From positions 252,162-316,161 of the forward strand of contig NZ_KE386497.1 in NCBI RefSeq assembly GCF_000427465.1: DNA of 64,000 nucleotides, in the 5' to 3' direction. The stretch is from Sinorhizobium arboris LMG 14919 (lineage in GTDB: Bacteria; Pseudomonadota; Alphaproteobacteria; Rhizobiales; Rhizobiaceae). Positions 1-64,000 of the stretch are shown here, one piece after another. Position numbers and translations under genes: made by a program. The notes under the pieces were generated by a model, which saw only the letters and a list, made by a program, of their open reading frames with translations, made no database searches and was not told the origin of the DNA. How positions within the stretch are numbered: the stretch's first letter is position 1; each line of letters opens with the position of its first letter.

Positions 1-1314
1 CGAATCCGGCCGTCCGACAACGGCGCATTGCTCGACATCGGGGTGCTCCCCGAGTACACGCTCGACTTCGGCTGGATAGATGTTTTCTCCCCCGGAAATG
101 ATGAGGTTCTTTTTGCGATCGCGGACCCAAAAATAGCCGTCGGCATCGCGGTGCCCGATGTCGCCAGTGCGATACCAGCCGTCACGCAATGCCTCGCGGG
201 TCGCTTGTTGATCGCCCCAGTATTCACAGAAGACATTCGGGCCGCGCACTGCGATTTCGCCGAGGGCACCCGCCGGCAACTCGTTGCCAGCGTCATCGAT
301 GATCATCGCCTCGCAGCATAGGCCCGGCAGGCCAGTGGACTCGCCGCGCGAGAGATCACCCCCAAGTCTCGTATAGATGGCGATCGGACAAGTTTCTGTG
401 GAGCCATAGACCTGCAGGACCGGTACCCCACGCGCGGAAACGCGTTCGATCAGGGCCAGAGACACGATCGTCGAGCCGGTTGAAACAGCTTTCAAGGAGG
501 ACAGGTCGGCCGTCGACCATCCGGCGAGGTCGGTCAAGGCTTGGATGGCTGTCGGTACCAATGCCGTCAGCGTTGGCCGATCGCGCTCGAATGCAGCAAG
601 TGTCGCTCCTGCTGCAAATCGGGAATGGATAGTGACGGTCGCACCATGGTGCAAAGCCGGAGTGGTCTGAATGTTGAGCCCGCCCACGTGAAAGAAGGGC
701 AATACCGACAACACATGATCTTCCGAGGTCAGAGCATGCATGTGCTGACTCATCACTCCGTTCCAGAGCAATGCTTCCTGGGTGAGGACCGCGCCTTTCG
801 GTCGCCCGGTAGTGCCGGAAGTGTAGATGATCAAGAGCGGGCAGCTCAAGTCAGCATGTGAGTTGCGGCTATCGCCGCTGCCTTGGTCCAACAGGTTACC
901 CCATTTGTTCCCGCGAGGGGGCGTGAAATCCAGACCGACGACTGAGGTGTCAGGCAGTGTGTGTGCCAGATGCGGCAGAAGGCTGTTAAACGCCTGCTCG
1001 ATGACCAATACCTTTGCTTCGGCATTGGACAAAATGAAGATCTGCTCAGCCGCCGCGAGGCGCCAATTCAAAGGCAGCATAATCGCGCCAAGACGCGCAC
1101 AGGCATAGAGAAGAACTAGATACTCGGGCCGGTTCAGGCTGAGGATGGCGACGCGGTCGCCTTTAGTGACTCCGAGCTTTTTGTTCAGGGCGCGCGCGGC
1201 TTGCTCGATGCGTCCGCGCAAAGCGGCGTAGCTCAAGGTCTCGCCCTCGAAATGAATTGCAGGCTTGTTTGGAGCAAACGCCGCATTGCGGTCAATCAGT
1301 GTGCACAGATCCAT
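1..1314 (-). CDS. AMP-dependent acyl-CoA synthetase (3' end off window)
   Basis: Reading the minus strand from an ATG at 1314 gives an open frame to the window edge beginning MDLCTLIDRNAAF. It is an ANL-superfamily adenylate-forming ligase that would activate a carboxylic acid to an acyl-CoA. The P-loop motif YTSGTTGRPKGA, the adenine motif YGSTE and the hinge-region motifs GWYRTGD and DRKKNLIISGGENIYP are all visible. The C-terminal lid domain with its catalytic lysine lies outside the window. The enzyme sits next to a MocR-type regulator and near an acyl-CoA carboxylase, so a shared acyl-CoA pathway is plausible. The substrate cannot be read from the sequence. Confidence 0.9.
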   Translation of the reverse strand, partial: MDLCTLIDRNAAFAPNKPAIHFEGETLSYAALRGRIEQAARALNKKLGVTKGDRVAILSLNRPEYLVLLYACARLGAIMLPLNWRLAAAEQIFILSNAEAKVLVIEQAFNSLLPHLAHTLPDTSVVGLDFTPPRGNKWGNLLDQGSGDSRNSHADLSCPLLIIYTSGTTGRPKGAVLTQEALLWNGVMSQHMHALTSEDHVLSVLPFFHVGGLNIQTTPALHHGATVTIHSRFAAGATLAAFERDRPTLTALVPTAIQALTDLAGWSTADLSSLKAVSTGSTIVSLALIERVSARGVPVLQVYGSTETCPIAIYTRLGGDLSRGESTGLPGLCCEAMIIDDAGNELPAGALGEIAVRGPNVFCEYWGDQQATREALRDGWYRTGDIGHRDADGYFWVRDRKKNLIISGGENIYPAEVERVLGEHPDVEQCAVVGRPDS

Positions 1315-1569
1315 TGTCACCTATCCTTCTGTCTGGAGCCGCATGCGACTTTCCCGACGCGGTTAAGGCCACACAACCCTTGCGAGCCATTGAGGCACGG
1401 GTGGTTCTTCAGCTCGGCGAGGTTATCTTCAACTCCCGCAAAGCAAGCTGTTGGTACGCTCAATTGACATGCCAGATTCGAACACAAGACGTTTGTGGCC
1501 AGCCAGGCAATCGGGAGAGAAACAAAAGGAGGCTTAAGCATGCAAACGCCCTTTTTGTTCGGACCCACT

Positions 1570-2967
1570 TTAAGCATTCATGTTGTCCCCGAGGTCTTTT
1601 GCCGTCGCCTTCGTCCCCTGCCCCAGTTGAACTTGAAGGGTGGCAATCTCCCTTAATGCTGCGCTAAGTTCGAGGCGGCTGGGCCCACCCAGGCAAAGGC
1701 GAATGCCGCTTTGATCATTTCCGGCTGACAGAGAGACCGCGGGATCGGTGACCATTATCCCGCGTTCGCGGGCTGCGCTGGCGAGTGCGACTGCCGCAGA
1801 GTGGCGCATCGACAGAAACATGTGGAACCCGCTGCCGATCCACGCATCGCTTATTGAGGAGAAGATTGAAGCTGCTACCTTGTTGCGAACAGCCGCTTCC
1901 GCGCTTGTGGTTCTCGAGATATGTGATGCCACCCCATCCGCTATCCATTTGTGTACGATAAGCCTGGATATTGGAGAGTCAGTTGCACCTTGGGCGCGGA
2001 GCACGCGCACTAAGTTGTCCAGGTGATGAGACGGAGCAATCAGAACACCAAGGCGCAGCCCCGGTGTGAACAGCGTCGCGAAGCTGTTTATGTAGTAGGT
2101 TCGTTCAGGCGCTAGATCGAGAAAGCAAATGCGATCATGCGCAGCGAAGGATGCGTACACGTCGTCTTCGATTATCAATATGTCTCGGCGCTGGCAAATG
2201 ACGGCAATGTCCTTGATCCGTGACCGCGACATCGTCCTGCCGGTTGGATTCTGCGCGGTTGGGTTAGTGAACAGCACGAGGCGCTTCTTCCTCGAAGCGA
2301 CCTCGCATGCGATCCGCTCGAGGGCTTCTGGGAGAAGGCCTTCTGGATCAGTGTCAATTCCGACCAGCTCAATGCCGAGCAAATGTGAAATCCTCACGAG
2401 CCCGGGAAATGGCAACTCGTCAGTTGCTAAGCAAATGTCCGGAGCGACAAGTGCGGTCAGCACCGTCGAAAGAGCATGTTGACCGCCATTGCAAAAGATC
2501 ATGCGTTCGGCGTCGGCCGAGGCGCAATAGTGCTGAAGCCATCCCGCAACCGCCATACGTTGATCGAGGGTTCCCTTTGGGAAGGTGCACGCTCCGTAGG
2601 TGTCAGCGTCAATGGTTGTGGCAAGCGAGGCCAACGTCCCGCTCAGCAGTTTCTCCGAGATGACGTTCGGAGGCACATTTAAGCTCAGATCGACCATTTT
2701 TCTGGTGGTCAGGATTTTGTTCGTCACGAACATTCCGCGTCCGTGGAACGATGAGGCAAGGCCTTGGCGCGCCAAGAGCCCGTAGGCCTTTGTCACGGTG
2801 CCCAGCCCCACTCCCAGTCGGTAGCTCAGGTCCCTCTGCGCCGGCAGGCGGGATCCGGGAGCGATTTTGCCATTGACCAGATCCTCCGCGATTGCGGCCG
2901 CCAGGCGCTGGTACACGGGCTCATCGCCGGGTGCGATCCAAGGCTCCCAAGGTGATTTCATCAGCAT
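1570..2967 (-). CDS. MocR/GntR-type regulator with aminotransferase-like domain lacking the PLP lysine
   Basis: An N-terminal GntR winged helix (about residues 15-80, with SRLPAQRDLSYRLGVGLGTV) is followed by a class I/II aminotransferase-like domain. Cofactor-contact motifs PTAQNPTG and IIEDDVYAS are present, but the Schiff-base segment reads NSFATLFTPGLRLG where the window's other MocR (59964-61331) reads NSLSKTVSPGLRIG, so lysine is replaced by threonine. I choose ATG 2967 (MLMKSPWEP). The frame stays open to a GTG at 2997, but that stretch is occupied by an inverted repeat that is probably an operator. It should be a DNA-binding regulator of neighbouring genes; it may not bind PLP covalently. 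Confidence 0.85.
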   Translation of the reverse strand: MLMKSPWEPWIAPGDEPVYQRLAAAIAEDLVNGKIAPGSRLPAQRDLSYRLGVGLGTVTKAYGLLARQGLASSFHGRGMFVTNKILTTRKMVDLSLNVPPNVISEKLLSGTLASLATTIDADTYGACTFPKGTLDQRMAVAGWLQHYCASADAERMIFCNGGQHALSTVLTALVAPDICLATDELPFPGLVRISHLLGIELVGIDTDPEGLLPEALERIACEVASRKKRLVLFTNPTAQNPTGRTMSRSRIKDIAVICQRRDILIIEDDVYASFAAHDRICFLDLAPERTYYINSFATLFTPGLRLGVLIAPSHHLDNLVRVLRAQGATDSPISRLIVHKWIADGVASHISRTTSAEAAVRNKVAASIFSSISDAWIGSGFHMFLSMRHSAAVALASAARERGIMVTDPAVSLSAGNDQSGIRLCLGGPSRLELSAALREIATLQVQLGQGTKATAKDLGDNMNA

Positions 2968-2983
2968 GCAGATACCCAAAAAA

Positions 2984-2997
2984 GTGTCACGCGACAC
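2984..2997. promoter_or_regulatory. Inverted repeat GTGTC-N4-GACAC upstream of MocR gene
   Basis: The sequence GTGTCACGCGACAC lies 17 bp upstream of the chosen MocR start, with an extra half-site AAGTGT following at about 3001. A nearly identical repeat stands at the same place before the second MocR gene (61348-61361). This is a likely autoregulatory operator. Confidence 0.6.
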
Positions 2998-3711
2998 AAT
3001 AAGTGTGGCCTTACAGTGCCTTCCAGTGTAGCTTCCGCAGTTGGTTTACAAGTATAGGAGAGTATCATTGAGCTTATACACCGATAAATCAGACAGTCGT
3101 TTGTTGCAGATGGCAGAAAACGACTCAATTTCAGACGACACTACTAAGACATTGGTGTAAAGTGCAACCTATTTTCGGCTATTAGTCCACGCACGACTTT
3201 CTTCACGACGCGGATGCCGGAATTCGCTGAGGTTATACTAAATGGCTCAATGTCCCGAAGTGGTGATGGTGGAGTGAAATCAGGGGTGGGATCGGTATTC
3301 GACTCGTTCGATATGTCTCGGGTGCCAGCCCGATGGAGAGAAGGTTCATGCCAACAGGCGCAAGTGAAATACGCATGCGAAATGGCGCCCATGGAACAGG
3401 CGCGCTCCGTCTCTGCCGTCCACCTGCCCGCCAGAGAGGGCATTACACGAACCGCAAGTGTCGCGCCCAAGTGGGCTCGTTGCTTACGCTATTGAGGGAT
3501 TGCCGCTGCTCAGCAATGGGCCGGCCGGCTTCGGTATGCTGCGGATTAGGCTACCCCTGCCATCAAAGGATCGACCACAAGGAGATTGTGACAACGCGGG
3601 ATGAATTTCGAACCCGATCCATGGGAGATCTGCAGGCCATTATACGGAGATTGAGAGCACTACAACGGGCCCGGAAATCTAATCTCAGCCCTAAGCTAGA
3701 CAAATAGGCGA
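2998..3711. other. Intergenic region, no convincing gene
   Basis: About 700 bp separate the MocR gene from the carboxylase operon and should hold the carboxylase promoter. The frames here resemble no known family. A 39-codon frame starting with GTG at 3588 after AAGGAG ends at 3707, four bases before the carboxylase start, and could be a short coupled leader; the ribosome-site spacing of 3 nt is poor. Confidence 0.4.
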
Positions 3712-5190
3712 ATGCGAAAATTACCCTTCGATACAGTACTGATCGCCAATAGAGGCGAGATAGCCGTACGCATCATCAAGACCCTGCGCGAGCTGGGACT
3801 GCGCTCCGCAATTGTCTACCACGATCTCGATGCGGGAGCGCCGGCCGTCTCAATGGCCGATATGGCGATTGCCGTAAGCGGTCGCACGCCGGTCGCGGCC
3901 TATCTTGATACCGCACAAATCATCGCTGCCGCCCGCGAGGCGAACGTCGGGGCGATTCACCCGGGCTATGGATTCCTTGCAGAGAATGCGGAGTTCGCGC
4001 GGGCGGTGGTCGAGTCTGGGTTCGCCTTCGTCGGGCCCACTCCTGAGAGCATCCAATTGATGGGTGACAAAATCCGGGCCCGCAACTTCGTTGAGCGGAA
4101 CGGATTTCCGGTCGTGCCTTCAGCGATCGAAGAAGATGACCCTGCCTCGTTCATTTTGAGGGCGCGATCCATTGGAGCGCCCCTGCTGGTAAAAGCATCA
4201 GCCGGCGGCGGCGGCAAGGGCATGCGGATCGTCCGCGACCTCGACAGTTTGGAAGACGCCATTGCGCAGGCACGCAGTGAGGCGCAGCGCTACTTCGGGG
4301 ATGGCCGGCTCTACATCGAAAGATATATCGAAAAGCCACGGCATATCGAAGTGCAGGTGCTCGGCGACTCCTTCGGAAACGTCGTTCATTTGTTCGAGCG
4401 GGAATGCTCGGTCCAGCGCAGATTTCAAAAGGTCATAGAGGAGGCGCCCGCGTCGACGCTTTCCCCGGGGTTGCGCGAGAGAATCTGCGAAACTGCCGTG
4501 GGCATCGCTCGCGCCGCTAACTATCGAAATGCTGGCACTGTGGAATTCATCGTTCACGGAGGAGAGTTCTATTTCCTCGAGATGAATACACGCCTGCAGG
4601 TGGAGCATCCCGTCACCGAAATGATCACTGGCATCGATATTGTTGCCGAACAGCTCTATGTCGCCGGAGGCTACGAGCTTACATTTTCGCAGCCAGATAT
4701 CGTGTCGACAGGACACGCAATCGAAGCGAGGGTGTGTGCTGAAGCTCCTGAACGCGGCTTTTCGCCCACGACGGGGAAGGTACTGGTGCTCGACTATCCC
4801 AGCGGTCCAGGCTTACGGATCGACGGTGGCGTCTCGCAAGGTCAGCAGATAACGACATCCTTCGATTCACTGCTGGCAAAGGTGATCGTACATTCACCGA
4901 CGCGTAATAAGGCTGCGCTGACGGCCGAACGCGCGATGCGGGAGCTGGTGCTCCTCGGCTGCGAAACAAACGCGAGCCTTCTCGCGCGCGTCCTTGCCGA
5001 TGAGCAATTTCTAAGGGGACAGGTTCATACTGGATATCTCGACGAAAATCCGCAGCTGACCGCTGGCGGCTCCGCGTCCAACTTGTCGACGTTCCTGGCA
5101 GCCGCCGCTCTCCTGACGAGACCGGTCCGAGATTCGGCAGATGCCGTACCTGAGCTTCACGCCTCCCTCGGCGGCTGGAGAAACGCGTGA
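3712..5190 (+). CDS. Biotin carboxylase subunit of acyl-CoA carboxylase
   Basis: This 492-residue protein has the three biotin carboxylase regions. The N-terminal domain has IANRGEIAVRI, the ATP-grasp domain has the glycine-rich loop KASAGGGGKGMRIV and the motif FLEMNTRLQVEHPVTE, and the C-terminal domain ends with GCETNASLLARVL. It carboxylates biotin on the partner carrier protein using ATP and bicarbonate. It overlaps the next gene by 4 bp. The closest enzyme classes are the acetyl-, propionyl- and methylcrotonyl-CoA carboxylase alpha subunits, here without a fused carrier domain. Confidence 0.93.
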   Translation: MRKLPFDTVLIANRGEIAVRIIKTLRELGLRSAIVYHDLDAGAPAVSMADMAIAVSGRTPVAAYLDTAQIIAAAREANVGAIHPGYGFLAENAEFARAVVESGFAFVGPTPESIQLMGDKIRARNFVERNGFPVVPSAIEEDDPASFILRARSIGAPLLVKASAGGGGKGMRIVRDLDSLEDAIAQARSEAQRYFGDGRLYIERYIEKPRHIEVQVLGDSFGNVVHLFERECSVQRRFQKVIEEAPASTLSPGLRERICETAVGIARAANYRNAGTVEFIVHGGEFYFLEMNTRLQVEHPVTEMITGIDIVAEQLYVAGGYELTFSQPDIVSTGHAIEARVCAEAPERGFSPTTGKVLVLDYPSGPGLRIDGGVSQGQQITTSFDSLLAKVIVHSPTRNKAALTAERAMRELVLLGCETNASLLARVLADEQFLRGQVHTGYLDENPQLTAGGSASNLSTFLAAAALLTRPVRDSADAVPELHASLGGWRNA

Positions 5191-5690
5191 ACCACGTTTT
5201 CGAGCTTGAAGGTGTAGATTATCAATTGTGGCTTTCACGCTGGCAGCAGGGATATCGCCTCCATTTCGGCGATGAAGTACTTGCATCACTCGACCTCTCC
5301 CTTCACGGCGACGGCTGCGGCCTTCTTACCATAGCCGGCGCGAGCGAGCCGGTCAGGTTCGCCATCGATGGTGACACAATTCATCTGCATATTCGCGGCA
5401 CAACGCGCATTCTGCGCTACCGAGACCCATTGTCCGCCCATGGCCTCGTGAACAAGGATGCGGGTCATCTCGTGGCGCGCGCGCCGATGCCAGGCGTCGT
5501 CGTTAAAACGTGCGTTTTGCCCGGCGACCAGATTTCCGCAGGTAGCGAGCTGATGGTGATCGAGAGCATGAAGCTGGAAAGCGTCATACGCTCCCCACAG
5601 GACGGGGTGGTCGACCGAATTCACTTCAACGAAGGCGAGAGCTTTGAGCATGGCGCGGCACTAATTACGATCACAGAGGAAGGGCATTGA
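5187..5690 (+). CDS. Biotin carboxyl carrier protein
   Basis: This 167-residue protein has a biotinyl domain over roughly the last 75 residues, beginning APMPGVVV. The biotinylation site reads ESMKLE, with the lysine conserved; the more common context is AMKM. The N-terminal half resembles the linker (BT-like) region that joins carboxylase and carrier in fused alpha subunits. Gene order carboxylase, carrier, transferase with a 4-bp overlap and then a 1-bp gap indicates one transcript and one complex. Confidence 0.9.
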   Translation: MNHVFELEGVDYQLWLSRWQQGYRLHFGDEVLASLDLSLHGDGCGLLTIAGASEPVRFAIDGDTIHLHIRGTTRILRYRDPLSAHGLVNKDAGHLVARAPMPGVVVKTCVLPGDQISAGSELMVIESMKLESVIRSPQDGVVDRIHFNEGESFEHGAALITITEEGH

Positions 5691-5691
5691 G

Positions 5692-7299
5692 ATGCAGCGC
5701 CTCGCTTCTTTCATTGACGTGAACTCGCAAGAATTTCGCCTCAACGAGCTCCACAACAGAAAGCTTGCGGCCGAATTAAAGGAGCGCCAGCGTGCGGTCC
5801 GTTTAGAGCGTCCCGAGCGCGATCGCGAGCGCCTGCGGCGACAAAACAAGCTTTTTGTTCGTGATCGGGTCGAGGCTCTGCTCGATCCAGAAACTCCTTT
5901 CCTCGAACTTTCGACACTGGCTGCGAACGAGGCTTACGACGGAGAGGTGCCATGCGCAGCGCAAGTCGTCGGCATCGGCATCGTCGCGGGACGCGAGGTG
6001 ATTGTTCACGCTGATGACCCGAGCGTGAAGGCCGGAGCATGGTATCCGTTGTCGGTCAAGAAAATCGTCCGGTCGTTGGATATAGCAATCGAAAATCGTC
6101 TGCCCGTCGTTCATCTTTGCGATTGCGGCGGTGGATTTCTGCCTCTGCAGGCGGAGTTCTTCGCGGATCGCCACCACGCAGGCAGAATTTTCCGCAACCA
6201 ATCCATTCTCTCGAAGATGGGCGTGCCGCAAATCGCCGTTGTGATGGGCCATTGCGTTGCGGGAGGGGCTTACGTTCCTGCGCTCAGCGAGTACAACGTT
6301 ATCGTCCAGGGAAGCGGAGCGATATTTCTGGGCGGTCCATCGGTCGTGCAAGTTGCGACTGGCCAGCACGTGTCTGTCGACGAGCTCGGCGGTGCTGACA
6401 TGCAAACCAGTATATCGGGAACGGCAGACTATCTCGCGGACTCGGAGATGCACGCGATCGCGATTGCCCGCGACATAGTTGCCCGTTTCAAACGTCCCGA
6501 GAAGGCCTCGATCGATCGAGTCGCTCCGGAGCCGCCCGCCTATGATGCGTCGGAACTATACGGCATCATTCCAAGAGACCCTCGAGTGCACTTCGATATG
6601 CGGGAGATTCTCGCGCGCCTGGTCGATGGCAGCAGGTTCCATGAATACCAGCCGCGCTACGGCCGATCTCTGGTGTGCGGATTCGCGCGCCTTCATGGAT
6701 ACCAAATCGGTGTTCTGGCGAACAATGGCGTGCTGTTCGACGACAGTGCGCTGAAGGGCGCTCATTTCATCCAGTTATGCGATATGAACCGGACGCCCCT
6801 CTTATTCCTGCAGAACATCACGGGGTTCATGGTCGGCAGCGAATACGAGCGGCGTGGCATTACCAAAAACGGCGCCAAGCTACTCATGGCCGTGTCTGGA
6901 GCAGCGGTGCCCAAATTCACCGTCATCTGTAACCATTCTCACGGTGCGGGAACGTTCGCTATGGCAGGGCGCGCGTTCGATCCGCGTTTTCTGTTCACAT
7001 GGCCGCAGGCTCAGATTTCAGCCATGGGTGCCGATCAAGCGACGCGAGTGCTGACAGATGTCAAGGCAAAGCAACTGGCGGTCGATGATAGGCGCTTTTC
7101 GGCGGAGGATTACGAAGCCACCAGACAGTCGATTTTGGAAGAATATAGGGAGCGATCGAGCGCATACTACGCAACGTCTGAAATCTGGGACGACGGGATT
7201 CTTGATCCTGTCGACACCAGAACCGCGCTCGCAATCGCCGTGAGTGCTTCGCTCAATGCCCCCATCGAGACGCCACATTATGGGGTCTTTAGAATGTAG
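5692..7299 (+). CDS. Acyl-CoA carboxyltransferase (methylcrotonyl/propionyl-CoA type)
   Basis: This 535-residue protein is of the MccB/PccB family. It has oxyanion-hole segments VMGHCVAGGAYVP and GAGTFAMAGRAFDPRF and the run IFLGGPSVVQVATG typical of methylcrotonyl-CoA-type beta subunits. It transfers the carboxyl group from biotin to an acyl-CoA. It closes the operon begun at 3712. Substrate is not certain; the overall pattern is nearer the methylcrotonyl/geranyl-CoA branch than acetyl-CoA carboxylase AccD. Confidence 0.92.
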   Translation: MQRLASFIDVNSQEFRLNELHNRKLAAELKERQRAVRLERPERDRERLRRQNKLFVRDRVEALLDPETPFLELSTLAANEAYDGEVPCAAQVVGIGIVAGREVIVHADDPSVKAGAWYPLSVKKIVRSLDIAIENRLPVVHLCDCGGGFLPLQAEFFADRHHAGRIFRNQSILSKMGVPQIAVVMGHCVAGGAYVPALSEYNVIVQGSGAIFLGGPSVVQVATGQHVSVDELGGADMQTSISGTADYLADSEMHAIAIARDIVARFKRPEKASIDRVAPEPPAYDASELYGIIPRDPRVHFDMREILARLVDGSRFHEYQPRYGRSLVCGFARLHGYQIGVLANNGVLFDDSALKGAHFIQLCDMNRTPLLFLQNITGFMVGSEYERRGITKNGAKLLMAVSGAAVPKFTVICNHSHGAGTFAMAGRAFDPRFLFTWPQAQISAMGADQATRVLTDVKAKQLAVDDRRFSAEDYEATRQSILEEYRERSSAYYATSEIWDDGILDPVDTRTALAIAVSASLNAPIETPHYGVFRM

Positions 7300-7584
7300 T
7301 GGTTACAATTGGTGAGCGTAGGCTGCGCCGATGGTACCAACAGGATGGGATCAAGCGCGATTATGCAACGAGAATGAAACTCGGCGGAACCAGCACGTCA
7401 AAAAAACACCGGAAATCTATCGGGAAGCATACGGCAACACGCATTTCGAGAATAGCAAAATCACTCGCGAGATGGTGAACCGTATCGCTGACGAAATGCC
7501 CCTCTCCGCTGGCATAGTTCCACGGCGTCAGCCGAAATGAGCGAGGAAGAAAGTCGTCATAGTGTGGCGAGTGACGCCTAAGAC
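7300..7584 (+). other. Intergenic region ahead of the IS3 relic
   Basis: A 69-codon open frame (7331-7540) has no recognisable family and no clear ribosome site. I treat this segment as non-coding or decayed. Confidence 0.3.
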
Positions 7585-7890
7585 GATCCGCAGGCGACCG
7601 ATCTCATCGAGGACTACGAGGCGCGGATCGCGGCGCTAGAGCGCCTCGTCGGCAAGCAGGCGCTGGAACTGGAGTTCCTCAAGGGGCGCTGAAAAACGTA
7701 CCGCGGCCGGAAAACGAGACTACATCCGTGACCGGCCCTGCCGCATCTTATGTCTCCTTGCCGACCGCTTCTACGTCGCCATCATCCTGGATGCCTGGTC
7801 GCCGGTTGATCGTCGTACGCCATCGATCGATCGACGCACGGCTGACAGTGGCAGCTTTGAAGACCGGCCATTAAGAGCGCATTCGAGTAG
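7585..7890 (+). pseudogene. IS3-family transposase remnant (OrfA end and OrfB fragment)
   Basis: From 7585 to 7692 the plus strand encodes an OrfA C-terminus with the leucine-zipper-like run IAALERLVGKQALELEFLKG. At about 7765-7880, after frame changes, FYVAIILDAWS and SIDARLTVAALK follow, typical of the DDE region of OrfB. The rest of the element and its ends are missing. Confidence 0.75.
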
Positions 7891-7938
7891 TTACAAATCC
7901 GCGTTTAGGATGCAACCACGATTTATCAATCGCTCTAA

Positions 7939-7958
7939 AATATATCCCAAGATATATT
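7939..7958. promoter_or_regulatory. AT-rich inverted repeat before pepM remnant
   Basis: AATATATC-CCAA-GATATATT is a perfect 8-bp-arm dyad about 64 bp before the relict pepM start. A similar arrangement precedes the intact pepM gene (34759-34780), so it is probably an operator or promoter element inherited with the gene copy. Confidence 0.5.
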
Positions 7959-8021
7959 CTATGTTTATACTTGATCTTTTGCTTATATCATTGGATTTTA
8001 GATTTGTAAGGGAGCGTGATA

Positions 8022-8320
8022 ATGAACAAGGCAATATCATTTCCCACGGACGCCGAGGCATTCTCGGTGGGACATCAGCGGCAACCATTCGCGAACTCAT
8101 TCTTTCCAATGACGCGCTTTGGCCGTGAGCGCCGAGCGTACGGACCTCAAAGGCCATGGATTCCAAGGGCATCGATCTCGTCGGCGATCGGTTATCGCGA
8201 TGACAAGTGGTCGGCAGCAATATTCAGTGACGGCGACAACGGTTTCGACGAAGTTCGGTCGAGCACACGGGCGGCCGACCTTCTTCCCAAGGGTTCCACC
8301 GTTGTTAAGGTTGACGTGCT
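8022..8320 (+). pseudogene. pepM: Decayed phosphoenolpyruvate mutase gene (pepM remnant)
   Basis: The ATG at 8022 follows a good ribosome site (GGGAG, 7 nt). Downstream, three reading frames match successive parts of the intact PepM at 34856. These are ATIRELILSNDALW (match ILRQLVLSSDLTFL), then AERTDLKGHGFQ (match AERAGFKGLWAS), then ISSAIGYRD and SDGDNGFDEVRSSTRA (match ISSVLGYRD and VDGDSGFGNFNNARIVA). At least two frameshifts and loss of the C-terminal half show that the gene is dead. Confidence 0.75.
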
Positions 8321-8567
8321 GTCCCACTTTACCTGAGTAGCGTGACTGTTCCAGCTCCTGACGACCGGATCGGATTGGGCACGACCATGATTTATACGGA
8401 AGAGCCCCTTAGTACATCTCGTCATAGCGCGTAGTCTCAAGTTTGGCCGCCGCCCCGTTTCGACGATGTCAACGGTACTGAATTGACAGCAGGGGGACTT
8501 GAAATCCGCAGAACGCATTTCCGTCGCCATCCCAATGCTGCCGCCGCTGAATGAGGAAGGAATGCCG

Positions 8568-9182
8568 ATGCTTCGACTATTAGTAGATGTGCCGAATGCC
8601 ATTACGGGACTTGGCCTTGTTCTCGCGTCTTCTAGCCTCTTCCTCACATTGTGGGGGAAGCTGGAGCTTGGAACTGCACTGATACTGTGGACCTGGATCG
8701 CAGATCATCTCGACGGCATACAAGCCCGGCGGCTGGCACATGTTCGTTCACGTGAGATGGCGGATTTTGGCAAGAGCTTTGACGGGTTCGTGGACATTAT
8801 CCACGGCGTCATCTTTCCGGCAGTATTTCTTTCAACCGTAGGAGCAGGTCGCGCAAGCAGCTTTGTCGGCGTCTTCCTGCTCCTGGTGCTTGGCACGTAT
8901 CGGCTTAGTTACTTTGCAGCCGTGGGACTCGTTGGCGGTAAATTTCGCGGCCTGCCGGTCTCATACAATGTACCTGCCGTCGCGGCGCTTTTGATTTGCC
9001 GCCCGTACGTCCCGGACCTCTATTTCCCGCCGATGGCCAACGCGGTTTTCGCGCTCATAGCTTTGCTTCACATCTCGCCGCTCACAGTTCCGCCGATCCG
9101 CGAACGGGCATTTCCTTACGTTAGCCTGCTAGCGGGCCTCGCTTCCTTCTGGTTCTTGGTGCGCGCCATGAACATAGGTTGA
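8568..9182 (+). CDS. CDP-alcohol phosphotransferase family membrane protein
   Basis: This 204-residue protein has several hydrophobic segments. The family signature reads DHLDGIQAR followed by GKSFDGFVD, supplying the four conserved aspartates. The spacing between AR and the following glycine is 13 residues instead of the usual 8. Members transfer a phospho-alcohol, and by extension possibly a phosphonate head group, from a CDP or CMP carrier to an acceptor alcohol in the membrane. ATG 8568 is chosen because AGGAAGG lies 7 nt upstream; 8562 is also possible. It lies just after the dead pepM and 12 bp before the next gene, with which it probably forms an operon. Confidence 0.8.
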   Translation: MLRLLVDVPNAITGLGLVLASSSLFLTLWGKLELGTALILWTWIADHLDGIQARRLAHVRSREMADFGKSFDGFVDIIHGVIFPAVFLSTVGAGRASSFVGVFLLLVLGTYRLSYFAAVGLVGGKFRGLPVSYNVPAVAALLICRPYVPDLYFPPMANAVFALIALLHISPLTVPPIRERAFPYVSLLAGLASFWFLVRAMNIG

Positions 9183-9194
9183 GGACTGTTTGGG

Positions 9195-10805
9195 ATGACG
9201 GCGATCATAGGCAGGTACGAGCGCGGCGACTTCTCCATGGCCGGCGAATTAGACGGTGAACGTCATTACGACGCTAACAGTCTGCCAAATGACCTTTCGC
9301 TGTTCCGCCGTGGTGGTGTTAGTCTGTTGTTCGATGAAGTGGCTTATATTGCTGCGAAAACGCGTCAGCGCAGCGCATTTGATCCTGTTCGTTTCGTGGA
9401 GGATTATCGTTCACGCGGAGAAGATGCATTCGACGACCTTGATGGTCAATTTGCCATAGCCCTGCACGATGCCGCGAATGGCAAATTGTACCTCGCGCGG
9501 GACGCCTTTGGCACCCGTCCGCTATTCATCGCACAGCTTCCATATGGCTTTGCATTTTCAACGACCTACGGACCACTGTCCAAGCTTCCGGAACTTCACC
9601 CCGCCTTTAATGTCGCCGCCGTCCGCTCATTTATTGAGAGCGGATGGGTACCGGCTGGATTTACCTTCCATCGCGATATACGGACTGCGCGAGCCGGCTT
9701 TCTCGAAATATTCGACCGTCACTCGCACTGGATTCGTCGCCTGCCGCCTCGGCCAAATGAATATACTCCGCCCACAGATGCACTCTCCTCCGAAGAATTG
9801 CTGTCGCTTCTTCGTCGGACGGTGGCGGAATCACTTGAACGTTCGCACGGCGAGATTGGCGTTTCGCTCAGCGGCGGTATCGACTCCGCCGCGATCGCGG
9901 CGCTGCTGAAGAAAGCCGATCCGCGCCGCATCTTACGAAGCTTCACTGTTGGTTACGGCGAGGAGGACCCAGAGATCCAAGGTGGTCGAGCGACGGCTTC
10001 CCATCTTGGCTTGGAACATCACGAAATTATCATCGGCGCGCAAGACTTGGCTTCCCTCATGCAGGAAACCGTACAAGCCCTTGGCAATCCAGGCGGCTAT
10101 GATGAGTTTGCCTGTCTTTTCGCTTTGTGGCGGGACGCGTCAAGGTCTGTGCAAACGCTTTTTTCAGGCAATCTCAGCGACACGCTTTTTGGCGGCATGC
10201 CCTATCACAGGGATCTTTGGCTAAGAATGCACGATGTCGATTCGCGCAAGGACCGGTCAGGATCGGCAGATGTCAGGCAAGCTGATCAGAAGGCTCCCAG
10301 AGACCTCCTTTTCGAAGATCTTCGCCAATCGCTCACCGACTGGGATGAACGTATCGGTGCACAGACCTTGCTCGCCTCCCGCGCGAACGTCGAGCTGATC
10401 ATGCCGCTCTCGAGACGATCCTTGCTCGATTTGTCCCTGCGCCTCCCCGCTCGACAAAAGGTGACGGAGTGTCATGTCAAGTCTTTCTTCCGGGAAAGCA
10501 TCGGCAATCTGTTTCCCCCTGAGATTGTCGAGCGCCCGAAGGGGATTCAACAACTGCGCTATGATGCCGATATGCGCGACGCCTTATTGGAGCTCTCGCG
10601 AATGTACCTGACGAAGGACCGCGTTGAACGACACGCAATCGTTTCACCTGCCGATGTGCAGGCCTGTGTATCCGCAAGCAAAGACCACTTCACGAGGGCG
10701 CAGTTCCAAACCCTTTGGAACATGCTCATATTCGAAATTTGGACCGACGCCTTTGCGAATGCACCGCCGCAGACAGCGCGTATCCGAGGAACGCATCGGA
10801 GATGA
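9195..10805 (+). CDS. Asparagine-synthetase/beta-lactam-synthetase-like amide ligase without catalytic cysteine
   Basis: This 536-residue protein has an N-terminal Ntn-like glutaminase fold (residues 1-180, with DGQFAIALHD and LARDAFGTRPLF) and a C-terminal asparagine synthetase domain with the PP-loop SLSGGIDSAAIAALL. It starts MTAIIGRY, so the Cys2 nucleophile of true glutamine-dependent enzymes is absent. That is also the state of beta-lactam and carbapenam synthetases, which use ATP to close an amide without glutamine. A role in forming an amide on a small molecule is inferred. It follows the CDP-alcohol phosphotransferase by 12 bp. Confidence 0.8.
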   Translation: MTAIIGRYERGDFSMAGELDGERHYDANSLPNDLSLFRRGGVSLLFDEVAYIAAKTRQRSAFDPVRFVEDYRSRGEDAFDDLDGQFAIALHDAANGKLYLARDAFGTRPLFIAQLPYGFAFSTTYGPLSKLPELHPAFNVAAVRSFIESGWVPAGFTFHRDIRTARAGFLEIFDRHSHWIRRLPPRPNEYTPPTDALSSEELLSLLRRTVAESLERSHGEIGVSLSGGIDSAAIAALLKKADPRRILRSFTVGYGEEDPEIQGGRATASHLGLEHHEIIIGAQDLASLMQETVQALGNPGGYDEFACLFALWRDASRSVQTLFSGNLSDTLFGGMPYHRDLWLRMHDVDSRKDRSGSADVRQADQKAPRDLLFEDLRQSLTDWDERIGAQTLLASRANVELIMPLSRRSLLDLSLRLPARQKVTECHVKSFFRESIGNLFPPEIVERPKGIQQLRYDADMRDALLELSRMYLTKDRVERHAIVSPADVQACVSASKDHFTRAQFQTLWNMLIFEIWTDAFANAPPQTARIRGTHRR

Positions 10806-10957
10806 TCCGGCTCAGATTTTCGGACATTTTGCACAGATCAGAAATGAAAAGGTCAATCGTGGTGTCACTTCGGCATCGCCAACGCGGAAACCGCCCTTCA
10901 TCTTCTATGCGCTCGCCGATTTCGGTTTCCTCCGGGCACATGTTTGTGACAGCTATT

Positions 10958-12133
10958 TCATCCCGTTACGCCCGCATTCGCTAGGGCTTTGTAAATGAGC
11001 CGCTCAAGCATTCGGTAATCGTCCTGATCGTTGTACGCGTGACTTGATATCCGCACCCACAAGGCTTTCCCGTGCTGGAAAACTGGAGCGTCCGTCCCGA
11101 GACCAAGCAACCGAGAGCGCAAGTCGGCTGCCGTGAGTTGGTTTGACGACAGGGGAAGCCGAATCGTCGCCATTGCGCAAGCATGTTCTTTGTTTACACC
11201 GACTTCAGTGTCGAAAGACTGGGCCATCAAGGTCGCTGCCTGCCATGCGAGCGCCTTGTTCCGGTCTCGAAGGCGCTTGCCTCCCAGTTCAAGGTGAAAA
11301 TCAATGGCAGCGGGAACACACAAAAATGGTGTAGGGTCTCGCGTGCCAGTCCAAGCAAATTCTGCAAGATATCCCCCAGGATACCCGTGAGATATCGTCG
11401 TAGGGTGCGTTACCGCCTGCTTCGAAGGATGCGTCCACAGAAAGGCGGATCCCTTGGGAGCCATCAGCCATTTGTGACAATTGCCGACATACCAGTCGGC
11501 CCCAAGCGACTCCAGGTCCAGATCAATGTGAGCCGGAGCATGTGCGCCGTCGACTAGAACGGGTATGCCGCGATCCCTGCAACTACGCATGATCTTCGCA
11601 ATGGGCAAGTCCAAAGCTGTCGGCGAGGTAATATGATCGACAATCAGTAGACGTGTGCCCACTGGCAAGCACGCAATGATGCTTTCCCCGATGTTGACAC
11701 CCGCCTCTAGCGGAAACGGGGTCTCGACCAATTGGACAGACGCACCTGACCGTGACGCATGAAAGTCAAGCGCCTTGCGCACCGCGCCATATGCATATTG
11801 CGTGGTCGCTATTACATCGGTCGGCTGCAGCGACAGAGAGTTGAGCACAGCGTTGATCCCTGTCGTCGCGTTGTCGATGAACACCAGATTCGCGTCATCG
11901 CCCCCGACAAAGGCTGCAAGACGCGTGCGACTTTTTTCAAGTGCATCTGGTAGAATGCATTGCATGAAATAGGTCGGTTGCTTCTCAAGGAGCCCACGCC
12001 ACCGATCCTGCTCCGCAAGCACGGCATTCGGTACCGCTCCATAGGCGCCATGATTTACCGTGAGAAATCCTTCGGCCAGCGGCCACATCTTTCGAACGTG
12101 GGCCCCATAGTTGTCGATCTCCGTGTCAGCCAT
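10958..12133 (-). CDS. Class V PLP aminotransferase family (isopenicillin-N-epimerase-like)
   Basis: This 391-residue fold type I PLP enzyme has the cofactor aspartate context VDGAHAPAHIDLDL and the PLP lysine in NCHKWLMAPKGSAFLW. These are typical of isopenicillin N epimerase, cysteine desulfurase-like and related class V enzymes. It would carry out transamination, epimerisation or elimination on an amino acid. It is 78 bp downstream of the methyltransferase gene on the same strand and convergent with the amide ligase, so the four genes may belong to one small-molecule pathway. No substrate can be named. Confidence 0.82.
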   Translation of the reverse strand: MADTEIDNYGAHVRKMWPLAEGFLTVNHGAYGAVPNAVLAEQDRWRGLLEKQPTYFMQCILPDALEKSRTRLAAFVGGDDANLVFIDNATTGINAVLNSLSLQPTDVIATTQYAYGAVRKALDFHASRSGASVQLVETPFPLEAGVNIGESIIACLPVGTRLLIVDHITSPTALDLPIAKIMRSCRDRGIPVLVDGAHAPAHIDLDLESLGADWYVGNCHKWLMAPKGSAFLWTHPSKQAVTHPTTISHGYPGGYLAEFAWTGTRDPTPFLCVPAAIDFHLELGGKRLRDRNKALAWQAATLMAQSFDTEVGVNKEHACAMATIRLPLSSNQLTAADLRSRLLGLGTDAPVFQHGKALWVRISSHAYNDQDDYRMLERLIYKALANAGVTG

Positions 12134-12211
12134 TTTTCGCTCAGCAATTCCCGCGCGTCGGAAACGCGGCTGTATTTTGAGAAGGCAGCCTTCATCTCGC
12201 GCTCTGGCGAC

Positions 12212-12979
12212 TCAAATTTTGCGGTAGACTGAAACGTAGCGCCACGACGAACCGTCGAAGGGCTCGCGACGCCAGCCACCGAAGCGTTCCACCAAAGAAA
12301 ATCCAGCGATGCGACACAGCAAATCCAGTTCCGCCGGGTAAACGTAGCGCAGGCGTGTCGGCAGCGTTTTCATCTTTCCTTCGGCGAGCCAGATATCCTG
12401 CGAGGTCGTGATCTGCTCGTTGCGCTCATGCCGCGTGAAGCGAACGACTATGTTGCCGTCATCGACGTGCATGACGGTCGTCTTCTGGTTGCCATATATT
12501 CCGGAACCGGAGAAATCGTTCGTCTGAGGATAATTGAGGTGAACGATGAATAGGCCGCCGCTTCGTAGGGCACGGGAAACTGCGGCGAGACATGTCAACT
12601 GATCTTCCTGTGACAGCATGAAGGAGAAAGACTGGTTGATGCAGTAGACGAGATCTGGCTCCACGGGCAATGTAAAGTCCCGCATATCGGCGACCGCGGC
12701 GTCAACACGGTCCGTCTTTTCTTTTAGGGAGGCGATCATCCGCGTGGAGTTATCAATCCCGAATACCTTCACCCCTCGCGCCGACAAGGGTATGGCAATA
12801 TGCCCATTGCCAACGCCAAGCTCACAGGCAATGCCGCCAGGGGCATAGCTCCTAATAAATTCAACGACGAACGGGAGTTCGGCGGCTTTGTTCAGCAAAA
12901 TCGCAAATTCGTCGTAAACGCTACTCCAGACATTGCCATAGTCACTGTTCGACGGATCCGTACCACGTTGGATTGCCAT
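12212..12979 (-). CDS. Class I SAM-dependent methyltransferase (copy 1)
   Basis: This 255-residue Rossmann methyltransferase has motif I CELGVGNGHIAIPLS and the acidic strand VFGIDNS. The motif IV region is DLVYCINQSFSFML, and a C-terminal region follows with HLNYPQTNDFSGSGIYG. A ribosome site GGGAG precedes the ATG. A clear paralogue lies at 30616-31392, sharing YCINxxFSxM and HLNYP-T-DFSG-GIYG. Duplicate methyltransferases, one beside each pepM locus, suggest a role in phosphonate product tailoring, which is inference. Confidence 0.85.
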   Translation of the reverse strand: MAIQRGTDPSNSDYGNVWSSVYDEFAILLNKAAELPFVVEFIRSYAPGGIACELGVGNGHIAIPLSARGVKVFGIDNSTRMIASLKEKTDRVDAAVADMRDFTLPVEPDLVYCINQSFSFMLSQEDQLTCLAAVSRALRSGGLFIVHLNYPQTNDFSGSGIYGNQKTTVMHVDDGNIVVRFTRHERNEQITTSQDIWLAEGKMKTLPTRLRYVYPAELDLLCRIAGFSLVERFGGWRREPFDGSSWRYVSVYRKI

Positions 12980-13265
12980 CTGATTTCTCCCTTTGTAGAA
13001 GATTGCGCTTTGAGAAACTTAAAGCTCTTGAACGCCGATGGTTTCGCTCAAGAAGCTTTGTCCGGAACTGGACGGACAGCCTCGCAGCTCATCCTTTGAA
13101 CCTCCCAAAATATTGGCAAGTTTGTCAGTCGCAAGCAGGCTAAAAGCTTAGGAGGTGTTTCGACTGCAACGAGACACGTGATGAACCTGTACCGCGAACT
13201 ATTCTGTTTGCAACGACGAAAAGCAGCGCGGAAGTCTGTAGGGTAGGATTCACGTCGACCGTCCC

Positions 13266-14636
13266 TCAGTGATGGAGTAACCCATCGCTCCGCTCCCCTG
13301 CACTAAAGTGGATGTTCGGTGGACGTGAAAAGCCGAGATTTTCGCGAAGGGTTTTTCCACAGTACTGCGTTCTGAAGAGGTCCCTGCGTCGTAGCTCAGG
13401 GATGACAAGATGGACAAAATCTTCGAGCCCAGAGGGGAACATTGCCGGCATTACGACAAATCCATCGGCCGCCTTTTGCTCGAAATACTCCTGCATCTGA
13501 TCCACGACTCGGGCAGGTGATCCCACTGCAACGAGGTGACCGCGACCGACGCTGAGAAGTGCTGCAAGTTGCCTTATCGTGTAGTTTCTCGCCCTCGCCG
13601 TGTCCATTAGCAACTTCTGCCGACTCTTCATGTTGTTGGTTTCTATCAGGTCATCGGGGATACGCTCATCCAATCCGTGTTTGTCCAGATCGATCACATA
13701 TCCGAGCAGTCTTCGTGCAAGCTCAAGTGCGAGATCTTCGTGAATAAGACTTTGAAGCTGCGCGAGTTTAGCCTCTGCTGCTTCATCCGTTTTTGCGACG
13801 ATCGGCACGATACCGGGGAGGATGGCCAAAGCGTCGCGCGATCGGCCGAACTCAACCGCTTGACCCTTCACGAGATCGTAGAAGCGCTTGGCATCTTCGA
13901 TAGTCTGCTGAGCAGTGAACACCAGTTCACCATGTCGTGCGGCGAGCCGCGCGCCAGGCTGGGAACTGCCCGCTTGTGCGAGCACAGGATATCCCTGTGG
14001 ACAGCGAGAGATATTCAAAGGCCCGCGTACCTTAAAGTACTCACCCCTGTGGTCCAAAACGTTAATCCTTGCCGGATCCAAATACAGACCACGGTCGCGA
14101 TTACGAATGAAGGCGTCGTCAGCAAAGCTATCCCATAGCCCCTTAGCAGTGGACACAAATTCCTCAGCCCGTGCATAACGCTCTTCATGCAGCGGCAGTT
14201 CTTGCAGGTTGAAATTCTCTGCCTCGAACGGGTTTGTCGATGTCACGATGTTCCAACCCGCGCGACCCCCGCTCAGGTGGTCAATTGACGCGAATTTCCT
14301 CGCAATGTGATAGGGCTCATTGAAGGTCGTCGAGGCGGTCGCAACCAGTCCGATACGATCTGTCGTCACAGAGAGCGCTGCCATCAATGTCAGGGGTTCG
14401 AAGCCATCGACCCTTGCTGAGCGAGACATTGAGGCCAAGGTCGATTCACGCACCCCGGCACTATCTGCAACGAACACGAAATGGATAGCGGCAGCCTCGG
14501 CCATCGCCGCATAGGATCTGTAGCGATCCAAAGTGAAGCCGGCGTCGGAATGGGAAGTTGGGTGCCTCCATCCGCCTTCATGGTGCCCCCCTTGGCGCAT
14601 AAAGAGACCAAGAATCATCTTTTGCCTCTCTGCCAC
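13266..14636 (-). CDS. FMN-dependent monooxygenase, NtaA/SnaA/DszA family
   Basis: This 456-residue luciferase-like monooxygenase has the opening MILGLFMRQGGHHEGGWR, the segment ASIDHLSGGRAGWNIVTS and the phosphate-binding region GYPVLAQAGSSQPG, characteristic of nitrilotriacetate, dibenzothiophene-sulfone and related two-component oxygenases. I choose GTG 14636 because GGAGG lies 6 nt upstream. It would oxidise an organic substrate with reduced FMN supplied by a separate reductase, which is not seen here. No genes of an obvious pathway flank it. Confidence 0.88.
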   Translation of the reverse strand: MAERQKMILGLFMRQGGHHEGGWRHPTSHSDAGFTLDRYRSYAAMAEAAAIHFVFVADSAGVRESTLASMSRSARVDGFEPLTLMAALSVTTDRIGLVATASTTFNEPYHIARKFASIDHLSGGRAGWNIVTSTNPFEAENFNLQELPLHEERYARAEEFVSTAKGLWDSFADDAFIRNRDRGLYLDPARINVLDHRGEYFKVRGPLNISRCPQGYPVLAQAGSSQPGARLAARHGELVFTAQQTIEDAKRFYDLVKGQAVEFGRSRDALAILPGIVPIVAKTDEAAEAKLAQLQSLIHEDLALELARRLLGYVIDLDKHGLDERIPDDLIETNNMKSRQKLLMDTARARNYTIRQLAALLSVGRGHLVAVGSPARVVDQMQEYFEQKAADGFVVMPAMFPSGLEDFVHLVIPELRRRDLFRTQYCGKTLRENLGFSRPPNIHFSAGERSDGLLHH

Positions 14637-14844
14637 GATTGACCTCCTTCGCAAATACATCAAGACGATGGTCGAGATATTTCTTGCTTAGCATATTTCT
14701 TTCGGCGATTAATTGTCTCGCCATAAACTATATGGTCATGCTGTTTTCGACATCAAGACGTTTGTTTATTATATTTCTAAATATATTCCGGAACACATTT
14801 CAGTCTGCGCGAAGCTATACAGCCGACCTGATTCCTTTACTAAA
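14637..14844. promoter_or_regulatory. AT-rich region with inverted repeat upstream of the monooxygenase
   Basis: Around 14769-14784 the sequence TATATTT-CT-AAATATA forms a dyad, followed directly by TATTCCGG. It lies about 130 bp before the monooxygenase start and resembles in composition the dyads before the two pepM loci. It may be a promoter or operator. Confidence 0.3.
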
Positions 14845-15282
14845 TTAAACGTCATGGATTGATACGTAGCTATCCTTCTTGGGCGGCGACGAACTCCGCG
14901 AGCGACGCTGTCTGGTGATGCCAGGACATTGATGATTTTCAGCTTGGAAATCGGCCAGCACGGTGCGTGATCCGTTGGCCACGACGACATCTCCCTTCGC
15001 CAGCCATTCATCAACGATGATCGGCAATCCGTAGGAGAGCCCATGCGCCTGCCAATGCAGAGAAAGAAGGCCTTCCGTGACTAGCCGCTGGAATATTTCC
15101 GCTGTTGCAAATCCGCTGTTCTCGCCACCTCCGGCTGGCCGGGTGATGATCCGCTGCACGAACCTGAAGCGTTCGTCGCCGGCGAGTTTTTCTTTTGCGA
15201 GATTCAACAGTGTCTCCTTGCCGGCGCCACTGGGGCCGACCACAAGGACCAATGTTCCTTCCCGACAAGAGCTATCGGTCAT
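14845..15282 (-). pseudogene. phnN: Ribose 1,5-bisphosphate phosphokinase gene phnN, frameshifted and truncated
   Basis: The N-terminal part is a normal PhnN P-loop kinase (LVLVVGPSGAGKETLLN, RIITRP, SLHWQAHGLSYGLP, VVANGSRTVL). After residue about 113 (ADFQ) the frame is lost. The continuation KLKIINVLASPDSVARGVRRRPR sits in another frame and then stops matching, about 60 residues short of the usual 185-195. PhnN makes PRPP at the end of the C-P lyase pathway; this copy is probably inactive. Its ATG directly follows the stop of the DUF1045 relic. Confidence 0.8.
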
Positions 15283-15811
15283 TCAGCATCGGCCTCCAAT
15301 TGCATCTGAGCGAAACTCGAACCGGTAGGTAGCGATGAGATCGGCGTCGGGCCTTTCTTGTTCGAACAGAGTGATGGCATCGACGCGGAAGTCTTCATCG
15401 AGTAACGGTTCGAAACGGGCCTTCAGATGCTTCTCGACGGTCTCCCGCTTTTCCTGCTGAGATAGAGCGTCGTTTCGAGCGGCGCGAGCGCGAAGAACCG
15501 GCCCAGCTTTGTGACCTGCAAGGCGATCGGACAGGGCGGCCGACTTTGGACGTAACTTTGGATGGCGCTCCTCAATTCCTCGCAGCTTGTCCGCGGCGCC
15601 AGGCGGAACGGCGCCTTCAATGTCGCATGGAACCCATAGCGCCGCGGTTCGGCCCTCAGAGGAACATCGGCATTTGGTCGATCCACACGAGTGGCCCGTC
15701 TGGTTCGAAGGGATCCCGCCCCAACCAAAATGCCGCCGCCCGACTCAAGGGATGCGCCGGAGCCGGGGCATAGTAGAGCGCGTATCGCCGCTCACTGCTT
15801 TGCCTAGTCAT
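15283..15811 (-). pseudogene. DUF1045 (2H phosphoesterase-like) phosphonate metabolism gene, disrupted
   Basis: An ATG at 15811 overlaps the phnL stop and begins [18 protein letters not shown], reading to a stop at MPMFL. The next part is in another frame: PRRYGFHATLKAPFRLAP and KLGRFFALAPLE. The end is in a third: RETVEKHLKARFEPLLDEDF and ITLFEQERPDADLIATYRF. About 50 residues between the last two blocks, where the second phosphoesterase motif (FHxTLT) belongs, are deleted. The protein is normally encoded with phn genes but its role is not settled. Confidence 0.8.
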
Positions 15812-16575
15812 TCCACGAGAACTCCGAGGGGCGCTTGGTTGGCGACTTTGGACGGAGACACGGCAGTTGGTTCGACGGCCCTTCCAACATTGAACAAACG
15901 GTCGGCGACGGCGCTGCGCGCCTCTTCGTCGTGGAAAATGCCGACGACGGCTGCGCCGCGTGCCTTGGCTTCGCGGATCAGTTCAACCACGCTCTGGCGG
16001 TTGGCTGCATCGAGGGCTGCAGTCGGTTCATCGAGAAGCAGGATCGGATAGTCGACGATGAAGCCGCGGGCGAGGTTGACACGCTGCTGTTCGCCGCCGG
16101 AGAAGGTGGCGGGCGCCAGCGACCAGAGGCGCTCTGGGATGCGCAGCCGTGTGAGCAGTTTTTTGGCGCGCGCCTTCGCTCTGTCAGTGGGCATTCCATT
16201 GGCGATCGCTGGTTCGGCAACAACGTCAAGAGCAGTGACGCGCGGTATGACACGAAGGAACTGGCTGACATAGCCGATCGTGGTACGGCGGATCTCAACG
16301 ACCTCCCAGGGCTCGGCCGCCAGCAGATCGACTGTTTCGCCAAGGTGCTCGAGGAGGATCCGCCCGGCATCTGGCTTGTAGTTGGCGTAGAGCGAGCGCA
16401 GCAGCGTCGATTTGCCGGCGCCGGACGGCCCGTGCAGGCAAACGCATTCGCCAGCCCTTACCGTCAGTTCGATGTCGTCGAAGACGGGCAGGACGATGCC
16501 GCCCTGCGTATGGAGCGTGAAGGTCTTGGTGAGGCCTTTGGCATGAAGAGTCGGCTGATTGGATACGGGTTTCAT
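15808..16575 (-). CDS. phnL: C-P lyase system ABC-type ATPase PhnL
   Basis: This 255-residue ABC ATPase has Walker [15 protein letters not shown], signature [14 protein letters not shown] and Walker [13 protein letters not shown], and lacks any transporter partner. PhnL is required for phosphonate breakdown with PhnGHIJ and PhnM. In the known pathway PhnI with PhnG, H and L couples ATP and phosphonate to a ribose-phosphonate. It lies between the phnM fragment and the decayed DUF1045 gene in the same operon. Confidence 0.92.
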
Positions 16576-16686
16576 TGCTTGTCCTCTTGAGCGAGAAGGA
16601 GACGCGAATTTCGATTTAGGTCAGAAGACTTGCCGGCCGTTGTTCCAATCTCTTCGAACGATAGGAATGTCCGTAATCTCCATCAC

Positions 16687-16935
16687 CTAGCAGCGGTCGG
16701 CCCCTGCCCGATTCCAGTTCCAGGTGATACCAGGGCGGGACAGCGCGTGCTTTTCAAGATTGCCGGCATGAAGATAGACAAGTCCGGGCGTCAAATATCT
16801 GCCTTCCAGGTCAATCGCTGAGACGCTTTTTCCCGGACTGATGCCGTCGATGCTGACGTCCATGACGTGTATCGTGTCGTCATAGGTTTCACCGGGTAGA
16901 ACGAGTCTTGCGCCGGTCAATGTCAACTCATTCAT
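16687..16935 (-). pseudogene. phnM: N-terminal fragment of phnM
   Basis: From ATG 16935 the 82 codons read MNELTLTGARLVLPGE and DLEGRYLTPGLVYLHAGNLE and end soon after SRPGITWN. They match the first 75 residues of the full PhnM at 19095-20237 (RIVLPGE, DVEGDYLVPGIVDLHTDNLE, SPRPGVRWD). The metal-binding HxD has become HAG. This is a second, truncated phnM wedged between phnK and phnL, probably left by a rearrangement of the operon. Confidence 0.85.
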
Positions 16936-16985
16936 GGTGTGTTTCTGCGCTTCACCGTTAGAAGCGATCTTGCTGTCGACCAACA

Positions 16986-17783
16986 TCAGAGCACCGAAGA
17001 GACGAGAAGTTGCGTGTAGGGATGGTGGGGATCGTCGAGAACCTGGTCTGTAAGCCCAGTCTCCACGATGTTTCCCCGCCGCATTACGATGATGCGGTGC
17101 GCCAACAGACGGGCGACGGAGAGGTCATGGGTGACCAACACCACTGCGACACCGATGTTCATAACGAGACCTCGCAGGAGGTCCAACAGGCGCGCCTGTA
17201 CAGAAACGTCGAGACCACCCGTCGGCTCGTCCATGAAGACGAGCCGCGGCTTGGTCACCAGAATCCGCGCGATCTGCAGGCGTTGCTGCATTCCGCCGGA
17301 AAAGGTTTTGGGACGATGATCTGTCCTTGACAGATCGATTTCGACCTTGGTCAGCCACTCCTGCGCTTCTTTGCGTATGTGGCCATAGTGCCTTGCACCG
17401 ATCCCCATCGGCCGCTCGCCGATGTTGCCGCCGGCGCTGACCTCCATTCTGAGACCGTCTCGAGGGCTTTGATGGACAAGTCCCCAGTCCGTCCGCATCA
17501 ACTTCCGTCGTTCTGGCTCCGCCAGGGTCAGAACATCCGTGGGTCCCTTCTGATCCATGTCGTAAACGACCGAGCCGGTATCCGGCACCATCCGTCCGGA
17601 CAGGCAGTTGAGCAACGTTGACTTCCCTGATCCCGATTCCCCAACAATGGCGATGATTTCGCCGGAAAATAGATCGAAGGAAATATTCTCGCAACCCAAT
17701 GTCTTGCCATAGGATTTGGAAAGACGGCGGATGGACAACAGCGGTCGACGCCTAGCTCCTTGCATCCGTATTTCCTGTCTCAT
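16986..17783 (-). CDS. phnK: C-P lyase subunit ATPase PhnK
   Basis: This 265-residue ABC ATPase has Walker [17 protein letters not shown], signature FSGGMQQRLQIARIL, Walker B LVFMDEPTGGLD and switch histidine VTHD. The segment TDWGLVHQSPRDGLRM is typical of PhnK. PhnK docks onto the PhnGHIJ core and is needed for C-P bond cleavage. It begins 9 bp after the stop of the phosphodiesterase gene. Confidence 0.93.
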   Translation of the reverse strand: MRQEIRMQGARRRPLLSIRRLSKSYGKTLGCENISFDLFSGEIIAIVGESGSGKSTLLNCLSGRMVPDTGSVVYDMDQKGPTDVLTLAEPERRKLMRTDWGLVHQSPRDGLRMEVSAGGNIGERPMGIGARHYGHIRKEAQEWLTKVEIDLSRTDHRPKTFSGGMQQRLQIARILVTKPRLVFMDEPTGGLDVSVQARLLDLLRGLVMNIGVAVVLVTHDLSVARLLAHRIIVMRRGNIVETGLTDQVLDDPHHPYTQLLVSSVL

Positions 17784-17792
17784 GGTTGCTGC

Positions 17793-19013
17793 CTACTCAA
17801 ACAGCGATTTAGCAGCGAACGTGTCTTCGAGACCGAGCAGTCGGCCGAGAGTTGGTGCGAAGCGCTCCGCTTCGGCCGAGTTCAGGCCCACTTTCGGAAC
17901 CGTATTTCCGGCAAAGATGCAGATGCGATCGTCGAGCGGCGAGCCAGGCCGGAAACCATGGGTCGAACGAAACTTTGGTTTGCCAGTGAGCTGATCCGCA
18001 GACGCGCCCTGCGGTGCTTCTTCGAAGTCATGGCCGGGAGGTGCGATGAAGGTGCAGATCTGATCCCGAACCGCATTGGGCACGTGGTCGGAGTTCCAGG
18101 GCTCGGCTCCGAATTCCGCAAGTCGTGCCGTGACGGCGGCTCGGTCGGCTTCGTTGGACACCACGATATGAAGTACAGCTCCTTCTGATGCCAATGTGTG
18201 CGCCGGAAAGACGCGATTGGCATAGATTGCCGTATGGATAGGGCCATGGCCGTGGTCGCTCGTGATGGCGATCACGTAGTCGGACAGGCGTCCTGCTTGG
18301 GAAAGTCTCGAGATGACCTGACCAACCAGAAGATCGGCGAAGGTCATGGAAGCATGTGCCTCTCGACTTTCATAACCGAAGTCATGTTGGTACGTGTCCG
18401 TCATGTTGACTTCAGTCAGGATGAGATCGGGAGGGCTGTCGGAGCAGGCCAATGCCGTCGCGGCCGAAACCATTAACTGATCACCCACAAAGAAGGTCGT
18501 AGCCCGGAACGCTGCACCCGTCGTAACAGCACCAGGTTCTTCCACGGCCAGCGGAAGACCTTCCAGCCTGCTTTTGGGATCCTTCACATTCAATAGGTAG
18601 GTGCTCAGGTCGGACTTCTTCAAGAATCCGGAACCCCTCAGCCAGCAGGGTGGAACGTATACAGAAGTGTGCTCGGGTCGGATGAGAGCGTGACCGACAC
18701 ATGCCACGTCGAGACCTGCCTCGGATGCACGCTGCGCGATTGTTCGGGTCATTACGTCCTGAGCCTGTGGCGGTTCGAACCGGCCGTCCACCAGAATTCG
18801 GTTGCCGAAAATGCCATGCGCCTCTGTGCAGTCACCGGTGACGATGGATGCTCGACCTGGCATCGACATCGCGGGCATAGGGGAGCTCAGGCGCTCCACC
18901 AGAAAACCTCTATCGGCCAGTGCCGACAGGTTTGGCAAGCTCTTGCGGTTACTTGCAAAGTAATCTGAGCTGATGCCATCGATCATGATCATAAAGACTT
19001 TTTTGCGCTGCAT
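17793..19013 (-). CDS. Alkaline-phosphatase-superfamily phosphodiesterase (phosphonate operon)
   Basis: This 406-residue protein has metal-site motifs of the alkaline phosphatase/NPP fold: MIDGI (Asp12), NMTDTYQHD, TSDHGHGP and a late STHG. The nucleophile region reads SMPGRASIVTG, aligning Ser50 with the Thr of nucleotide pyrophosphatases and phosphonoacetate hydrolase (PhnA). I start at ATG 19013 after GGAGAAGAAC. It lies inside the C-P lyase operon between phnM and phnK. It could hydrolyse phosphonate esters before C-P cleavage, or stand in for the missing cyclic phosphodiesterase PhnP; both are inferences. Confidence 0.8.
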   Translation of the reverse strand: MQRKKVFMIMIDGISSDYFASNRKSLPNLSALADRGFLVERLSSPMPAMSMPGRASIVTGDCTEAHGIFGNRILVDGRFEPPQAQDVMTRTIAQRASEAGLDVACVGHALIRPEHTSVYVPPCWLRGSGFLKKSDLSTYLLNVKDPKSRLEGLPLAVEEPGAVTTGAAFRATTFFVGDQLMVSAATALACSDSPPDLILTEVNMTDTYQHDFGYESREAHASMTFADLLVGQVISRLSQAGRLSDYVIAITSDHGHGPIHTAIYANRVFPAHTLASEGAVLHIVVSNEADRAAVTARLAEFGAEPWNSDHVPNAVRDQICTFIAPPGHDFEEAPQGASADQLTGKPKFRSTHGFRPGSPLDDRICIFAGNTVPKVGLNSAEAERFAPTLGRLLGLEDTFAAKSLFE

Positions 19014-19094
19014 GTTCTTCTCCACTCCAACAATCGGCCGCGGTGAATTGGTTCGTCGTGCCGGGTTCAACTTTGCTAGGATCGTTCCGGGAGG

Positions 19095-20237
19095 TCAGTA
19101 AACCTGGCGTCCCTGGCACCAGACTCCGCGAACAATCGGTTTGCCGTCGGCGATAGCCACTCGGATCAGATCGCCCCGACGGCCAGCCTCGATTGCACCG
19201 CGATCATGCAGCCCAAGTGCGGTAGCGGGGTTCGTCGAGATGATGCGAACGGCAGCCGGGAGATCGAGTCCAATGGTGTCGACGAGCTGGAACGCTGCGG
19301 ACAACAAGCTGCCCGGGACGTAATCCGAAGCGAGAATGTCCAGTAGGCCCTCGCGAGCAAGCTCTACTGCAGAGACATTCCCGGAGTGCGATCCGCCTCG
19401 AACGACGTTCGGACCGCCCATCAGGATCGACATGCCAGCCGCCCTTGCGGCTTGCGCGGCTCGTAAGGTCGTCGGGAACTCTGAGATCGAGACTCCGAGG
19501 GTTTTTGCCTCAGCGACATGCTCGACCGTTTCGTCGTCATGGCTTGCTGTGACGAGCTGGCGACGCAGTGCGTGTTCTGCGATGAACCTTCGGTGCCGTG
19601 GCCCAAGCTCTTCCGAGGCGGCGCGCCATTCGTCGATCTGCCGATCGAGATTTTCGGCGGTAAGGCCATAGTCGGCGAATTGCTCTCGACGGAACTTTAC
19701 CAGATCCGCCGCCTGACGATGACCTGGCGCGTGATCCATGATCGAGATGAGCTTGACAAGCGGACTGTCGATCGAACCAGAGAAGTACTGCAGAACATCC
19801 CGGTCGGTCGTTTCGCAGCGCAGGTGCAGAAAGTGGTCTGCGCGAAGCAGGCCGTTGTTCTTGGCGGCGGATATGCCGGTGACACTCGGTTCGAGGAGCT
19901 TGTTCCTCTCCGGCTTTCGTACGGTCGAGCCGACGCAGAGCGCGTCGAGCACGGTCGTGATGCCACCCGCTACGACCAAGGCGTCGTGAGCGAGTAGGGC
20001 GAGTTGCACGTCCCACCTGACGCCCGGTCGTGGTGAAAGATGGCGCTCAAGGTTGTCGGTATGCAGATCCACGATCCCCGGTACCAAGTAATCGCCTTCC
20101 ACGTCGATTGCATCACTGGCCAAACTCGGACCAGCGGAGACGTCGGAAATGAGCCCATGTGTTAAACTGACACTGCCGCTCACCATTTCGCCAGGAAGAA
20201 CGATCCTGGCGTTCTTGAAAGAGATCTTGTCACTCAT
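19095..20237 (-). CDS. phnM: Alpha-D-ribose 1-methylphosphonate 5-triphosphate diphosphatase PhnM
   Basis: This 380-residue amidohydrolase has the metal motif IVDLHTDNLE, the central TASHDDE and the late SDYVPGSLL and NPATALGL. It removes pyrophosphate from ribose-phosphonate triphosphate to give the substrate of PhnJ. ATG 20237 (MSDKISFK) is chosen because GAGG lies 5 nt upstream and homology starts there; the longer frame upstream is not conserved. It lies about 100 bp after phnJ. Confidence 0.93.
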   Translation of the reverse strand: MSDKISFKNARIVLPGEMVSGSVSLTHGLISDVSAGPSLASDAIDVEGDYLVPGIVDLHTDNLERHLSPRPGVRWDVQLALLAHDALVVAGGITTVLDALCVGSTVRKPERNKLLEPSVTGISAAKNNGLLRADHFLHLRCETTDRDVLQYFSGSIDSPLVKLISIMDHAPGHRQAADLVKFRREQFADYGLTAENLDRQIDEWRAASEELGPRHRRFIAEHALRRQLVTASHDDETVEHVAEAKTLGVSISEFPTTLRAAQAARAAGMSILMGGPNVVRGGSHSGNVSAVELAREGLLDILASDYVPGSLLSAAFQLVDTIGLDLPAAVRIISTNPATALGLHDRGAIEAGRRGDLIRVAIADGKPIVRGVWCQGRQVY

Positions 20238-20340
20238 GTTGCCTCGGTATGTTTGAGCTCGCTGAAAGCGAGCTGCGTTCGGATGTAGAATCTTGCTGGC
20301 GGGAAGCTCCTTTGGAGGGCTTCGTTTTCTGCACCGTCGC

Positions 20341-21213
20341 TTATGAAGCTGGTCTTTCGTGCTGTCGGCTTGCGCAGTAGTCGGTGTCGGAGCAGACGAA
20401 CATCCGCTGCCCCTTGTCATCCATGACGATCTCGTCGAGGTAGCTTTCAGTCGCCCCGCAAATTGAGCAGGATTGCGTCCATCGCTGCACACGGAAGGGG
20501 TGGTCCTTGAAATCGAGGCTGCGGACATCCGTATAGGGCGGAACGGCGTATATCCGCTTTTCGCGGCCGGCGCCGTAAAGCTGGATTGCAGGGCTGTTCG
20601 AGATCTTTGGATTGTCGAACTTCGGAATGGGCGATGGCGACATGAGATGCCGCCTATTCGTCATCACCGGGTAGCTGTTGGTCGTGGCGATATGGCCAAA
20701 ACGGGCGATGTCCTCGTAAAGCTGAACGCTCATCAGACCGTATTCCGCGTAAGCATGCATTTTTCGTGTTTCGGATTCCCTCGGCTCCAATCGTCGCAAC
20801 GCCTCGGGCGACGGCACCTGATAGACAAGGATCTGCCCTTCTTTCAGCGAGGTTTCGGGCACACGGTGGCGGGTCTGGATGATGGTGGCCGCACCGGTCT
20901 GTTCGGTCGTTGCGACGCCAGCAACGCGCTTGAAGAAGCGACGGATGGATACGGCGTTCGTCGCATCGTCCGCACCCTGGTCGATCACTTTAAGCGTGTC
21001 GTCGGGTCCGATGACACTTGCCGTCACCTGGATGCCTCCGGTACCCCACCCATAGGCCAGAGGCATCTCGCGGCTGCCAAACGGAACTTGGAGGCCAGGA
21101 ACAGCGATCGCTTTCAGGATGCATCGACGGATCATCCGTTTGGACTGCTCGTCGAGATAGGCGAAATTATAGGCCTGTCGGCGGCCGGTCACGCTGTCAC
21201 GACTTTCCGTCAT
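20341..21213 (-). CDS. phnJ: Radical SAM carbon-phosphorus lyase PhnJ
   Basis: This 290-residue protein has the PhnJ cysteine set C249-x2-C252, C274-x5-C280 (QSCSICGA and VCSDTDYCASR). Three of these bind the 4Fe-4S cluster, and the last corresponds to the catalytic thiyl cysteine. It cleaves the C-P bond of ribose 1-phosphonate 5-phosphate, giving an alkane and the cyclic phosphate. It overlaps phnI by 4 bp. The protein looks intact and active. Confidence 0.96.
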   Translation of the reverse strand: MTESRDSVTGRRQAYNFAYLDEQSKRMIRRCILKAIAVPGLQVPFGSREMPLAYGWGTGGIQVTASVIGPDDTLKVIDQGADDATNAVSIRRFFKRVAGVATTEQTGAATIIQTRHRVPETSLKEGQILVYQVPSPEALRRLEPRESETRKMHAYAEYGLMSVQLYEDIARFGHIATTNSYPVMTNRRHLMSPSPIPKFDNPKISNSPAIQLYGAGREKRIYAVPPYTDVRSLDFKDHPFRVQRWTQSCSICGATESYLDEIVMDDKGQRMFVCSDTDYCASRQHERPAS

Positions 21214-22316
21214 TCTGCAGCCTCCTTTTTGCGGCCGCCGCTTTGCTCCTCACGCAACTGCCGTATGAATTGCAGGTCGCCTTGAAAATCGACGTAGTGC
21301 GGTAGCGTGAGATGTGAGACGAAGCCGCCGGCCTCCAGATTGTCGGTATGCGTTAGAACGAACTCTTCATGCTGGACGGGATAGCGTGCTTCCTCGCCAT
21401 ATTCGCGACAACGCAATGCTCGATCGACGATCGCCATCCCCATCGCCTTGCGCTCACTCTTCCCGAACGAAAGGCCATAACCACGGGTGAAGCGCGCAGG
21501 CTCGTCTTCCGAGCCTCCGAAGAGGTCCAGCATCTGGCATTCCGTGACCATGATGTCTCCGATGGAAACCGCAAAGCCGAGTTCCTCGGGGACTATTTCA
21601 ACGGTGACTTCACCAACCCGGGTCTCCCCGACATAGGGATGCGCTGCGCCGTAACCCCGCAGGGCGGAATAGGCCAAACCGACCACGAAGCCCTCGTCGC
21701 CGCGGGCCAGGTTCTGTAAGCGCTGATCACGCCCGGCGGGCAGCGATTGAGGTTCTCGTGTGAGATCGAAAACCGGTGAGGATAGTTCTGGCTCGGGCAA
21801 CTCCGCCTCGATCAGGCCCTCTTCGGAGATGCTGTCGAAGGCTCGAGGAACATCGCGGTCGAGAGGTTGCGCTGCGACGTTAGCTTTCAGTCCCGCGTCG
21901 TCAGCATTGTCGAGAAGGTCAAAATCAAGAAGCCGGTGGGTGTACTCGTAGGTTGAACCAAGCACCTGACCTGCGGGAATGTCCTTGAAAGTGGCAGAGA
22001 TGCGCCGCTCGATCGCCATTTGCGCGGTGTCGAGCGGATTTGACACCGCAAAGCGCGCCAAGGTCGTGCGGTAGGCCCGGAGAAGAAAAATCGCCTCAAC
22101 GGCGTCTCCTTGCGCCTGCTTCAAGGCAAGGGCTGCAAGCTCCCTGTCGTAGACGGAGCCCTCGCACATCACCCGGTCCACTGCCAGACCAAATTGCTCC
22201 GAGATTTGCCGAACCGTTAACTCGGGAACCGAAGGGTCTCCGCGCCGATCTTCGGCGATCAAACGATGCGAAGCTTCGATCGCTTGTTCGCCTCCCTTCA
22301 CAGCAACGTATGCCAT
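21210..22316 (-). CDS. phnI: C-P lyase core subunit PhnI
   Basis: This 368-residue PhnI begins MAYVAVKGGEQAI. It has the conserved runs PSVPELTVRQISEQFGLAVDRVM in the N-terminal third and HEEFVLTHTDNLEAGGFVSHL near the C-terminus. It is the nucleosidase-like subunit that, with PhnG, PhnH and PhnL, builds the ribose phosphonate from ATP. It abuts phnH and overlaps phnJ by 4 bp. Confidence 0.95.
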   Translation of the reverse strand: MAYVAVKGGEQAIEASHRLIAEDRRGDPSVPELTVRQISEQFGLAVDRVMCEGSVYDRELAALALKQAQGDAVEAIFLLRAYRTTLARFAVSNPLDTAQMAIERRISATFKDIPAGQVLGSTYEYTHRLLDFDLLDNADDAGLKANVAAQPLDRDVPRAFDSISEEGLIEAELPEPELSSPVFDLTREPQSLPAGRDQRLQNLARGDEGFVVGLAYSALRGYGAAHPYVGETRVGEVTVEIVPEELGFAVSIGDIMVTECQMLDLFGGSEDEPARFTRGYGLSFGKSERKAMGMAIVDRALRCREYGEEARYPVQHEEFVLTHTDNLEAGGFVSHLTLPHYVDFQGDLQFIRQLREEQSGGRKKEAAE

Positions 22317-22922
22317 CTAACACTCCACTGAAATGCTGCGGGGCAGAGCCACCACCGCTCTGTCGGATGTGAACAAGACATCGACGCCGAGTGGATAGAG
22401 TTCGTGATTGCCCTGCCATTCCTCCCAGAACCAAGCCGGAAGGCCGTCGATCGTCATCGCGATGTCGTGCTGGATGCCTGGACCCGACCAGCGAACGGCA
22501 GGCCCGCCCGTGAACGACGGCACCTGGATGAGAACTGTTGTTGATCGCTGCGGCTCGAGTTCCGTTCCAACCCTGAAATGCGTCAAGCGTGGCATCCGCG
22601 CTGGATCGGTGACGACGGCGAACGCCGACGCCTCGACCGCTCCGGTAAATGGAACGCCACAGTGGAACCCGAGAAAGTCGCGAACGGACTTCTGGTCGGA
22701 CGCGGGGTCGAGCCAGATCGGGGTGTCGAAATCTGCCAGCGTAAGGCAAACCGATATGGCGGCCGGTCCGAGCGGACCTATTGCCGGTGCTTCACAGGAC
22801 AGCTGCTGGATCCGTCCGACATAGGCACAAGCATCCAGGATGCGCCGAAACGTATCCTGGCTGTCGAAAACGGGATTTGCAAAACCGGGCTCGATCCCGG
22901 CCTTGTCCATAACCTCGATCAT
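22317..22922 (-). CDS. phnH: C-P lyase core subunit PhnH
   Basis: This 201-residue PhnH, the PLP-transferase-like structural subunit without catalytic residues, has the conserved start GFANPVFDSQDTFRRILDA and the central DFDTPIWLD. It overlaps the phnG stop with ATGA. It forms the symmetric PhnGHIJ core. Confidence 0.94.
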   Translation of the reverse strand: MIEVMDKAGIEPGFANPVFDSQDTFRRILDACAYVGRIQQLSCEAPAIGPLGPAAISVCLTLADFDTPIWLDPASDQKSVRDFLGFHCGVPFTGAVEASAFAVVTDPARMPRLTHFRVGTELEPQRSTTVLIQVPSFTGGPAVRWSGPGIQHDIAMTIDGLPAWFWEEWQGNHELYPLGVDVLFTSDRAVVALPRSISVEC

Positions 22923-23374
22923 TCCGGACTCATGCCTCGCGTCATTGCAAAGAAATTGACTTTTGTGGAAGCCGCCTTGCGGCTCTTGAGCTCACGTCGA
23001 GCCGCTTGCGCCTGTCCCATCTTGACGACGAACTGGAGAGCACTGGCGGCTTTCTCATCTGCCCTTCGCAGCACGGCATCGAAGATTGCGGCCAGTTCCG
23101 CACGACGCCGGTCACGACCAAGGATGAAAGCGAATCCGGTCGTTCCATCCGACATCTTGAGTGCGCATCGCGTCATCGTGACCTCGCCCAGATTGAACAG
23201 CGAGCCTGTTCCGCCAGCACGCCCGCGCACGAGAGCCAGACCGCTTTCCGGCATCCGCAACCATCTGAAATCCAAATCTACTGCGAGGTCGGCGTAAGCC
23301 AGCTCAAGTTCCTCGCGGCTCGCTCGTGCAAGAATGGCCATCCATCGCTGCCGTTGTTCAATTTCATGTCGCAC
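22919..23374 (-). CDS. phnG: C-P lyase core subunit PhnG
   Basis: This 151-residue PhnG has RQRWMAILARAS at the start, the conserved GLALVRGRAGGTGSLFNLGE and an internal GFAFILGRDR. GTG 23374 is the start of the longest homologous frame. It is the first gene of the C-P lyase operon; the dyad at 23409-23424 lies 35 bp upstream. Confidence 0.94.
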   Translation of the reverse strand: MRHEIEQRQRWMAILARASREELELAYADLAVDLDFRWLRMPESGLALVRGRAGGTGSLFNLGEVTMTRCALKMSDGTTGFAFILGRDRRRAELAAIFDAVLRRADEKAASALQFVVKMGQAQAARRELKSRKAASTKVNFFAMTRGMSPE

Positions 23375-23408
23375 TGTCGTTCACTGCCTCGATTTTCCGA
23401 AGTGAGTC

Positions 23409-23424
23409 ACCTAGACATCTAGGT
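23409..23424. promoter_or_regulatory. PhnF-type operator before phnG
   Basis: ACCTAGA-CA-TCTAGGT is a perfect inverted repeat (7-bp arms) between phnF and phnG. A near copy (ACCTAGACATCTGGTT on the minus strand) lies before the ABC transporter operon at 29859-29874. It contains the TAGAC core also seen in the published mycobacterial PhnF site (recalled, not checked). Confidence 0.75.
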
Positions 23425-23474
23425 AACTCGGGCGTCATAAACTTCTATCGCAACAGTTTCATGACGATCTGCGG

Positions 23475-23502
23475 CTTTTGGGGGCGGGTTTCCCCCAAAA
23501 AG
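23475..23502 (-). terminator. Hairpin between phnG leader and phnF end
   Basis: CTTTTGGGGG and CCCCCAAAAAG form a strong stem around a short GC-rich loop just after the phnF stop (minus strand). The poly-T after the stem is formed by the stem itself. It could terminate phnF transcription so that phnG relies on its own promoter. Confidence 0.5.
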
Positions 23503-23509
23503 CTCGCGG

Positions 23510-24211
23510 CTAGCCTTCAGCTTCGATGAGATATTCGTATCTGTCGCTTCGGATGACGCTGAGCGCGTATTTTATCGGCAGGCCGTCTGGATTGACGTCG
23601 ACATTTGTCTCAAAAAGGACTGGGCTGGACGACGATATCCGCAGCAGTTGAGCCTCCTGCGGCGTGGGCCTGCGCGCGGTTATCCGGGTCCATTTTCTTC
23701 TGTATTCGGTGACACCGCAGCGCTTTAGCGCGGCGGTGAAGGAGTTCAGCCCTTCGAACGCAGTCGCGAGACCCGGAACCCGATCGAGAGGGAAATACGA
23801 AGATCCTGTGGCCAAAGGCCAGTCATTGATAAACGAAATCGACCTGACTTCGGTGACCAGCGCGGAGGGCGCAACGCCCAAGTGCTTCGCAATATCCGCT
23901 TCGACGGAGCCATGGTTGATTGACAGGATTTCTCGCTTTACCGCCTTGTTCTGGCCGAGGAGTTTGTAAGTGAACCTCGGATCCTTATCCAACCGGTGAG
24001 AGATGAAATCCTCGGCAACGAAGGTCCCTACCCCATGCTGAACCCGAAGAGCCCCTTCGGATTCGAGCGCTTTGATCGCATTGCGCACTGTATGGCGGTT
24101 GACGCCAAAGCGCTCCGCCAGGACGAGATCGCCCGGCAGCCGCCCGTCCTCGAAGGCACCGGCATCGATGTCGCTGAGGATAGAAGAGCGAACCATTTCC
24201 CAACGCTTCAT
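23510..24211 (-). CDS. phnF: GntR/HutC-family regulator of phosphonate genes (PhnF)
   Basis: This 233-residue protein has a winged helix at residues 5-70 (GDLVLAERFGVNRHTVRNAIKAL) and a UTRA ligand-binding domain (ARRPTPQEAQLLRIS, SPVLFETNVDV). It stands directly upstream of phnG in the same orientation and is the natural repressor for the dyad at 23409-23424. A close paralogue is encoded at 32826-33563, identical over long stretches. Confidence 0.9.
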   Translation of the reverse strand: MKRWEMVRSSILSDIDAGAFEDGRLPGDLVLAERFGVNRHTVRNAIKALESEGALRVQHGVGTFVAEDFISHRLDKDPRFTYKLLGQNKAVKREILSINHGSVEADIAKHLGVAPSALVTEVRSISFINDWPLATGSSYFPLDRVPGLATAFEGLNSFTAALKRCGVTEYRRKWTRITARRPTPQEAQLLRISSSSPVLFETNVDVNPDGLPIKYALSVIRSDRYEYLIEAEG

Positions 24212-24344
24212 TGCTCACCACGTATCTGCTGGAATTCACTCACAAACTTTGTCCCGCTAATGACAGATAAATCATATGCAGGGATACCGAAAAGCGGCCG
24301 ATCGGGAAATGGAGTACATGGATATTATCTCGACGAGAGTGAGT

Positions 24345-25373
24345 CTAACGGTGTATGCATGCGGTCCAGTGCCCTGGACCGACTTGCCGAAGGCTTGGCG
24401 CGATTTGTGAACATTCCGGGCTGGCGAGAGAGCATCGCGTTCTGAAGACGCAGCCGGAGGGAGGTGTAACAGCGCTTGGAATTTCGCCTTTAAGGACTGC
24501 CCGTGGTTTGCGAAGGCTTGGATGGCCGACGGGTAGCGCCGAAACAAGGGCTTCGGTGTAAGGATGAGCGGGCGCACTCCGAAACGTCGCGGGCGGAGCA
24601 ACCTCAACGATCTTCCCGAGATACATGACGATTACGCGATCAGCGATATGGCTGATAACCCGCAGATCATGCGAGATGAACAGGATCGTAAGCGCTAGTT
24701 TATCCTTGAGATTAAGAAGCAGATTTACGATCTGAGCTTGCACCGACACGTCAAGAGCCGACACTGGTTCATCGGCGACGATGAAGTCTGGATCAGTGGC
24801 TAACGCTCTAGCGATGGCAATCCTCTGACGTTGCCCGCCACTGAATGCGTGCGGATGACGGAAGGCGTGTGCGCGAGATAGTCCGACTTGCTCCAAGAGT
24901 TCGCCGACCCGATCAGTCCGCGCCTGCTTTGTCAGATGACCATGATGGATGGACAGAGGTTCACCGACGGCTTCCCCGACAGTCATTCGGGGATTGAGGC
25001 TGCTAAAGGGATCCTGAAATATCATCTGCATGTGCCGCCGGAAGGAGCGCATTTCGGGCGGCGACAATGTAGCGAGGTCGACCCCGTTAAATCGTGTCTG
25101 GCCCGAACTCGGCTCCACAAGCCGCAGCAAGCTTCGACCCAAAGTCGTCTTGCCTGATCCGGACTCGCCCACCAGGCCGACGATTTCGCCGGCGGCGATC
25201 GAAAGTGATATCCCGTCAACGGCCTTTATGGTCCGTCTTGGACTGAACGGCGAGAAGGAGCGCAGCGGTAGATGCACGCGAAGATCTTTCACCTCGAGCA
25301 AAGAGGTTTCTGGAGCACGGCTCGACATTTCGTCGATTTCCCGGGTGCTAAGAAGGCTAACATGAGCATTCAT
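24345..25373 (-). CDS. Dipeptide/oligopeptide-type ABC transporter ATPase 2 (DppF-like)
   Basis: This 342-residue protein has Walker A GESGSGKTTLGRSLL, signature FSGGQRQRIAIARAL and Walker B FIVADEPVSALD. It also has the C-terminal oligo_HPY region with CVFRTRC and LASPECSQIAP. ATG 25373 overlaps the stop of the preceding ATPase by 4 bp. It is the last gene of the transporter operon and energises import together with the product of 25370-26386. Confidence 0.9.
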   Translation of the reverse strand: MNAHVSLLSTREIDEMSSRAPETSLLEVKDLRVHLPLRSFSPFSPRRTIKAVDGISLSIAAGEIVGLVGESGSGKTTLGRSLLRLVEPSSGQTRFNGVDLATLSPPEMRSFRRHMQMIFQDPFSSLNPRMTVGEAVGEPLSIHHGHLTKQARTDRVGELLEQVGLSRAHAFRHPHAFSGGQRQRIAIARALATDPDFIVADEPVSALDVSVQAQIVNLLLNLKDKLALTILFISHDLRVISHIADRVIVMYLGKIVEVAPPATFRSAPAHPYTEALVSALPVGHPSLRKPRAVLKGEIPSAVTPPSGCVFRTRCSLASPECSQIAPSLRQVGPGHWTACIHR

Positions 25374-26386
25374 ACGAGAACCTCCGGCTTTGCAGTGGCA
25401 GCTTCGATCTGGCGCCATTGGAGACAACGAATCCTGTGTCCGCCAACGTCTTCAAGTTCCGGCATCCTGTTGAAGCAATCGCGGGCGGCATACCTGCATC
25501 GCGGATGAAATGAGCATCCACTGGCGAGGTTTGCGAGATCCGGAGGGCTGCCGGCTACGGCAGATAGCCGGCGCGACGATCCGGCGTCGGAATTCAGGCC
25601 GGGGCGCGCGCTCAGCAAGGCTCGCGTATAGGGCATGCGGGGGTTGTCGAATATCTCGGTCACTCCGCCTTCCTCGACGACCCTGCCGGCGTACATAACC
25701 AAAACCCGGTCAGCGATTTCTGCGACAACGCTGAGGTCGTGCGTGATGAACAGCAGCGCCATTCCTGTTTCCCTCTGCAGATCGTGAAGGAGACCGAGAA
25801 TTTGTGATTGGACGGTTGCATCAAGCGCTGTGGTCGGTTCATCGGCAATGAGCAAACTGGGACGACAAGAAAGCGCGATCGCAATCATTGCTCTTTGCCG
25901 CATGCCGCCGGAGAGCTGATGCGGATAATCGTCGAGCCGCCGTTCGGCATCGGCAATGCCCACGCGATCAAGCAAGGCTTTCGCCTGCCGACGGGCTTCA
26001 TGTGAACCGCATTTGGCATGGGCTCGCAGCACTTCTGCGATTTGCTCGCCAATCGTGTAGACCGGATTGAGCGCCGCCGCGGGTTCCTGGAATATCATGG
26101 CAATATCATAGCCCAGGATATTCCTTTGCCGTCGCGGCGGAGCCTGGAGAAGGTCCTCTCCCTTGAAGAGGACCTTCCCCGAGATCACGCGCCCGAGCGC
26201 CTTCGGAATGAGATTCAGGATGGAGAAGGCAGTCGCTGATTTGCCCGACCCGGACTCTCCGACAAGACAAACTGTGCTTCCTTGTTGAACCGAGAACGAA
26301 ACATCCTCGACTGCCCTGACAGTGCGACCTTGCGCGTGGAAGTGGGTGCGCAGTTTTTCGACGCGGAGGAGTTCGCTCTCGTTCAT
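25370..26386 (-). CDS. Dipeptide/oligopeptide-type ABC transporter ATPase 1 (DppD-like)
   Basis: This 338-residue protein has Walker [16 protein letters not shown], signature [15 protein letters not shown], Walker [13 protein letters not shown] and a C-terminal oligo_HPY region ([16 protein letters not shown]). I start at ATG 26386, preceded by AGGTGA at 7 nt, rather than the longer frame. It follows the binding-protein gene by 35 bp. Confidence 0.9.
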
Positions 26387-26421
26387 CCTGGTCTCACCTG
26401 GTTGCCGGGGCTTCTGACGGT

Positions 26422-27936
26422 TCACTGCGCCAAGTGAACGTTGTCGGGACGGAAATCCATCGTGTACTCCGTGTTCGGGAGCCACTGGACACCGGACCTC
26501 ACGCCGTAGAAATCCGGCGCACGGTAGAGATAGGTTCCCGGCGCGTCCTCCTCGAAGAGGTCGACCATCTTCTGGTAGACATCGTAACGGTTCTTTGCAT
26601 CGAGACTCGTCTCACCCTGTTCGGCGAGTTCGTCGAAACGCGCCTCGTCCTTCCAGAGACGTTTTGACCAGGTCATAAAGAGGGTCACCGCGGGATCGGT
26701 CGGTACCACCCAGTCCGAGCCGTTCTTCACGGTGAGAACCGGATCCTCCTTCTTGAGTTTGCTCCACCCTTCATCAACTCTTACGCTGGCATTGACACCG
26801 ATGGCCTTCCACATTTCTACGACTGCCTCGGCGACCGGGACACCGTTGGTGTAGTAGACGGGGTGTGTCACGTAGTTGATCGGTTCGCCATTGTATGACG
26901 ACTCCTTCAGCAACTGACGAGCACGGTCGGGGTCGTAAGCTAGGGTCGGGCGATCGGGATTGTAAAGCTCGCGTCCCCATGCCTCATACTGCGCCGAATG
27001 CGGAATGGTGGCCTTGCCATCCCACAGGGCGTTCGCGAGCAATTGGCGATCGATTGCAAGATTGAGGGCCTGACGCAGTTTCTTGTCGGCCATCACCGGG
27101 TTGTAGGTGTTGTACTGGATGAAGTGATGGTTCGCCATGGTGCTGCGGATCTCGCAGCAACCAAGATTTTGGATAGCCGCAAGTTGGTCCGGCGGCAGGC
27201 TATTGATGATGTCCACTTCGCCATTCGCGAGAGCCGTTATTCGCGCCGAAACCTCGGGAATGGCCTTGAAGGTCAGTGTGGAGATGGTCGGGCGGCCGCG
27301 GAAATAGGCATCATTGGCCTTAAGCTCCATACTTTCGTCTGGCTGGAGTTTGACGAAAGCAAATGGACCCGTTCCGATCGGCTTCTGTCCGAAGCCCGCC
27401 TTGCCGACGGACTCGAAATAGGCCTTCGGCACGATATCGCTGGTGTGGTACGCCAGGAGATGAAGCAGGATGGGACTGGGGGCTTTCGTCATGATCCTCA
27501 CGGTCAGGTCGTCGACAACGTCAACCCGTTCGATGACCTTGAGAAGATTCTTGGCGCTGACGTAGTCCGAAGCGGGATCGAGGATTCGGTCGAAAGTATA
27601 TTTGACGTCGGCACTCGTAAAAGGCTGTCCGTTGTGAAATTGCACGCCCGGCCGAAGGGAGAACTCCATCGTCCGGTCATCGATCCGTTTCCAGCTCTGG
27701 GCGAGGCCGGGCACGAGCTCATATGCCGTGCGGTCCTCGCTTTTTGAAAAATCCCTCGCGACCAGCGTGTCGAACACGTTGTAGGTGATCGGAATGTCGA
27801 CGTTTCCGAGCGCCAGGCCGGGATCGAAGTTAGCACGGACTGTGTTGACGCCGACGGTGAGTGGCGGCCTCGCATCTTCCTGGGCGGCCGCGAAAGTCGG
27901 CAGCAGAATAGCGATGGCTAAGAGCAGTTTTCGCAT
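26422..27936 (-). CDS. ABC transporter periplasmic substrate-binding protein (SBP_bac_5)
   Basis: This 504-residue precursor has a signal peptide at residues 1-19 (MRKLLLAIAILLPTFAAA, then QEDAR). The mature part has SBP family 5 features: GLAQSWKRIDDRTMEFSLRPGVQFHNGQPF and later AYDPDRARQLLKE. It would deliver peptides, or related solutes such as opines or organophosphonates, to the permeases. The phnF-type operator ahead of the operon suggests a phosphonate-containing ligand. Confidence 0.9.
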   Translation of the reverse strand: MRKLLLAIAILLPTFAAAQEDARPPLTVGVNTVRANFDPGLALGNVDIPITYNVFDTLVARDFSKSEDRTAYELVPGLAQSWKRIDDRTMEFSLRPGVQFHNGQPFTSADVKYTFDRILDPASDYVSAKNLLKVIERVDVVDDLTVRIMTKAPSPILLHLLAYHTSDIVPKAYFESVGKAGFGQKPIGTGPFAFVKLQPDESMELKANDAYFRGRPTISTLTFKAIPEVSARITALANGEVDIINSLPPDQLAAIQNLGCCEIRSTMANHHFIQYNTYNPVMADKKLRQALNLAIDRQLLANALWDGKATIPHSAQYEAWGRELYNPDRPTLAYDPDRARQLLKESSYNGEPINYVTHPVYYTNGVPVAEAVVEMWKAIGVNASVRVDEGWSKLKKEDPVLTVKNGSDWVVPTDPAVTLFMTWSKRLWKDEARFDELAEQGETSLDAKNRYDVYQKMVDLFEEDAPGTYLYRAPDFYGVRSGVQWLPNTEYTMDFRPDNVHLAQ

Positions 27937-27997
27937 CTGTGTCTCCAAGAATGGTGAAGTTCAGAATTTCCTGCAGGAAGGTTTTTCAGCAGCGCGA

Positions 27998-28900
27998 TCA
28001 TGCACGGCTTCGGGGATCGAGGCTGTCGCGCAGCCAATCGCCAATCAGGGATGCTGCAAGTGTAATCGCGACGATGACAACACAGGGAAGGATCGCCAGC
28101 CATGGTGTGGTGATCAGATAGTTTCGCGCCTCGCCGAGCAGCGATCCAAGGGAAACGTTCGGGGGCTGAACACCAACGCCAAGAAACGATAGTGAAGATT
28201 CCAGAACGACGATCTCAGCGAAGCTCAAACTGGCCAGAACGATGACAGGAGAGAGCGTATTGGGAAGAATGTGACGTAGCGCGATGCGCCAGGGTGACGC
28301 TCCTGAGCATCGAGCGGCTTCGATGAAGCTTCGACTTTTCAGGGCGATCACCTGACCGCGGACGACGCGAGCATATTTGTAGTAATCGGCCAGACCGACG
28401 ATCAGAATCAAAATCAGTGGCTGGGTCCCGACGAGAGCAACCGCAGTCAGAGCCACCAAGGTGACTGGCACAGCGGCCTGCGCGTCGACCACGGCCATGA
28501 AGGATTGATCGATCCATCCTCCAAGGGTTCCGGAGATCAATCCACTTATGGTCCCCGTAACGACACCGACTAGGACTCCGGCGCCAGCGATAAGCAGTGT
28601 GGTGCGCGTCGCAAAAAGTAGACGAGAAAGCACATCTCGCCCGAGGTGATCAGTGCCCAGGAGGTATTCGGTCGTGCCGCCAGAAAACACTGGTGCTCGC
28701 AATCGGCTTAAAAGGCTCTGGTCGGCGATACCGTATGGAGCAATCGCGGGAGCGGCAACTGCCAGGACCGCCACGACCCCCAGGAGAAAACAGGAGACGA
28801 TTGCCGCCGAGTGCAGGCGGCCGTTCCGGACCAAAGCCGCAGGGCCTTCCATGGCTTCTTCGGCCATCGGCTGCGGCGCACGCACGTCGATACTCATCAT
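27998..28900 (-). CDS. ABC transporter permease 2 (DppC-like)
   Basis: This 300-residue inner-membrane protein has about six hydrophobic segments. It has the DppC/OppC N-terminal motif LLGTDHLGRDVLSRLLFATR and the EAA-like loop EAARCSGASPWRIALRHILPN, which contacts the ATPases. It starts one base after the stop of the DppB-like gene overlaps (shared base 28900). Confidence 0.9.
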   Translation of the reverse strand: MMSIDVRAPQPMAEEAMEGPAALVRNGRLHSAAIVSCFLLGVVAVLAVAAPAIAPYGIADQSLLSRLRAPVFSGGTTEYLLGTDHLGRDVLSRLLFATRTTLLIAGAGVLVGVVTGTISGLISGTLGGWIDQSFMAVVDAQAAVPVTLVALTAVALVGTQPLILILIVGLADYYKYARVVRGQVIALKSRSFIEAARCSGASPWRIALRHILPNTLSPVIVLASLSFAEIVVLESSLSFLGVGVQPPNVSLGSLLGEARNYLITTPWLAILPCVVIVAITLAASLIGDWLRDSLDPRSRA

Positions 28901-29814
28901 TACCTCCCACGCACCCGCGGATCCAGCAAGCCGTAGGCCACATCTACGAGAAGATTGGCGACGATGATTGCTGCGGAGAAAACCAGGATTCCGAACTGAA
29001 GCATCGCGAAATCACGCTTCATGACAGCCTCGATCACGAGGCGCCCAGCGCCAGGCCAGGCGAACACAGATTCAGTAACGACGCCGCCCGCGACCAGACC
29101 GCCGATTTGGAGACCGAGAATAGTGAGCACGGGCAGGATCGCGTTCCTGAGGCCGTGCTTCAGCACGATGAGGGCTGGGCTTAGCCCTTTGCTTTGCGCA
29201 TAACGCATATAATCCTGCGACAGGACCTCAAGCATGCTGCTGCGAACGAGGCGCGATATGTTTGCGCACGTGGCAACGGCAAGGGTGATTACCGGCAGAA
29301 CAAGGTGTTTCCAAGTGCCCATTCCGCCGCTCGGCAGAAGCTTAAGGGAAAGGCTGAAGACCAGGATGGCGACGATGCCGACCACGAAATTTGGAATGGC
29401 CTGCAACACCACTGTCGCAGTTGTGAGCGAACGATCAAAAAATGCATTGTGATGCAGGGCGGCCCCAAGACCGGCGGCCAAACCGATCGTCACGGACAAA
29501 AGGAAAGCTGGCACGGTGAGAAGGAGGGTGTTGGGAACCCGTTCCATGAAAAGTTCGACGACGGGTCTATTGGAGAAAAAGCTCTGCCCGAAGTCTCCGC
29601 GGATAATGGCTTCGCCATACCGCAGATACTGCGTGGGAATCCCATCGTCCAAGCCGAGCTTCGCCCGAAGCTCAACGCGTTGCTCTTCGGGCATTTCCGG
29701 AGGAATGAGAAATGATGTGGGATCGCCTGTGATCCGGGTCGCAACAAAGACGACGGTCAGGATTGCCCATAAGGTAAAGGCGCTACGGAAGGCTCTTGAT
29801 AAGAAAAACATCAA
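28900..29814 (-). CDS. ABC transporter permease 1 (DppB-like)
   Basis: This 304-residue inner-membrane protein has the DppB N-terminal pattern (RITGDPTSFLIPPEMPEEQ), the DFGQSFFSNRPV motif and the EAA loop AQSKGLSPALIVLKHGLRNA. It is the first gene of the five-gene transporter operon (B, C, binding protein, D, F), transcribed from the promoter region carrying the 29859-29874 dyad. Confidence 0.9.
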   Translation of the reverse strand: MMFFLSRAFRSAFTLWAILTVVFVATRITGDPTSFLIPPEMPEEQRVELRAKLGLDDGIPTQYLRYGEAIIRGDFGQSFFSNRPVVELFMERVPNTLLLTVPAFLLSVTIGLAAGLGAALHHNAFFDRSLTTATVVLQAIPNFVVGIVAILVFSLSLKLLPSGGMGTWKHLVLPVITLAVATCANISRLVRSSMLEVLSQDYMRYAQSKGLSPALIVLKHGLRNAILPVLTILGLQIGGLVAGGVVTESVFAWPGAGRLVIEAVMKRDFAMLQFGILVFSAAIIVANLLVDVAYGLLDPRVRGR

Positions 29815-29858
29815 AATTCTCTCGCAGCAACAGGAGCGGGACAGAAACTATACTAAAT

Positions 29859-29874
29859 AACCAGATGTCTAGGT
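29859..29874. promoter_or_regulatory. PhnF-type operator before the ABC transporter operon
   Basis: On the minus strand the sequence is ACCTAGACATCTGGTT, identical to the phnG operator in 14 of 16 positions, 45 bp before the DppB-like start. This is good evidence that the transporter is controlled with the C-P lyase operon. Confidence 0.7.
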
Positions 29875-30039
29875 CTCTCTTTAGGGCTCCTTTGTTACGC
29901 TTTCATGACAGGCTCCCACATTCAGCGCATTCCCTCGCTTTGCGCGGAAGGGGCAAATCACATCCACTTGTTTTGCGCAGTCGTGTCATTGCGTTTGTTG
30001 AGGAGGCATACCCACCCGCCGCGTCATCGCCGCGTTTCT

Positions 30040-30610
30040 CTCGTGAAGCTCAAACGCGCGACCGGGTCGCTGGCACCGCTGCGGCAGGGCAATGTATGAC
30101 GGCAAGCTGAACACCATGGGAATTAGGATCCGCCAGCGCCTGGCGCACAACGGCGACTTGCCGATGGGCGAACTGTGCATGGAACTCGCCGGGCGCGCGG
30201 TCGCCGTGCATCGCTCCAATGTCTGCCGTCTTATCCACCGGCTCGGCTGAGCTGCAAAACAGTCTGCAGGCAAGCGATCTCTGAATCAGACGGCTCCGGC
30301 GCTTGGTCAACCAGCCATTGGCGCGACTGATCTTTGTTGACGAGACTTCGACCAATACGAGTGATCAAGCTCTCCGTCTGGTCACCAAGTGAGCGGCACT
30401 ATGCGCCTACGCCCGATCGAAGCGCAACTCGCACCGAGCTGTCGCCCCCGGGCGTCGTCATTCTCGACGATGTCCGTTTCCACAAGAGCGAGCGAGCCGA
30501 CAGCTTACAGATCTTCGGCGGGAGTGGAGGACGTTTAAGCTGCCACTTTGGACGTCGCTTGCCTATCGGCAGCAGGGGCGAAAAGCATTACCCCTTCTGC
30601 CAACACGTGC
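30040..30610 (+). pseudogene. IS630-family transposase remnant
   Basis: Three frames show pieces of an IS630 transposase: ATGSLAPLRQG, then IRIRQRLAHNGDLPMGELCMEL and AVHRSNVCRLIHRLG up to a stop, then LARLIFVDETSTNT and VVILDDVRFHKSERA. The two DDE aspartate regions are recognisable. Frameshifts and missing ends show an inactive relic between the transporter and the methyltransferase. Confidence 0.75.
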
Positions 30611-30615
30611 AACGC

Positions 30616-31392
30616 TCAGGATGCTTTCCGGAACACCGACATGTAACGCCAAGATGCGTTGTCAAACGGACGCCTCTGCCAATCTCCATAGCGTTCGAGG
30701 AGTTCGAGTCCGCTAATCCTTGCGAGTAAATCGAGCTCCGTTGGATAAAAATATCGCACCTTGATAGGCATAGTTCGGCTTTCGGTCGGTGTAATCCAAA
30801 GGTCTTGAGAGATAACAAGCTGCTGATTGCGGTCATGCCTGGCAAAGCGGACCATGGCGCGCCGCTCATCGATGTGGATGACTGTGGTTCGCTGGTCGCC
30901 ATAGATGCCAGCACCTGAGAAATCAGCGGTGTATGGGTAGTTTAAATGTATGACGAACCGTCCGTTTGGCCGCAGAGACTTTACGATAGACGCCAAGCAA
31001 CCGAGTTGTTGTTCCACAGTCACCATATGTGAAAAGGTGTTGTTGATGCAGTACACAAGGTCAAATTGCGTACCTAGATCGAACTGGGCCATGTCACCAA
31101 GGTGCGATGTGATTGCATCTCCACCGCTACTCGCGCGGAGTGAGGCGAGCATCTTCTCCGAATTATCGAGCCCGTGAACTGAAGCTCCTGTTTTGGAAAG
31201 CGGCAAGGCAATGTGACCATGTCCGACGCCAAGATCGAGCGCGGTTCCGCCCTTTGCTAACGGCGCAAGAAAACTCACTGCACGGTCCGTTTCGACGGAC
31301 TTTTTGAGCGCCTCCGCATATTCGTCATATATGTCGCTCCATATTTCGCCATACGCACGATAGGCGTCATTCACGTGCCCATGATCATTCAT
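30616..31392 (-). CDS. Class I SAM-dependent methyltransferase (copy 2)
   Basis: This 258-residue protein is paralogous to 12212-12979. It has motif I LDLGVGHGHIALPLS, VHGLDNS, DLVYCINNTFSHMV and HLNYPYTADFSGAGIYGDQ, and both proteins end near SWRY-SV-RK. ATG 31392 follows GAGGAGAACGTA. It sits between the transporter side and the pepM locus. The shared family near both pepM copies suggests a common product modification. Confidence 0.85.
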   Translation of the reverse strand: MNDHGHVNDAYRAYGEIWSDIYDEYAEALKKSVETDRAVSFLAPLAKGGTALDLGVGHGHIALPLSKTGASVHGLDNSEKMLASLRASSGGDAITSHLGDMAQFDLGTQFDLVYCINNTFSHMVTVEQQLGCLASIVKSLRPNGRFVIHLNYPYTADFSGAGIYGDQRTTVIHIDERRAMVRFARHDRNQQLVISQDLWITPTESRTMPIKVRYFYPTELDLLARISGLELLERYGDWQRRPFDNASWRYMSVFRKAS

Positions 31393-31452
31393 TACGTTCT
31401 CCTCATTGTCCAAATCGTAAAGGGCACCTCGGTTCGTCCGGCTTACTCGCAC

Positions 31453-32728
31453 CTATCGCCTGCGTACTGCCTCAGAGCATGCTACTCAGAGCTCGACCGA
31501 ACCAACGTTCTCGATGTGCTATCGGGCGCTCGCTTGCGCTGTTCTCGTCCAAGGATATATGTGACTCCAGGTTTTGAATGGCGCTCCACGCATAGTGGAA
31601 GGGCCTCTTTTGTGAAATCTCGCTCGACATTTTCGAGCGAAGGCATCTGTCGTCCCGAGAAGCTGTTGCGCGCGTCAGCTTGACTTGTAACGGGCTGGGT
31701 CAACAACGAAAGGACGGAATCCCACATTAAGGTATCATATCGCACCTGGATCCTATCTTTGACTGTTGCGAGTCGCCGGGGATAAGCGGCTTCGCTGCGT
31801 CAGGGCCTACAATTTTGCCTCGGGTATGGGTGAGCCGTGGCAACAATGTATCCCAGCACGCATAGTCTGGTGATAATCCGCGCGCGCTCCAACTGCCTTC
31901 GTCAGTCCCGCCTCATTTACGCAGGCTGAACGCACATTGAAAGAAAAGCAATAGACGAACGACGTATATTTTTCGATATAATCACCTCTATTTTCGTATA
32001 AGCGATAAGTTTTTTCACAATGGCGCATCACGTTGCGCGGACACTATACAATACATTTGTAAATATATCGCACTTCATCTAGAATCATTTATGGTCATCG
32101 AGGCTCTGGCCGATCGCTTCTGGAAGGGCGGTGGTATTGCGCCACCACTGGTTGCTGCTTCTCGACTGCGATTTCGCGAGCCTGGTCTGGGCCGAATAGC
32201 CATCGACGGGCTGGTGCCGCCGAACGGACGATCTTGCGGCGGATACGTCCATTGCCAGACTTTCAATTTTTTGCCGGAACCGGGAACACACGGGTGCGGT
32301 ACGTCGCATCTACCCGATACATACTGTCGGGTTTGTCGGGTCCGCGACACAGGCTGGCTTAGCCAATCGATCGGGTTTAGTGGCTGAAAAGCGGTCACAA
32401 GAATTATGTTAGGCTCAATCAGCCAGATTGGCACGATTGTTGAAGTTCTCCATAGCACAGCGGGAGCTGTGATCGGCATTCATGTGACAGGTATAGCGCC
32501 TGTGGCAGAAAATGGAGCAATTTCCTTGATCAATCTGTGGGAGCCTCAATGAGTTCATCGAGAACGCCGCGAGCAGCCAGTATTCTGAAGCCATTCGCAT
32601 CATGATGGTCAATGCTCAACTTAGTAGAATGCTCGTTCAAGTGTCCGCCGGAGCACACGACAAAACTGCACACAACGGTCCACATGCCGTGCTCTTGCTT
32701 TACTCTATTATGAACATCAGTCGCAGAG
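31453..32728. other. About 1.3 kb without convincing genes
   Basis: Short frames on both strands have no recognisable domains. Two AT-rich patches (31960-32000 and 32040-32070, including GTAAATATATCG) could be promoters. The region looks like decayed mobile DNA continuing from the IS630 relic. Confidence 0.4.
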
Positions 32729-32744
32729 CAGTAGACGTATACTG
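32729..32744. promoter_or_regulatory. Inverted repeat upstream of second PhnF-like gene
   Basis: CAGTAGACGTATACTG is a near-palindrome 82 bp before the regulator start. Aligned with the phnG operator it shares the core TAGAC-R-T-M-TA, so it may be the operator read by this paralogue. Confidence 0.5.
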
Positions 32745-32825
32745 CCCGGTCAGGTCATCGCGCTTGTTCCTGCGCCTTTCTGTCAGCAAAAAGTTAAAGA
32801 CGCGAGTCGAAGAAAGTGGACGGCA

Positions 32826-33563
32826 ATGAAGCGTTGGGAAGTGGTTCGCTCGACGATCCTGAATGATATCGTTGCGGGCGCGTTCGAGGACGGGCGTCTG
32901 CCTGGTGATCTGGTCTTGGCAGAACGATTTGGCGTCAATCGCCACACGGTGCGCAATGCGATCAAGGTGCTGGAATCCGAGGGTGCATTGCGCGTCGAAC
33001 ATGGTGTGGGAACGTTTGTTGCTGATGATTTCGTTGCAGACAGATCGAGCAACGAGCGCAGGTTCACTTATAAACTGCTTGGTCAGAACAAATCCCTGAA
33101 GACGGAAATACTGTCGATCAACGAAGCACCTGTCGAGGCTGCTATCGCGAAGCATTTGAACATCGCCCCAACGGTACCGGTAACTGAGCTCAGATCGGTC
33201 TCGTTCATCAACGACTCGCCCTTAGCGACCGGAATGAGTTACTTCCCAATCGACCGAGCTCCGGGCCTTGCCGCTGCGTTCGAAGAGGTAGACTCCTTCA
33301 CTGCAGCCCTAAAGCGCTGCGGAATCGCCGAGTACAAGCGAAAATGGACCCGGATAACTGCGCGCAGACCCACCCCACAGGAAGCACAGCGGCTGCGAAT
33401 ATCTTCGTCCAGCCCGGTACTATTTGAAACCAACGTCGATGTAATCCCGGATGGGTCACCGATCAAATGTTCTTTCAGCGTCATACGAAGCGATCGGTTC
33501 GAGTACCTTGTTGACGGCAATGAGGATGATGTCGGTGTCAGTTTACCACGGCGGGCAATCTGA
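32826..33563 (+). CDS. GntR/HutC-family regulator, PhnF paralogue
   Basis: This 245-residue protein is nearly identical in the DNA-binding half to phnF at 23510 (GRLPGDLVLAERFGVNRHTV) and similar through the UTRA domain. It adds a short C-terminal tail. It is divergent from the methyltransferase and precedes the pepM locus, so it is a candidate regulator of phosphonate synthesis, possibly cross-talking with phnF. Confidence 0.88.
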   Translation: MKRWEVVRSTILNDIVAGAFEDGRLPGDLVLAERFGVNRHTVRNAIKVLESEGALRVEHGVGTFVADDFVADRSSNERRFTYKLLGQNKSLKTEILSINEAPVEAAIAKHLNIAPTVPVTELRSVSFINDSPLATGMSYFPIDRAPGLAAAFEEVDSFTAALKRCGIAEYKRKWTRITARRPTPQEAQRLRISSSSPVLFETNVDVIPDGSPIKCSFSVIRSDRFEYLVDGNEDDVGVSLPRRAI

Positions 33564-33707
33564 CTTGCCGGTGGTCATAGCTTGTCGCTTTCAGCATGCT
33601 ACGCTTTGGAAGCAGCATTCGATCCCCACAATCGGTTAAGGACTTCGGGAAGGAAGAGCTTGGAGATGTGGCTCTGTGAAAAATTGCCCCAATGTCGTGG
33701 AATAGAA

Positions 33708-34376
33708 ATGCCGAGCTTGGCTTGTGGGCCCACGACGAGCGGAAAAGCCGATGAAGCCTACGATGCACTCCTGCAGTTGCTCTACAGCTGCACTCACATG
33801 CCAGGGCAGCATCTTAATGAAAAGGAGCTAGCTTCCAAACTCAACATCGGTCGAACTCCAGTGCGCGAAGCACTGATCCGGCTCACTGCGGAGGGAAAGA
33901 TCGTATCCGTTCCTCGAGAAGGCTACTTCACGCGGCCGTTGCTCGAGTGGGCTCTGCTGGATTCCTACGTTATAGCCCGCGAAATTCTCACCTTTGCACT
34001 AACACGTGTACAGCCCCAAGCATCGCACCATTCTTCGTCCTCCGACGGGTCATCTCCGTCGGGACTCGCTCGCCAGGCGGAAACGATATTCGCGGTGATA
34101 GCGCAAGGGTCGTCAAGCTGCGAGCTCTGCCAAATCATCGAGAAATTTTGTTTTGGCTCCCACCCTCTGCGGATGGCAATAGCCGCGTCTGAGCTCTCTC
34201 CTCGTTTCGAGGGGAGTCTCGCAAGGCTCACAGATGTCATGTCTCAGTTTGGCAAGACGCCGGACTTGGTGAAATCCGCATTGATAAACCACCTAGACTT
34301 TGAGCAAAGAGCAATACCCGCGGTTCTACAAGAGCTCAGCAGACGACGGCTGGCAAGCTTCCCGCTAATTGCATAG
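33708..34376 (+). CDS. GntR-family regulator (FadR/FCD-like)
   Basis: The N-terminal winged helix (HLNEKELASKLNIGRTPVREALIRL, about residues 30-55 from ATG 33708) is of the FadR subgroup. The C-terminal helical domain is short and only weakly like FCD, lacking obvious metal-binding histidines. The frame is open back to 33582 and ATG 33666 is an alternative start. It lies 145 bp after the PhnF paralogue and 480 bp before pepM on the same strand, so it may regulate that locus. Confidence 0.75.
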   Translation: MPSLACGPTTSGKADEAYDALLQLLYSCTHMPGQHLNEKELASKLNIGRTPVREALIRLTAEGKIVSVPREGYFTRPLLEWALLDSYVIAREILTFALTRVQPQASHHSSSSDGSSPSGLARQAETIFAVIAQGSSSCELCQIIEKFCFGSHPLRMAIAASELSPRFEGSLARLTDVMSQFGKTPDLVKSALINHLDFEQRAIPAVLQELSRRRLASFPLIA

Positions 34377-34855
34377 ATCCTGGGAGCGAGGGCTGCGACG
34401 ACGTAGTCCCCGTTCCACGCACCTTTGTTGATGCCATGGTTGATGGGCGGTATTGGACAGTCTAAACCAATCCGCAGGTATGGCAGTGAAGTGCGTCCGA
34501 CGTGACGATTTGGCTTTCAGGCGAGCATTCCACCACCTTCACCGATCATCGTGTTCGGAATTCAAAAGCACCTGCACGTCGGCATAGAGACCATGATCGG
34601 CCGCCGCCGCGTGCTCCGTCTGGTGTAACAGCGGCGGTAATTCGGACGCTTGGATTACTCGGCAAAGCCTCTTGGAAATTGACGACACCAAATGGATACT
34701 TGGGCTGGCACAAGGTGCCTTCGCCATGCGCGTCGTTGAAATTACTTTTCCATGTGACAAATATATCTGCTAGTATATTTCTTAGTATAATGAATGCTTA
34801 CTTGCCTTTTTCTGAGATGGGGCCCACTCTCCAGTCTCAGGAAGGAAGCATAACA
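34377..34855 (+). promoter_or_regulatory. pepM promoter region with AT-rich dyad
   Basis: At 34759-34780 the half-sites AATATATC and GTATATTT form an AT-rich dyad about 75 bp before the pepM start. It resembles the perfect dyad before the dead pepM (7939-7958). A long frame running through this region into pepM is not conserved and I do not count it as coding. Confidence 0.45.
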
Positions 34856-35779
34856 ATGAACAGGACAACTTCATCTCTGACCAGTGACGAAGGATTGTCA
34901 GCGACCATCTCATCGACAATTCTTCGTCAACTCGTTCTCTCGAGTGACCTTACATTTCTGATGGAAGCGCACGACGGGCTGTCGGCAGCTATCGCTGAAC
35001 GCGCGGGGTTCAAGGGCCTGTGGGCTTCTGGCCTTTCGATCTCCTCGGTCCTTGGATATAGGGATGCCAGCGAAGCAAGTTGGACGCAGATCGTCGATAT
35101 GGTCGAACGCATCGTCGATGCAACCGATATTCCGGTTCTCGTCGACGGCGACAGCGGTTTTGGTAACTTCAACAACGCTCGCATTGTCGCACGCAAGCTT
35201 GAACAACGCGGTGCCGCCGGGCTGTGCCTTGAAGACAAGCAGTTCCCAAAAGCGAACTCCTTCGTCGGCGACAGACATGCGCTAGCCGATGTCGACGAAT
35301 TTTGCGGACGCCTCACGGCTATAAAGGACACGACCGGGCCTGAATTCGTCCTCGTCGCCCGCACCGAGGCGATGATCGCCGGTCACAGTCTCGACGAGGC
35401 AATCGTTCGAGCCGACGCTTATGCGGAAGCGGGTGCCGACGCCATCCTCATCCATTCCCGCAAGACCGTTGCTGACGAGATCCTGACCTTTGCCGAGGAA
35501 TGGGACAACAAGTTGCCAGTCGTAATCGTGCCGACGAAATACTACAAGACGCCGGTTTCCGCCTATCGCGATGCCGGAATTTCGACCGTCATCTGGGCTA
35601 ACCACACGATGCGAGCGGCCATTGCCGGCATGCGCCACATCTGCGGCCGAATTCACGCGGAACAAAGCGTGGCAGCTGTTGAGGACGAAATTGCCGGCCT
35701 TGATGAGCTGTTCAGGCTGATGGCCTATGACGAGCTGGCTGAGGCGGAAGAGCAGTATCTGCCGAAACACCGCGCGTAG
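34856..35779 (+). CDS. pepM: Phosphoenolpyruvate phosphomutase
   Basis: This 307-residue isocitrate-lyase superfamily protein carries the PEP mutase signature EDKQFPKANS at about residues 126-135 (EDK-x5-NS). It also has GLWASGLSISSVLGYRD and the metal-binding DGDSGFG. It converts phosphoenolpyruvate to phosphonopyruvate, the entry step to almost all natural phosphonates. ATG 34856 has GGAAGGAAG upstream and matches the family's start. The next gene (aminotransferase) starts 44 bp later. No phosphonopyruvate decarboxylase is encoded nearby. Confidence 0.95.
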   Translation: MNRTTSSLTSDEGLSATISSTILRQLVLSSDLTFLMEAHDGLSAAIAERAGFKGLWASGLSISSVLGYRDASEASWTQIVDMVERIVDATDIPVLVDGDSGFGNFNNARIVARKLEQRGAAGLCLEDKQFPKANSFVGDRHALADVDEFCGRLTAIKDTTGPEFVLVARTEAMIAGHSLDEAIVRADAYAEAGADAILIHSRKTVADEILTFAEEWDNKLPVVIVPTKYYKTPVSAYRDAGISTVIWANHTMRAAIAGMRHICGRIHAEQSVAAVEDEIAGLDELFRLMAYDELAEAEEQYLPKHRA

Positions 35780-35823
35780 CGCACCGAACGGGCGTGAACC
35801 CGTAGAAACGGTAGTGGTGGAGG

Positions 35824-37020
35824 GTGCACATGCTTGCGCAACGGGCAAACCTGATCCGTTCATCGGGAACGGCCACGGCGCGCGCGGCAGCAAAAGCAGC
35901 CGCCGAGGCCGGCAAGGAAGTCATCGATCTCACCGCCGGAGAAATATGGAGCAATCTCGCGCCTGGCATCCGTGATGGCGCGATCGAGGCCATCAATAGG
36001 GGCATCAACCGCTACACCGATACGATCGGCGTTATGGAGCTGCGGGAGGCGCTGGCAAGGAAGATTTCGCTCGATACCGGCCAAACGTGGAAGGCCGAAG
36101 AGGTGGCTGTGACGTCCGGCGCCAAGCAGGCTTTGTTCAACGCTGCGATGGTGCTCCTAAACCCTGGCGACGAGGTGATCATCCCGGCGCCCTACTGGAC
36201 GACGTTTCCGGCGCAGGTGCTGATTGCCGGCGGGACTCCGGTCTTCGTCGATACGCGCCACAACGGCTATGTGCCTCGTGTTGCGGACATCAAAGCAGCG
36301 GTAACCGATCGGACGCGGGCTATTGTCATCAACACTCCAAACAATCCCACGGGTGCCGTTTATGACGTCCCGACGCTGCTCGGCGTCGCCGATTTCGCCG
36401 TCAACCGGAACCTCTGGATCATTTTCGATGAGTGCTACGGCGACTTCGTGCATGGACACCACACGCATCATCCGATCACCTCAATAATTCCGGAAGTGCG
36501 CTCGCGTACCCTCATCGTCAACGGGTTCAGCAAATCGCTCGCGCTGACCGGGTGGCGGATCGGCTACATTGCGGGTCTGAAAGAGGTGATCAATGCCGTT
36601 AATGCCTTTCAGTCGCACACTACGTCCAACCCCAATGTGATTGCGCAGCACGCCGTGCTCGCCCACTTGCAATGCGGGGATGGGGGCTATCAAAGCAGAT
36701 TGCGATCGCAGCTCGCCAGTGCCAGGCAGATCGGCCTTAACGTCCTTTCCTCGCTAAAGCGCGTCCGTGTGCCGAAAGCTGCAGGCGGCTTCTATTTCTA
36801 TCTCGATCTTTCCCATCTGCTGCAGCCGGCAACCGGAATCGGCGGCCTGACAACAACCGATGATATAGTCGATTCATTGCTCTCGGACGCCGGCGTCGCA
36901 GCCGTATCGGGTACTACATTCGGTGATCCTACCGGCCTTCGTCTCTCGTACGGGATTCCACCCGAAAAGCTTCGGATTGGCTTAAGCCGGCTCGTCGAGG
37001 TCCTCAACGGCTGGGAATGA
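35824..37020 (+). CDS. Class I/II aminotransferase beside pepM
   Basis: This 398-residue aspartate-aminotransferase-like enzyme has NTPNNPTGAVYDV, DECYGDF and the PLP lysine K237 in VNGFSKSLALTGWRIGY. Its place between pepM and a cytidylyltransferase suggests that it acts on phosphonopyruvate to give phosphonoalanine, or on phosphonoacetaldehyde to give aminoethylphosphonate. With no decarboxylase gene the first is the simpler reading. Confidence 0.88.
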   Translation: MHMLAQRANLIRSSGTATARAAAKAAAEAGKEVIDLTAGEIWSNLAPGIRDGAIEAINRGINRYTDTIGVMELREALARKISLDTGQTWKAEEVAVTSGAKQALFNAAMVLLNPGDEVIIPAPYWTTFPAQVLIAGGTPVFVDTRHNGYVPRVADIKAAVTDRTRAIVINTPNNPTGAVYDVPTLLGVADFAVNRNLWIIFDECYGDFVHGHHTHHPITSIIPEVRSRTLIVNGFSKSLALTGWRIGYIAGLKEVINAVNAFQSHTTSNPNVIAQHAVLAHLQCGDGGYQSRLRSQLASARQIGLNVLSSLKRVRVPKAAGGFYFYLDLSHLLQPATGIGGLTTTDDIVDSLLSDAGVAAVSGTTFGDPTGLRLSYGIPPEKLRIGLSRLVEVLNGWE

Positions 37021-37054
37021 CACCGTCACTCGTACAACGAAGAAAGGGAATGCG

Positions 37055-37828
37055 ATGCCCATCACTGGACCGAAAAAGGCCGTCATTCTCGCCGCCGGTT
37101 TGGGCTCACGTCTGCGTCCGTTGACCGATCTGCAACCGAAACCGCTCGTGGAGGTCAGCGGCACGCCGATTCTACATAATGCCTTGCGCAACCTCGAGGC
37201 GGTTGGCGTCCAAGAAGTGACGATCGTCGTCGGCTATCGCAAGGATGCCATTCAATACGCCTGCGGCAGGCGCTTCGGCGGACTTGAGATCAACTATGTT
37301 GAGTCATCCGTCTTCGATCGTACGGGCAGCGCCTATTCCCTTTGGCTGGCGCGGGACGCGTTGCTGTCCGACGACTGCTATCTTCTCGAAGGCGACGTTT
37401 TTTTCGAAGAGGATGCGCTGCGCTGCCTAATGACGGCCGATGCGCTGAATGCCGCGGCTGTCGCACCGTTCGATTCCTCGATGGAAGGCTCAGCCGTTTT
37501 GGTGTCTAAGGACGGCCTAATATCCGAAGTCCGGTTGAACCAAACGGCGGCCAACCTCCTAGCGAACGGCCCTTCGCTATTCAAGACGATGAATCTCATC
37601 CGCTTTTCCAGCATTGCGCTGAGGATGACGATCGTTCCCGCCCTGGATGAGCTCATCGGCTCCGGTGCGTCGACAGCCTACACGGAGGAAGTGCTTGCGT
37701 ATCTCATCGAGAAGCGCGGGCTGCAACTCGCCGCCGCACGCTGCGACGACCAAAGGTGGTACGAGATCGACAGTGTAAGTGACTTGCGAGTCGCCGAACG
37801 CATCTTCGGCACGCAAGCACTTGCATAG
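37055..37828 (+). CDS. Phosphonate cytidylyltransferase-like nucleotidyltransferase (PntC-like)
   Basis: This 257-residue protein has the nucleotide-binding loop LAAGLGSRLRPLTDLQPKPL at residues 12-31, and NYVESSVFDRTGSAYSLW and LLEGDVFFE further on. These are features of choline-phosphate and aminoethylphosphonate cytidylyltransferases. In other bacteria PntC next to PepM makes CMP-aminoethylphosphonate for attachment to lipids or glycans. It follows the aminotransferase by 34 bp and ends the plus-strand operon. Confidence 0.82.
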   Translation: MPITGPKKAVILAAGLGSRLRPLTDLQPKPLVEVSGTPILHNALRNLEAVGVQEVTIVVGYRKDAIQYACGRRFGGLEINYVESSVFDRTGSAYSLWLARDALLSDDCYLLEGDVFFEEDALRCLMTADALNAAAVAPFDSSMEGSAVLVSKDGLISEVRLNQTAANLLANGPSLFKTMNLIRFSSIALRMTIVPALDELIGSGASTAYTEEVLAYLIEKRGLQLAAARCDDQRWYEIDSVSDLRVAERIFGTQALA

Positions 37829-38041
37829 AGGGCGTCGTTGCGGCCCGCGGCCGACATCAGGTCCCGCCAGCTCTCGACCGCGCCGACTGATGCACGCAAG
37901 CGGGGAAAAAAGCGCACAACGTGAAGCCTCGGTCGTGCAAATGGAGGTCCCTGCGCGACAAACGCAGTCACGCGAGAATGTCGCATCGGAACTACAATAT
38001 CGCTTTTCATCAAGCGCCTTTCTACCCACCGGCGCCGGATT

Positions 38042-39190
38042 CTATGGGGTGCTCGCGAGCGCGCTTGTTTCAAGCCGGGACTCATGCGAGCCGATCAACA
38101 TTCTATTGCCTCGCCAATGTGTGCTGCCCGCAAGCCAACTGCGAACCCATATTATCGGGAGCAACGTATCGCGCGTAACCATGGCGAGGAGCGACCATCG
38201 GGAAACGTACCAGTTCTTCCGATACACGAGAGCGAGTTCCGGCAAGTACGCAGCGCTTGCTACAAAACCGGACATGGCCAGCACACTGTGACCTGCAACA
38301 ACAGCGGCGATCACCGACAGCAGAAGTGGCGGCATTAAGCCAGCCAGGATTTCCGGGAAGAAGAAGTGAGGAAAGGTCACGCGCCGCAACCTCGCCCAAC
38401 GGCACTGTCGAGCCCAAATCTCCCGAAACGACCTGGTGCCAAGTGGCTGTTCGAACGGCGAGGCAACGAGGTGGACTTTCAAGCCGAGGCTTCTCACGAG
38501 TTTCGTTGCGGCCGCATCCTCGGCAATTTCCGACGCGAGTGCCTGAATGCCGCCGTGGGCATCCAGCATGCTCTTACGCCAGAGCATGCTTTTGCCCTGG
38601 GCAAACCCGAAACCAAGGGCTTCGACGGCATACTGCCAGCGCGCCTGGTGAGCATTGAGGAACGCACATTCAACCTCCGCCCAAAACCCAGATGGGCGTG
38701 AACCGAGTGGCGTCGAGCATACTAGCCCTGTCGACGGCTGCCACGCTGCCATCAGGCGGACGAGATAATCGGTTGGCATAAGAACGTTAGAGTCGGCGAG
38801 AACCACCCAACCATGCGAAGCTGCATTCCAGCCTTTCACGCAGTTGTTCAGCTTGGGATTGGCGCTGATCAGGTCGTCACCGACAAGAATTGTTGCCGGG
38901 ATCGCTGGGTGGCGCTGACGCACTTCCCCGATTAACGGGATCACCGGATCCTTGGCGTCAGCCACGCAGAAGATGATCTCGTAGTCGGGCCAATCCAGGC
39001 GGAACGCGCTGTCGAGCGTTTCTTGGGAAAACTCCTCGATGCCGCAGAGCGGAACCACGACTGAGACAGGAGGCCGCTGCAGGGTCTGAGGCTGAGGGCC
39101 TATACGAGGCCGGATACGGCAGCCCGCAATAACCAGGCTCAGGGCATTGATGGCGAGGAAGAGACCGACGGAGACGAACAAAATCAGCAT
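38042..39190 (-). CDS. Family 2/21 glycosyltransferase, HpnI/ceramide-glucosyltransferase-like
   Basis: This 382-residue membrane protein has an N-terminal anchor, a GT2-type catalytic domain and C-terminal membrane helices. The catalytic domain has VSVVVPLCGIEEFSQETL, NPKLNNCVKGWN, LADSNVLM and EDAAATKL. A (Q/R)xxRW-type motif appears as RQCRWARLR. It resembles HpnI and bacterial ceramide glucosyltransferases, which add sugars to lipids. It converges on the pepM operon, and a role in making a glycolipid acceptor for the phosphonate is inferred. Confidence 0.82.
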   Translation of the reverse strand: MLILFVSVGLFLAINALSLVIAGCRIRPRIGPQPQTLQRPPVSVVVPLCGIEEFSQETLDSAFRLDWPDYEIIFCVADAKDPVIPLIGEVRQRHPAIPATILVGDDLISANPKLNNCVKGWNAASHGWVVLADSNVLMPTDYLVRLMAAWQPSTGLVCSTPLGSRPSGFWAEVECAFLNAHQARWQYAVEALGFGFAQGKSMLWRKSMLDAHGGIQALASEIAEDAAATKLVRSLGLKVHLVASPFEQPLGTRSFREIWARQCRWARLRRVTFPHFFFPEILAGLMPPLLLSVIAAVVAGHSVLAMSGFVASAAYLPELALVYRKNWYVSRWSLLAMVTRDTLLPIIWVRSWLAGSTHWRGNRMLIGSHESRLETSALASTP

Positions 39191-39916
39191 CGTTTACCCA
39201 GGCACGAGCCGCGCCACGATTGTGACGAACTTAGGCCCAGGATAAACATCACTGGAAGATGACATGCCTATGACACCTAGCACCTGAGACCCAAGCCAGG
39301 CGAAGTTACCAAATACTAGATGAAGGGCATTCACCGCAGGCCTTGTGGCTCGTCTTTTGTCGAGGTGGCTCCTTTGGTTTTAGCGCCTGTTCTGATGCCC
39401 TCGCCTCGAGGGCACTCCAGCTGTAGAGCCTCCACATGCCGTCCCGTTGAAACAGCTAGTCATGCACTTTGCGACGATCAAATGCACGGCAGCGTTTGAT
39501 CGGTGGATCGCCTTCATCCCAGAGATAGATTGGGACACCACGTCGAACGTCGTGAGTGGGGCCGATTGCAGACTGTCTGGTCCGAGGCCGCAACTGAAAA
39601 ATGCTGCCGTCAGAACTAAGCCACTTTCTGTCTTTGAATGGCTTGTACGTGGACCACGATTACGGATAAATCTACCGTTCAGAGGCCCTCCATACGACAG
39701 TTCCTGGCCGCCGCCGGAACGACCTGATCGTGCGGACCGCCTTTGTGACGTCGACAACTCCTGCGTCGCTTACAGTTGGATGACAGAATGCAGTCATTCC
39801 GGTGAATCGAAGCAGCAGCGTTTCGCCAGGGACGCATTTCTCACAACTTCCGTGGAGAAAGAGCAAACATGACGCCGCCGGCTCGGAAGGGGGGCCAAAT
39901 CGTGGTGCTGGCCGAA
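39191..39916. other. Intergenic region, nothing recognised
   Basis: About 720 bp between two minus-strand genes. Open frames exist on both strands but their compositions are arginine- and serine-rich, as in shadow frames, and no domain or RNA feature was seen. Confidence 0.4.
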
Positions 39917-40435
39917 TCACTTTTCGCGCATTCCTCGCTCGCAAAGATTTACCGTTCCGGCGAGGGTCGAGTCAGCCACCGTGCCAAGAGCCTTAGACAA
40001 GTTCTCGTTTTGCTCCGAGATGATCTTGCCCGCCATGAAGGATGCAATCTCTGTTTGCTTTTCGTAGCCTTTCGGCGTGGACATGTCCTCGATATCGGAC
40101 AGCCATGGCAACACAACCTTGATCGCGGCGACATGTGGTGCCGCGGTGTGCCAGGCTACACAGCACTGAAGCGCTGCGTTCCCCTCCACAGCGTTGTCCC
40201 ACATCACCGTCTGTTTGTCCTTCGAGCAGAACTTCCAAATCTTGGAAAATCCGAACATGATCTGGAAGCCTTCGACAGCGCCCTGTCCCTTATCGAGCAG
40301 TCCCTGCACCTGATCCTCGCGGCCGATGATCTTCATAAGATCATCGCGACTCGTCGCCGAAGCGGGGTCTATGTTCGAGACCATCCCTACAATCACTGAC
40401 GCTGCAATCAACGCGTGGTACTTTGGACGGTTCAT
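39917..40435 (-). CDS. Secreted protein of unknown function
   Basis: This 172-residue protein is not recognised. A signal peptide is evident (MNRPKYHALIAASVIVGMVS to about residue 27, ending ASA-TS). The mature part contains four cysteines, two adjacent (LQCCVAWHT), and is otherwise helical in character. ATG 40435 has AGGAG 6 nt upstream, which supports a real gene. It sits at the left border of the defence island, transcribed away from it. Confidence 0.6.
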   Translation of the reverse strand: MNRPKYHALIAASVIVGMVSNIDPASATSRDDLMKIIGREDQVQGLLDKGQGAVEGFQIMFGFSKIWKFCSKDKQTVMWDNAVEGNAALQCCVAWHTAAPHVAAIKVVLPWLSDIEDMSTPKGYEKQTEIASFMAGKIISEQNENLSKALGTVADSTLAGTVNLCERGMREK

Positions 40436-40604
40436 TATTGCTCCTTGTACGGCAGCCCGACTGCAATCCATAAGTTTAGGTCGCAGCCCTGATGGTACGC
40501 CTAGAGCGCGATTGGAAGGGTAACTCGACGTGAGAAGAACACATTTTGGTTCACAGGGTTAAGGCTTTCACAGCGCAAGCTTGAGTTGATTTTTAAATCC
40601 CCCT

Positions 40605-40619
40605 CAGACAGGCTTTGTG
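40605..40619 (+). repeat. 15-bp sequence shared with 48034-48048
   Basis: CAGACAGGCTTTGTG occurs 25 bp before the gajA start and again, identical, 21 bp before the first gene of the QueC operon. See findings. Confidence 0.5.
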
Positions 40620-40644
40620 CGTCGATTCCATACTGAGGAAAGCC

Positions 40645-42258
40645 GTGCATATCGAAACCGTCACCCTGCAGAACTTCCGCTGCTTCGGCGCAACGCCGGT
40701 CACGATCACCCTGAAGCCCGGCACGAGTGCTTTCGTAGGTGACAATGGATCGGGCAAGACCGCGGCGCTGGAAGGACTGAAGCGGCTCTTTTCGCCTGTC
40801 GCCGCAGAGAGGCAGATCCGTCTATCGGACGTTCATTTCGGTCCGAATGAGGACGTGCAGACCCTGAGGGGAATTGAGCGAGAGATCGTGATCGATGCCG
40901 TGTTCGGCTTTGCCACGGAGACCGAACCGATGGTCTTTAACGATCTCTTCTTCTCCGCCTCAGACAACACACTGAAGGTCAGGATCCGGCTCGAATGCAA
41001 GTTCTCGAGCAGCGACAGCGCAACCGATGACCTCGAGACCAAGATCTATTCTGTCAAGACGCTGGACCCCGTGCCATTCGGTCCTGACGATGAACGGAAG
41101 AGCCCGCTCCGCGGGCGGCCGACCCAGTATGCCGAAGTGATCTATATTCCCGCCCACAGGGACTCCCGTGGCGTCAGCCAGACTGCGTTGAGAAACCTGC
41201 TACATCGATTGGAATCGTCGGCCGATTGGAGCGACGATACGCGATTGAAATCGAAGGGATTTGCCGACGATTTGGAGGATAACCTCAATGCCACGGAGGC
41301 GATCAAGTATGTAAGCAAGACCCTCGATGGCTTCTGGAAGTCGCTGCACGACGGGCACTACAACGGCACGCCGCGCCTCGGCGTGGTGGCAACCGAATTT
41401 CAGAAGCTGATCCGCGATCTCACAATACGGTTCAGCAAGTCACCGGGCGGTGGCCAGAGGTATCTCGAAGAGCTTAGCGAAGGACAAACATCGCTTCTTT
41501 ACTTCGCCTTGGCTGCCACCTATCAGACCCTGATTTGGGAAATGCAGAAGTCCTTGCCAAACGGCCTCAGCGGATTTCATCCTTCCGATTCCACATTCCC
41601 GGCGCTCACGATCTTCGCTCTCGAGGAACCGGAGAACCATCTCTCTCCGTTCTATCTTCCGCGGCGCGTCGCCCTCCTAGACAAGCTGAACGAAACTGGA
41701 TCCGCACAGGCGATCGTGACCAGCCACGCGACCAGTATCCTGAGCCGGATCCCGCCTCGGAACGTTCGCTACTTCCGCAACTCTCCAGAAACCCTCACGA
41801 GCTCCGCGCTCGAGCTGCCGTTGCCCCAGGAAAGCAGCGAGGAAGACAAATTCATCCAACAGGTCATCCTAGCGAACCCCGAGGTCTACTTTGCGCGCCT
41901 GGTGATCATTGGCGAAGGCGATACCGAACGTGTCGTAATACCAAAGGTCGCGGAAGCATTCGAAGCCAGCCTCGACCCCTCCTTCACCGCGTACGTATCC
42001 ATTGGGGGGCGACACGCGCAGCATCTATGGAAACTGTTGAACGGTCTAAAGGTCCCCCATTTGACCCTTCTTGATTTCGATCTCGGTCGCCATGGCGGCG
42101 GTACCGGGCGCCTGAAAAATGCCGTTGACTGGCGCACCGAGCTTGGGCCTGAATTCACTCCTACGTACGCTTCGGCCGCTAACAGCGACGTTCAAGTTCC
42201 CGCAACGGTCATTCCTGGCAATGAGGTCCTAGCAGGACAAGGATATCTGCCTGGGTGA
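40645..42258 (+). CDS. gajA: Gabija GajA, ATPase and TOPRIM part (OLD-family nuclease)
   Basis: This 537-residue OLD-family protein has Walker A GDNGSGKT at 32-39, signature ELSEGQTSLLYFAL and Walker B IFALEEPENHL. A TOPRIM nuclease domain with IGEGDTER (about 421-428) and LLDFDLGRH follows. GTG 40645 follows GAGGAAAG. In Gabija, GajA nicks phage DNA when nucleotide levels fall, working with the helicase GajB. The frame ends at TGA 42256 just after GYLPG, where homologues would continue; the remainder is the next ORF in the -1 frame. Confidence 0.85.
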   Translation: MHIETVTLQNFRCFGATPVTITLKPGTSAFVGDNGSGKTAALEGLKRLFSPVAAERQIRLSDVHFGPNEDVQTLRGIEREIVIDAVFGFATETEPMVFNDLFFSASDNTLKVRIRLECKFSSSDSATDDLETKIYSVKTLDPVPFGPDDERKSPLRGRPTQYAEVIYIPAHRDSRGVSQTALRNLLHRLESSADWSDDTRLKSKGFADDLEDNLNATEAIKYVSKTLDGFWKSLHDGHYNGTPRLGVVATEFQKLIRDLTIRFSKSPGGGQRYLEELSEGQTSLLYFALAATYQTLIWEMQKSLPNGLSGFHPSDSTFPALTIFALEEPENHLSPFYLPRRVALLDKLNETGSAQAIVTSHATSILSRIPPRNVRYFRNSPETLTSSALELPLPQESSEEDKFIQQVILANPEVYFARLVIIGEGDTERVVIPKVAEAFEASLDPSFTAYVSIGGRHAQHLWKLLNGLKVPHLTLLDFDLGRHGGGTGRLKNAVDWRTELGPEFTPTYASAANSDVQVPATVIPGNEVLAGQGYLPG

Positions 42259-42656
42259 ATTGGCTCCGTAGGTGGGACATCTTCTACTCCGCCCCCGTTG
42301 ATCTCGACATGATGATGATTCAAGCTTTTCTAAGCGCCTACAAGGCGAAGACGGCCTATGTCGCTGAAGATTACGATGAGAAAACGCGGAAGAAGCTGAT
42401 GGAAGCCGTCTTCGGCGAAAGTGGCAAGGGTCTCCCAGAGATTGCTCCGACAGGGATCGAAATCTCGGAAGAACAAGTCCACATCTACCGGGCCCTGTTC
42501 AAGTCGTCCTCCAAACCCGGATCGCATCTGATGGCGTTCTCAAAGCTGACAAAAGAAGAGATACGGTCCGGTTGCCCTGAGCCGCTTCGAGCCCTCATTG
42601 AGAGAGCGAAGGAACTCGTGGCCAAAGCCAGTGCACACGTGGATATAATGTCATGA
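42255..42656 (+). CDS. Detached C-terminal part of GajA
   Basis: 133 codons from GTG 42255, overlapping the gajA stop as GTGA, read NWLRRWDIFYSAPVDLDMMMIQAF. This is the segment that usually closes the TOPRIM domain of OLD nucleases. Either a one-base indel has split gajA, or the protein is expressed as two translationally coupled chains. It overlaps gajB by 4 bp, so the reading frames remain tightly arranged. I count it as part of the Gabija module. Confidence 0.7.
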   Translation: MNWLRRWDIFYSAPVDLDMMMIQAFLSAYKAKTAYVAEDYDEKTRKKLMEAVFGESGKGLPEIAPTGIEISEEQVHIYRALFKSSSKPGSHLMAFSKLTKEEIRSGCPEPLRALIERAKELVAKASAHVDIMS

Positions 42657-44500
42657 GCTACATCCTCCCCGAGGACTGGAAGCCATCGGATGGTGTCCTT
42701 CTCGACGAGCACTCCTTGAACATCGCTCGCGACGCCAACTCCCGATCCATCCTCGCAGGCCCTGGCGCGGGAAAGACCGAACTGCTTGCGCAGAGAGCAA
42801 ACTTTCTTCTAACGACAGGAACTTGTCCGCATCCCAGGCGGATCCTCGCCTTGGCGTTCAAGGTCGACGCCGCGAGAAACCTTCAGGAACGCGTCGCAGC
42901 AAGATGCGCCCCCGCCCTTGCGTCAAGGTTCGAGTCCTTGACACTCCATGGATTTGCCAAGCGTGTCCTCGACCAGTTTCTTGAGGCCTTGCCACCTGAG
43001 ATTCGCCCCACCCCCGACTATCGGATATTCTCGCCTAACAGGGACACCTGGAATGCGTTCCGGGCAGCCGTCTCAGACGAAATCCCGAGCGTAGGCAACT
43101 TCAACGATTCCCAGCTTTACAAGCTCGTGCACTCGACGCCGTCGGGCGATCTATTCGGGAATGTGACTGACGAGATCAGAACGCGGTGGTGGAAATACTG
43201 TGTGCGGGATAACCGCCGGTCTACGATAACGTTCGAGATGGTGATGCTGCTTGCGTTGAAGATCATCGAAACGCGAAAAATCATTGTGTCGGCACTACGG
43301 CAGACATACTCGCACGTATTCCTTGACGAGTTTCAGGATGTCACCGATCTGCAGTACAGGCTTTTCAAGGCGACCTTCCATGGCAGCGGTGCCGTCATCA
43401 CGGCAGTGGGCGACACCAACCAGGCAATAATGGCGTGGGCAGGCGCGCTCCCCGATGTGTTCGAGAAGTTTAACTCCGACTTCTACGCGACGGGATCGAA
43501 GCTTCTATTGAACTTCCGCTCCAACCGCGCAGTCGTTCATCTCATCAATGCCGTTGCTTCAATGTTCGAAGCGAACCCCGTACTGACTCATTCAGCTCGG
43601 GAAAACGATCCCGTTCCTCCAGACGCTGTAGAGGGATGGGTGTTCAACAGCCGGGACGCCGAGGCCGACTTCCTGGCAAAGTTCATCAAGTCAGAGCTCG
43701 ACAATGGGCGCACGCCGGAGGACTTCGTCATTTTGGCCAGGTTGCGTGTCGACCGCATCGAAGACCGATTGAGAGAACATTTCGCCAATGCAAATGTACC
43801 TCTGCGAAATGACTCCCGGAAGATTGGAAGTCTCGAAATCCAGGATCTGGGGAAAGAGCGAGCCTTTCAATTTATCATGTCGGCACTGAAAATGGCCGCG
43901 AACGTTCGCGTCGGCGATCCCTTTCAGGTGTGCAGGGACACTATTGCCGACCTTGAGGGGCTCGATATCGCGAGCGAACGAGGAAGCGCACAGAGCCTCA
44001 GGGCCGTGCAATCGCTGACGAGTGATCTTGGAGAGCTACTGCGCCAGCGGGATACATCAGCGGTCGGCGGTAAGGAGATCTTGCAAGTTGTGATGCCCGC
44101 CTCGAGACAGGAACAGTTCGGTAGAGCCTTCCCTGAGTACAAGGGCAACAGCCATCTGTCGGAGGTCTTGGTCGCATTCTCGGGTTTCTTTGACGAATGC
44201 GCACGTCAGAAGCCCGACTGGAAAGGATGCATCGATCTGATCGAAGGCCGCCGTGTTGTGAAACTCATGACCATCCACAAGTCCAAGGGCCTTGAATTCC
44301 AAACTGTGATCTTCGTTGAACTGAACGATGACGCGTTCTGGAAAAGCGCCGATGACGCCAACATTTTTCTGGTTGCTCTTTCGAGAGCAAGGGAGCGCAT
44401 CAAGTTTTCGTTCGCGAAAGACAGCAAGGGTTTTACCAACGTGCGGGACTTTGTCGATCACCTGGAAAAGGCCGGAGTGCGGTTCGTCTCCAAACCGTAA
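42653..44500 (+). CDS. gajB: Gabija GajB, UvrD/Rep-type helicase
   Basis: This 615-residue SF1A helicase has motif I AGPGAGKTE (35-43), motif II DEFQDVTD (about 224), motif III GDTNQAIMAWAG and motif IV LNFRSNRAVV. Motif V is MTIHKSKGLEFQTVIF and motif VI VALSRARERI. All catalytic motifs are intact. It overlaps the previous frame by ATGA. With GajA it forms the Gabija anti-phage complex, sensing DNA ends and consuming nucleotides. Confidence 0.88.
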   Translation: MSYILPEDWKPSDGVLLDEHSLNIARDANSRSILAGPGAGKTELLAQRANFLLTTGTCPHPRRILALAFKVDAARNLQERVAARCAPALASRFESLTLHGFAKRVLDQFLEALPPEIRPTPDYRIFSPNRDTWNAFRAAVSDEIPSVGNFNDSQLYKLVHSTPSGDLFGNVTDEIRTRWWKYCVRDNRRSTITFEMVMLLALKIIETRKIIVSALRQTYSHVFLDEFQDVTDLQYRLFKATFHGSGAVITAVGDTNQAIMAWAGALPDVFEKFNSDFYATGSKLLLNFRSNRAVVHLINAVASMFEANPVLTHSARENDPVPPDAVEGWVFNSRDAEADFLAKFIKSELDNGRTPEDFVILARLRVDRIEDRLREHFANANVPLRNDSRKIGSLEIQDLGKERAFQFIMSALKMAANVRVGDPFQVCRDTIADLEGLDIASERGSAQSLRAVQSLTSDLGELLRQRDTSAVGGKEILQVVMPASRQEQFGRAFPEYKGNSHLSEVLVAFSGFFDECARQKPDWKGCIDLIEGRRVVKLMTIHKSKGLEFQTVIFVELNDDAFWKSADDANIFLVALSRARERIKFSFAKDSKGFTNVRDFVDHLEKAGVRFVSKP

Positions 44501-44795
44501 GGGTTGACTGCGTCTTGGGCAGCGGCCCTCCACGGCATCACAGACGCGCGCGACTAAAATCGCCGGCGTTTGTCTTGCCCGCAGCGCTACTCCCTTCAGA
44601 GATTGCCGCTGCGACAATGTCCTATACAAGCTTAGTTCGATGTACCATAAGTCCTGGCGGTAGCCCTCTTCGAAGTACCGACCTTTCAACGAAAACAACG
44701 GAAATACTTCGCACACCAATCTGGCCGACCTTGCCATGCATTAAGGTTATAAATATACGTCAGGTTGAGTGGAATACTACGATGAGGCGAACCGA

Positions 44796-47009
44796 ATGAG
44801 ACGCATATACAGACGGGGGCCACCCGCTTTTCTCTCCTCTGAGGTAGTGCTCGCCGAAAAACAGCGCCTACTTGAATATCTGCGGCGCGATCCCGTTGAG
44901 AGGCGGTCGCGGCGCGATAACCTCAATGAGTCACTTTTCTTCGATCCTTCACTTACACGGGAGTTGTATGAGGCTTTCGACGGGACTTGTGCATTCTGCG
45001 AGAGAGCGGTTGAGGAATTCAAAGACGACGAAAGCATTCTTCGGGTAGCACACTTCAGACCGCTTCGGTTCGTGAGGGACAGTTTCGAAGTCGACGAGGA
45101 TTATTACCTTTGGCTCGCTTTCGAATGGCCGAACCTGCATGCCGTGTGCGCCTATTGTGATAAGGCGAAAGGCAATAGGTTTCCTGTGGAGGGCAAGCGC
45201 GCCGACTTTCTGTCCACTTATGATTCTATCAATCGAAGAGAGCGACGTCTCTTGCTGGACCCCTGTGAGGACAATCCCAGCAAGCATTTGCTGTTCCGTT
45301 GTACCGGACTTGTCGAGCCGATCACTGCTCAGGGCAGCGCGACCATCGACATATTCGACCTCAATCGAGATCAACTCGTCCAAAGCCGTCGAACGGCCGT
45401 CAATACGATGTTCGATGAATTGGAGATTGCCTCGTCATCACCTGACGTTGAGTTTGCGCATCTAAAACCAGGATCGTCCCACGCGGGCGCATTGGGACAG
45501 ATTTGGAGGCGCCTGGGGAGCGAAAGGCTTGCTCTGCCGCCGACACTGATTCGCTCAAAGCCCTCTCAATTTCCGTACAAGCTGCAATCATATATCCGAA
45601 GACTAAGCGCAATTGACAGGAAGCACCTTCTGGATGGATTGCGATCACTATCCGATAGCGACCAGGCAACGACTCCGCGAGCGATTGAATGGCATGCCTC
45701 GTCATACGACGACAGTTCGCTTGCCCGACCGAACCTGTTCTTCGCATCAAACCAGGAAATCCGTCAAATCACGGTGCTGGACTTCAAGATAATCGACGCG
45801 CTGAGACTGACGCTTCCTGCAAGCCGAGCGTACCGCGCTGGCGCACCCTGTCTGATGATACTCGGAGAAAACTCTACTGGAAAATCGAGCATTCTTTCAG
45901 CGATCGCACTCGCATTGATCGGGAGGAAGGAGAGCCGAAAGCTCGCAAAGTTCTTCCCAGCAGCCGTGAGGAGTGAGGAACGCGATCGCCTCGACCAGCT
46001 CGACCAGAAACCCATGGGCGTTCATGTTAGTTTCCACCACACACGTCAAACCTCCGGTTTCACATTCGACCCAAGCACGAATTTTGTCGGTGGGCAGGAT
46101 CAAGCGACCATCGTTCTTGGTTACGGTCCAAGAAGATACTTTGATCCCAAAAAACGCGACTACCGAGGCGGCGCCGCAGCCCGCGTGAGAACGCTCTTCG
46201 ATCCCTTGGCCACGATCCCATATCCAGACGAGTGGCTCAATTCCAGAACTCATGCCGAGTTTGAAAAGATCGCTGCGGCACTGCGCGTAGTTCTTGCGAT
46301 GGACGATGACGACGAGCTTCTCAGGGAGGGCCAGACGATAAAGGTCAACGCGAATGGGCGTTCGACCTCTATCGAGGCTCTAAGCGAGGGCTATCGGTCC
46401 GTCTTCACGATGACAGTCGATATGCTTCGGGAATTTTCACAGTACTTCAACAACCTCGAGGAAGCGCAGGGAGTGGTACTGATCGATGAGATCGAAACGC
46501 ACCTGCATCCGCGCTGGAAAATGCAGGTGATGACCTCGCTGCGACGCGTGCTGCCGAAGGTCCAGTTCATCGCTACGACCCATGACCCTCTATGTCTGCG
46601 AGGCATGGACGATGGAGAAGTTGTAGTGCTGCAGCGCAGTGGAGGCCGCGAGGTTAGACAACTTCGAGACCTTCCGAGCATTCGCGGCATGACAGCCGAG
46701 CAATTGCTGACTTCAGATTATTTCGGTCTCGCAAGCACGGCAGATCCGGGCCTAGAACTCCGACTTCTGAAGGAAGCCAACGATTATGCTCGTCGACGTC
46801 CGACAGGCGAGTTTAGCATCCAGGTCTCAGAGCAGACGAAGGCAATGCTAAAGCGCCTGTCATTGGGTGATACGCCTTCTGAGCAAATCATGCAGGCAGC
46901 GCTCGAACGCTATCTCGCCGAGCGAGAGAGTCCGGAGGGCAGATCTCGAACCGACTTACGAGCCGAGGCCGTCGAGGAAGTCGTCGCAGCGCTCAGGAAA
47001 ATTCCCTGA
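44796..47009 (+). CDS. Septu-like ATPase with N-terminal HNH domain
   Basis: This 737-residue protein has a zinc-type HNH domain at about residues 60-130 (CAFCERAVEEF, VAHFRPLRF, WPNLHAVCAYCDKAKGNRFP). A PtuA-like AAA/ABC ATPase follows with Walker A GENSTGKSSILSAI (about 356), signature LSEGYRSVFTM (about 529), Walker B GVVLIDEIETHLHP and histidine switch ATTHDP. The start is ATG 44796 with GAGG 8 nt before. Usual PtuA proteins lack the HNH part. It shares one base with the following HNH gene (TGATG). Confidence 0.85.
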   Translation: MRRIYRRGPPAFLSSEVVLAEKQRLLEYLRRDPVERRSRRDNLNESLFFDPSLTRELYEAFDGTCAFCERAVEEFKDDESILRVAHFRPLRFVRDSFEVDEDYYLWLAFEWPNLHAVCAYCDKAKGNRFPVEGKRADFLSTYDSINRRERRLLLDPCEDNPSKHLLFRCTGLVEPITAQGSATIDIFDLNRDQLVQSRRTAVNTMFDELEIASSSPDVEFAHLKPGSSHAGALGQIWRRLGSERLALPPTLIRSKPSQFPYKLQSYIRRLSAIDRKHLLDGLRSLSDSDQATTPRAIEWHASSYDDSSLARPNLFFASNQEIRQITVLDFKIIDALRLTLPASRAYRAGAPCLMILGENSTGKSSILSAIALALIGRKESRKLAKFFPAAVRSEERDRLDQLDQKPMGVHVSFHHTRQTSGFTFDPSTNFVGGQDQATIVLGYGPRRYFDPKKRDYRGGAAARVRTLFDPLATIPYPDEWLNSRTHAEFEKIAAALRVVLAMDDDDELLREGQTIKVNANGRSTSIEALSEGYRSVFTMTVDMLREFSQYFNNLEEAQGVVLIDEIETHLHPRWKMQVMTSLRRVLPKVQFIATTHDPLCLRGMDDGEVVVLQRSGGREVRQLRDLPSIRGMTAEQLLTSDYFGLASTADPGLELRLLKEANDYARRRPTGEFSIQVSEQTKAMLKRLSLGDTPSEQIMQAALERYLAERESPEGRSRTDLRAEAVEEVVAALRKIP

Positions 47010-47941
47010 TGCGGCGCGTCAACCGTAATGCAGTTGCTGCGCCGGCATCTCTAACCAATCCTTCAGCAGCCGTTTCCACGGAGCGGAGTGAGGCCGTGGC
47101 GCACTACGCTGCCACCACATCGGCATCCTATGAATTCTCGAAATACAAAGAATTCGATGTGAAGTTTTCGCTCGACAAACTCTTTGACAACAAGTGCGCC
47201 TACTGCGAACACCAGCTTGGCGACGGTATGGAAGTCGAACACTTCCGGCCGAAAGGACGGGTCGATGGCGAACCCACACACCGTGGCTACTGGTGGCTTG
47301 CGCTGCAATGGGAGAATTTGCTGCCATCGTGTGCAGGGTGCAACCAGCGCCGCTGCCAGCATCTCGTCACCGTAACCACGACCGAAGCCGAGTATGCAGC
47401 CTTACAGGGAAAGAAGCCGCGAAAGACCGCTGGAAAAGGCAATCATTTTCCTATCTCAGGCGTCAGAGCTTTCGCACCTACCGACAGCCTGCCTGACGAA
47501 GATCACGATATTCTCGACCCGACAGTCGACGATCCCGGCCAGTACTTGACGTGGTCGACCAGCACGACGTTCTCGATCGCGCTTCCCTTAACGACGGATC
47601 CTGCTTTTGCGAAACGCGCGCTCGCGACGATCAATGTTTTCGCACTGAACCGTACAAAACTCGTCCAGTTGCGGACAGGCTTGCTTCGTGAGCTGCGCCT
47701 GAGGGCGGTCGAAATCGAGAATGACCTCGCCGAGGACGCCGCCAATGGCGGATCCCAGTTCGCTGTTCGAAACGCACTCAGGGGTGTCGATGCACTGAGG
47801 CGCTACTGCGAGCCTGACAAGCCGTTTTCGGCGATGGCCCGTGTATTCGTTGAGAACTTTGCGAACCGACTATCGGCTCGCGTGGCAGGCATGCAGGGCA
47901 CTGAGGCCAACGAGTCAGCCGCCCGGCTCGCAGATCCATAA
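47009..47941 (+). CDS. HNH endonuclease, PtuB-like
   Basis: This 310-residue protein has an HNH domain with CAYCEHQLGDGMEVEHFRPKG (first cysteine about residue 63), GYWWLALQWENLLPSCAGCNQRR (second CxxC about 108) and GNHFPI. It is the likely nuclease effector of the Septu-like module, controlled by the ATPase just upstream. The stop-start overlap TGATG implies translational coupling and fixed stoichiometry. Confidence 0.88.
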   Translation: MRRVNRNAVAAPASLTNPSAAVSTERSEAVAHYAATTSASYEFSKYKEFDVKFSLDKLFDNKCAYCEHQLGDGMEVEHFRPKGRVDGEPTHRGYWWLALQWENLLPSCAGCNQRRCQHLVTVTTTEAEYAALQGKKPRKTAGKGNHFPISGVRAFAPTDSLPDEDHDILDPTVDDPGQYLTWSTSTTFSIALPLTTDPAFAKRALATINVFALNRTKLVQLRTGLLRELRLRAVEIENDLAEDAANGGSQFAVRNALRGVDALRRYCEPDKPFSAMARVFVENFANRLSARVAGMQGTEANESAARLADP

Positions 47942-48033
47942 AGCGATTGGCTCACCTCAAGCCCATTGCGGCAATGTAATTGAGGAAACACTGTTCGTTG
48001 AGATTGCGCGTCCGCTAGAATCATTTCAGGTTG

Positions 48034-48048
48034 CAGACAGGCTTTGTG
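48034..48048 (+). repeat. 15-bp sequence shared with 40605-40619
   Basis: Identical CAGACAGGCTTTGTG between a -10-like TAGAAT (about 48015-48020) and the ribosome site GGGGGA of the small-protein gene. Confidence 0.5.
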
Positions 48049-48069
48049 AGCATCTGGGGGAACGGGTCG

Positions 48070-48432
48070 ATGGGAAGCTCCGGTTCGGGCAGTTTTACGG
48101 ATTATAGTGGATCGAAGAGACCGGATGGTACAGGCGGCTCCAGTGGCAAGGATCCTTGTCGAACGGCTTTCTCGGCAAAGTTGGAGGAAGTGGGGCAATG
48201 CGATTTCTTCGTTACCAACAACACCGTCCCTGCCGCTGACACAGTCCTCTCAATCGTGTTTGAAGGCCGGATCTTCGCTGTGACAGAGAATGGCAAGAAG
48301 GTCGGAGCCTTGCCGACCAAGTTCAATTATCTGGCTGGCTGCCTCAAGGAGGGCATCACCTATGCCGGCATCGTGACGGATTCCGGCTTGCAGCCGTTCC
48401 CCTTCGTCGCAGCCGACTTCACGCCCCAATGA
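48070..48432 (+). CDS. Small Gly/Ser N-terminus protein of QueC defence operon
   Basis: This 120-residue cytosolic protein, from ATG 48070 with GGGGGA upstream, begins MGSSGSGSFTDYSGSK. A flexible Gly/Ser segment of about 28 residues is followed by a small folded domain (RTAFSAKLEEVGQCDFF, LPTKFNYLAGCLKEGITYAG, ending VAADFTPQ). Met removal would expose Gly2. QatB proteins of the Qat defence system also begin Met-Gly and are reported targets of QueC-type modification (from memory). The gene overlaps the next by ATGA, so it is probably the substrate or effector of the module. No other function is recognised. Confidence 0.75.
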   Translation: MGSSGSGSFTDYSGSKRPDGTGGSSGKDPCRTAFSAKLEEVGQCDFFVTNNTVPAADTVLSIVFEGRIFAVTENGKKVGALPTKFNYLAGCLKEGITYAGIVTDSGLQPFPFVAADFTPQ

Positions 48433-49766
48433 CCGCGGCTGACGATCTGCCGCTCCTGGTGGTCGGCGAGATCGTCGTCGACTTTACGAGCGCCCGGACG
48501 GATGTCGCATGCAAACTTCGCCTTGGAGGCATCGTGCATGCCGCGCGCGGGCTCTGGGCCTGCGACTTACCGTATTCGGTAGCGGCCATATGCCCGAGTT
48601 ATCTCGTCAGCCAGGCCCGAGCATATCTGGCGGCGCATGGATGTAATGACTTCGTCTGGCTGGGAGAAGTTTCGGGCGCGCCGAATGTCATGGTCATTGG
48701 TGACGCAACGGAAGTCTCCGATCAGGGATACGAGGATCTTCTGAGGACTGAGAAATCCGTTAGGATCCTCGATGTAGGCACGTCACTTTCAGGCTACCGG
48801 GATGTTCTCGTCTTTCCCGGCAGTTATGATCTTTCCGCGGTGCGCCCGTTCCTAGGTGATAATGCCCGCCTAAGCTTCGACATCGCCTACGACGCGGACG
48901 ATTTCTCGATCTTGAATGACTTCTCAGGACACCTGGGCGCAATTATCATATCGACGTCGTCGCCACTTTTTGTGCGAACAGGATCCCTGTCGGTGGAGCC
49001 CATGCTCGACAGCGCAAGGAAACTCGGCGCCGAGGTATTCCTACTCAAGGAGAACCGCGGCGGAAGCCGTCTGTTCGATTTGCGTACGCATGCGGTCGAA
49101 GAAATCCCAGCAACGCTGTCCAATACGGTCAACTCCGTCGGTGTCGGCGATGTCTATTCCGCGGTTATGATCGGCTTTCACGCCCGTGGATGGGTAGAGG
49201 CAGGATGGCGCGGTGCGAAAGCCGCCACGGTCTACTCGCAGACCACCTTCCCCGACGATTTCCGGCGAGACACGAAGCGAGAACTCGCGCTTTCGCTCAA
49301 GGAGCTGCGCGATCTCGGCGGAACGATCCTGCCGTGGCATGATCGCCCGCAGTTTCAGATCTATCTTGCAGCCCCCGACTTCTCCTACCTTCACAAGCCT
49401 GAGATCGAGCGCGCGGTCGCGGCCCTCAGCTACCACAACTTCTCGGTCCGGCGCCCGGTCGTCGAGAACGGCGAGCTGCCGCTGGGAAGCTCGGAGGCCG
49501 TCCTCCTTAGGACCTATGCGGCTGATGTAGCGTTGCTTGAGGAATGCCAAGTCGTGTTCGCGATCCCGCTGGAACGCGACCCCGGCACTCTGATCGAAAT
49601 GGGAATGGCGATGGCCGTGGAGAAGGCTGTCGTAACATTCGACCCCCGTCGACAGAATGAAAATACGATGGTCATCGGGGGAAGCGCTAGCTACTCAGAT
49701 GATCTCGACACGAGTTTGAACGCTTTATTCATGGCGCTGTCGGATCTGCGGAAGAGGAAGTCATGA
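48429..49766 (+). CDS. PfkB-like kinase domain fused to nucleoside 2-deoxyribosyltransferase-like domain
   Basis: This 445-residue protein has residues 1-300 resembling a PfkB/ribokinase fold, with VVGEIVVDF at the start and the anion-hole segment NSVGVGDVYSAV at about 234-245, where the usual GAGD is GVGD. Residues about 308-440 resemble nucleoside 2-deoxyribosyltransferases (QIYLAAPDF, ERDPGTLIEMGMAMAV with the candidate catalytic Glu). Such a protein could phosphorylate or cleave a nucleoside, perhaps supplying a nucleobase to the QueC-like enzyme. Overlaps of 4 bp on both sides bind it to the operon. Confidence 0.8.
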   Translation: MTAADDLPLLVVGEIVVDFTSARTDVACKLRLGGIVHAARGLWACDLPYSVAAICPSYLVSQARAYLAAHGCNDFVWLGEVSGAPNVMVIGDATEVSDQGYEDLLRTEKSVRILDVGTSLSGYRDVLVFPGSYDLSAVRPFLGDNARLSFDIAYDADDFSILNDFSGHLGAIIISTSSPLFVRTGSLSVEPMLDSARKLGAEVFLLKENRGGSRLFDLRTHAVEEIPATLSNTVNSVGVGDVYSAVMIGFHARGWVEAGWRGAKAATVYSQTTFPDDFRRDTKRELALSLKELRDLGGTILPWHDRPQFQIYLAAPDFSYLHKPEIERAVAALSYHNFSVRRPVVENGELPLGSSEAVLLRTYAADVALLEECQVVFAIPLERDPGTLIEMGMAMAVEKAVVTFDPRRQNENTMVIGGSASYSDDLDTSLNALFMALSDLRKRKS

Positions 49767-50404
49767 AAAAGGTCATTCTACTTGCGTCAGGTGGTCTGGA
49801 TTCGACGACCGTTGCCTATTCGCTCGTCGCCGAGGGAGCGGACGTTTTCCCCATATTCTTCGACTACGGACAGCATTGCGTCGAGATGGAGTGGAACCGG
49901 GCGAACGAAGTTCTGCCCGCGGAGATGCGCAGGCCAGAACGCTGCGACGTTTCCGATCTCTTCCGTGGGTCGTCATCCCGTCTGATCAAGGAAGCGGATT
50001 TGTGGACCGAGGAAGTCGCAGACGATGACCTTTATGTACCCTACCGGACTATGCTGTTCTTTGCGGCCGCCGCAGCCCGTGCCCAAACGCTTGGAATCCT
50101 TGAAGTATACACGGGCTTCATCAACAGCAACCACGCCAAGGAAATCGACTGCACGGCCGAATTCATGAACAAGCTGGACGGCCTCGTCGAGAACGTCGGC
50201 CCGGTCCGTTTCCATTCGCCATTTCGGTACTCATCAAAGACGGAAGTAGCGCAGGCTGCAATCCGCCTGGGCGTGCCAATAGGACGGACCTATTCGTGCC
50301 AGGCGGCCAGTGATTTCCCCTGTGGCGCTTGTCCCAATTGTGTTGAGCGCATCCGTGCGCTAGAGGAGGCCGGTCTTGCGTATCGCAAAGCAAAGGTCGG
50401 GTAG
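49763..50404 (+). CDS. QueC-like ATP-dependent deazaguanine enzyme
   Basis: This 213-residue protein has a PP-loop SGGLDSTT at residues 9-16 and a C-terminal zinc site C179, C187, C190, C193 (SCQAASDFPCGACPNC). Both match QueC (7-cyano-7-deazaguanine synthase). It lacks queuosine neighbours QueD and QueE and lies in a defence island, so it is unlikely to serve tRNA modification only. QueC homologues in type IV CBASS and Qat are reported to join a deazaguanine to protein N-termini. Here the neighbouring MG-starting protein is the obvious partner (inference). Confidence 0.88.
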   Translation: MKKVILLASGGLDSTTVAYSLVAEGADVFPIFFDYGQHCVEMEWNRANEVLPAEMRRPERCDVSDLFRGSSSRLIKEADLWTEEVADDDLYVPYRTMLFFAAAAARAQTLGILEVYTGFINSNHAKEIDCTAEFMNKLDGLVENVGPVRFHSPFRYSSKTEVAQAAIRLGVPIGRTYSCQAASDFPCGACPNCVERIRALEEAGLAYRKAKVG

Positions 50405-50406
50405 CC

Positions 50407-51060
50407 ATGCAATCGTCGGCAGTTCAAATGCTCGTCGCGGCTCGGCGCGTTGCCGACTACGCGAAGGAATTGGGAGCTGATTTACAGCGCTTCGAAATCC
50501 GGCCCGCTTACGACCACATGGGGGCGCTGCTCGCTGACTCGGTTCTGCAAGCCGGACTGAACTACAACTCCGTGGTTCGGCCGCGTATCCTGGCAATCCT
50601 GGCAGACTATCCTGAATTGAACCGCACGTCCGGCCTGCGTAGCTTGGTTGAGCGCGGGGAGACGCCTGCATTTCTCAATTGGACCCACCAGGAAAAGGTT
50701 GGCCGTTTCGACGCCCTTGTTCTGTTCCTCGACGACGCGGCCATTGAAAGCGTGGATGACCTAAAGGAGCGCCTGCAGGACAGCGACAGGTTCGCGACAG
50801 CTCTTCGAGGCGTAAGGGGCGTTGGCCCCAAGACCGTGGACTACATAGGCTGCCTGGTCGGGATCGACTCTGTCGCCGTAGACCGTCACGTCCGAACCTT
50901 TGCGAAGCGGGTCGGTGTCATGGAAGATGACTACGATTTCCTGAAGGCGGTTTTCTGCTACGCGGCCGATCTCTTGTCTGTCTCAAGAAGGGAGTTCGAC
51001 GCATGGGTTTGGCAGCGCGAGTCGTCGTTGACTGCGCGGCAAATGGCGTTCGCGTTTTAG
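50407..51060 (+). CDS. HhH-GPD DNA-glycosylase-like protein (OGG-like)
   Basis: This 217-residue protein has a helix-hairpin-helix GVRGVGPKTVDYIG with Lys142 in the position used by bifunctional glycosylases, and the GPD aspartate Asp159 in DSVAVDRHVRTF. No Fe-S cluster cysteines follow. It starts 2 bp after the queC-like stop. OGG-like proteins are also accessory genes in type IV CBASS. It might excise a base, remove a modified base, or bind the deazaguanylated partner. Confidence 0.85.
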   Translation: MQSSAVQMLVAARRVADYAKELGADLQRFEIRPAYDHMGALLADSVLQAGLNYNSVVRPRILAILADYPELNRTSGLRSLVERGETPAFLNWTHQEKVGRFDALVLFLDDAAIESVDDLKERLQDSDRFATALRGVRGVGPKTVDYIGCLVGIDSVAVDRHVRTFAKRVGVMEDDYDFLKAVFCYAADLLSVSRREFDAWVWQRESSLTARQMAFAF

Positions 51061-51423
51061 GCCAAACAGTATCGGCTTTTGGGCATCGAGAACAGAGACT
51101 TAGCGACCGGAACGGGGGCGCGAAGCGGTCGTTCGTGAACCGTGGCTGGAAAGTCGTTTTGGGGCCGACTGCGGACGACGATGTCATCTCGTCCCGGCTA
51201 GGGAAAAGCGCGAAAGGCGCTTGACCTCGACACGCCGATTAGAGAAGCGCCGCCCGAAGGGCGGAAACGGGGACCGACTGCCCCGGTAAGCGGTTCCGTT
51301 CCTCCTTATCTGACTTGACGTGCGGTCTGTTATTGCGGTTTATCGCAGCGCGCGAGGGTAGGCACTGAGACAAACACTAGCGATAGGCGGGGGCTCTATC
51401 GCTGAAAGTACATGGAGAAGTGC
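51061..51423. other. Intergenic region after the defence island
   Basis: No gene is apparent. A stable hairpin CCGCCC-GAA-GGGCGG lies at 51250-51264 without a following T-run. The XRE promoter must lie towards the right end. Confidence 0.4.
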
Positions 51424-51858
51424 ATGCTGAATCCTAGCCCCGACAGATCGAAGGGAAAGCCTGAACCGGTCGATATTCATGTCGGCCGTCGAATTCGGAT
51501 GCGCCGAGTGTGGATGCACGTCACACAGATGGCTCTTGCGGAGGCTATCGGAGTGACGTTTCAGCAGGTACAAAAATACGAGAAAGGCACCAACCGCGTA
51601 GGTGCAAGCCGACTTCAGCAGATCGCACACGCGCTGGATGCGCCAGTTTCTTATTTCTTCGAGGATATGCCCGACGCAGCGGCAGTCGACGGCGGCGACC
51701 GCAGCGGCCAAAAGAGGCTGCAAACAGAAATCATGGAGTTCGCGTCAAGCCATGAAGGTCTTGCGCTCATTCGCGCCTTCTCCCGGATCACCGACCAAAA
51801 GGTGCGGAGCCGGACCCTCGGCCTCGTGAAAGCGCTCGCCGAACAGAATCCGGCATGA
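51424..51858 (+). CDS. XRE-family transcriptional regulator
   Basis: This 144-residue protein has a helix-turn-helix at about residues 25-80 (MALAEAIGVTFQQVQKYEKG) and a C-terminal tail with EGLALIRAFSRI. This rhizobial XRE group is common on plasmids and islands. ATG 51424 follows GGAG; ATG 51412 is an alternative. The stop overlaps the start of the broken partner gene. Confidence 0.9.
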   Translation: MLNPSPDRSKGKPEPVDIHVGRRIRMRRVWMHVTQMALAEAIGVTFQQVQKYEKGTNRVGASRLQQIAHALDAPVSYFFEDMPDAAAVDGGDRSGQKRLQTEIMEFASSHEGLALIRAFSRITDQKVRSRTLGLVKALAEQNPA

Positions 51859-52151
51859 GTCTCGCGACCGATTTCATTTCTGAGTTAATACGCGCCGCAA
51901 ACGAGCCCGAGAAGCCGTCGCTTATGAAGTCAGCGGTCTTTTCGATCGCTCGATCGATACGACACGCGACATGCGCGAGCAGACAGGAACCGCCCGCAGC
52001 CACGGCGCCAAGGACGTGCTGATAGAACCTTTGAGTAGCGTCTGAGCGCGCCCGCGACCTTTCCGCCACAGATATCAGAGATGCCCTGGTCGATGCCGCT
52101 GACGTTATCAAAGCATTGAAGATTGCGCTTGAAGGGAAGACCGAGCTCTAG
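51855..52151 (+). pseudogene. Broken rhizobial hypothetical gene downstream of XRE
   Basis: ATG 51855 overlaps the XRE stop (ATGA) and begins MSLATDFISELIRAANE, the start of a family often paired with this regulator in rhizobia. The continuation lies in other frames: RSIDTTRDMREQTGTARSHG, then ISDALVDAADVIKALKIALE to TAG 52151. At least two frameshifts are present. Confidence 0.7.
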
Positions 52152-52500
52152 TGCGGATGACCGTGGCTGCAATTGCGAGTGCCCGCGCGTGCGCGGCGCG
52201 GGCACCATAAAACAGGTTGGACCTGACGCCGCTTGAGGGACGGCGCAACGTGATAATTCGTCACGTATGTCTTTCTTCCGACTTTTCTGATGTGTACCTG
52301 CAAATCCTGCAACCATGGTCATCCGAACAGTCAATGCGACGTTTTCTGGGACTTGTGCGTTAATCCCCGCATGGCCAGGACATCTTCGAAGAAGCCGCCG
52401 GCTGAGCCGCCAGGCCCCGAAGCCCCCTCCGCGTCCATCCACGCCTGTCGATAAGGCGCTAGGGTGTGGCGCGACCCCTACCCGTACCAGCCGTACGATG
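52152..52500. other. Intergenic region, nothing recognised
   Basis: No gene is supported between the broken XRE partner and the small RNA. Long frames on the minus strand run through the small RNA and the pseudogene and are not credible. Confidence 0.4.
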
Positions 52501-52618
52501 CAAAAGACCCCGGGCCGGGAGGAGGCGCCGGGGTCCTTGAATTTTGATCGGCTCCTTGGGAGGAGGAGTGGAACCGATCGACGTCCTGCGCAATGGGAGG
52601 AGGTACTGCGCTGACAAT
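52501..52618 (-). ncRNA. Alpha-r14/NfeR1-type small RNA with three anti-SD loops
   Basis: On the minus strand three hairpins each show CCTCCTCCC in the loop (plus-strand GGGAGGAGG at 52595-52603, 52558-52566 and 52517-52525). The stems are GCGCA/TGCGC, CGGTTCC/GGAGCCG and GACCCCGG/CCGGGGTC, the last followed by TCTTTT as a Rho-independent terminator. Three anti-Shine-Dalgarno loops and a length near 118 nt match the alpha-r14 family of rhizobial trans-acting RNAs, which block ribosome binding sites. The 5' end is estimated. Confidence 0.85.
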
Positions 52619-52989
52619 CGCGAAGATAAACCATCCGCCATCATTGAATAGTACCTTAGGTTACAGGGCAGCATTGCTGAGAATGCATGGCACAGGCGCC
52701 TCATTCATGCGCGAGACGGGACCCGTAGACCGGCATCACACGGAAGCGATAATTGTGAGCTCTCTCTAATCAAGCTTATTGTGATACTTCTGTGACAGCC
52801 GTGTCGCCATATGCTGGGGTGACACGACCACCGAGCACCAACGTGCCCGCGGATGTCTGATAATGACCTGCACCAGTCTCGCTACGATGTTGATGACGTC
52901 AGCAAGGTCGCGGCGAGAACGCGCGAGCGGCGACCGCTGGTCGTTTCTCGGCCCTCCACCAGCGCGCGACGCCCCTTTTTGAAGCGGCC
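52619..52989. other. Small RNA promoter region and spacer to lactonase gene
   Basis: No protein gene is supported. The small RNA promoter should lie at about 52620-52720 on the minus strand; I cannot place a clear -35 and -10. Confidence 0.35.
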
Positions 52990-54078
52990 CTACCGCGCGT
53001 GGGACCTTGCGTTCCCCTTTCGAAAAACGATTGTCGTAGGGCTGCCGGTCGGGATGACTTGGCCTGTCGGAACAAGATTGCCGGGGTCACATTGTCTGAA
53101 TTCGACAATGGTGTCGCTGTCTTCGTTAGCGACATAGAGGTGCTTTTCATCTGGCTCGAAAGCGAAAAACCTGGGCGTGGTGCCTTGGCTCGGCAGCCAG
53201 TATGGACTTGCCGGCTTTCCATTACTGCCTAGGCGGAAAACTGCGATCGAGTCGTGGCCTCGGTTCGAGGCATACAGGTAGTCGCCACCTTTTGATAATG
53301 CTATCTCCGATGCGCGGTTGTCGCCTGAATAGTCCCTGGGGAGGGACGATACGGTATCGATCGGGTGTAAGCTGCCGTTGTCATCGTCGAAGTCGTATGT
53401 GGTGACGGTCGAATCCAGTTCGTTCAGAACATAGGCCAGCGCCCTCACGGGGTGAAAGGCGAGGTGCCGTGGACCGCTTGCCTCCCGGCAGCGGCATCGC
53501 GCCGCTTCCTCCAACATTCCGTTTCCAGGATCGAGCTTGAAGGACACGATCTGGTCGAAACCTTTCTCCGGCACAAGGATCCACTTTCCCGACGGGCTAA
53601 AGGGGACTTGATGTGGTCTGCCGTAGTTCTGTTCATCGCGGTGAGGACCCAGCTTGCCGGCCATTGCCGCAAGATGGCTCACAGGCCCGAGATTACCGGT
53701 GGATGAGACTGGCAGGCTGACGATGCTGTCGGTGCGATAGTTCGCAATGATAAGCCATCCGTGCGTTGGATCGAGCGCAAGGTGAACCGGGTTCCGGCCG
53801 CGAGTACGTTGGCGGTCGATATTCCGCAGAAGACCGGTTTCAGGATTGATCGAGTAGGACGTCACGAGATCAAGATCGCCGTGGACGGAATAGAGAATGT
53901 CCAGCATCGGGTGCAGGGCGAGGAAAGACGGATTAGGTTCGGTTTCGAGGAGTTGCAGCAAGCTCCATTGCGAGCTCTGCCCGTCGATCCTGTAGACGCT
54001 GATGCCTCGGCCTCTTGCATTGCGTTCTTCGGTCGTGCGGCATCCGACATATGCGAACAAACTCACTTTTGCCTCCAT
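52990..54078 (-). CDS. Lactonase family seven-bladed propeller protein
   Basis: This 362-residue protein of the 6-phosphogluconolactonase/lactonase_7 family has repeated blade patterns (FLALHPMLDILYSVH, VHLALDPTHGWLIIANY, RHLAFHPVRALAYVLNE, RFFAFEPDEKHLYVANE) and the conserved histidine-proline segment GRPHQVPFSPSGKW. It would hydrolyse a sugar lactone or act on another small ring compound. No signal peptide is visible. No partners are nearby; the downstream region is decayed. Confidence 0.85.
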   Translation of the reverse strand: MEAKVSLFAYVGCRTTEERNARGRGISVYRIDGQSSQWSLLQLLETEPNPSFLALHPMLDILYSVHGDLDLVTSYSINPETGLLRNIDRQRTRGRNPVHLALDPTHGWLIIANYRTDSIVSLPVSSTGNLGPVSHLAAMAGKLGPHRDEQNYGRPHQVPFSPSGKWILVPEKGFDQIVSFKLDPGNGMLEEAARCRCREASGPRHLAFHPVRALAYVLNELDSTVTTYDFDDDNGSLHPIDTVSSLPRDYSGDNRASEIALSKGGDYLYASNRGHDSIAVFRLGSNGKPASPYWLPSQGTTPRFFAFEPDEKHLYVANEDSDTIVEFRQCDPGNLVPTGQVIPTGSPTTIVFRKGNARSHAR

Positions 54079-54153
54079 TCGAGAGGTCTTCCGCCAGTAG
54101 GGCTTGCCGAGCCAACTGGCCGGACACTAAACCAGGGTACTGAGAGACCGTGA

Positions 54154-54276
54154 CACTCGTGGACTTGATGAGGTCCGCCGAGCGCTGCTTCTCTAAGGCG
54201 ATCAGATCGCCGACGTTACCCCGCCGCGCTCATCTGGGCTTTGGAACGTCCGCACCGAGACCATCCAAGGCCTTGC
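54154..54276. other. Spacer
   Basis: No feature is recognised between the lactonase gene and the maoC relic. Confidence 0.3.
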
Positions 54277-54480
54277 GAAACTCCGGGTCATACAGTGAGA
54301 TAAGCGCGCACCGGGTCGGTGTGGATGAACTGGAAATCACCCGTCGTCTCGGCAAACTGTCGATCGTCTTCTGCGTCACGGTAATCAACTCGAAGACGCC
54401 GAGTTCCTTGCCGATCAGATCCTTAATATCGGAAAGTGAATTTCTTGCGACATGTACGTCCTGAAGAGGGACCCTCGGGC
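54277..54480 (-). pseudogene. MaoC-like dehydratase remnant
   Basis: Minus-strand frames give DIKDLIGKELGVFELITVTQKTIDS and then, after a shift of one base, FAETTGDFQFIHTDPVRA, the hot-dog-fold signature of (R)-enoyl-CoA hydratases. A stop follows soon after and the C-terminal half is missing. Confidence 0.6.
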
Positions 54481-56157
54481 CGCTCGGGCAGGCTCTAGAA
54501 AGTGGGACGATTGACGTTAACCAACAGCTGTTCAATCGTGAGCTAACCACGGATCGACGGGAATGCGCCCACGCCATGAGCCATCGAGGGCTTGCCGGCA
54601 AGTGGAAGGAAGGCGGTGCGTAGCTGCGATTGATCACGGCGGTAAGCGCCTTCTCGATTTCATCGCGTCCTCCGGTCGCTCGGCTGTAGCGCTGGGCCCG
54701 TCATGAGTTGCTGGAAACGTGTTGCCTGCCAAAACGTCTAGCTCTCAAGAAATCAACTTTGGACGGACGGGAATGCTGCGCGTTGCGGCATCTTCCGGCA
54801 CGAAGCTGGCGCGGCTCCACGAGACGCTAAGCTGGACCAAGAACCTTGCCCCCAATCTGACGGCGCACCGAAAAAACTCCTCTCTCCTACTACCTCATCT
54901 TTTTCTAATGCATGCCGTGACATTGAGAAAATTGATTTCTTGGATGACTCCCATTCGCAGTGTAGATGAACGAAGGTACGCCTTAGGGGCCGTGATCTCA
55001 TCTCTTCGTTGCGCGCGACGCGCTGATGCCGGACGGAATCTCACGGCTGCTTCACGCCAGCATCAATCTCAGTCAGAGAGCCATGAGTACGGCCGTCGCC
55101 AGACTTTGCAACTTTCGCACCTATTTCCGACACGAGCTGTTATGATGCAGGGCCGCGAACTTCTGCCAACGCCGCGTGCTAAAGCACTCGCCTGCAGTTC
55201 GCGAGGCGCTGCTGCCGGACACGCGTTGCTCATTGTTCCTTTCGGGACCGGACTGTTTCGTTCAACTAAATCAGTCACCGCGACCGCACCGGCAGATTTT
55301 GCATGATGCATAAACCGGTGAATGATGCGGCCGGCCATACTCCAGATCATCATTACAATTTCGCCGGCATATTCCATTTTCTCGGCAAATCGTTGGAGAG
55401 CATCGACGGTCCTTGTGACCCACGACTTTTGATGAGTAGATGCAACAATTATCTTCCGAAGGCGAAAGGCCGCACCGATGAGAAGTCGACCTCGATCGCC
55501 TGTAAGCAATCGAGTTCGGACGGTCCGCGGTTAGCCGGCGGCCATCAAGTTCCGCGCGATCTTTGCCATATCCGCCAAGGCCTCTGATGGCCCTTTTTTG
55601 AGAGTGACGGCCGCAACGGCGTCGTCGTTGTGAGTACCGGATCAATACTCCCAAGTGGTGTCGTTTGAATGTTCCCAGGTTGAGCCGTAGCCGTTTCTCC
55701 GGGACGCGCCCCGGAGGACCGGCGGCGCGTCATCACCGATACTCTTTCCGATAGTCGGAGGGGGGACTTGGATGATTCAGCGGTTCCCCGAATGTGACCT
55801 TTGACAGCCACAGTATGGTCCAGCGATGCCGGATGCGGAGGCCAACCACCTCATCACGTCACATCCGGGTTACGACCCCTGGGGGCACCGTTCTTATTCT
55901 GCTTGTATCCAAACATTCCTTCGCGGGAGAAGCTTCGTTCAAGATATCGCTCATGCCGATATCCTAACAACCGCTTCGCCCGACAACGGCAGGCATCGGG
56001 CCTCTGGCCCGCGAGAACCGCGCAGCACGTGGAGGTAAGTCATGGGCAATAGATTCCCACTGTCCCAGCCTTCGAGTCGTGACTAGGTGTTGATGAGTGA
56101 AGAATGGTTCAATCCGCCTTCGCCGAGGATGAATCAGGCTTGGTGCGGTGTATCTGA
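54481..56157. other. About 1.7 kb of apparently decayed sequence
   Basis: Frames of 80-195 codons occur on both strands, but none resembles a known family and no ribosome sites precede them. I regard this as degraded DNA. Confidence 0.4.
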
Positions 56158-56838
56158 TCACCCTTTGGGAGGGCCATCATAAATATACCAAGTGGCATCA
56201 GCAGGTACCACATTCCTTGCCGTGCCCGTGGCGAGCCCTATACTCAGCGCCTTCTCGACGTCGGCAACAAGGTGAGTGTCTTCACTATAGGTAATCTTGT
56301 CTATCCTCTCATCGGAAAGGTTCGTGCAGCTACGGTATATTGTTTTCAACTCGGTGCGATACCTCACGGATATCTCTTGGTGATTAACTATGCGGTTCTC
56401 CGCTACTTCCCCTTCGATCCAGCTAGTTGGAGCATGCAGAAGAAATGACGTGTCGTCCAAGACAAGCCGTTTTTGACCAGCGCAGTAGAGCATGGTGGCC
56501 GCAGAAATAACCTCTGATAGATTTATGGTCGTCACGGGCACGACGGAGCTCCTGATGGCTTGATAGCCTACATTGCCGCTATCCACCTCCCCGCCCGGAC
56601 TGCTGATATATAGATAAATGTCGTGCGCGAATTTGTACTTCAGATTAATTTCGTCGAGAGCGGATGCAAGGGCGGCGATCTTCTCTTGGTTCACTTCACC
56701 CGTGTAAACGATTTTGACCGTGCTCACTGACGGCGGAGAGGACGCGTCGTTCATCACCCGAAGTGTGGCAGCCTGAAGCGGCGTGCTGAAAGCCGACAGG
56801 GCAACGGTAGCGAGCAAGCATATTGACGTTCGTCTCAT
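56158..56838 (-). CDS. Secreted ClpP-like serine protease
   Basis: This 226-residue protein has a signal peptide MRRTSICLLATVALSAFSTP ending near QAA. The mature part has the ClpP/crotonase fold: IYLYISSPGGEVDSG, the nucleophile Ser in EVISAATMLYCAG, and the histidine in FLLHAP. These correspond to the Ser-His pair of ClpP; a following aspartate is less clear. Unlike ClpP it would act outside the cytoplasm. ATG 56838 follows AGAGG. Confidence 0.8.
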   Translation of the reverse strand: MRRTSICLLATVALSAFSTPLQAATLRVMNDASSPPSVSTVKIVYTGEVNQEKIAALASALDEINLKYKFAHDIYLYISSPGGEVDSGNVGYQAIRSSVVPVTTINLSEVISAATMLYCAGQKRLVLDDTSFLLHAPTSWIEGEVAENRIVNHQEISVRYRTELKTIYRSCTNLSDERIDKITYSEDTHLVADVEKALSIGLATGTARNVVPADATWYIYDGPPKG

Positions 56839-56904
56839 AGAGCATTCCTCTTGGTGTAGATTGGAGAATGGCATTCTTGGTATACAACCTCCTTGAATAC
56901 GACT

Positions 56905-57747
56905 TTATACCACGAGTTTCTTTGCGGATTCTTGGCGATCAATCGTGTCTCGGATCACACCTATGTTGGTCTTATACTTTTGAATTCTGTAATATCCCTC
57001 GTGCAGACAGTTAAAATAAAGGCTCTTAAGGTATCTGGCGCTTCTGAACCTTAAAAAGTCGTGATATAGCTCGCTTGGATCTGCGGTGAGAATATATTTG
57101 ATTTGGCGAGCGGTCATGTGATGACTTGGCTCCGCCACGATCTGATTCAGGTCCCTGATTGACTTAACTGCAGCAAAATTTATCTCGGACTCTATGTCGG
57201 GCCGATCGCCCGTGTATCGAGCAAAATATAGGAAGAATGTTTTATTCTTGAGCTGTTGCTCGTGCATGAGCTCGACTAACCTGTTTTCGTGAGTGCCAGT
57301 GATCTTCACGTCGTCGACAAACAGAAGACAACGACCTTCGAAATGTTGCGCGTTGAAGTAGAACCTGTCGCCCGCGATCAATGACTTACGATGTTCCCGT
57401 GACAGGAGTCCGTAGTCGTTCACGTAACTGATCTTTCGTGGAACAGTCGCATATTCCACGTGATTGCCTTTAGCATCAACAATGTAGCTGTTGAGGCGAT
57501 TGAGCAAATGCATCGTCATTATAGTCGCTGCGTTCGGAACAAAGTTGTATGGAGACGAAACCATCAGGCAGCGACTGTCCAGTAGCGCGGGTGCGTTTTG
57601 TTCGAAGAACGCATCTGCAACCTCGTATCCCATCTTGCGCGCCGCTTCGTCGCAGCCGAATTTCAAACGTGAATATTGTTCCGGTCGAAAGGGTGCATCC
57701 TCGATCGACTGAAATTCATGGAGCGCAAACTCCTGAAATTGCTTCAT
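56905..57747 (-). CDS. Phosphoribosyltransferase-like protein
   Basis: This 280-residue protein has the PRPP-loop variant LLFVDDVKITGTHENR and an N-terminal segment LMVSSPYNFVPNAATIM. It resembles the phosphoribosyltransferase-like proteins that occur with HAD proteins in tellurite-resistance-type clusters. ATG 57747 has AGAGG 6 nt upstream and lies inside the end of the HAD gene (32-bp overlap), so the two are co-expressed. Substrate is unknown. Confidence 0.75.
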   Translation of the reverse strand: MKQFQEFALHEFQSIEDAPFRPEQYSRLKFGCDEAARKMGYEVADAFFEQNAPALLDSRCLMVSSPYNFVPNAATIMTMHLLNRLNSYIVDAKGNHVEYATVPRKISYVNDYGLLSREHRKSLIAGDRFYFNAQHFEGRCLLFVDDVKITGTHENRLVELMHEQQLKNKTFFLYFARYTGDRPDIESEINFAAVKSIRDLNQIVAEPSHHMTARQIKYILTADPSELYHDFLRFRSARYLKSLYFNCLHEGYYRIQKYKTNIGVIRDTIDRQESAKKLVV

Positions 57748-58375
57748 GCACAACCTCTCGAATGTCTTCAGGCCTTCCCAGCAGAGCACCATGCATTCCA
57801 GCGCTCTGCGCACCTTGCAGATCGCAGATCGCGTGGTCACCCACGTGCAGGATGTTATTGGCCGCAACGTCACACGACTTGATGATTTTCTTAAAGAAGG
57901 CTTTCTTCGGTTTTGCATATCCAAGCAAATCAGAATAGATTCCGAACCGAAACACGGATCCAAACGAGCTCTCAAGAAAATCGTGCACCAATCGGCCGCT
58001 AATAAAGCTCGAGTTGCTGCCAAGTGACAGCGCATATCCGTCTTCGACCAACGCCTGGATTAGTCTTACGGTAGTATCCAATACAATTGGTTTGCAGTTC
58101 TCAAAAATGTTCTCGAACGCTTTTGCGATGAGGCTCGGATCTTTGTGAACATTGCAATGCATCATAAGCAGACGGATATTTTCGAACAGAGATGGAGCGT
58201 ACCCAGTTTCGATCGCGTGTTGATTCACCCACCTCTTGACCTCGGCGTATGCATTCCTGACAGTTGCTTCTTCTGTATGAAAACAAGCCGCGAGAAACTT
58301 CGTCCTCGTCAGCGCATGGCGTGGGTTTGGCAGTACGAGAGTGTTCCAGACGTCGAAAGAAATGTGACTTATCAA
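57716..58375 (-). CDS. HAD-family hydrolase
   Basis: This protein of about 219 residues has motif I SFDVWNTLV (nucleophile Asp), SLGSNSSFISG (motif II), GYAKPKKAFF (motif III lysine) and HVGDHAICDLQGAQSAG (motif IV). I place the start at TTG 58375 after AAAGG because homology begins there; the frame is open to 58681 and the start is uncertain. It overlaps the phosphoribosyltransferase-like gene by 32 bp. Confidence 0.8.
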   Translation of the reverse strand: MISHISFDVWNTLVLPNPRHALTRTKFLAACFHTEEATVRNAYAEVKRWVNQHAIETGYAPSLFENIRLLMMHCNVHKDPSLIAKAFENIFENCKPIVLDTTVRLIQALVEDGYALSLGSNSSFISGRLVHDFLESSFGSVFRFGIYSDLLGYAKPKKAFFKKIIKSCDVAANNILHVGDHAICDLQGAQSAGMHGALLGRPEDIREVVHEAISGVCAP

Positions 58376-58849
58376 CTTGCCTTTCTGCCCGCCTTTAAAG
58401 CGCTCGGAGGGCAAGCATCTGCGGTTTGTCCGCAGCCGTCTCGGCGTCACGCGCATATGCGGCGCGGGTCCGAAACGGATCGGAGTACCCGCATCAACCA
58501 CGGCGGTGTGCGTGCATCGGGAGAGATTGCCCTGCCGGTGCCGCTCTTCTCTGAAAGTGGGTTGTGGCGAACTAACATATTCCCTTTGCCTTTCATTAAT
58601 TGTTCCTGACAGCGCTCGACACCTGAATGTCCCGGCGATATCCATCTGTTTATGGCTGAGAATGAGCAAACGTCGTGCCAACCGCGCTCGGGCGTCTCGG
58701 CGGTGGATTTTTGCTAGTTATGACAAAGGGTTCCCATGATGATTGGGATAGCGATGCCGCCGAACAAGGCTGCGTCGATAACCGCACAATTCGACAGGTG
58801 GTGTCGAATTTCGGACATGCCCCAAATGGGATACGACCTGCGGTGCGCA
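58376..58849. other. Spacer, nothing recognised
   Basis: No gene, terminator or RNA is recognised between the HAD start and the integrase relic; the HAD promoter should be here. Confidence 0.35.
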
Positions 58850-59176
58850 TGAAACAAGCTCGTCGTCAGCCAAGGAAAATCATCTCCAGGTGCGCAGGAT
58901 GCCAAGCAGCTGCCGGTCCAGCGTCACGCCGTAAAAGAACCGCAGCGCGCAAACCGTCTGGTTGAGCGCCGGCCAGGAGATGCCCTGCGACACCAGGTAC
59001 ACCCGGAAGGCGCGCACATCCTCCAGCCCCAGCCGCTCCGGCGAGCGGCCGAAATAACGGCTTTGTCACGGCATGCAGGTAGGATCGTTGCGTGGCCGGC
59101 GACAGGTTGCGGGAGCGTCATGTCGTCGATCATGCGGCGGCGCAGCGGGCTCACCGCTACCGGAGCGTCGGTCATC
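58850..59176 (-). pseudogene. Tyrosine recombinase (IS91-associated integrase) remnant
   Basis: From ATG 59175 the start TDAPVAVSPLRRRMIDDMTL is the N-terminus of an integrase often linked to IS91-type elements. The continuation, matching FGRSPERLGLEDVRAF and SWPALNQTVCALRFFYG, lies in other frames, ending at LLGILRTW. Frameshifts and loss of the catalytic domain make it inactive. Confidence 0.65.
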
Positions 59177-59306
59177 GGTCGGTCTCCTGGTCAGGGGTTG
59201 GTTCTCAACACCCCAACTCCCCATCAGGAGACCGCGCCTCCAAACACTCACCTCTCCCGCGTCAGCGGGTTAGTTCAATCCTGAATCCGAAAAATCGCGA
59301 CGCGCT

Positions 59307-59927
59307 TCAGAGGCGGTAGGTGAGCATTTTTATGCCGAAGCCGATTAGCAACATTCCAGCAATTCGGTCAATCCAAGCTCCGGACTTCTTGTAAGCTGCT
59401 TGCGCAGGCGGAGACGACATGAGCATGGCCACAGATCCGTACCACACCATTTCCAACATAAAGCCGCCCAACAACACGATGAGCTTTACGGACATATCTG
59501 CATCGACCGGAATTGTAGCGGCATACAATCCCAGGAAAAACGTGATGCCTTTTGGATTGGTTAATTCAACCAAAGTTCCCAAGCGGAAACCGGACCACGA
59601 CGTGCCGGTGGGTGGAGGCGGGGTGTTGTCTCCAGAAGAAGAGACAAGCCAACCGGAAAGGCCAAGATAGACGAGGTAAAGACCCCCAACGATCTGGATA
59701 GCGGTAGCAAACCAGTCCACACGTACAATCAGCACTGCGAGGCCAGTCATTGAAAGAACGGCATAGAACGTGGCGGCTAAAGACAGTCCAAGAGTTGCCC
59801 CCAAAGCTGATGGCAGAGCGCCCGATATCGCTAGTCGCGAAACCAAGGCAAAGTTTGGACCTGGGCTTATGATCACGATCGCATAGAGACCCAATGTCGT
59901 CAGAATGGTCCAAATATTGTCTTGCAT
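59307..59927 (-). CDS. LysE-family amino acid exporter
   Basis: This 206-residue membrane protein has about five to six hydrophobic segments and the LysE/RhtB hallmarks ISPGPNFALVSRLAISGA and ELTNPKGITFFLGLYA. It exports amino acids or analogues. It lies 36 bp after the MocR gene on the same strand, so the regulator and exporter are one unit. Confidence 0.9.
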   Translation of the reverse strand: MQDNIWTILTTLGLYAIVIISPGPNFALVSRLAISGALPSALGATLGLSLAATFYAVLSMTGLAVLIVRVDWFATAIQIVGGLYLVYLGLSGWLVSSSGDNTPPPPTGTSWSGFRLGTLVELTNPKGITFFLGLYAATIPVDADMSVKLIVLLGGFMLEMVWYGSVAMLMSSPPAQAAYKKSGAWIDRIAGMLLIGFGIKMLTYRL

Positions 59928-59963
59928 CGGCGCCTATCCGGTCGACCTTCGACCGACTCCTTG

Positions 59964-61331
59964 TTAAACATGGGATCTCTGCGGCTTTCCAGCGAGCGCA
60001 GAATTCTTGAGAATGGCTGACAGCTTTTCTAAAGCTGTCTTGAGATCGGAAAGCTCGGGACCTCCCACACAGAGCCTGACGCCTCCGTCGTTGGCATCGG
60101 GATCGACCGCCGTAGCCGCGGGCGGGGTCACATGTATGCCGATGGCGCGGCTTGCCGCGGCGAAATTGTCGGCTTCACGACGTGCCATCGGCAGCCAGAT
60201 ATGAAAGCCTTCATGGTCAGGAAAAACTGCCACGTCGCCAAGCTGGGATCTCGCCAGATCTAATCTTCTTGAAGATTCAACCTTAATTGATTTGCGAAGG
60301 GTTTGGGCTATTCCGCTTGAAAGCCATTCGGCCATGACCGCACAGGAAAAAGGCGATACCATCGATGACGTTGCGGACAGCGCGACCTCGGCCTTATCGA
60401 CATAATGATGTGGTGCAACCAGAGAACCAATACGCAAACCTGGACTGACTGTTTTGGATAGGCTGTTGACATAGAAGGTCCGCTCGGGCGCCAACATTGC
60501 GATTGGCGGAAAACCTGACGAACCGAGGGAATACACATCGTCCTCAATGATCAGGGCATCATGCTTTCGGCAGACATCCGCAATTTCATGCCGACGGCGT
60601 TCTCCCATGGTTGCCGTTGTCGGATTTTGCATTGTGGGCGTCACATAGACAACACCGCCGCTCGTCCGTCCCAAAGCCTCGTCGAGCGCTTCAGATTGCA
60701 TACCTTCCCTATCTGTTTCCACGCCGACTAAGCGGTGAGAGGTATGACGCGTCAGCGAGATTACTCCGGGATAAGTTTGCGACTCTGTGATGATCGTTCC
60801 GCCCGGTTTACTTGCGACAGCGAGAGCGACCGACAACGCCTGTTGTGCTCCATTGCATAGAAGGAGTTGTTCCACCTTCATCTGCATACCGAGCCAGGCG
60901 AGCCATTGTGCCATCTGCCTGCGGTGCTCAAAGTACCCTCCGTCGGGCGGATACCGAGCAAACAGATCCGCATCGATGTTCCGTGAGATGTTCAAAAGCG
61001 TCCTTGCGAGCATTTGCTGGCCTACTATTCGCGGCGGCGCGTTCACACTGAGGTCAATGACAGCTTCTCTTGATCCCGGAAGTGCGGCCACAAACGTGCC
61101 TCGTCCTTTTTCGCTCCGTACCAATCCGCGGCGCTCGAGGATGGCATAAGCCTTTGTCGCCGTTCCGATTCCGATGCCCAAGCGATAGGCAACCTCACGG
61201 TGGGGCGGCAGGCGATCGTTTGCCGCGAGCCTTCCTTCGAGAATATCGTCTGCCAAGGCTCTCACGAGCCGTTCACTTGGTGGGGCGTTCATAACAACGA
61301 GATACGGCTCCCATGGGGATTTGAGAAGCAT
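59964..61331 (-). CDS. MocR-type GntR/aminotransferase regulator
   Basis: This 455-residue protein has an N-terminal winged helix (DRLPPHREVAYRLGIGIGTA) and an aminotransferase-like domain with NPTTATMGE, IIEDDVYSLG and an intact PLP lysine in NSLSKTVSPGLRIG. ATG 61331 (MLLKSPWEP) is chosen by comparison with the paralogue at 1570-2967; the operator lies just upstream. It probably senses an amino compound with PLP and controls lysE and the divergent aminotransferase/MetY genes. Confidence 0.88.
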   Translation of the reverse strand: MLLKSPWEPYLVVMNAPPSERLVRALADDILEGRLAANDRLPPHREVAYRLGIGIGTATKAYAILERRGLVRSEKGRGTFVAALPGSREAVIDLSVNAPPRIVGQQMLARTLLNISRNIDADLFARYPPDGGYFEHRRQMAQWLAWLGMQMKVEQLLLCNGAQQALSVALAVASKPGGTIITESQTYPGVISLTRHTSHRLVGVETDREGMQSEALDEALGRTSGGVVYVTPTMQNPTTATMGERRRHEIADVCRKHDALIIEDDVYSLGSSGFPPIAMLAPERTFYVNSLSKTVSPGLRIGSLVAPHHYVDKAEVALSATSSMVSPFSCAVMAEWLSSGIAQTLRKSIKVESSRRLDLARSQLGDVAVFPDHEGFHIWLPMARREADNFAAASRAIGIHVTPPAATAVDPDANDGGVRLCVGGPELSDLKTALEKLSAILKNSALAGKPQRSHV

Positions 61332-61347
61332 ATCAACTCCAAAAATA

Positions 61348-61361
61348 GTGTCCCATGACAC
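61348..61361. promoter_or_regulatory. Inverted repeat GTGTC-N4-GACAC between divergent units
   Basis: GTGTCCCATGACAC, with a further half-site GTGTC at 61381, lies between the MocR gene and the aminotransferase gene. It matches the repeat at 2984-2997 in both arms. Confidence 0.6.
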
Positions 61362-61534
61362 TTTTATCGTGGCGGGCGAAGTGTCTCATGCATTACTCAT
61401 TTCGGCAACGAACTATCCCACAGTCGAGGAGATCGAATCTGAACTGCTGAACCTCTCGCGCCGAAAGACAGGAGATAAGGGATCTCCGATCGCATGTTGC
61501 TGGAAACACTGTCGTGTTTAACAGGAGTAATTCT

Positions 61535-62635
61535 ATGCAGGAAACGTGTCTTTTCACTCCCGGGCCACTGAGCCTTTCCTCCGATGTGAAGGACGCCATG
61601 AGGGTGGATTTGGGGTCGAGAGATGAGACCTTTAAGCAAGTCACGCAACGGGTAAGAGACCGCCTGCTATACATTTCCGGCACTGATAAGTCTCACTCTG
61701 CCGTTCTGATGCAGGGTAGTGGTACTTTCGCGCTGGAGGCAGCGCTGGCCACCTTTCTCGGAGCCACAGACAAAGCCCTTGTCTGTATCAACGGGCTTTA
61801 TGGCGAACGCATCGCAAGAATTCTTGAAAAGAGCGGCAAGAATTTTGAGACACTTCTGTGTTCCGCTGCGTTGCCGATAGATGTGGCTGCCGTGGAGCGC
61901 ATCATTTGCCGCGATAAAGAGTTTACTCACCTCTGTTTCGTCCATTGCGAAACCACAACCGGACTCATCAACCCGGTAAAGAGCCTCTTGGAGATCGGTC
62001 GACGCAACGGTCTCGTCACGGTGGTGGATGCAATGAGTTCCTTCGGCGGGCTCCGACTTGATGACGACATCGACATTCTGGTTTCCTCGGGAAACAAATG
62101 CATAGAAGCGCCCGCTGGTGTTGCTTTCGCAATCGTCTCCAACCGGCTACTCGCCTCTGGGAAATCCAGTGCGCGATCGTTTTGCTTCGACATGATGGAT
62201 CAGTGGCAGCACTTTGAACAGCACCGCGAGTGGCGCACGACTCCCCCGACCCATATCGTACAAGCTTTTGATAAAGCTCTCGAAAGGCTGATCGAGGAAG
62301 GCATCCCCGCGAGGAATGCGCGATATTCGAGAGTTCAGGAAAAACTCCTCAGGGGCATGACGGCGCTCGGGTTTAAAACCATCATCCCCCAGGAACATCA
62401 ATCACCGATCTGCTTGGCTTTTTGCTCAACTGAACTGGTACCCGACGAGGCTGCATTCGGGGCCTACTATGGAGCACTCGCTCAGCAGGGCATCTACATC
62501 TACGCAAAGTTTCATGAGCCGACAACCACGTTCCGCATAGGATGCATCGGCCAAATTCAAGACTTTTGGATTGAGAAATTACTGGCGGTAACGGCCGCAC
62601 ATTTTCGTATTTCGCCTTCGATATTGGCCGCTTAG
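61535..62635 (+). CDS. PhnW-like class V aminotransferase (2-aminoethylphosphonate:pyruvate type)
   Basis: This 366-residue protein has PhnW family motifs: LFTPGPLSLSSDVKDAM, VDLGSRDETF, LMQGSGTFALEAAL, VVDAMSSFGG and the PLP lysine in SSGNKCIEAPAGVAF. PhnW transaminates 2-aminoethylphosphonate with pyruvate to phosphonoacetaldehyde and alanine. ATG 61535 has AGGAG 7 nt before. No phosphonoacetaldehyde hydrolase (phnX) follows; instead a MetY-like gene does, so the true substrate may differ. Confidence 0.85.
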   Translation: MQETCLFTPGPLSLSSDVKDAMRVDLGSRDETFKQVTQRVRDRLLYISGTDKSHSAVLMQGSGTFALEAALATFLGATDKALVCINGLYGERIARILEKSGKNFETLLCSAALPIDVAAVERIICRDKEFTHLCFVHCETTTGLINPVKSLLEIGRRNGLVTVVDAMSSFGGLRLDDDIDILVSSGNKCIEAPAGVAFAIVSNRLLASGKSSARSFCFDMMDQWQHFEQHREWRTTPPTHIVQAFDKALERLIEEGIPARNARYSRVQEKLLRGMTALGFKTIIPQEHQSPICLAFCSTELVPDEAAFGAYYGALAQQGIYIYAKFHEPTTTFRIGCIGQIQDFWIEKLLAVTAAHFRISPSILAA

Positions 62636-62656
62636 GTCAACTGCAGGAGAACCGCA

Positions 62657-63991
62657 ATGCTCAAGAAGAACGACGCGCAAGGACACTCGGTCCACCCGGC
62701 GACCGCATCACTGCATGCAGGTTTCAGAAGTGACCCTACGACCAAGGCTGTCTGCGTGCCAATCTATCAGAACACAGCATACGAGCTTGACGGCGATCTC
62801 TCGAAAATTGCTGACATCTACAACGTAAAAGAAGACGGATACACTTACACCCGCATTATCAATCCGACGACGAGGGCACTCGAGACCCGGTTTGCTGCCG
62901 TAGACAACGCTGCCGACTGCTTGGCTGTCGCATCCGGTCAGGCCGCTACATTTATTGCCCTTGCCAACCTTTGCAGTGGTCAGCCAGGCGATAATATCGT
63001 CGCGGCTCCCTTCCTCTACGGAAACACATGGAATCTGCTTCATAACACTTTTCGCAGGTTCGGCATCGAGACCCGAACCGCCGCGAACTCCGAACCGGCC
63101 GAGTTCGAAAAGCACGTTGACGACCGCACTATTTGTCTTTTCGGCGAATGTGTTTCCAATCCGATCCTTGATCCGTTGCCAGTGCGTAGCTTGGCAGAGA
63201 TCGGCCGGAAAAGAGGAATTCCGGTCGTCGTGGATAACACCACCACGCCGTTGGTCTGCCGACCTTCGAATCTTGGCGCAGCCATGGCGACCTACTCGGC
63301 AACGAAGTATATTTGCGGGCATGGCACCACTCTCGGTGGTTTGATTTCGGACTACGGAAGTTTTCCTTTCCAGCAATATCCCGATAGGTTTCCCTTGTTT
63401 TCGGCTCCCGATGAGGCGCATGGCGGAATCCTTTGGCACCAGGCCGTGCAGGAAGTCAACGATCTGGGAAAGAGCGCGGCGCTATTGAAGGCGCGAATGA
63501 CTTGGCTTCGTGATACTGGGCCATGCGCCAGCCCGTTCAACAGCTTCCAGCTCTTGCAAGGACTTGAGACATTACACCTGCGCATGCGTCAGCATTGCGA
63601 GAATGCCGAAATTGTGGCCGACATGCTCAACAATCACCCAAAGGTTGTGCGCGTGACCCATCCGTCGCACTTTACGGGGAGGAAAAGGGAACTCGCGGAC
63701 GATCTGTTCGACAAGCGTTATGGCTACGGCGCCATGCTCATGTTCGAAGTTAAAGATGCAGCAAGCGGGCGCGCGCTCATTGAGAACGTTGAGATGATCT
63801 ATCACGTTTCGAATGTCGGCGACGCTCGCACTCTCATTACCCATCCCGTTTCGACAACCCATACGACGGTTCCCCGGGAAAAAAGAATGGCCGCTGGCAT
63901 CAATGACGGAACGATACGTCTTTGTGTTGGCCTTGAGCATGCGGATGACATCATCCGCGATCTGGAACGAGCCCTTTCGGCTGTGAACTGA
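62657..63991 (+). CDS. Cys/Met-metabolism PLP enzyme (O-acetylhomoserine sulfhydrylase-like)
   Basis: This 444-residue gamma-family PLP enzyme has YTYTRIINPTTRALE, ASGQAATFIAL, VVDNTTTPLVCRPS and the PLP lysine in YSATKYICGHGTTLGG. The C-terminal IRLCVGLEHADDIIRDL is also typical. MetY enzymes replace the acetyl group of O-acetylhomoserine by a thiol; relatives do other gamma-replacements. It starts 21 bp after the PhnW-like gene with AGGAGA, so they form one operon. Confidence 0.88.
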   Translation: MLKKNDAQGHSVHPATASLHAGFRSDPTTKAVCVPIYQNTAYELDGDLSKIADIYNVKEDGYTYTRIINPTTRALETRFAAVDNAADCLAVASGQAATFIALANLCSGQPGDNIVAAPFLYGNTWNLLHNTFRRFGIETRTAANSEPAEFEKHVDDRTICLFGECVSNPILDPLPVRSLAEIGRKRGIPVVVDNTTTPLVCRPSNLGAAMATYSATKYICGHGTTLGGLISDYGSFPFQQYPDRFPLFSAPDEAHGGILWHQAVQEVNDLGKSAALLKARMTWLRDTGPCASPFNSFQLLQGLETLHLRMRQHCENAEIVADMLNNHPKVVRVTHPSHFTGRKRELADDLFDKRYGYGAMLMFEVKDAASGRALIENVEMIYHVSNVGDARTLITHPVSTTHTTVPREKRMAAGINDGTIRLCVGLEHADDIIRDLERALSAVN

Positions 63992-64000
63992 TTCCCAAAC

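Follow-up and report, generated by a model that had tools for sequence, protein, structure and literature searches.

Conjugation of a nucleobase to a protein has been shown for type IV CBASS and inferred for Qat, where the reaction could not be reconstituted. The published conjugation chemistry uses 7-carboxy-7-deazaguanine (CDG). The QueC 'Cluster 4' described by Libby et al. (2026, PMC13329287) is encoded next to a PF00294-PF05014 gene, and purine salvage has been proposed for it in a gene-neighbourhood survey (PMC13329287). In this study, we followed up a tight four-gene operon at 48070-51060 on the + strand of a 64,000-nucleotide stretch of Sinorhizobium arboris DNA (the window). We lean towards the view that this conserved operon is anti-phage and works by a reaction like that of type IV CBASS and Qat, its QueC-like enzyme tagging a small protein encoded beside it, at the N-terminal glycine, with a guanine-like nucleobase.

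Operon layout, spread and defence setting

All four genes of the initial annotation were found in place with their identities unchanged: an MGSSGSG-tailed small protein, a PfkB/deoxyribosyltransferase fusion, a QueC-like protein and an HhH-GPD-like protein (Table 1). Neighbouring genes overlap by 4 bases at two junctions and lie 2 bases apart at the third, and a mechanical ORF call places the start of the small protein gene upstream, at 48031. The Gabija and Septu genes noted directly upstream were recovered by PADLOC as GajA in two ORFs, GajB, PtuA-like and PtuB-like. The reported lack of queuosine genes holds for the operon itself, but the host genome does have canonical queC and queE, adjoining each other on another contig.

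Table 1. Coordinates of the operon and of the modules upstream of it in the window
Feature	Position	Strand	Remarks
Gabija-like module	40615..44500	+	upstream of operon
GajA in two ORFs	40615-42258, 42255-42656	+	PADLOC GajA E 9.8e-151 and 1.1e-24
GajB	42653-44500	+	PADLOC E 2.3e-181
Septu-like module	44769..47941	+	directly before operon
PtuA-like	44769-47009	+	PADLOC PtuA E 2.1e-240
PtuB-like	47009-47941	+	PADLOC PtuB E 8.6e-91
Small protein gene	48070..48432	+	120 aa, starts MGSSGSGSFTDYSG; putative acceptor of modification
PfkB-like kinase / nucleoside 2-deoxyribosyltransferase fusion gene	48429..49766	+	445 aa
QueC-like PP-loop enzyme gene	49763..50404	+	213 aa; putative nucleobase-protein ligase
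HhH-GPD DNA glycosylase-like protein gene	50407..51060	+	217 aa; Lys/Asp pair K142, D159 kept

The four-gene operon is a conserved unit that is widely but patchily spread. The set was found in several bacterial phyla, and 51 of 54 species loci share both its full gene content and its gene order; two of the exceptions are cut by the sequence end (L027, L058), and in the third (L055) QueC is truncated and an HhH match is lacking. Because this order recurs, a chance run of unrelated genes is ruled out by synteny, and the label 'minimal' given initially fits poorly, since the four genes stay together. Beyond these four, no gene family is common to more than seven of the 54 loci, and a hidden fifth effector gene was likewise rejected, as none is conserved. 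Whether the small protein and the QueC-like gene occur together across genomes had been set beforehand as one of two tests on which the proposal could fail, and the proposal passed it; the two genes are together in those 51 loci, and in reverse the small protein was present at all of 20 loci reached by way of the fusion (17) or QueC (3), 15 of the 17 fusion-found contigs having also been retrieved through the small protein. Over 49 loci, the pairwise distances computed for each of the four proteins run parallel, with correlations of 0.75 to 0.96. The closest of the 54 loci (L005) has an operon 86-93% identical to that of the window, and 32 other genomes of the same genus gave no strong match.

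The surroundings, often anti-phage genes or a prophage, agree with the proposed defence context. At E<=1e-10, 334 PADLOC models were matched by 105 and 93 by 84 operon-flanking ORFs, as against 25 models by 72 ORFs that flank canonical queC in genomes carrying the operon, in counts where one ORF can match many models. The flanking ORFs were 189 of 337 (at most four nearest per locus, at least 180 aa, within 5 kb), and the control flanks cover 18 of 19 canonical queC loci. These control flanks hold defence genes too, with Dpd, mad, dGTPase and BrxL models among the matches listed. Along with the Gabija and Septu genes of the window and the PADLOC-rich flanks, one copy of the operon (L018) sits between capsid and tape-measure genes as prophage cargo.

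The QueC-like enzyme, its putative acceptor and the two other proteins

The QueC-like protein matches Pfam QueC (PF06508, E 1.6e-32) as well as QueC and Cap9 (9nto) structures in the PDB, and it scores below the cut-offs of TIGR00364 (103.1 bits vs 150.3) and of QatC NF041925 (16.9 bits vs 280). SGGLDS is invariant in operon QueCs, and Y35, R95, D129 and four zinc cysteines are kept in 52 of 52. D129 lies at the position of the Asp with which Cap9 and QueC read the Watson-Crick edge of their base. The canonical tyrosines, which are essential in E. coli QueC (Y131 and Y189; PMC13329287), are replaced by E127 and Q180, each in 52/52, and E127 stands where Cap9 and QueC have the residue that stacks on the base. 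By comparison, 19 of 20 canonical QueC copies have Tyr at both essential positions, the twentieth (L096) being read in the wrong frame. An ordinary queuosine operon is ruled out, as the operon has no queD, queE or queF and the Tyr signature is lost.

The small protein consists of a Gly/Ser-rich N-terminal tail (about residues 1-27), modelled as disordered, followed by a predicted HIRAN-fold domain (residues 31-120). No Pfam family was matched at E 0.1, and with Foldseek alone no PDB structure reached E<=0.001, the best being 1.4e-3. We call the protein 'HIRAN-fold' rather than a HIRAN family member because no Pfam domain model matched. The tail is its best-conserved part, with a mean majority residue of 0.85 for residues 1-12, compared with 0.54 for 13-27 and 0.55 for 28-120. 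Of 73 homologues collected, alignment A2 includes 68 (P0005, P0010, P0011, P0053 and P0057 were dropped). An MG start is present in 66 of the 73; of the rest, five longer ones have an inner MGS start, one starts MESS (P0072) and one is the window's own fragment (P0010). One set of loci was found with the tail as search pattern, where conservation of the tail is by construction, and our claim therefore rests on the 73 homologues and on the reverse test, in which a readable (M/V)GS[ST]G tail occurs in 19 of 20 loci, the match in the remaining one (L075) beginning at residue 28. Thus the operon encodes, beside its QueC, a partner with a conserved N-terminal glycine on a tail modelled as disordered, as expected for QueC-mediated N-terminal modification of the type IV CBASS and Qat kind. 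The suggestion that this glycine tail is the likely acceptor is supported.

In the fusion, the C-terminal part (about residues 310-430) matches Nuc_deoxyrib_tr (PF05014, E 3.8e-13, residues 311-410). The N-terminal PfkB half was not found in a Pfam search of the window's protein; three of 22 relatives do match PF00294, a profile matches ribokinase weakly (E 0.0044), and a GxGD is invariant, which together support it. G238, G240, D241, D366 and E390 are invariant in 22 rows. The last operon protein had no Pfam match, and its model (mean pLDDT 93.7) resembles MagIII and endonuclease III; K142 and D159 are invariant in the alignment, so model and alignment together predict an HhH-GPD fold with a catalytic Lys/Asp pair. 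The PADLOC OGG model gave a weak match to the operon proteins (E 0.0021); PADLOC's OGG and TGT models belong to type IV CBASS, which includes an OGG/HhH-like protein. Catalytic residues are retained in all three operon enzymes.

Source of the base and competing readings

In the mechanism that we favour, Met1 would be removed and Gly2 of the small protein would enter the QueC-like active site; the base would be activated with ATP, and the alpha-amine of Gly2 would attack it. The fusion may deliver the base in free form or process it once conjugated, and would take the place held by the TGT-like Cap10 in type IV CBASS. For the HhH-GPD protein, bases in phage DNA would be the target or the signal sensed, with the HIRAN domain as a putative nucleic-acid-binding head of the tagged protein.

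The proposal that the base is a 7-deazaguanine has been weakened. Among 50 of the 54 carrier genomes (all except those of L054, L055, L056 and L058), 15 gave no match for any of canonical QueC, QueD and QueE; the genome of L005 is one of these, and nine of the 15 are not labelled MAG or uncultured; besides, the stacking residue is Glu in every operon QueC. The same tagging of the same acceptor with host-made CDG, a true deazaguanylation as in type IV CBASS, would be consistent with the retained base-reading D129, with queC and queE in the window's host, and with a QueE match in 32/50 and a PTPS/QueD match in 34/50 carriers. Against it stand the 15 carriers and the change of the stacking Tyr to Glu, and the active-site residues are identical in carriers with and without the pathway genes. 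In the family of one pathway-less carrier, 54 of 61 genomes have no PTPS/QueD match, so the absence looks real and the missing QueD typical of that family, which further lowers the likelihood of this reading; we judge it fairly unlikely. It is improbable that all carriers use host-made CDG as the base. We also rejected the operon QueC as a stand-in for a lost canonical QueC: full-length QueC matches among 60 Flavobacteriaceae genomes are confined to the two carriers (G067, G102), so the lack of canonical QueC is typical of this family.

Two further readings involve no tagged protein. That the HhH protein and the deoxyribosyltransferase attack modified phage bases, the QueC-like enzyme modifying the released bases and the small protein serving merely as a DNA-binding guide, would suit the modelled HhH fold with its invariant K142 and D159, the predicted HIRAN fold (HIRAN has been seen DNA-bound in HLTF structures) and the ability of DNA glycosylases to defend against phage (PMC11078745). 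We consider it unlikely, however, as a guide needs no invariant extreme N-terminus and the four genes include no TGT/DpdA-like DNA transglycosylase. Still less credence is given to purine or deoxynucleoside salvage, in which the QueC-like enzyme would make a small molecule and the fusion would recycle nucleosides. Despite its having been proposed for the related Cluster 4 with its PfkB/deoxyribosyltransferase neighbour (PMC13329287), and despite the invariant kinase and transferase residues, it leaves unexplained the constant HIRAN-fold partner with its invariant glycine tail, the HhH-GPD protein with its kept Lys/Asp pair, the defence-island and prophage setting, and the failure to find a strong match in 32 further genomes of the genus.

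Returning to conjugation, the base might even be a purine from nucleic acid and no 7-deazaguanine at all, which we regard as a distinctly unlikely, speculative variant. The HhH glycosylase and the deoxyribosyltransferase would free a purine from phage DNA or nucleotides, the PP-loop enzyme would ligate this purine to the HIRAN-fold protein at the N-terminal glycine by chemistry akin to that of TilS or GMP synthetase, and transferase and kinase would build a protein-bound deoxynucleotide. If so, a DNA-reading protein would be marked with the invader's own base, giving a new type of nucleobase-protein conjugate and a new way of sensing infection. Which base is used, and from what source, would become directly testable through four genes and the mass of one small protein.

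Comparison with known systems

Canonical QueC, which serves preQ0 synthesis, shares with the operon enzyme the fold, the P-loop, the zinc cysteines, the Arg of VPxRN and the Asp of YPDC, but not the two essential tyrosines, replaced in all 52 operon QueCs. Cluster 4 is alike in that a QueC-like enzyme adjoins a PfkB/deoxyribosyltransferase fusion, and loci of this kind (L059, L060, L080-L087) by our reading also encode a small HIRAN-like protein with a glycine-rich tail. The N-terminus of these proteins reads M[SGC][GS], and they match the operon family (hhalign 96.6%, profile A6 of nine of ten sequences), although residue 2 is Ser, not Gly, in 7 of 10. On the other hand, the operon QueC is only about 30% identical to Cluster 4-kind QueCs, has Glu where they have His, and reads CQ(x)6CxxCxNC instead of CH(x)5CxxCxGCxK (seen in L060); this different zinc signature rules out that the operon is Cluster 4 itself. 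A further difference is that in the operon the HhH gene comes right after the QueC gene, as seen at 51 of 54 loci.

Sister TIR systems were found at four loci, in which TIR proteins starting MGGG are encoded beside QueC, HhH and PfkB genes; a TIR-TGT fusion was checked in one of the four. The TIR sister protein is ThsB-like, and through its tail, which is of the operon's kind, it would tie the modification to a likely killing enzyme.

Qat resembles the operon in having a QueC-family enzyme and a partner with a long disordered tail, which in Qat starts MGTS and is essential for defence, whereas the operon lacks the KAP ATPase (QatA) and TatD (QatD). Unlike their operon counterparts, QatC carries extensions that bring it to about 400 aa and has Thr/Thr in its substrate motif, and QatB is all-helical. 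As initially noted, neither CD-NTase nor Qat ATPase nor TatD nuclease is among the four genes, and no fifth gene is conserved.

Type IV CBASS shares with the operon an N-glycosyl-transfer enzyme, a partner with an MG-G/S tail and a QueC-like enzyme in which both YxQ(x)5E and the zinc motif Cx(x)6CxxCxxC are present. It differs in its CD-NTase, the CBASS signalling enzyme and modified protein, and in its TGT-family Cap10, neither of which had a match among the four operon proteins; what the operon has instead is its deoxyribosyltransferase/PfkB fusion and, as partner, a protein of predicted HIRAN fold. The Cap9 substrate motif is YxDC, whereas the operon QueC reads E127-x-D129-C130 in 52/52. 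If our reading is true, the operon would be a third, small conjugation system with a different acceptor fold, present in carriers without the genes for the known base, which would show that nucleobase-protein conjugation is a general immune strategy.

The four-gene unit and its conservation

The four genes were found where the initial annotation had placed them, as consecutive open reading frames which overlap or abut: two junctions overlap by 4 bases each, and the third leaves a gap of 2 bases.

Genes of the candidate defence operon in the window and results of the Pfam search
Product	Length	Position	Strand	Pfam
Small protein, N-terminus MGSSGSGSFTDYSG	120 aa	48070-48432	+	no family found
Fusion protein	445 aa	48429-49766	+	deoxyribosyltransferase part PF05014, E 3.8e-13
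QueC-like protein	213 aa	49763-50404	+	QueC PF06508, E 1.6e-32
HhH protein	217 aa	50407-51060	+	no family found

A protein search returned 73 relatives of the small protein. When a single genome of each species was scanned with the tail of the small protein as search pattern, 54 operon loci were located, distributed over Pseudomonadota, Bacteroidota, Planctomycetota, TM6 and a Deltaproteobacterium. All four genes are present in identical order in 51 of the 54. The operon runs incomplete into a sequence end in L027 and L058, QueC is truncated (9687-9947) and HhH not matched in L055, and the HhH frame is split (10341-10990) in L008; the latter two loci represent either damaged operon copies or assembly errors. 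Around the operon, no fifth gene family was shared by more than 7 of the 54 loci, so the unit consists of four genes without a separate conserved effector. Furthermore, pairwise distances among the four proteins correlate at 0.75-0.96 (49 loci).

Because the locus scan was patterned on the tail, a reverse test was made with 17 viral-collection loci found via the fusion protein and three plasmid loci found via QueC (H1, H2, H4); 15 of the 17 viral-collection contigs were also recovered in the small-protein search. The co-occurrence of small protein and QueC-like gene, on which the initial annotation depended, held, as the small protein was found in all 20 loci. Its tail, (M/V)GS[ST]G, can be read in 19 of them, the match in L075 beginning at residue 28. 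QueC was detected in 19 of these loci and HhH in 17; the missing ones lie at sequence ends.

Defence setting and horizontal transfer

PADLOC confirmed the Gabija and Septu modules proposed earlier, their genes lying directly upstream of the operon. GajA is contained in two overlapping ORFs (40615-42258 and 42255-42656) matching separate parts of the GajA model, and is possibly broken or split. In the Septu module, the PtuA-like ATPase (44769-47009) has an N-terminal PtuB/HNH-like stretch of its own (NF041761, E 3.6e-13, under the model cut-off), alongside the module's separate PtuB-like gene.

Taking at most the four nearest ORFs per locus (PADLOC E<=1e-10), 105 and 84 operon-flanking ORFs matched 334 and 93 PADLOC models, respectively; the totals refer to models, and a single ORF can account for many of them. 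Among the matches listed are AriA, Gabija, Septu, type I RM, RT-Toprim, dGTPase, Pycsar and AbiE. In the control, 72 ORFs taken from the flanks of 18 canonical queC genes in carrier genomes gave matches to 25 models, mostly of one Dpd system; the DpdB and DpdF models (7-deazaguanine DNA modification) were matched beside one canonical queC in these flanks (L144-L161).

The operon of L018 is flanked by portal and capsid genes on one side and by a tape-measure gene on the other. The phage-type gene next to it occurs in 7 of the 54 loci, and the small protein is encoded on 16 viral-collection contigs; the operon is thus prophage cargo as well. No strong fusion match was found in 32 other genomes of the genus, with a distant one in G010, and among 398 genomes of the phylum only the window's own gave a strong match, four others giving weak ones. 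When the fusion and QueC proteins of 51 loci were concatenated for a tree, well-supported branches placed Halomonas and Billgrantia among Burkholderiales, Sedimenticola among Rhodobacterales and TM6 within Bacteroidota, placements that mark horizontal transfer.

Identity of the base

The base used by type IV CBASS is 7-carboxy-7-deazaguanine (CDG), whose synthesis needs QueD and QueE. The host has its own canonical queC with adjoining queE on a different contig. Among 50 of the 54 carrier genomes, canonical QueC (PF06508, at least 194 bits) was found in 19, PTPS/QueD in 34, QueE in 32 and TGT in 49. In 15 of the 50 the searches found neither canonical QueC nor QueD nor QueE; nine of these genomes bear no MAG or uncultured label, and 14 have TGT. 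They include the genome of L005, the nearest of the 54 loci (86-93% identical to the window's operon). A second QueE model, run on these 15, three further carriers and the host, matched strongly in the host only; weak matches (19-25 bits, longer frames) occurred in five other genomes of that set. A PTPS/QueD match is absent from 54 of 61 genomes in the family of carrier G073, and only the two carriers among 60 genomes in the family of G067 have full-length QueC, so the missing genes look like lineage traits rather than gaps. Several Bacteroidota carriers (G067, G086, G087, G093, G102, G105, G106 and others) have QueD and QueE matches without canonical QueC, a lack general in Flavobacteriaceae.

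Carriers lacking all three genes probably salvage queuosine precursors and would not make CDG. The active site of the operon QueC is identical across all carriers, with or without the pathway. Together these observations weaken the deazaguanine of the original proposal, and we infer that the tag is a salvaged compound or no 7-deazaguanine at all. PP-loop enzymes such as TilS and GMP synthetase couple amines to ordinary bases.

Sister operons and relation to known systems

QueC 'Cluster 4' has been filed as likely purine salvage (PMC13329287), and the searched passages of that paper refer neither to a small protein nor to HhH. The operons L059, L060 and L080-L087, of plasmid and archaeal origin, match Cluster 4 by signature and neighbour, and hold ten small proteins starting M[SGC][GS], with Ser at residue 2 in seven. 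These are related to the small-protein family of the operon (hhalign, 96.6%, profile of nine of the ten), and two adjoin anti-phage dGTPase genes. A small HIRAN-like protein with glycine-rich tail occurs in Cluster 4-kind operons L060 (2434-2802), L080-L087, L059, L091/L093 (G010) and L126, some of which have a nitroreductase-like gene after QueC, or DNA adenine methylase or anti-phage dGTPase genes nearby. The putative acceptor gene is unannotated in the public records of L143 (4293-4667) and L060, which may explain its absence from the published QueC neighbourhood survey.

Another sister system occupies four loci, L061 (1694-6056), L062, L088 and L089, on Rhizobium, Neorhizobium and Agrobacterium plasmids. 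It encodes a PfkB-like protein and a TIR-TGT fusion, the latter checked in L061 (PADLOC TGT E 1.8e-22). An HhH protein, a QueC-like protein and a separate TIR protein complete the set; the last, ThsB-like in L061, has the N-terminus MGGG (MGGGSS or MGGGGG). A pattern emerges in which the QueC-like enzyme is accompanied by an enzyme of N-glycosyl transfer (TGT or deoxyribosyltransferase), by an HhH protein and by a partner whose N-terminus has a small residue and glycines.

On balance, we lean slightly towards the operon being an anti-phage system which tags the N-terminus of its small protein, the base being left open. No description of the four-gene unit was found in the searched parts of a literature set thin in subscription papers. 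The operon would work like type IV CBASS or Qat but belongs to neither: defining parts were tested and are missing. The TIR sister system resembles a type IV CBASS in which a TIR protein takes the place of the CD-NTase.
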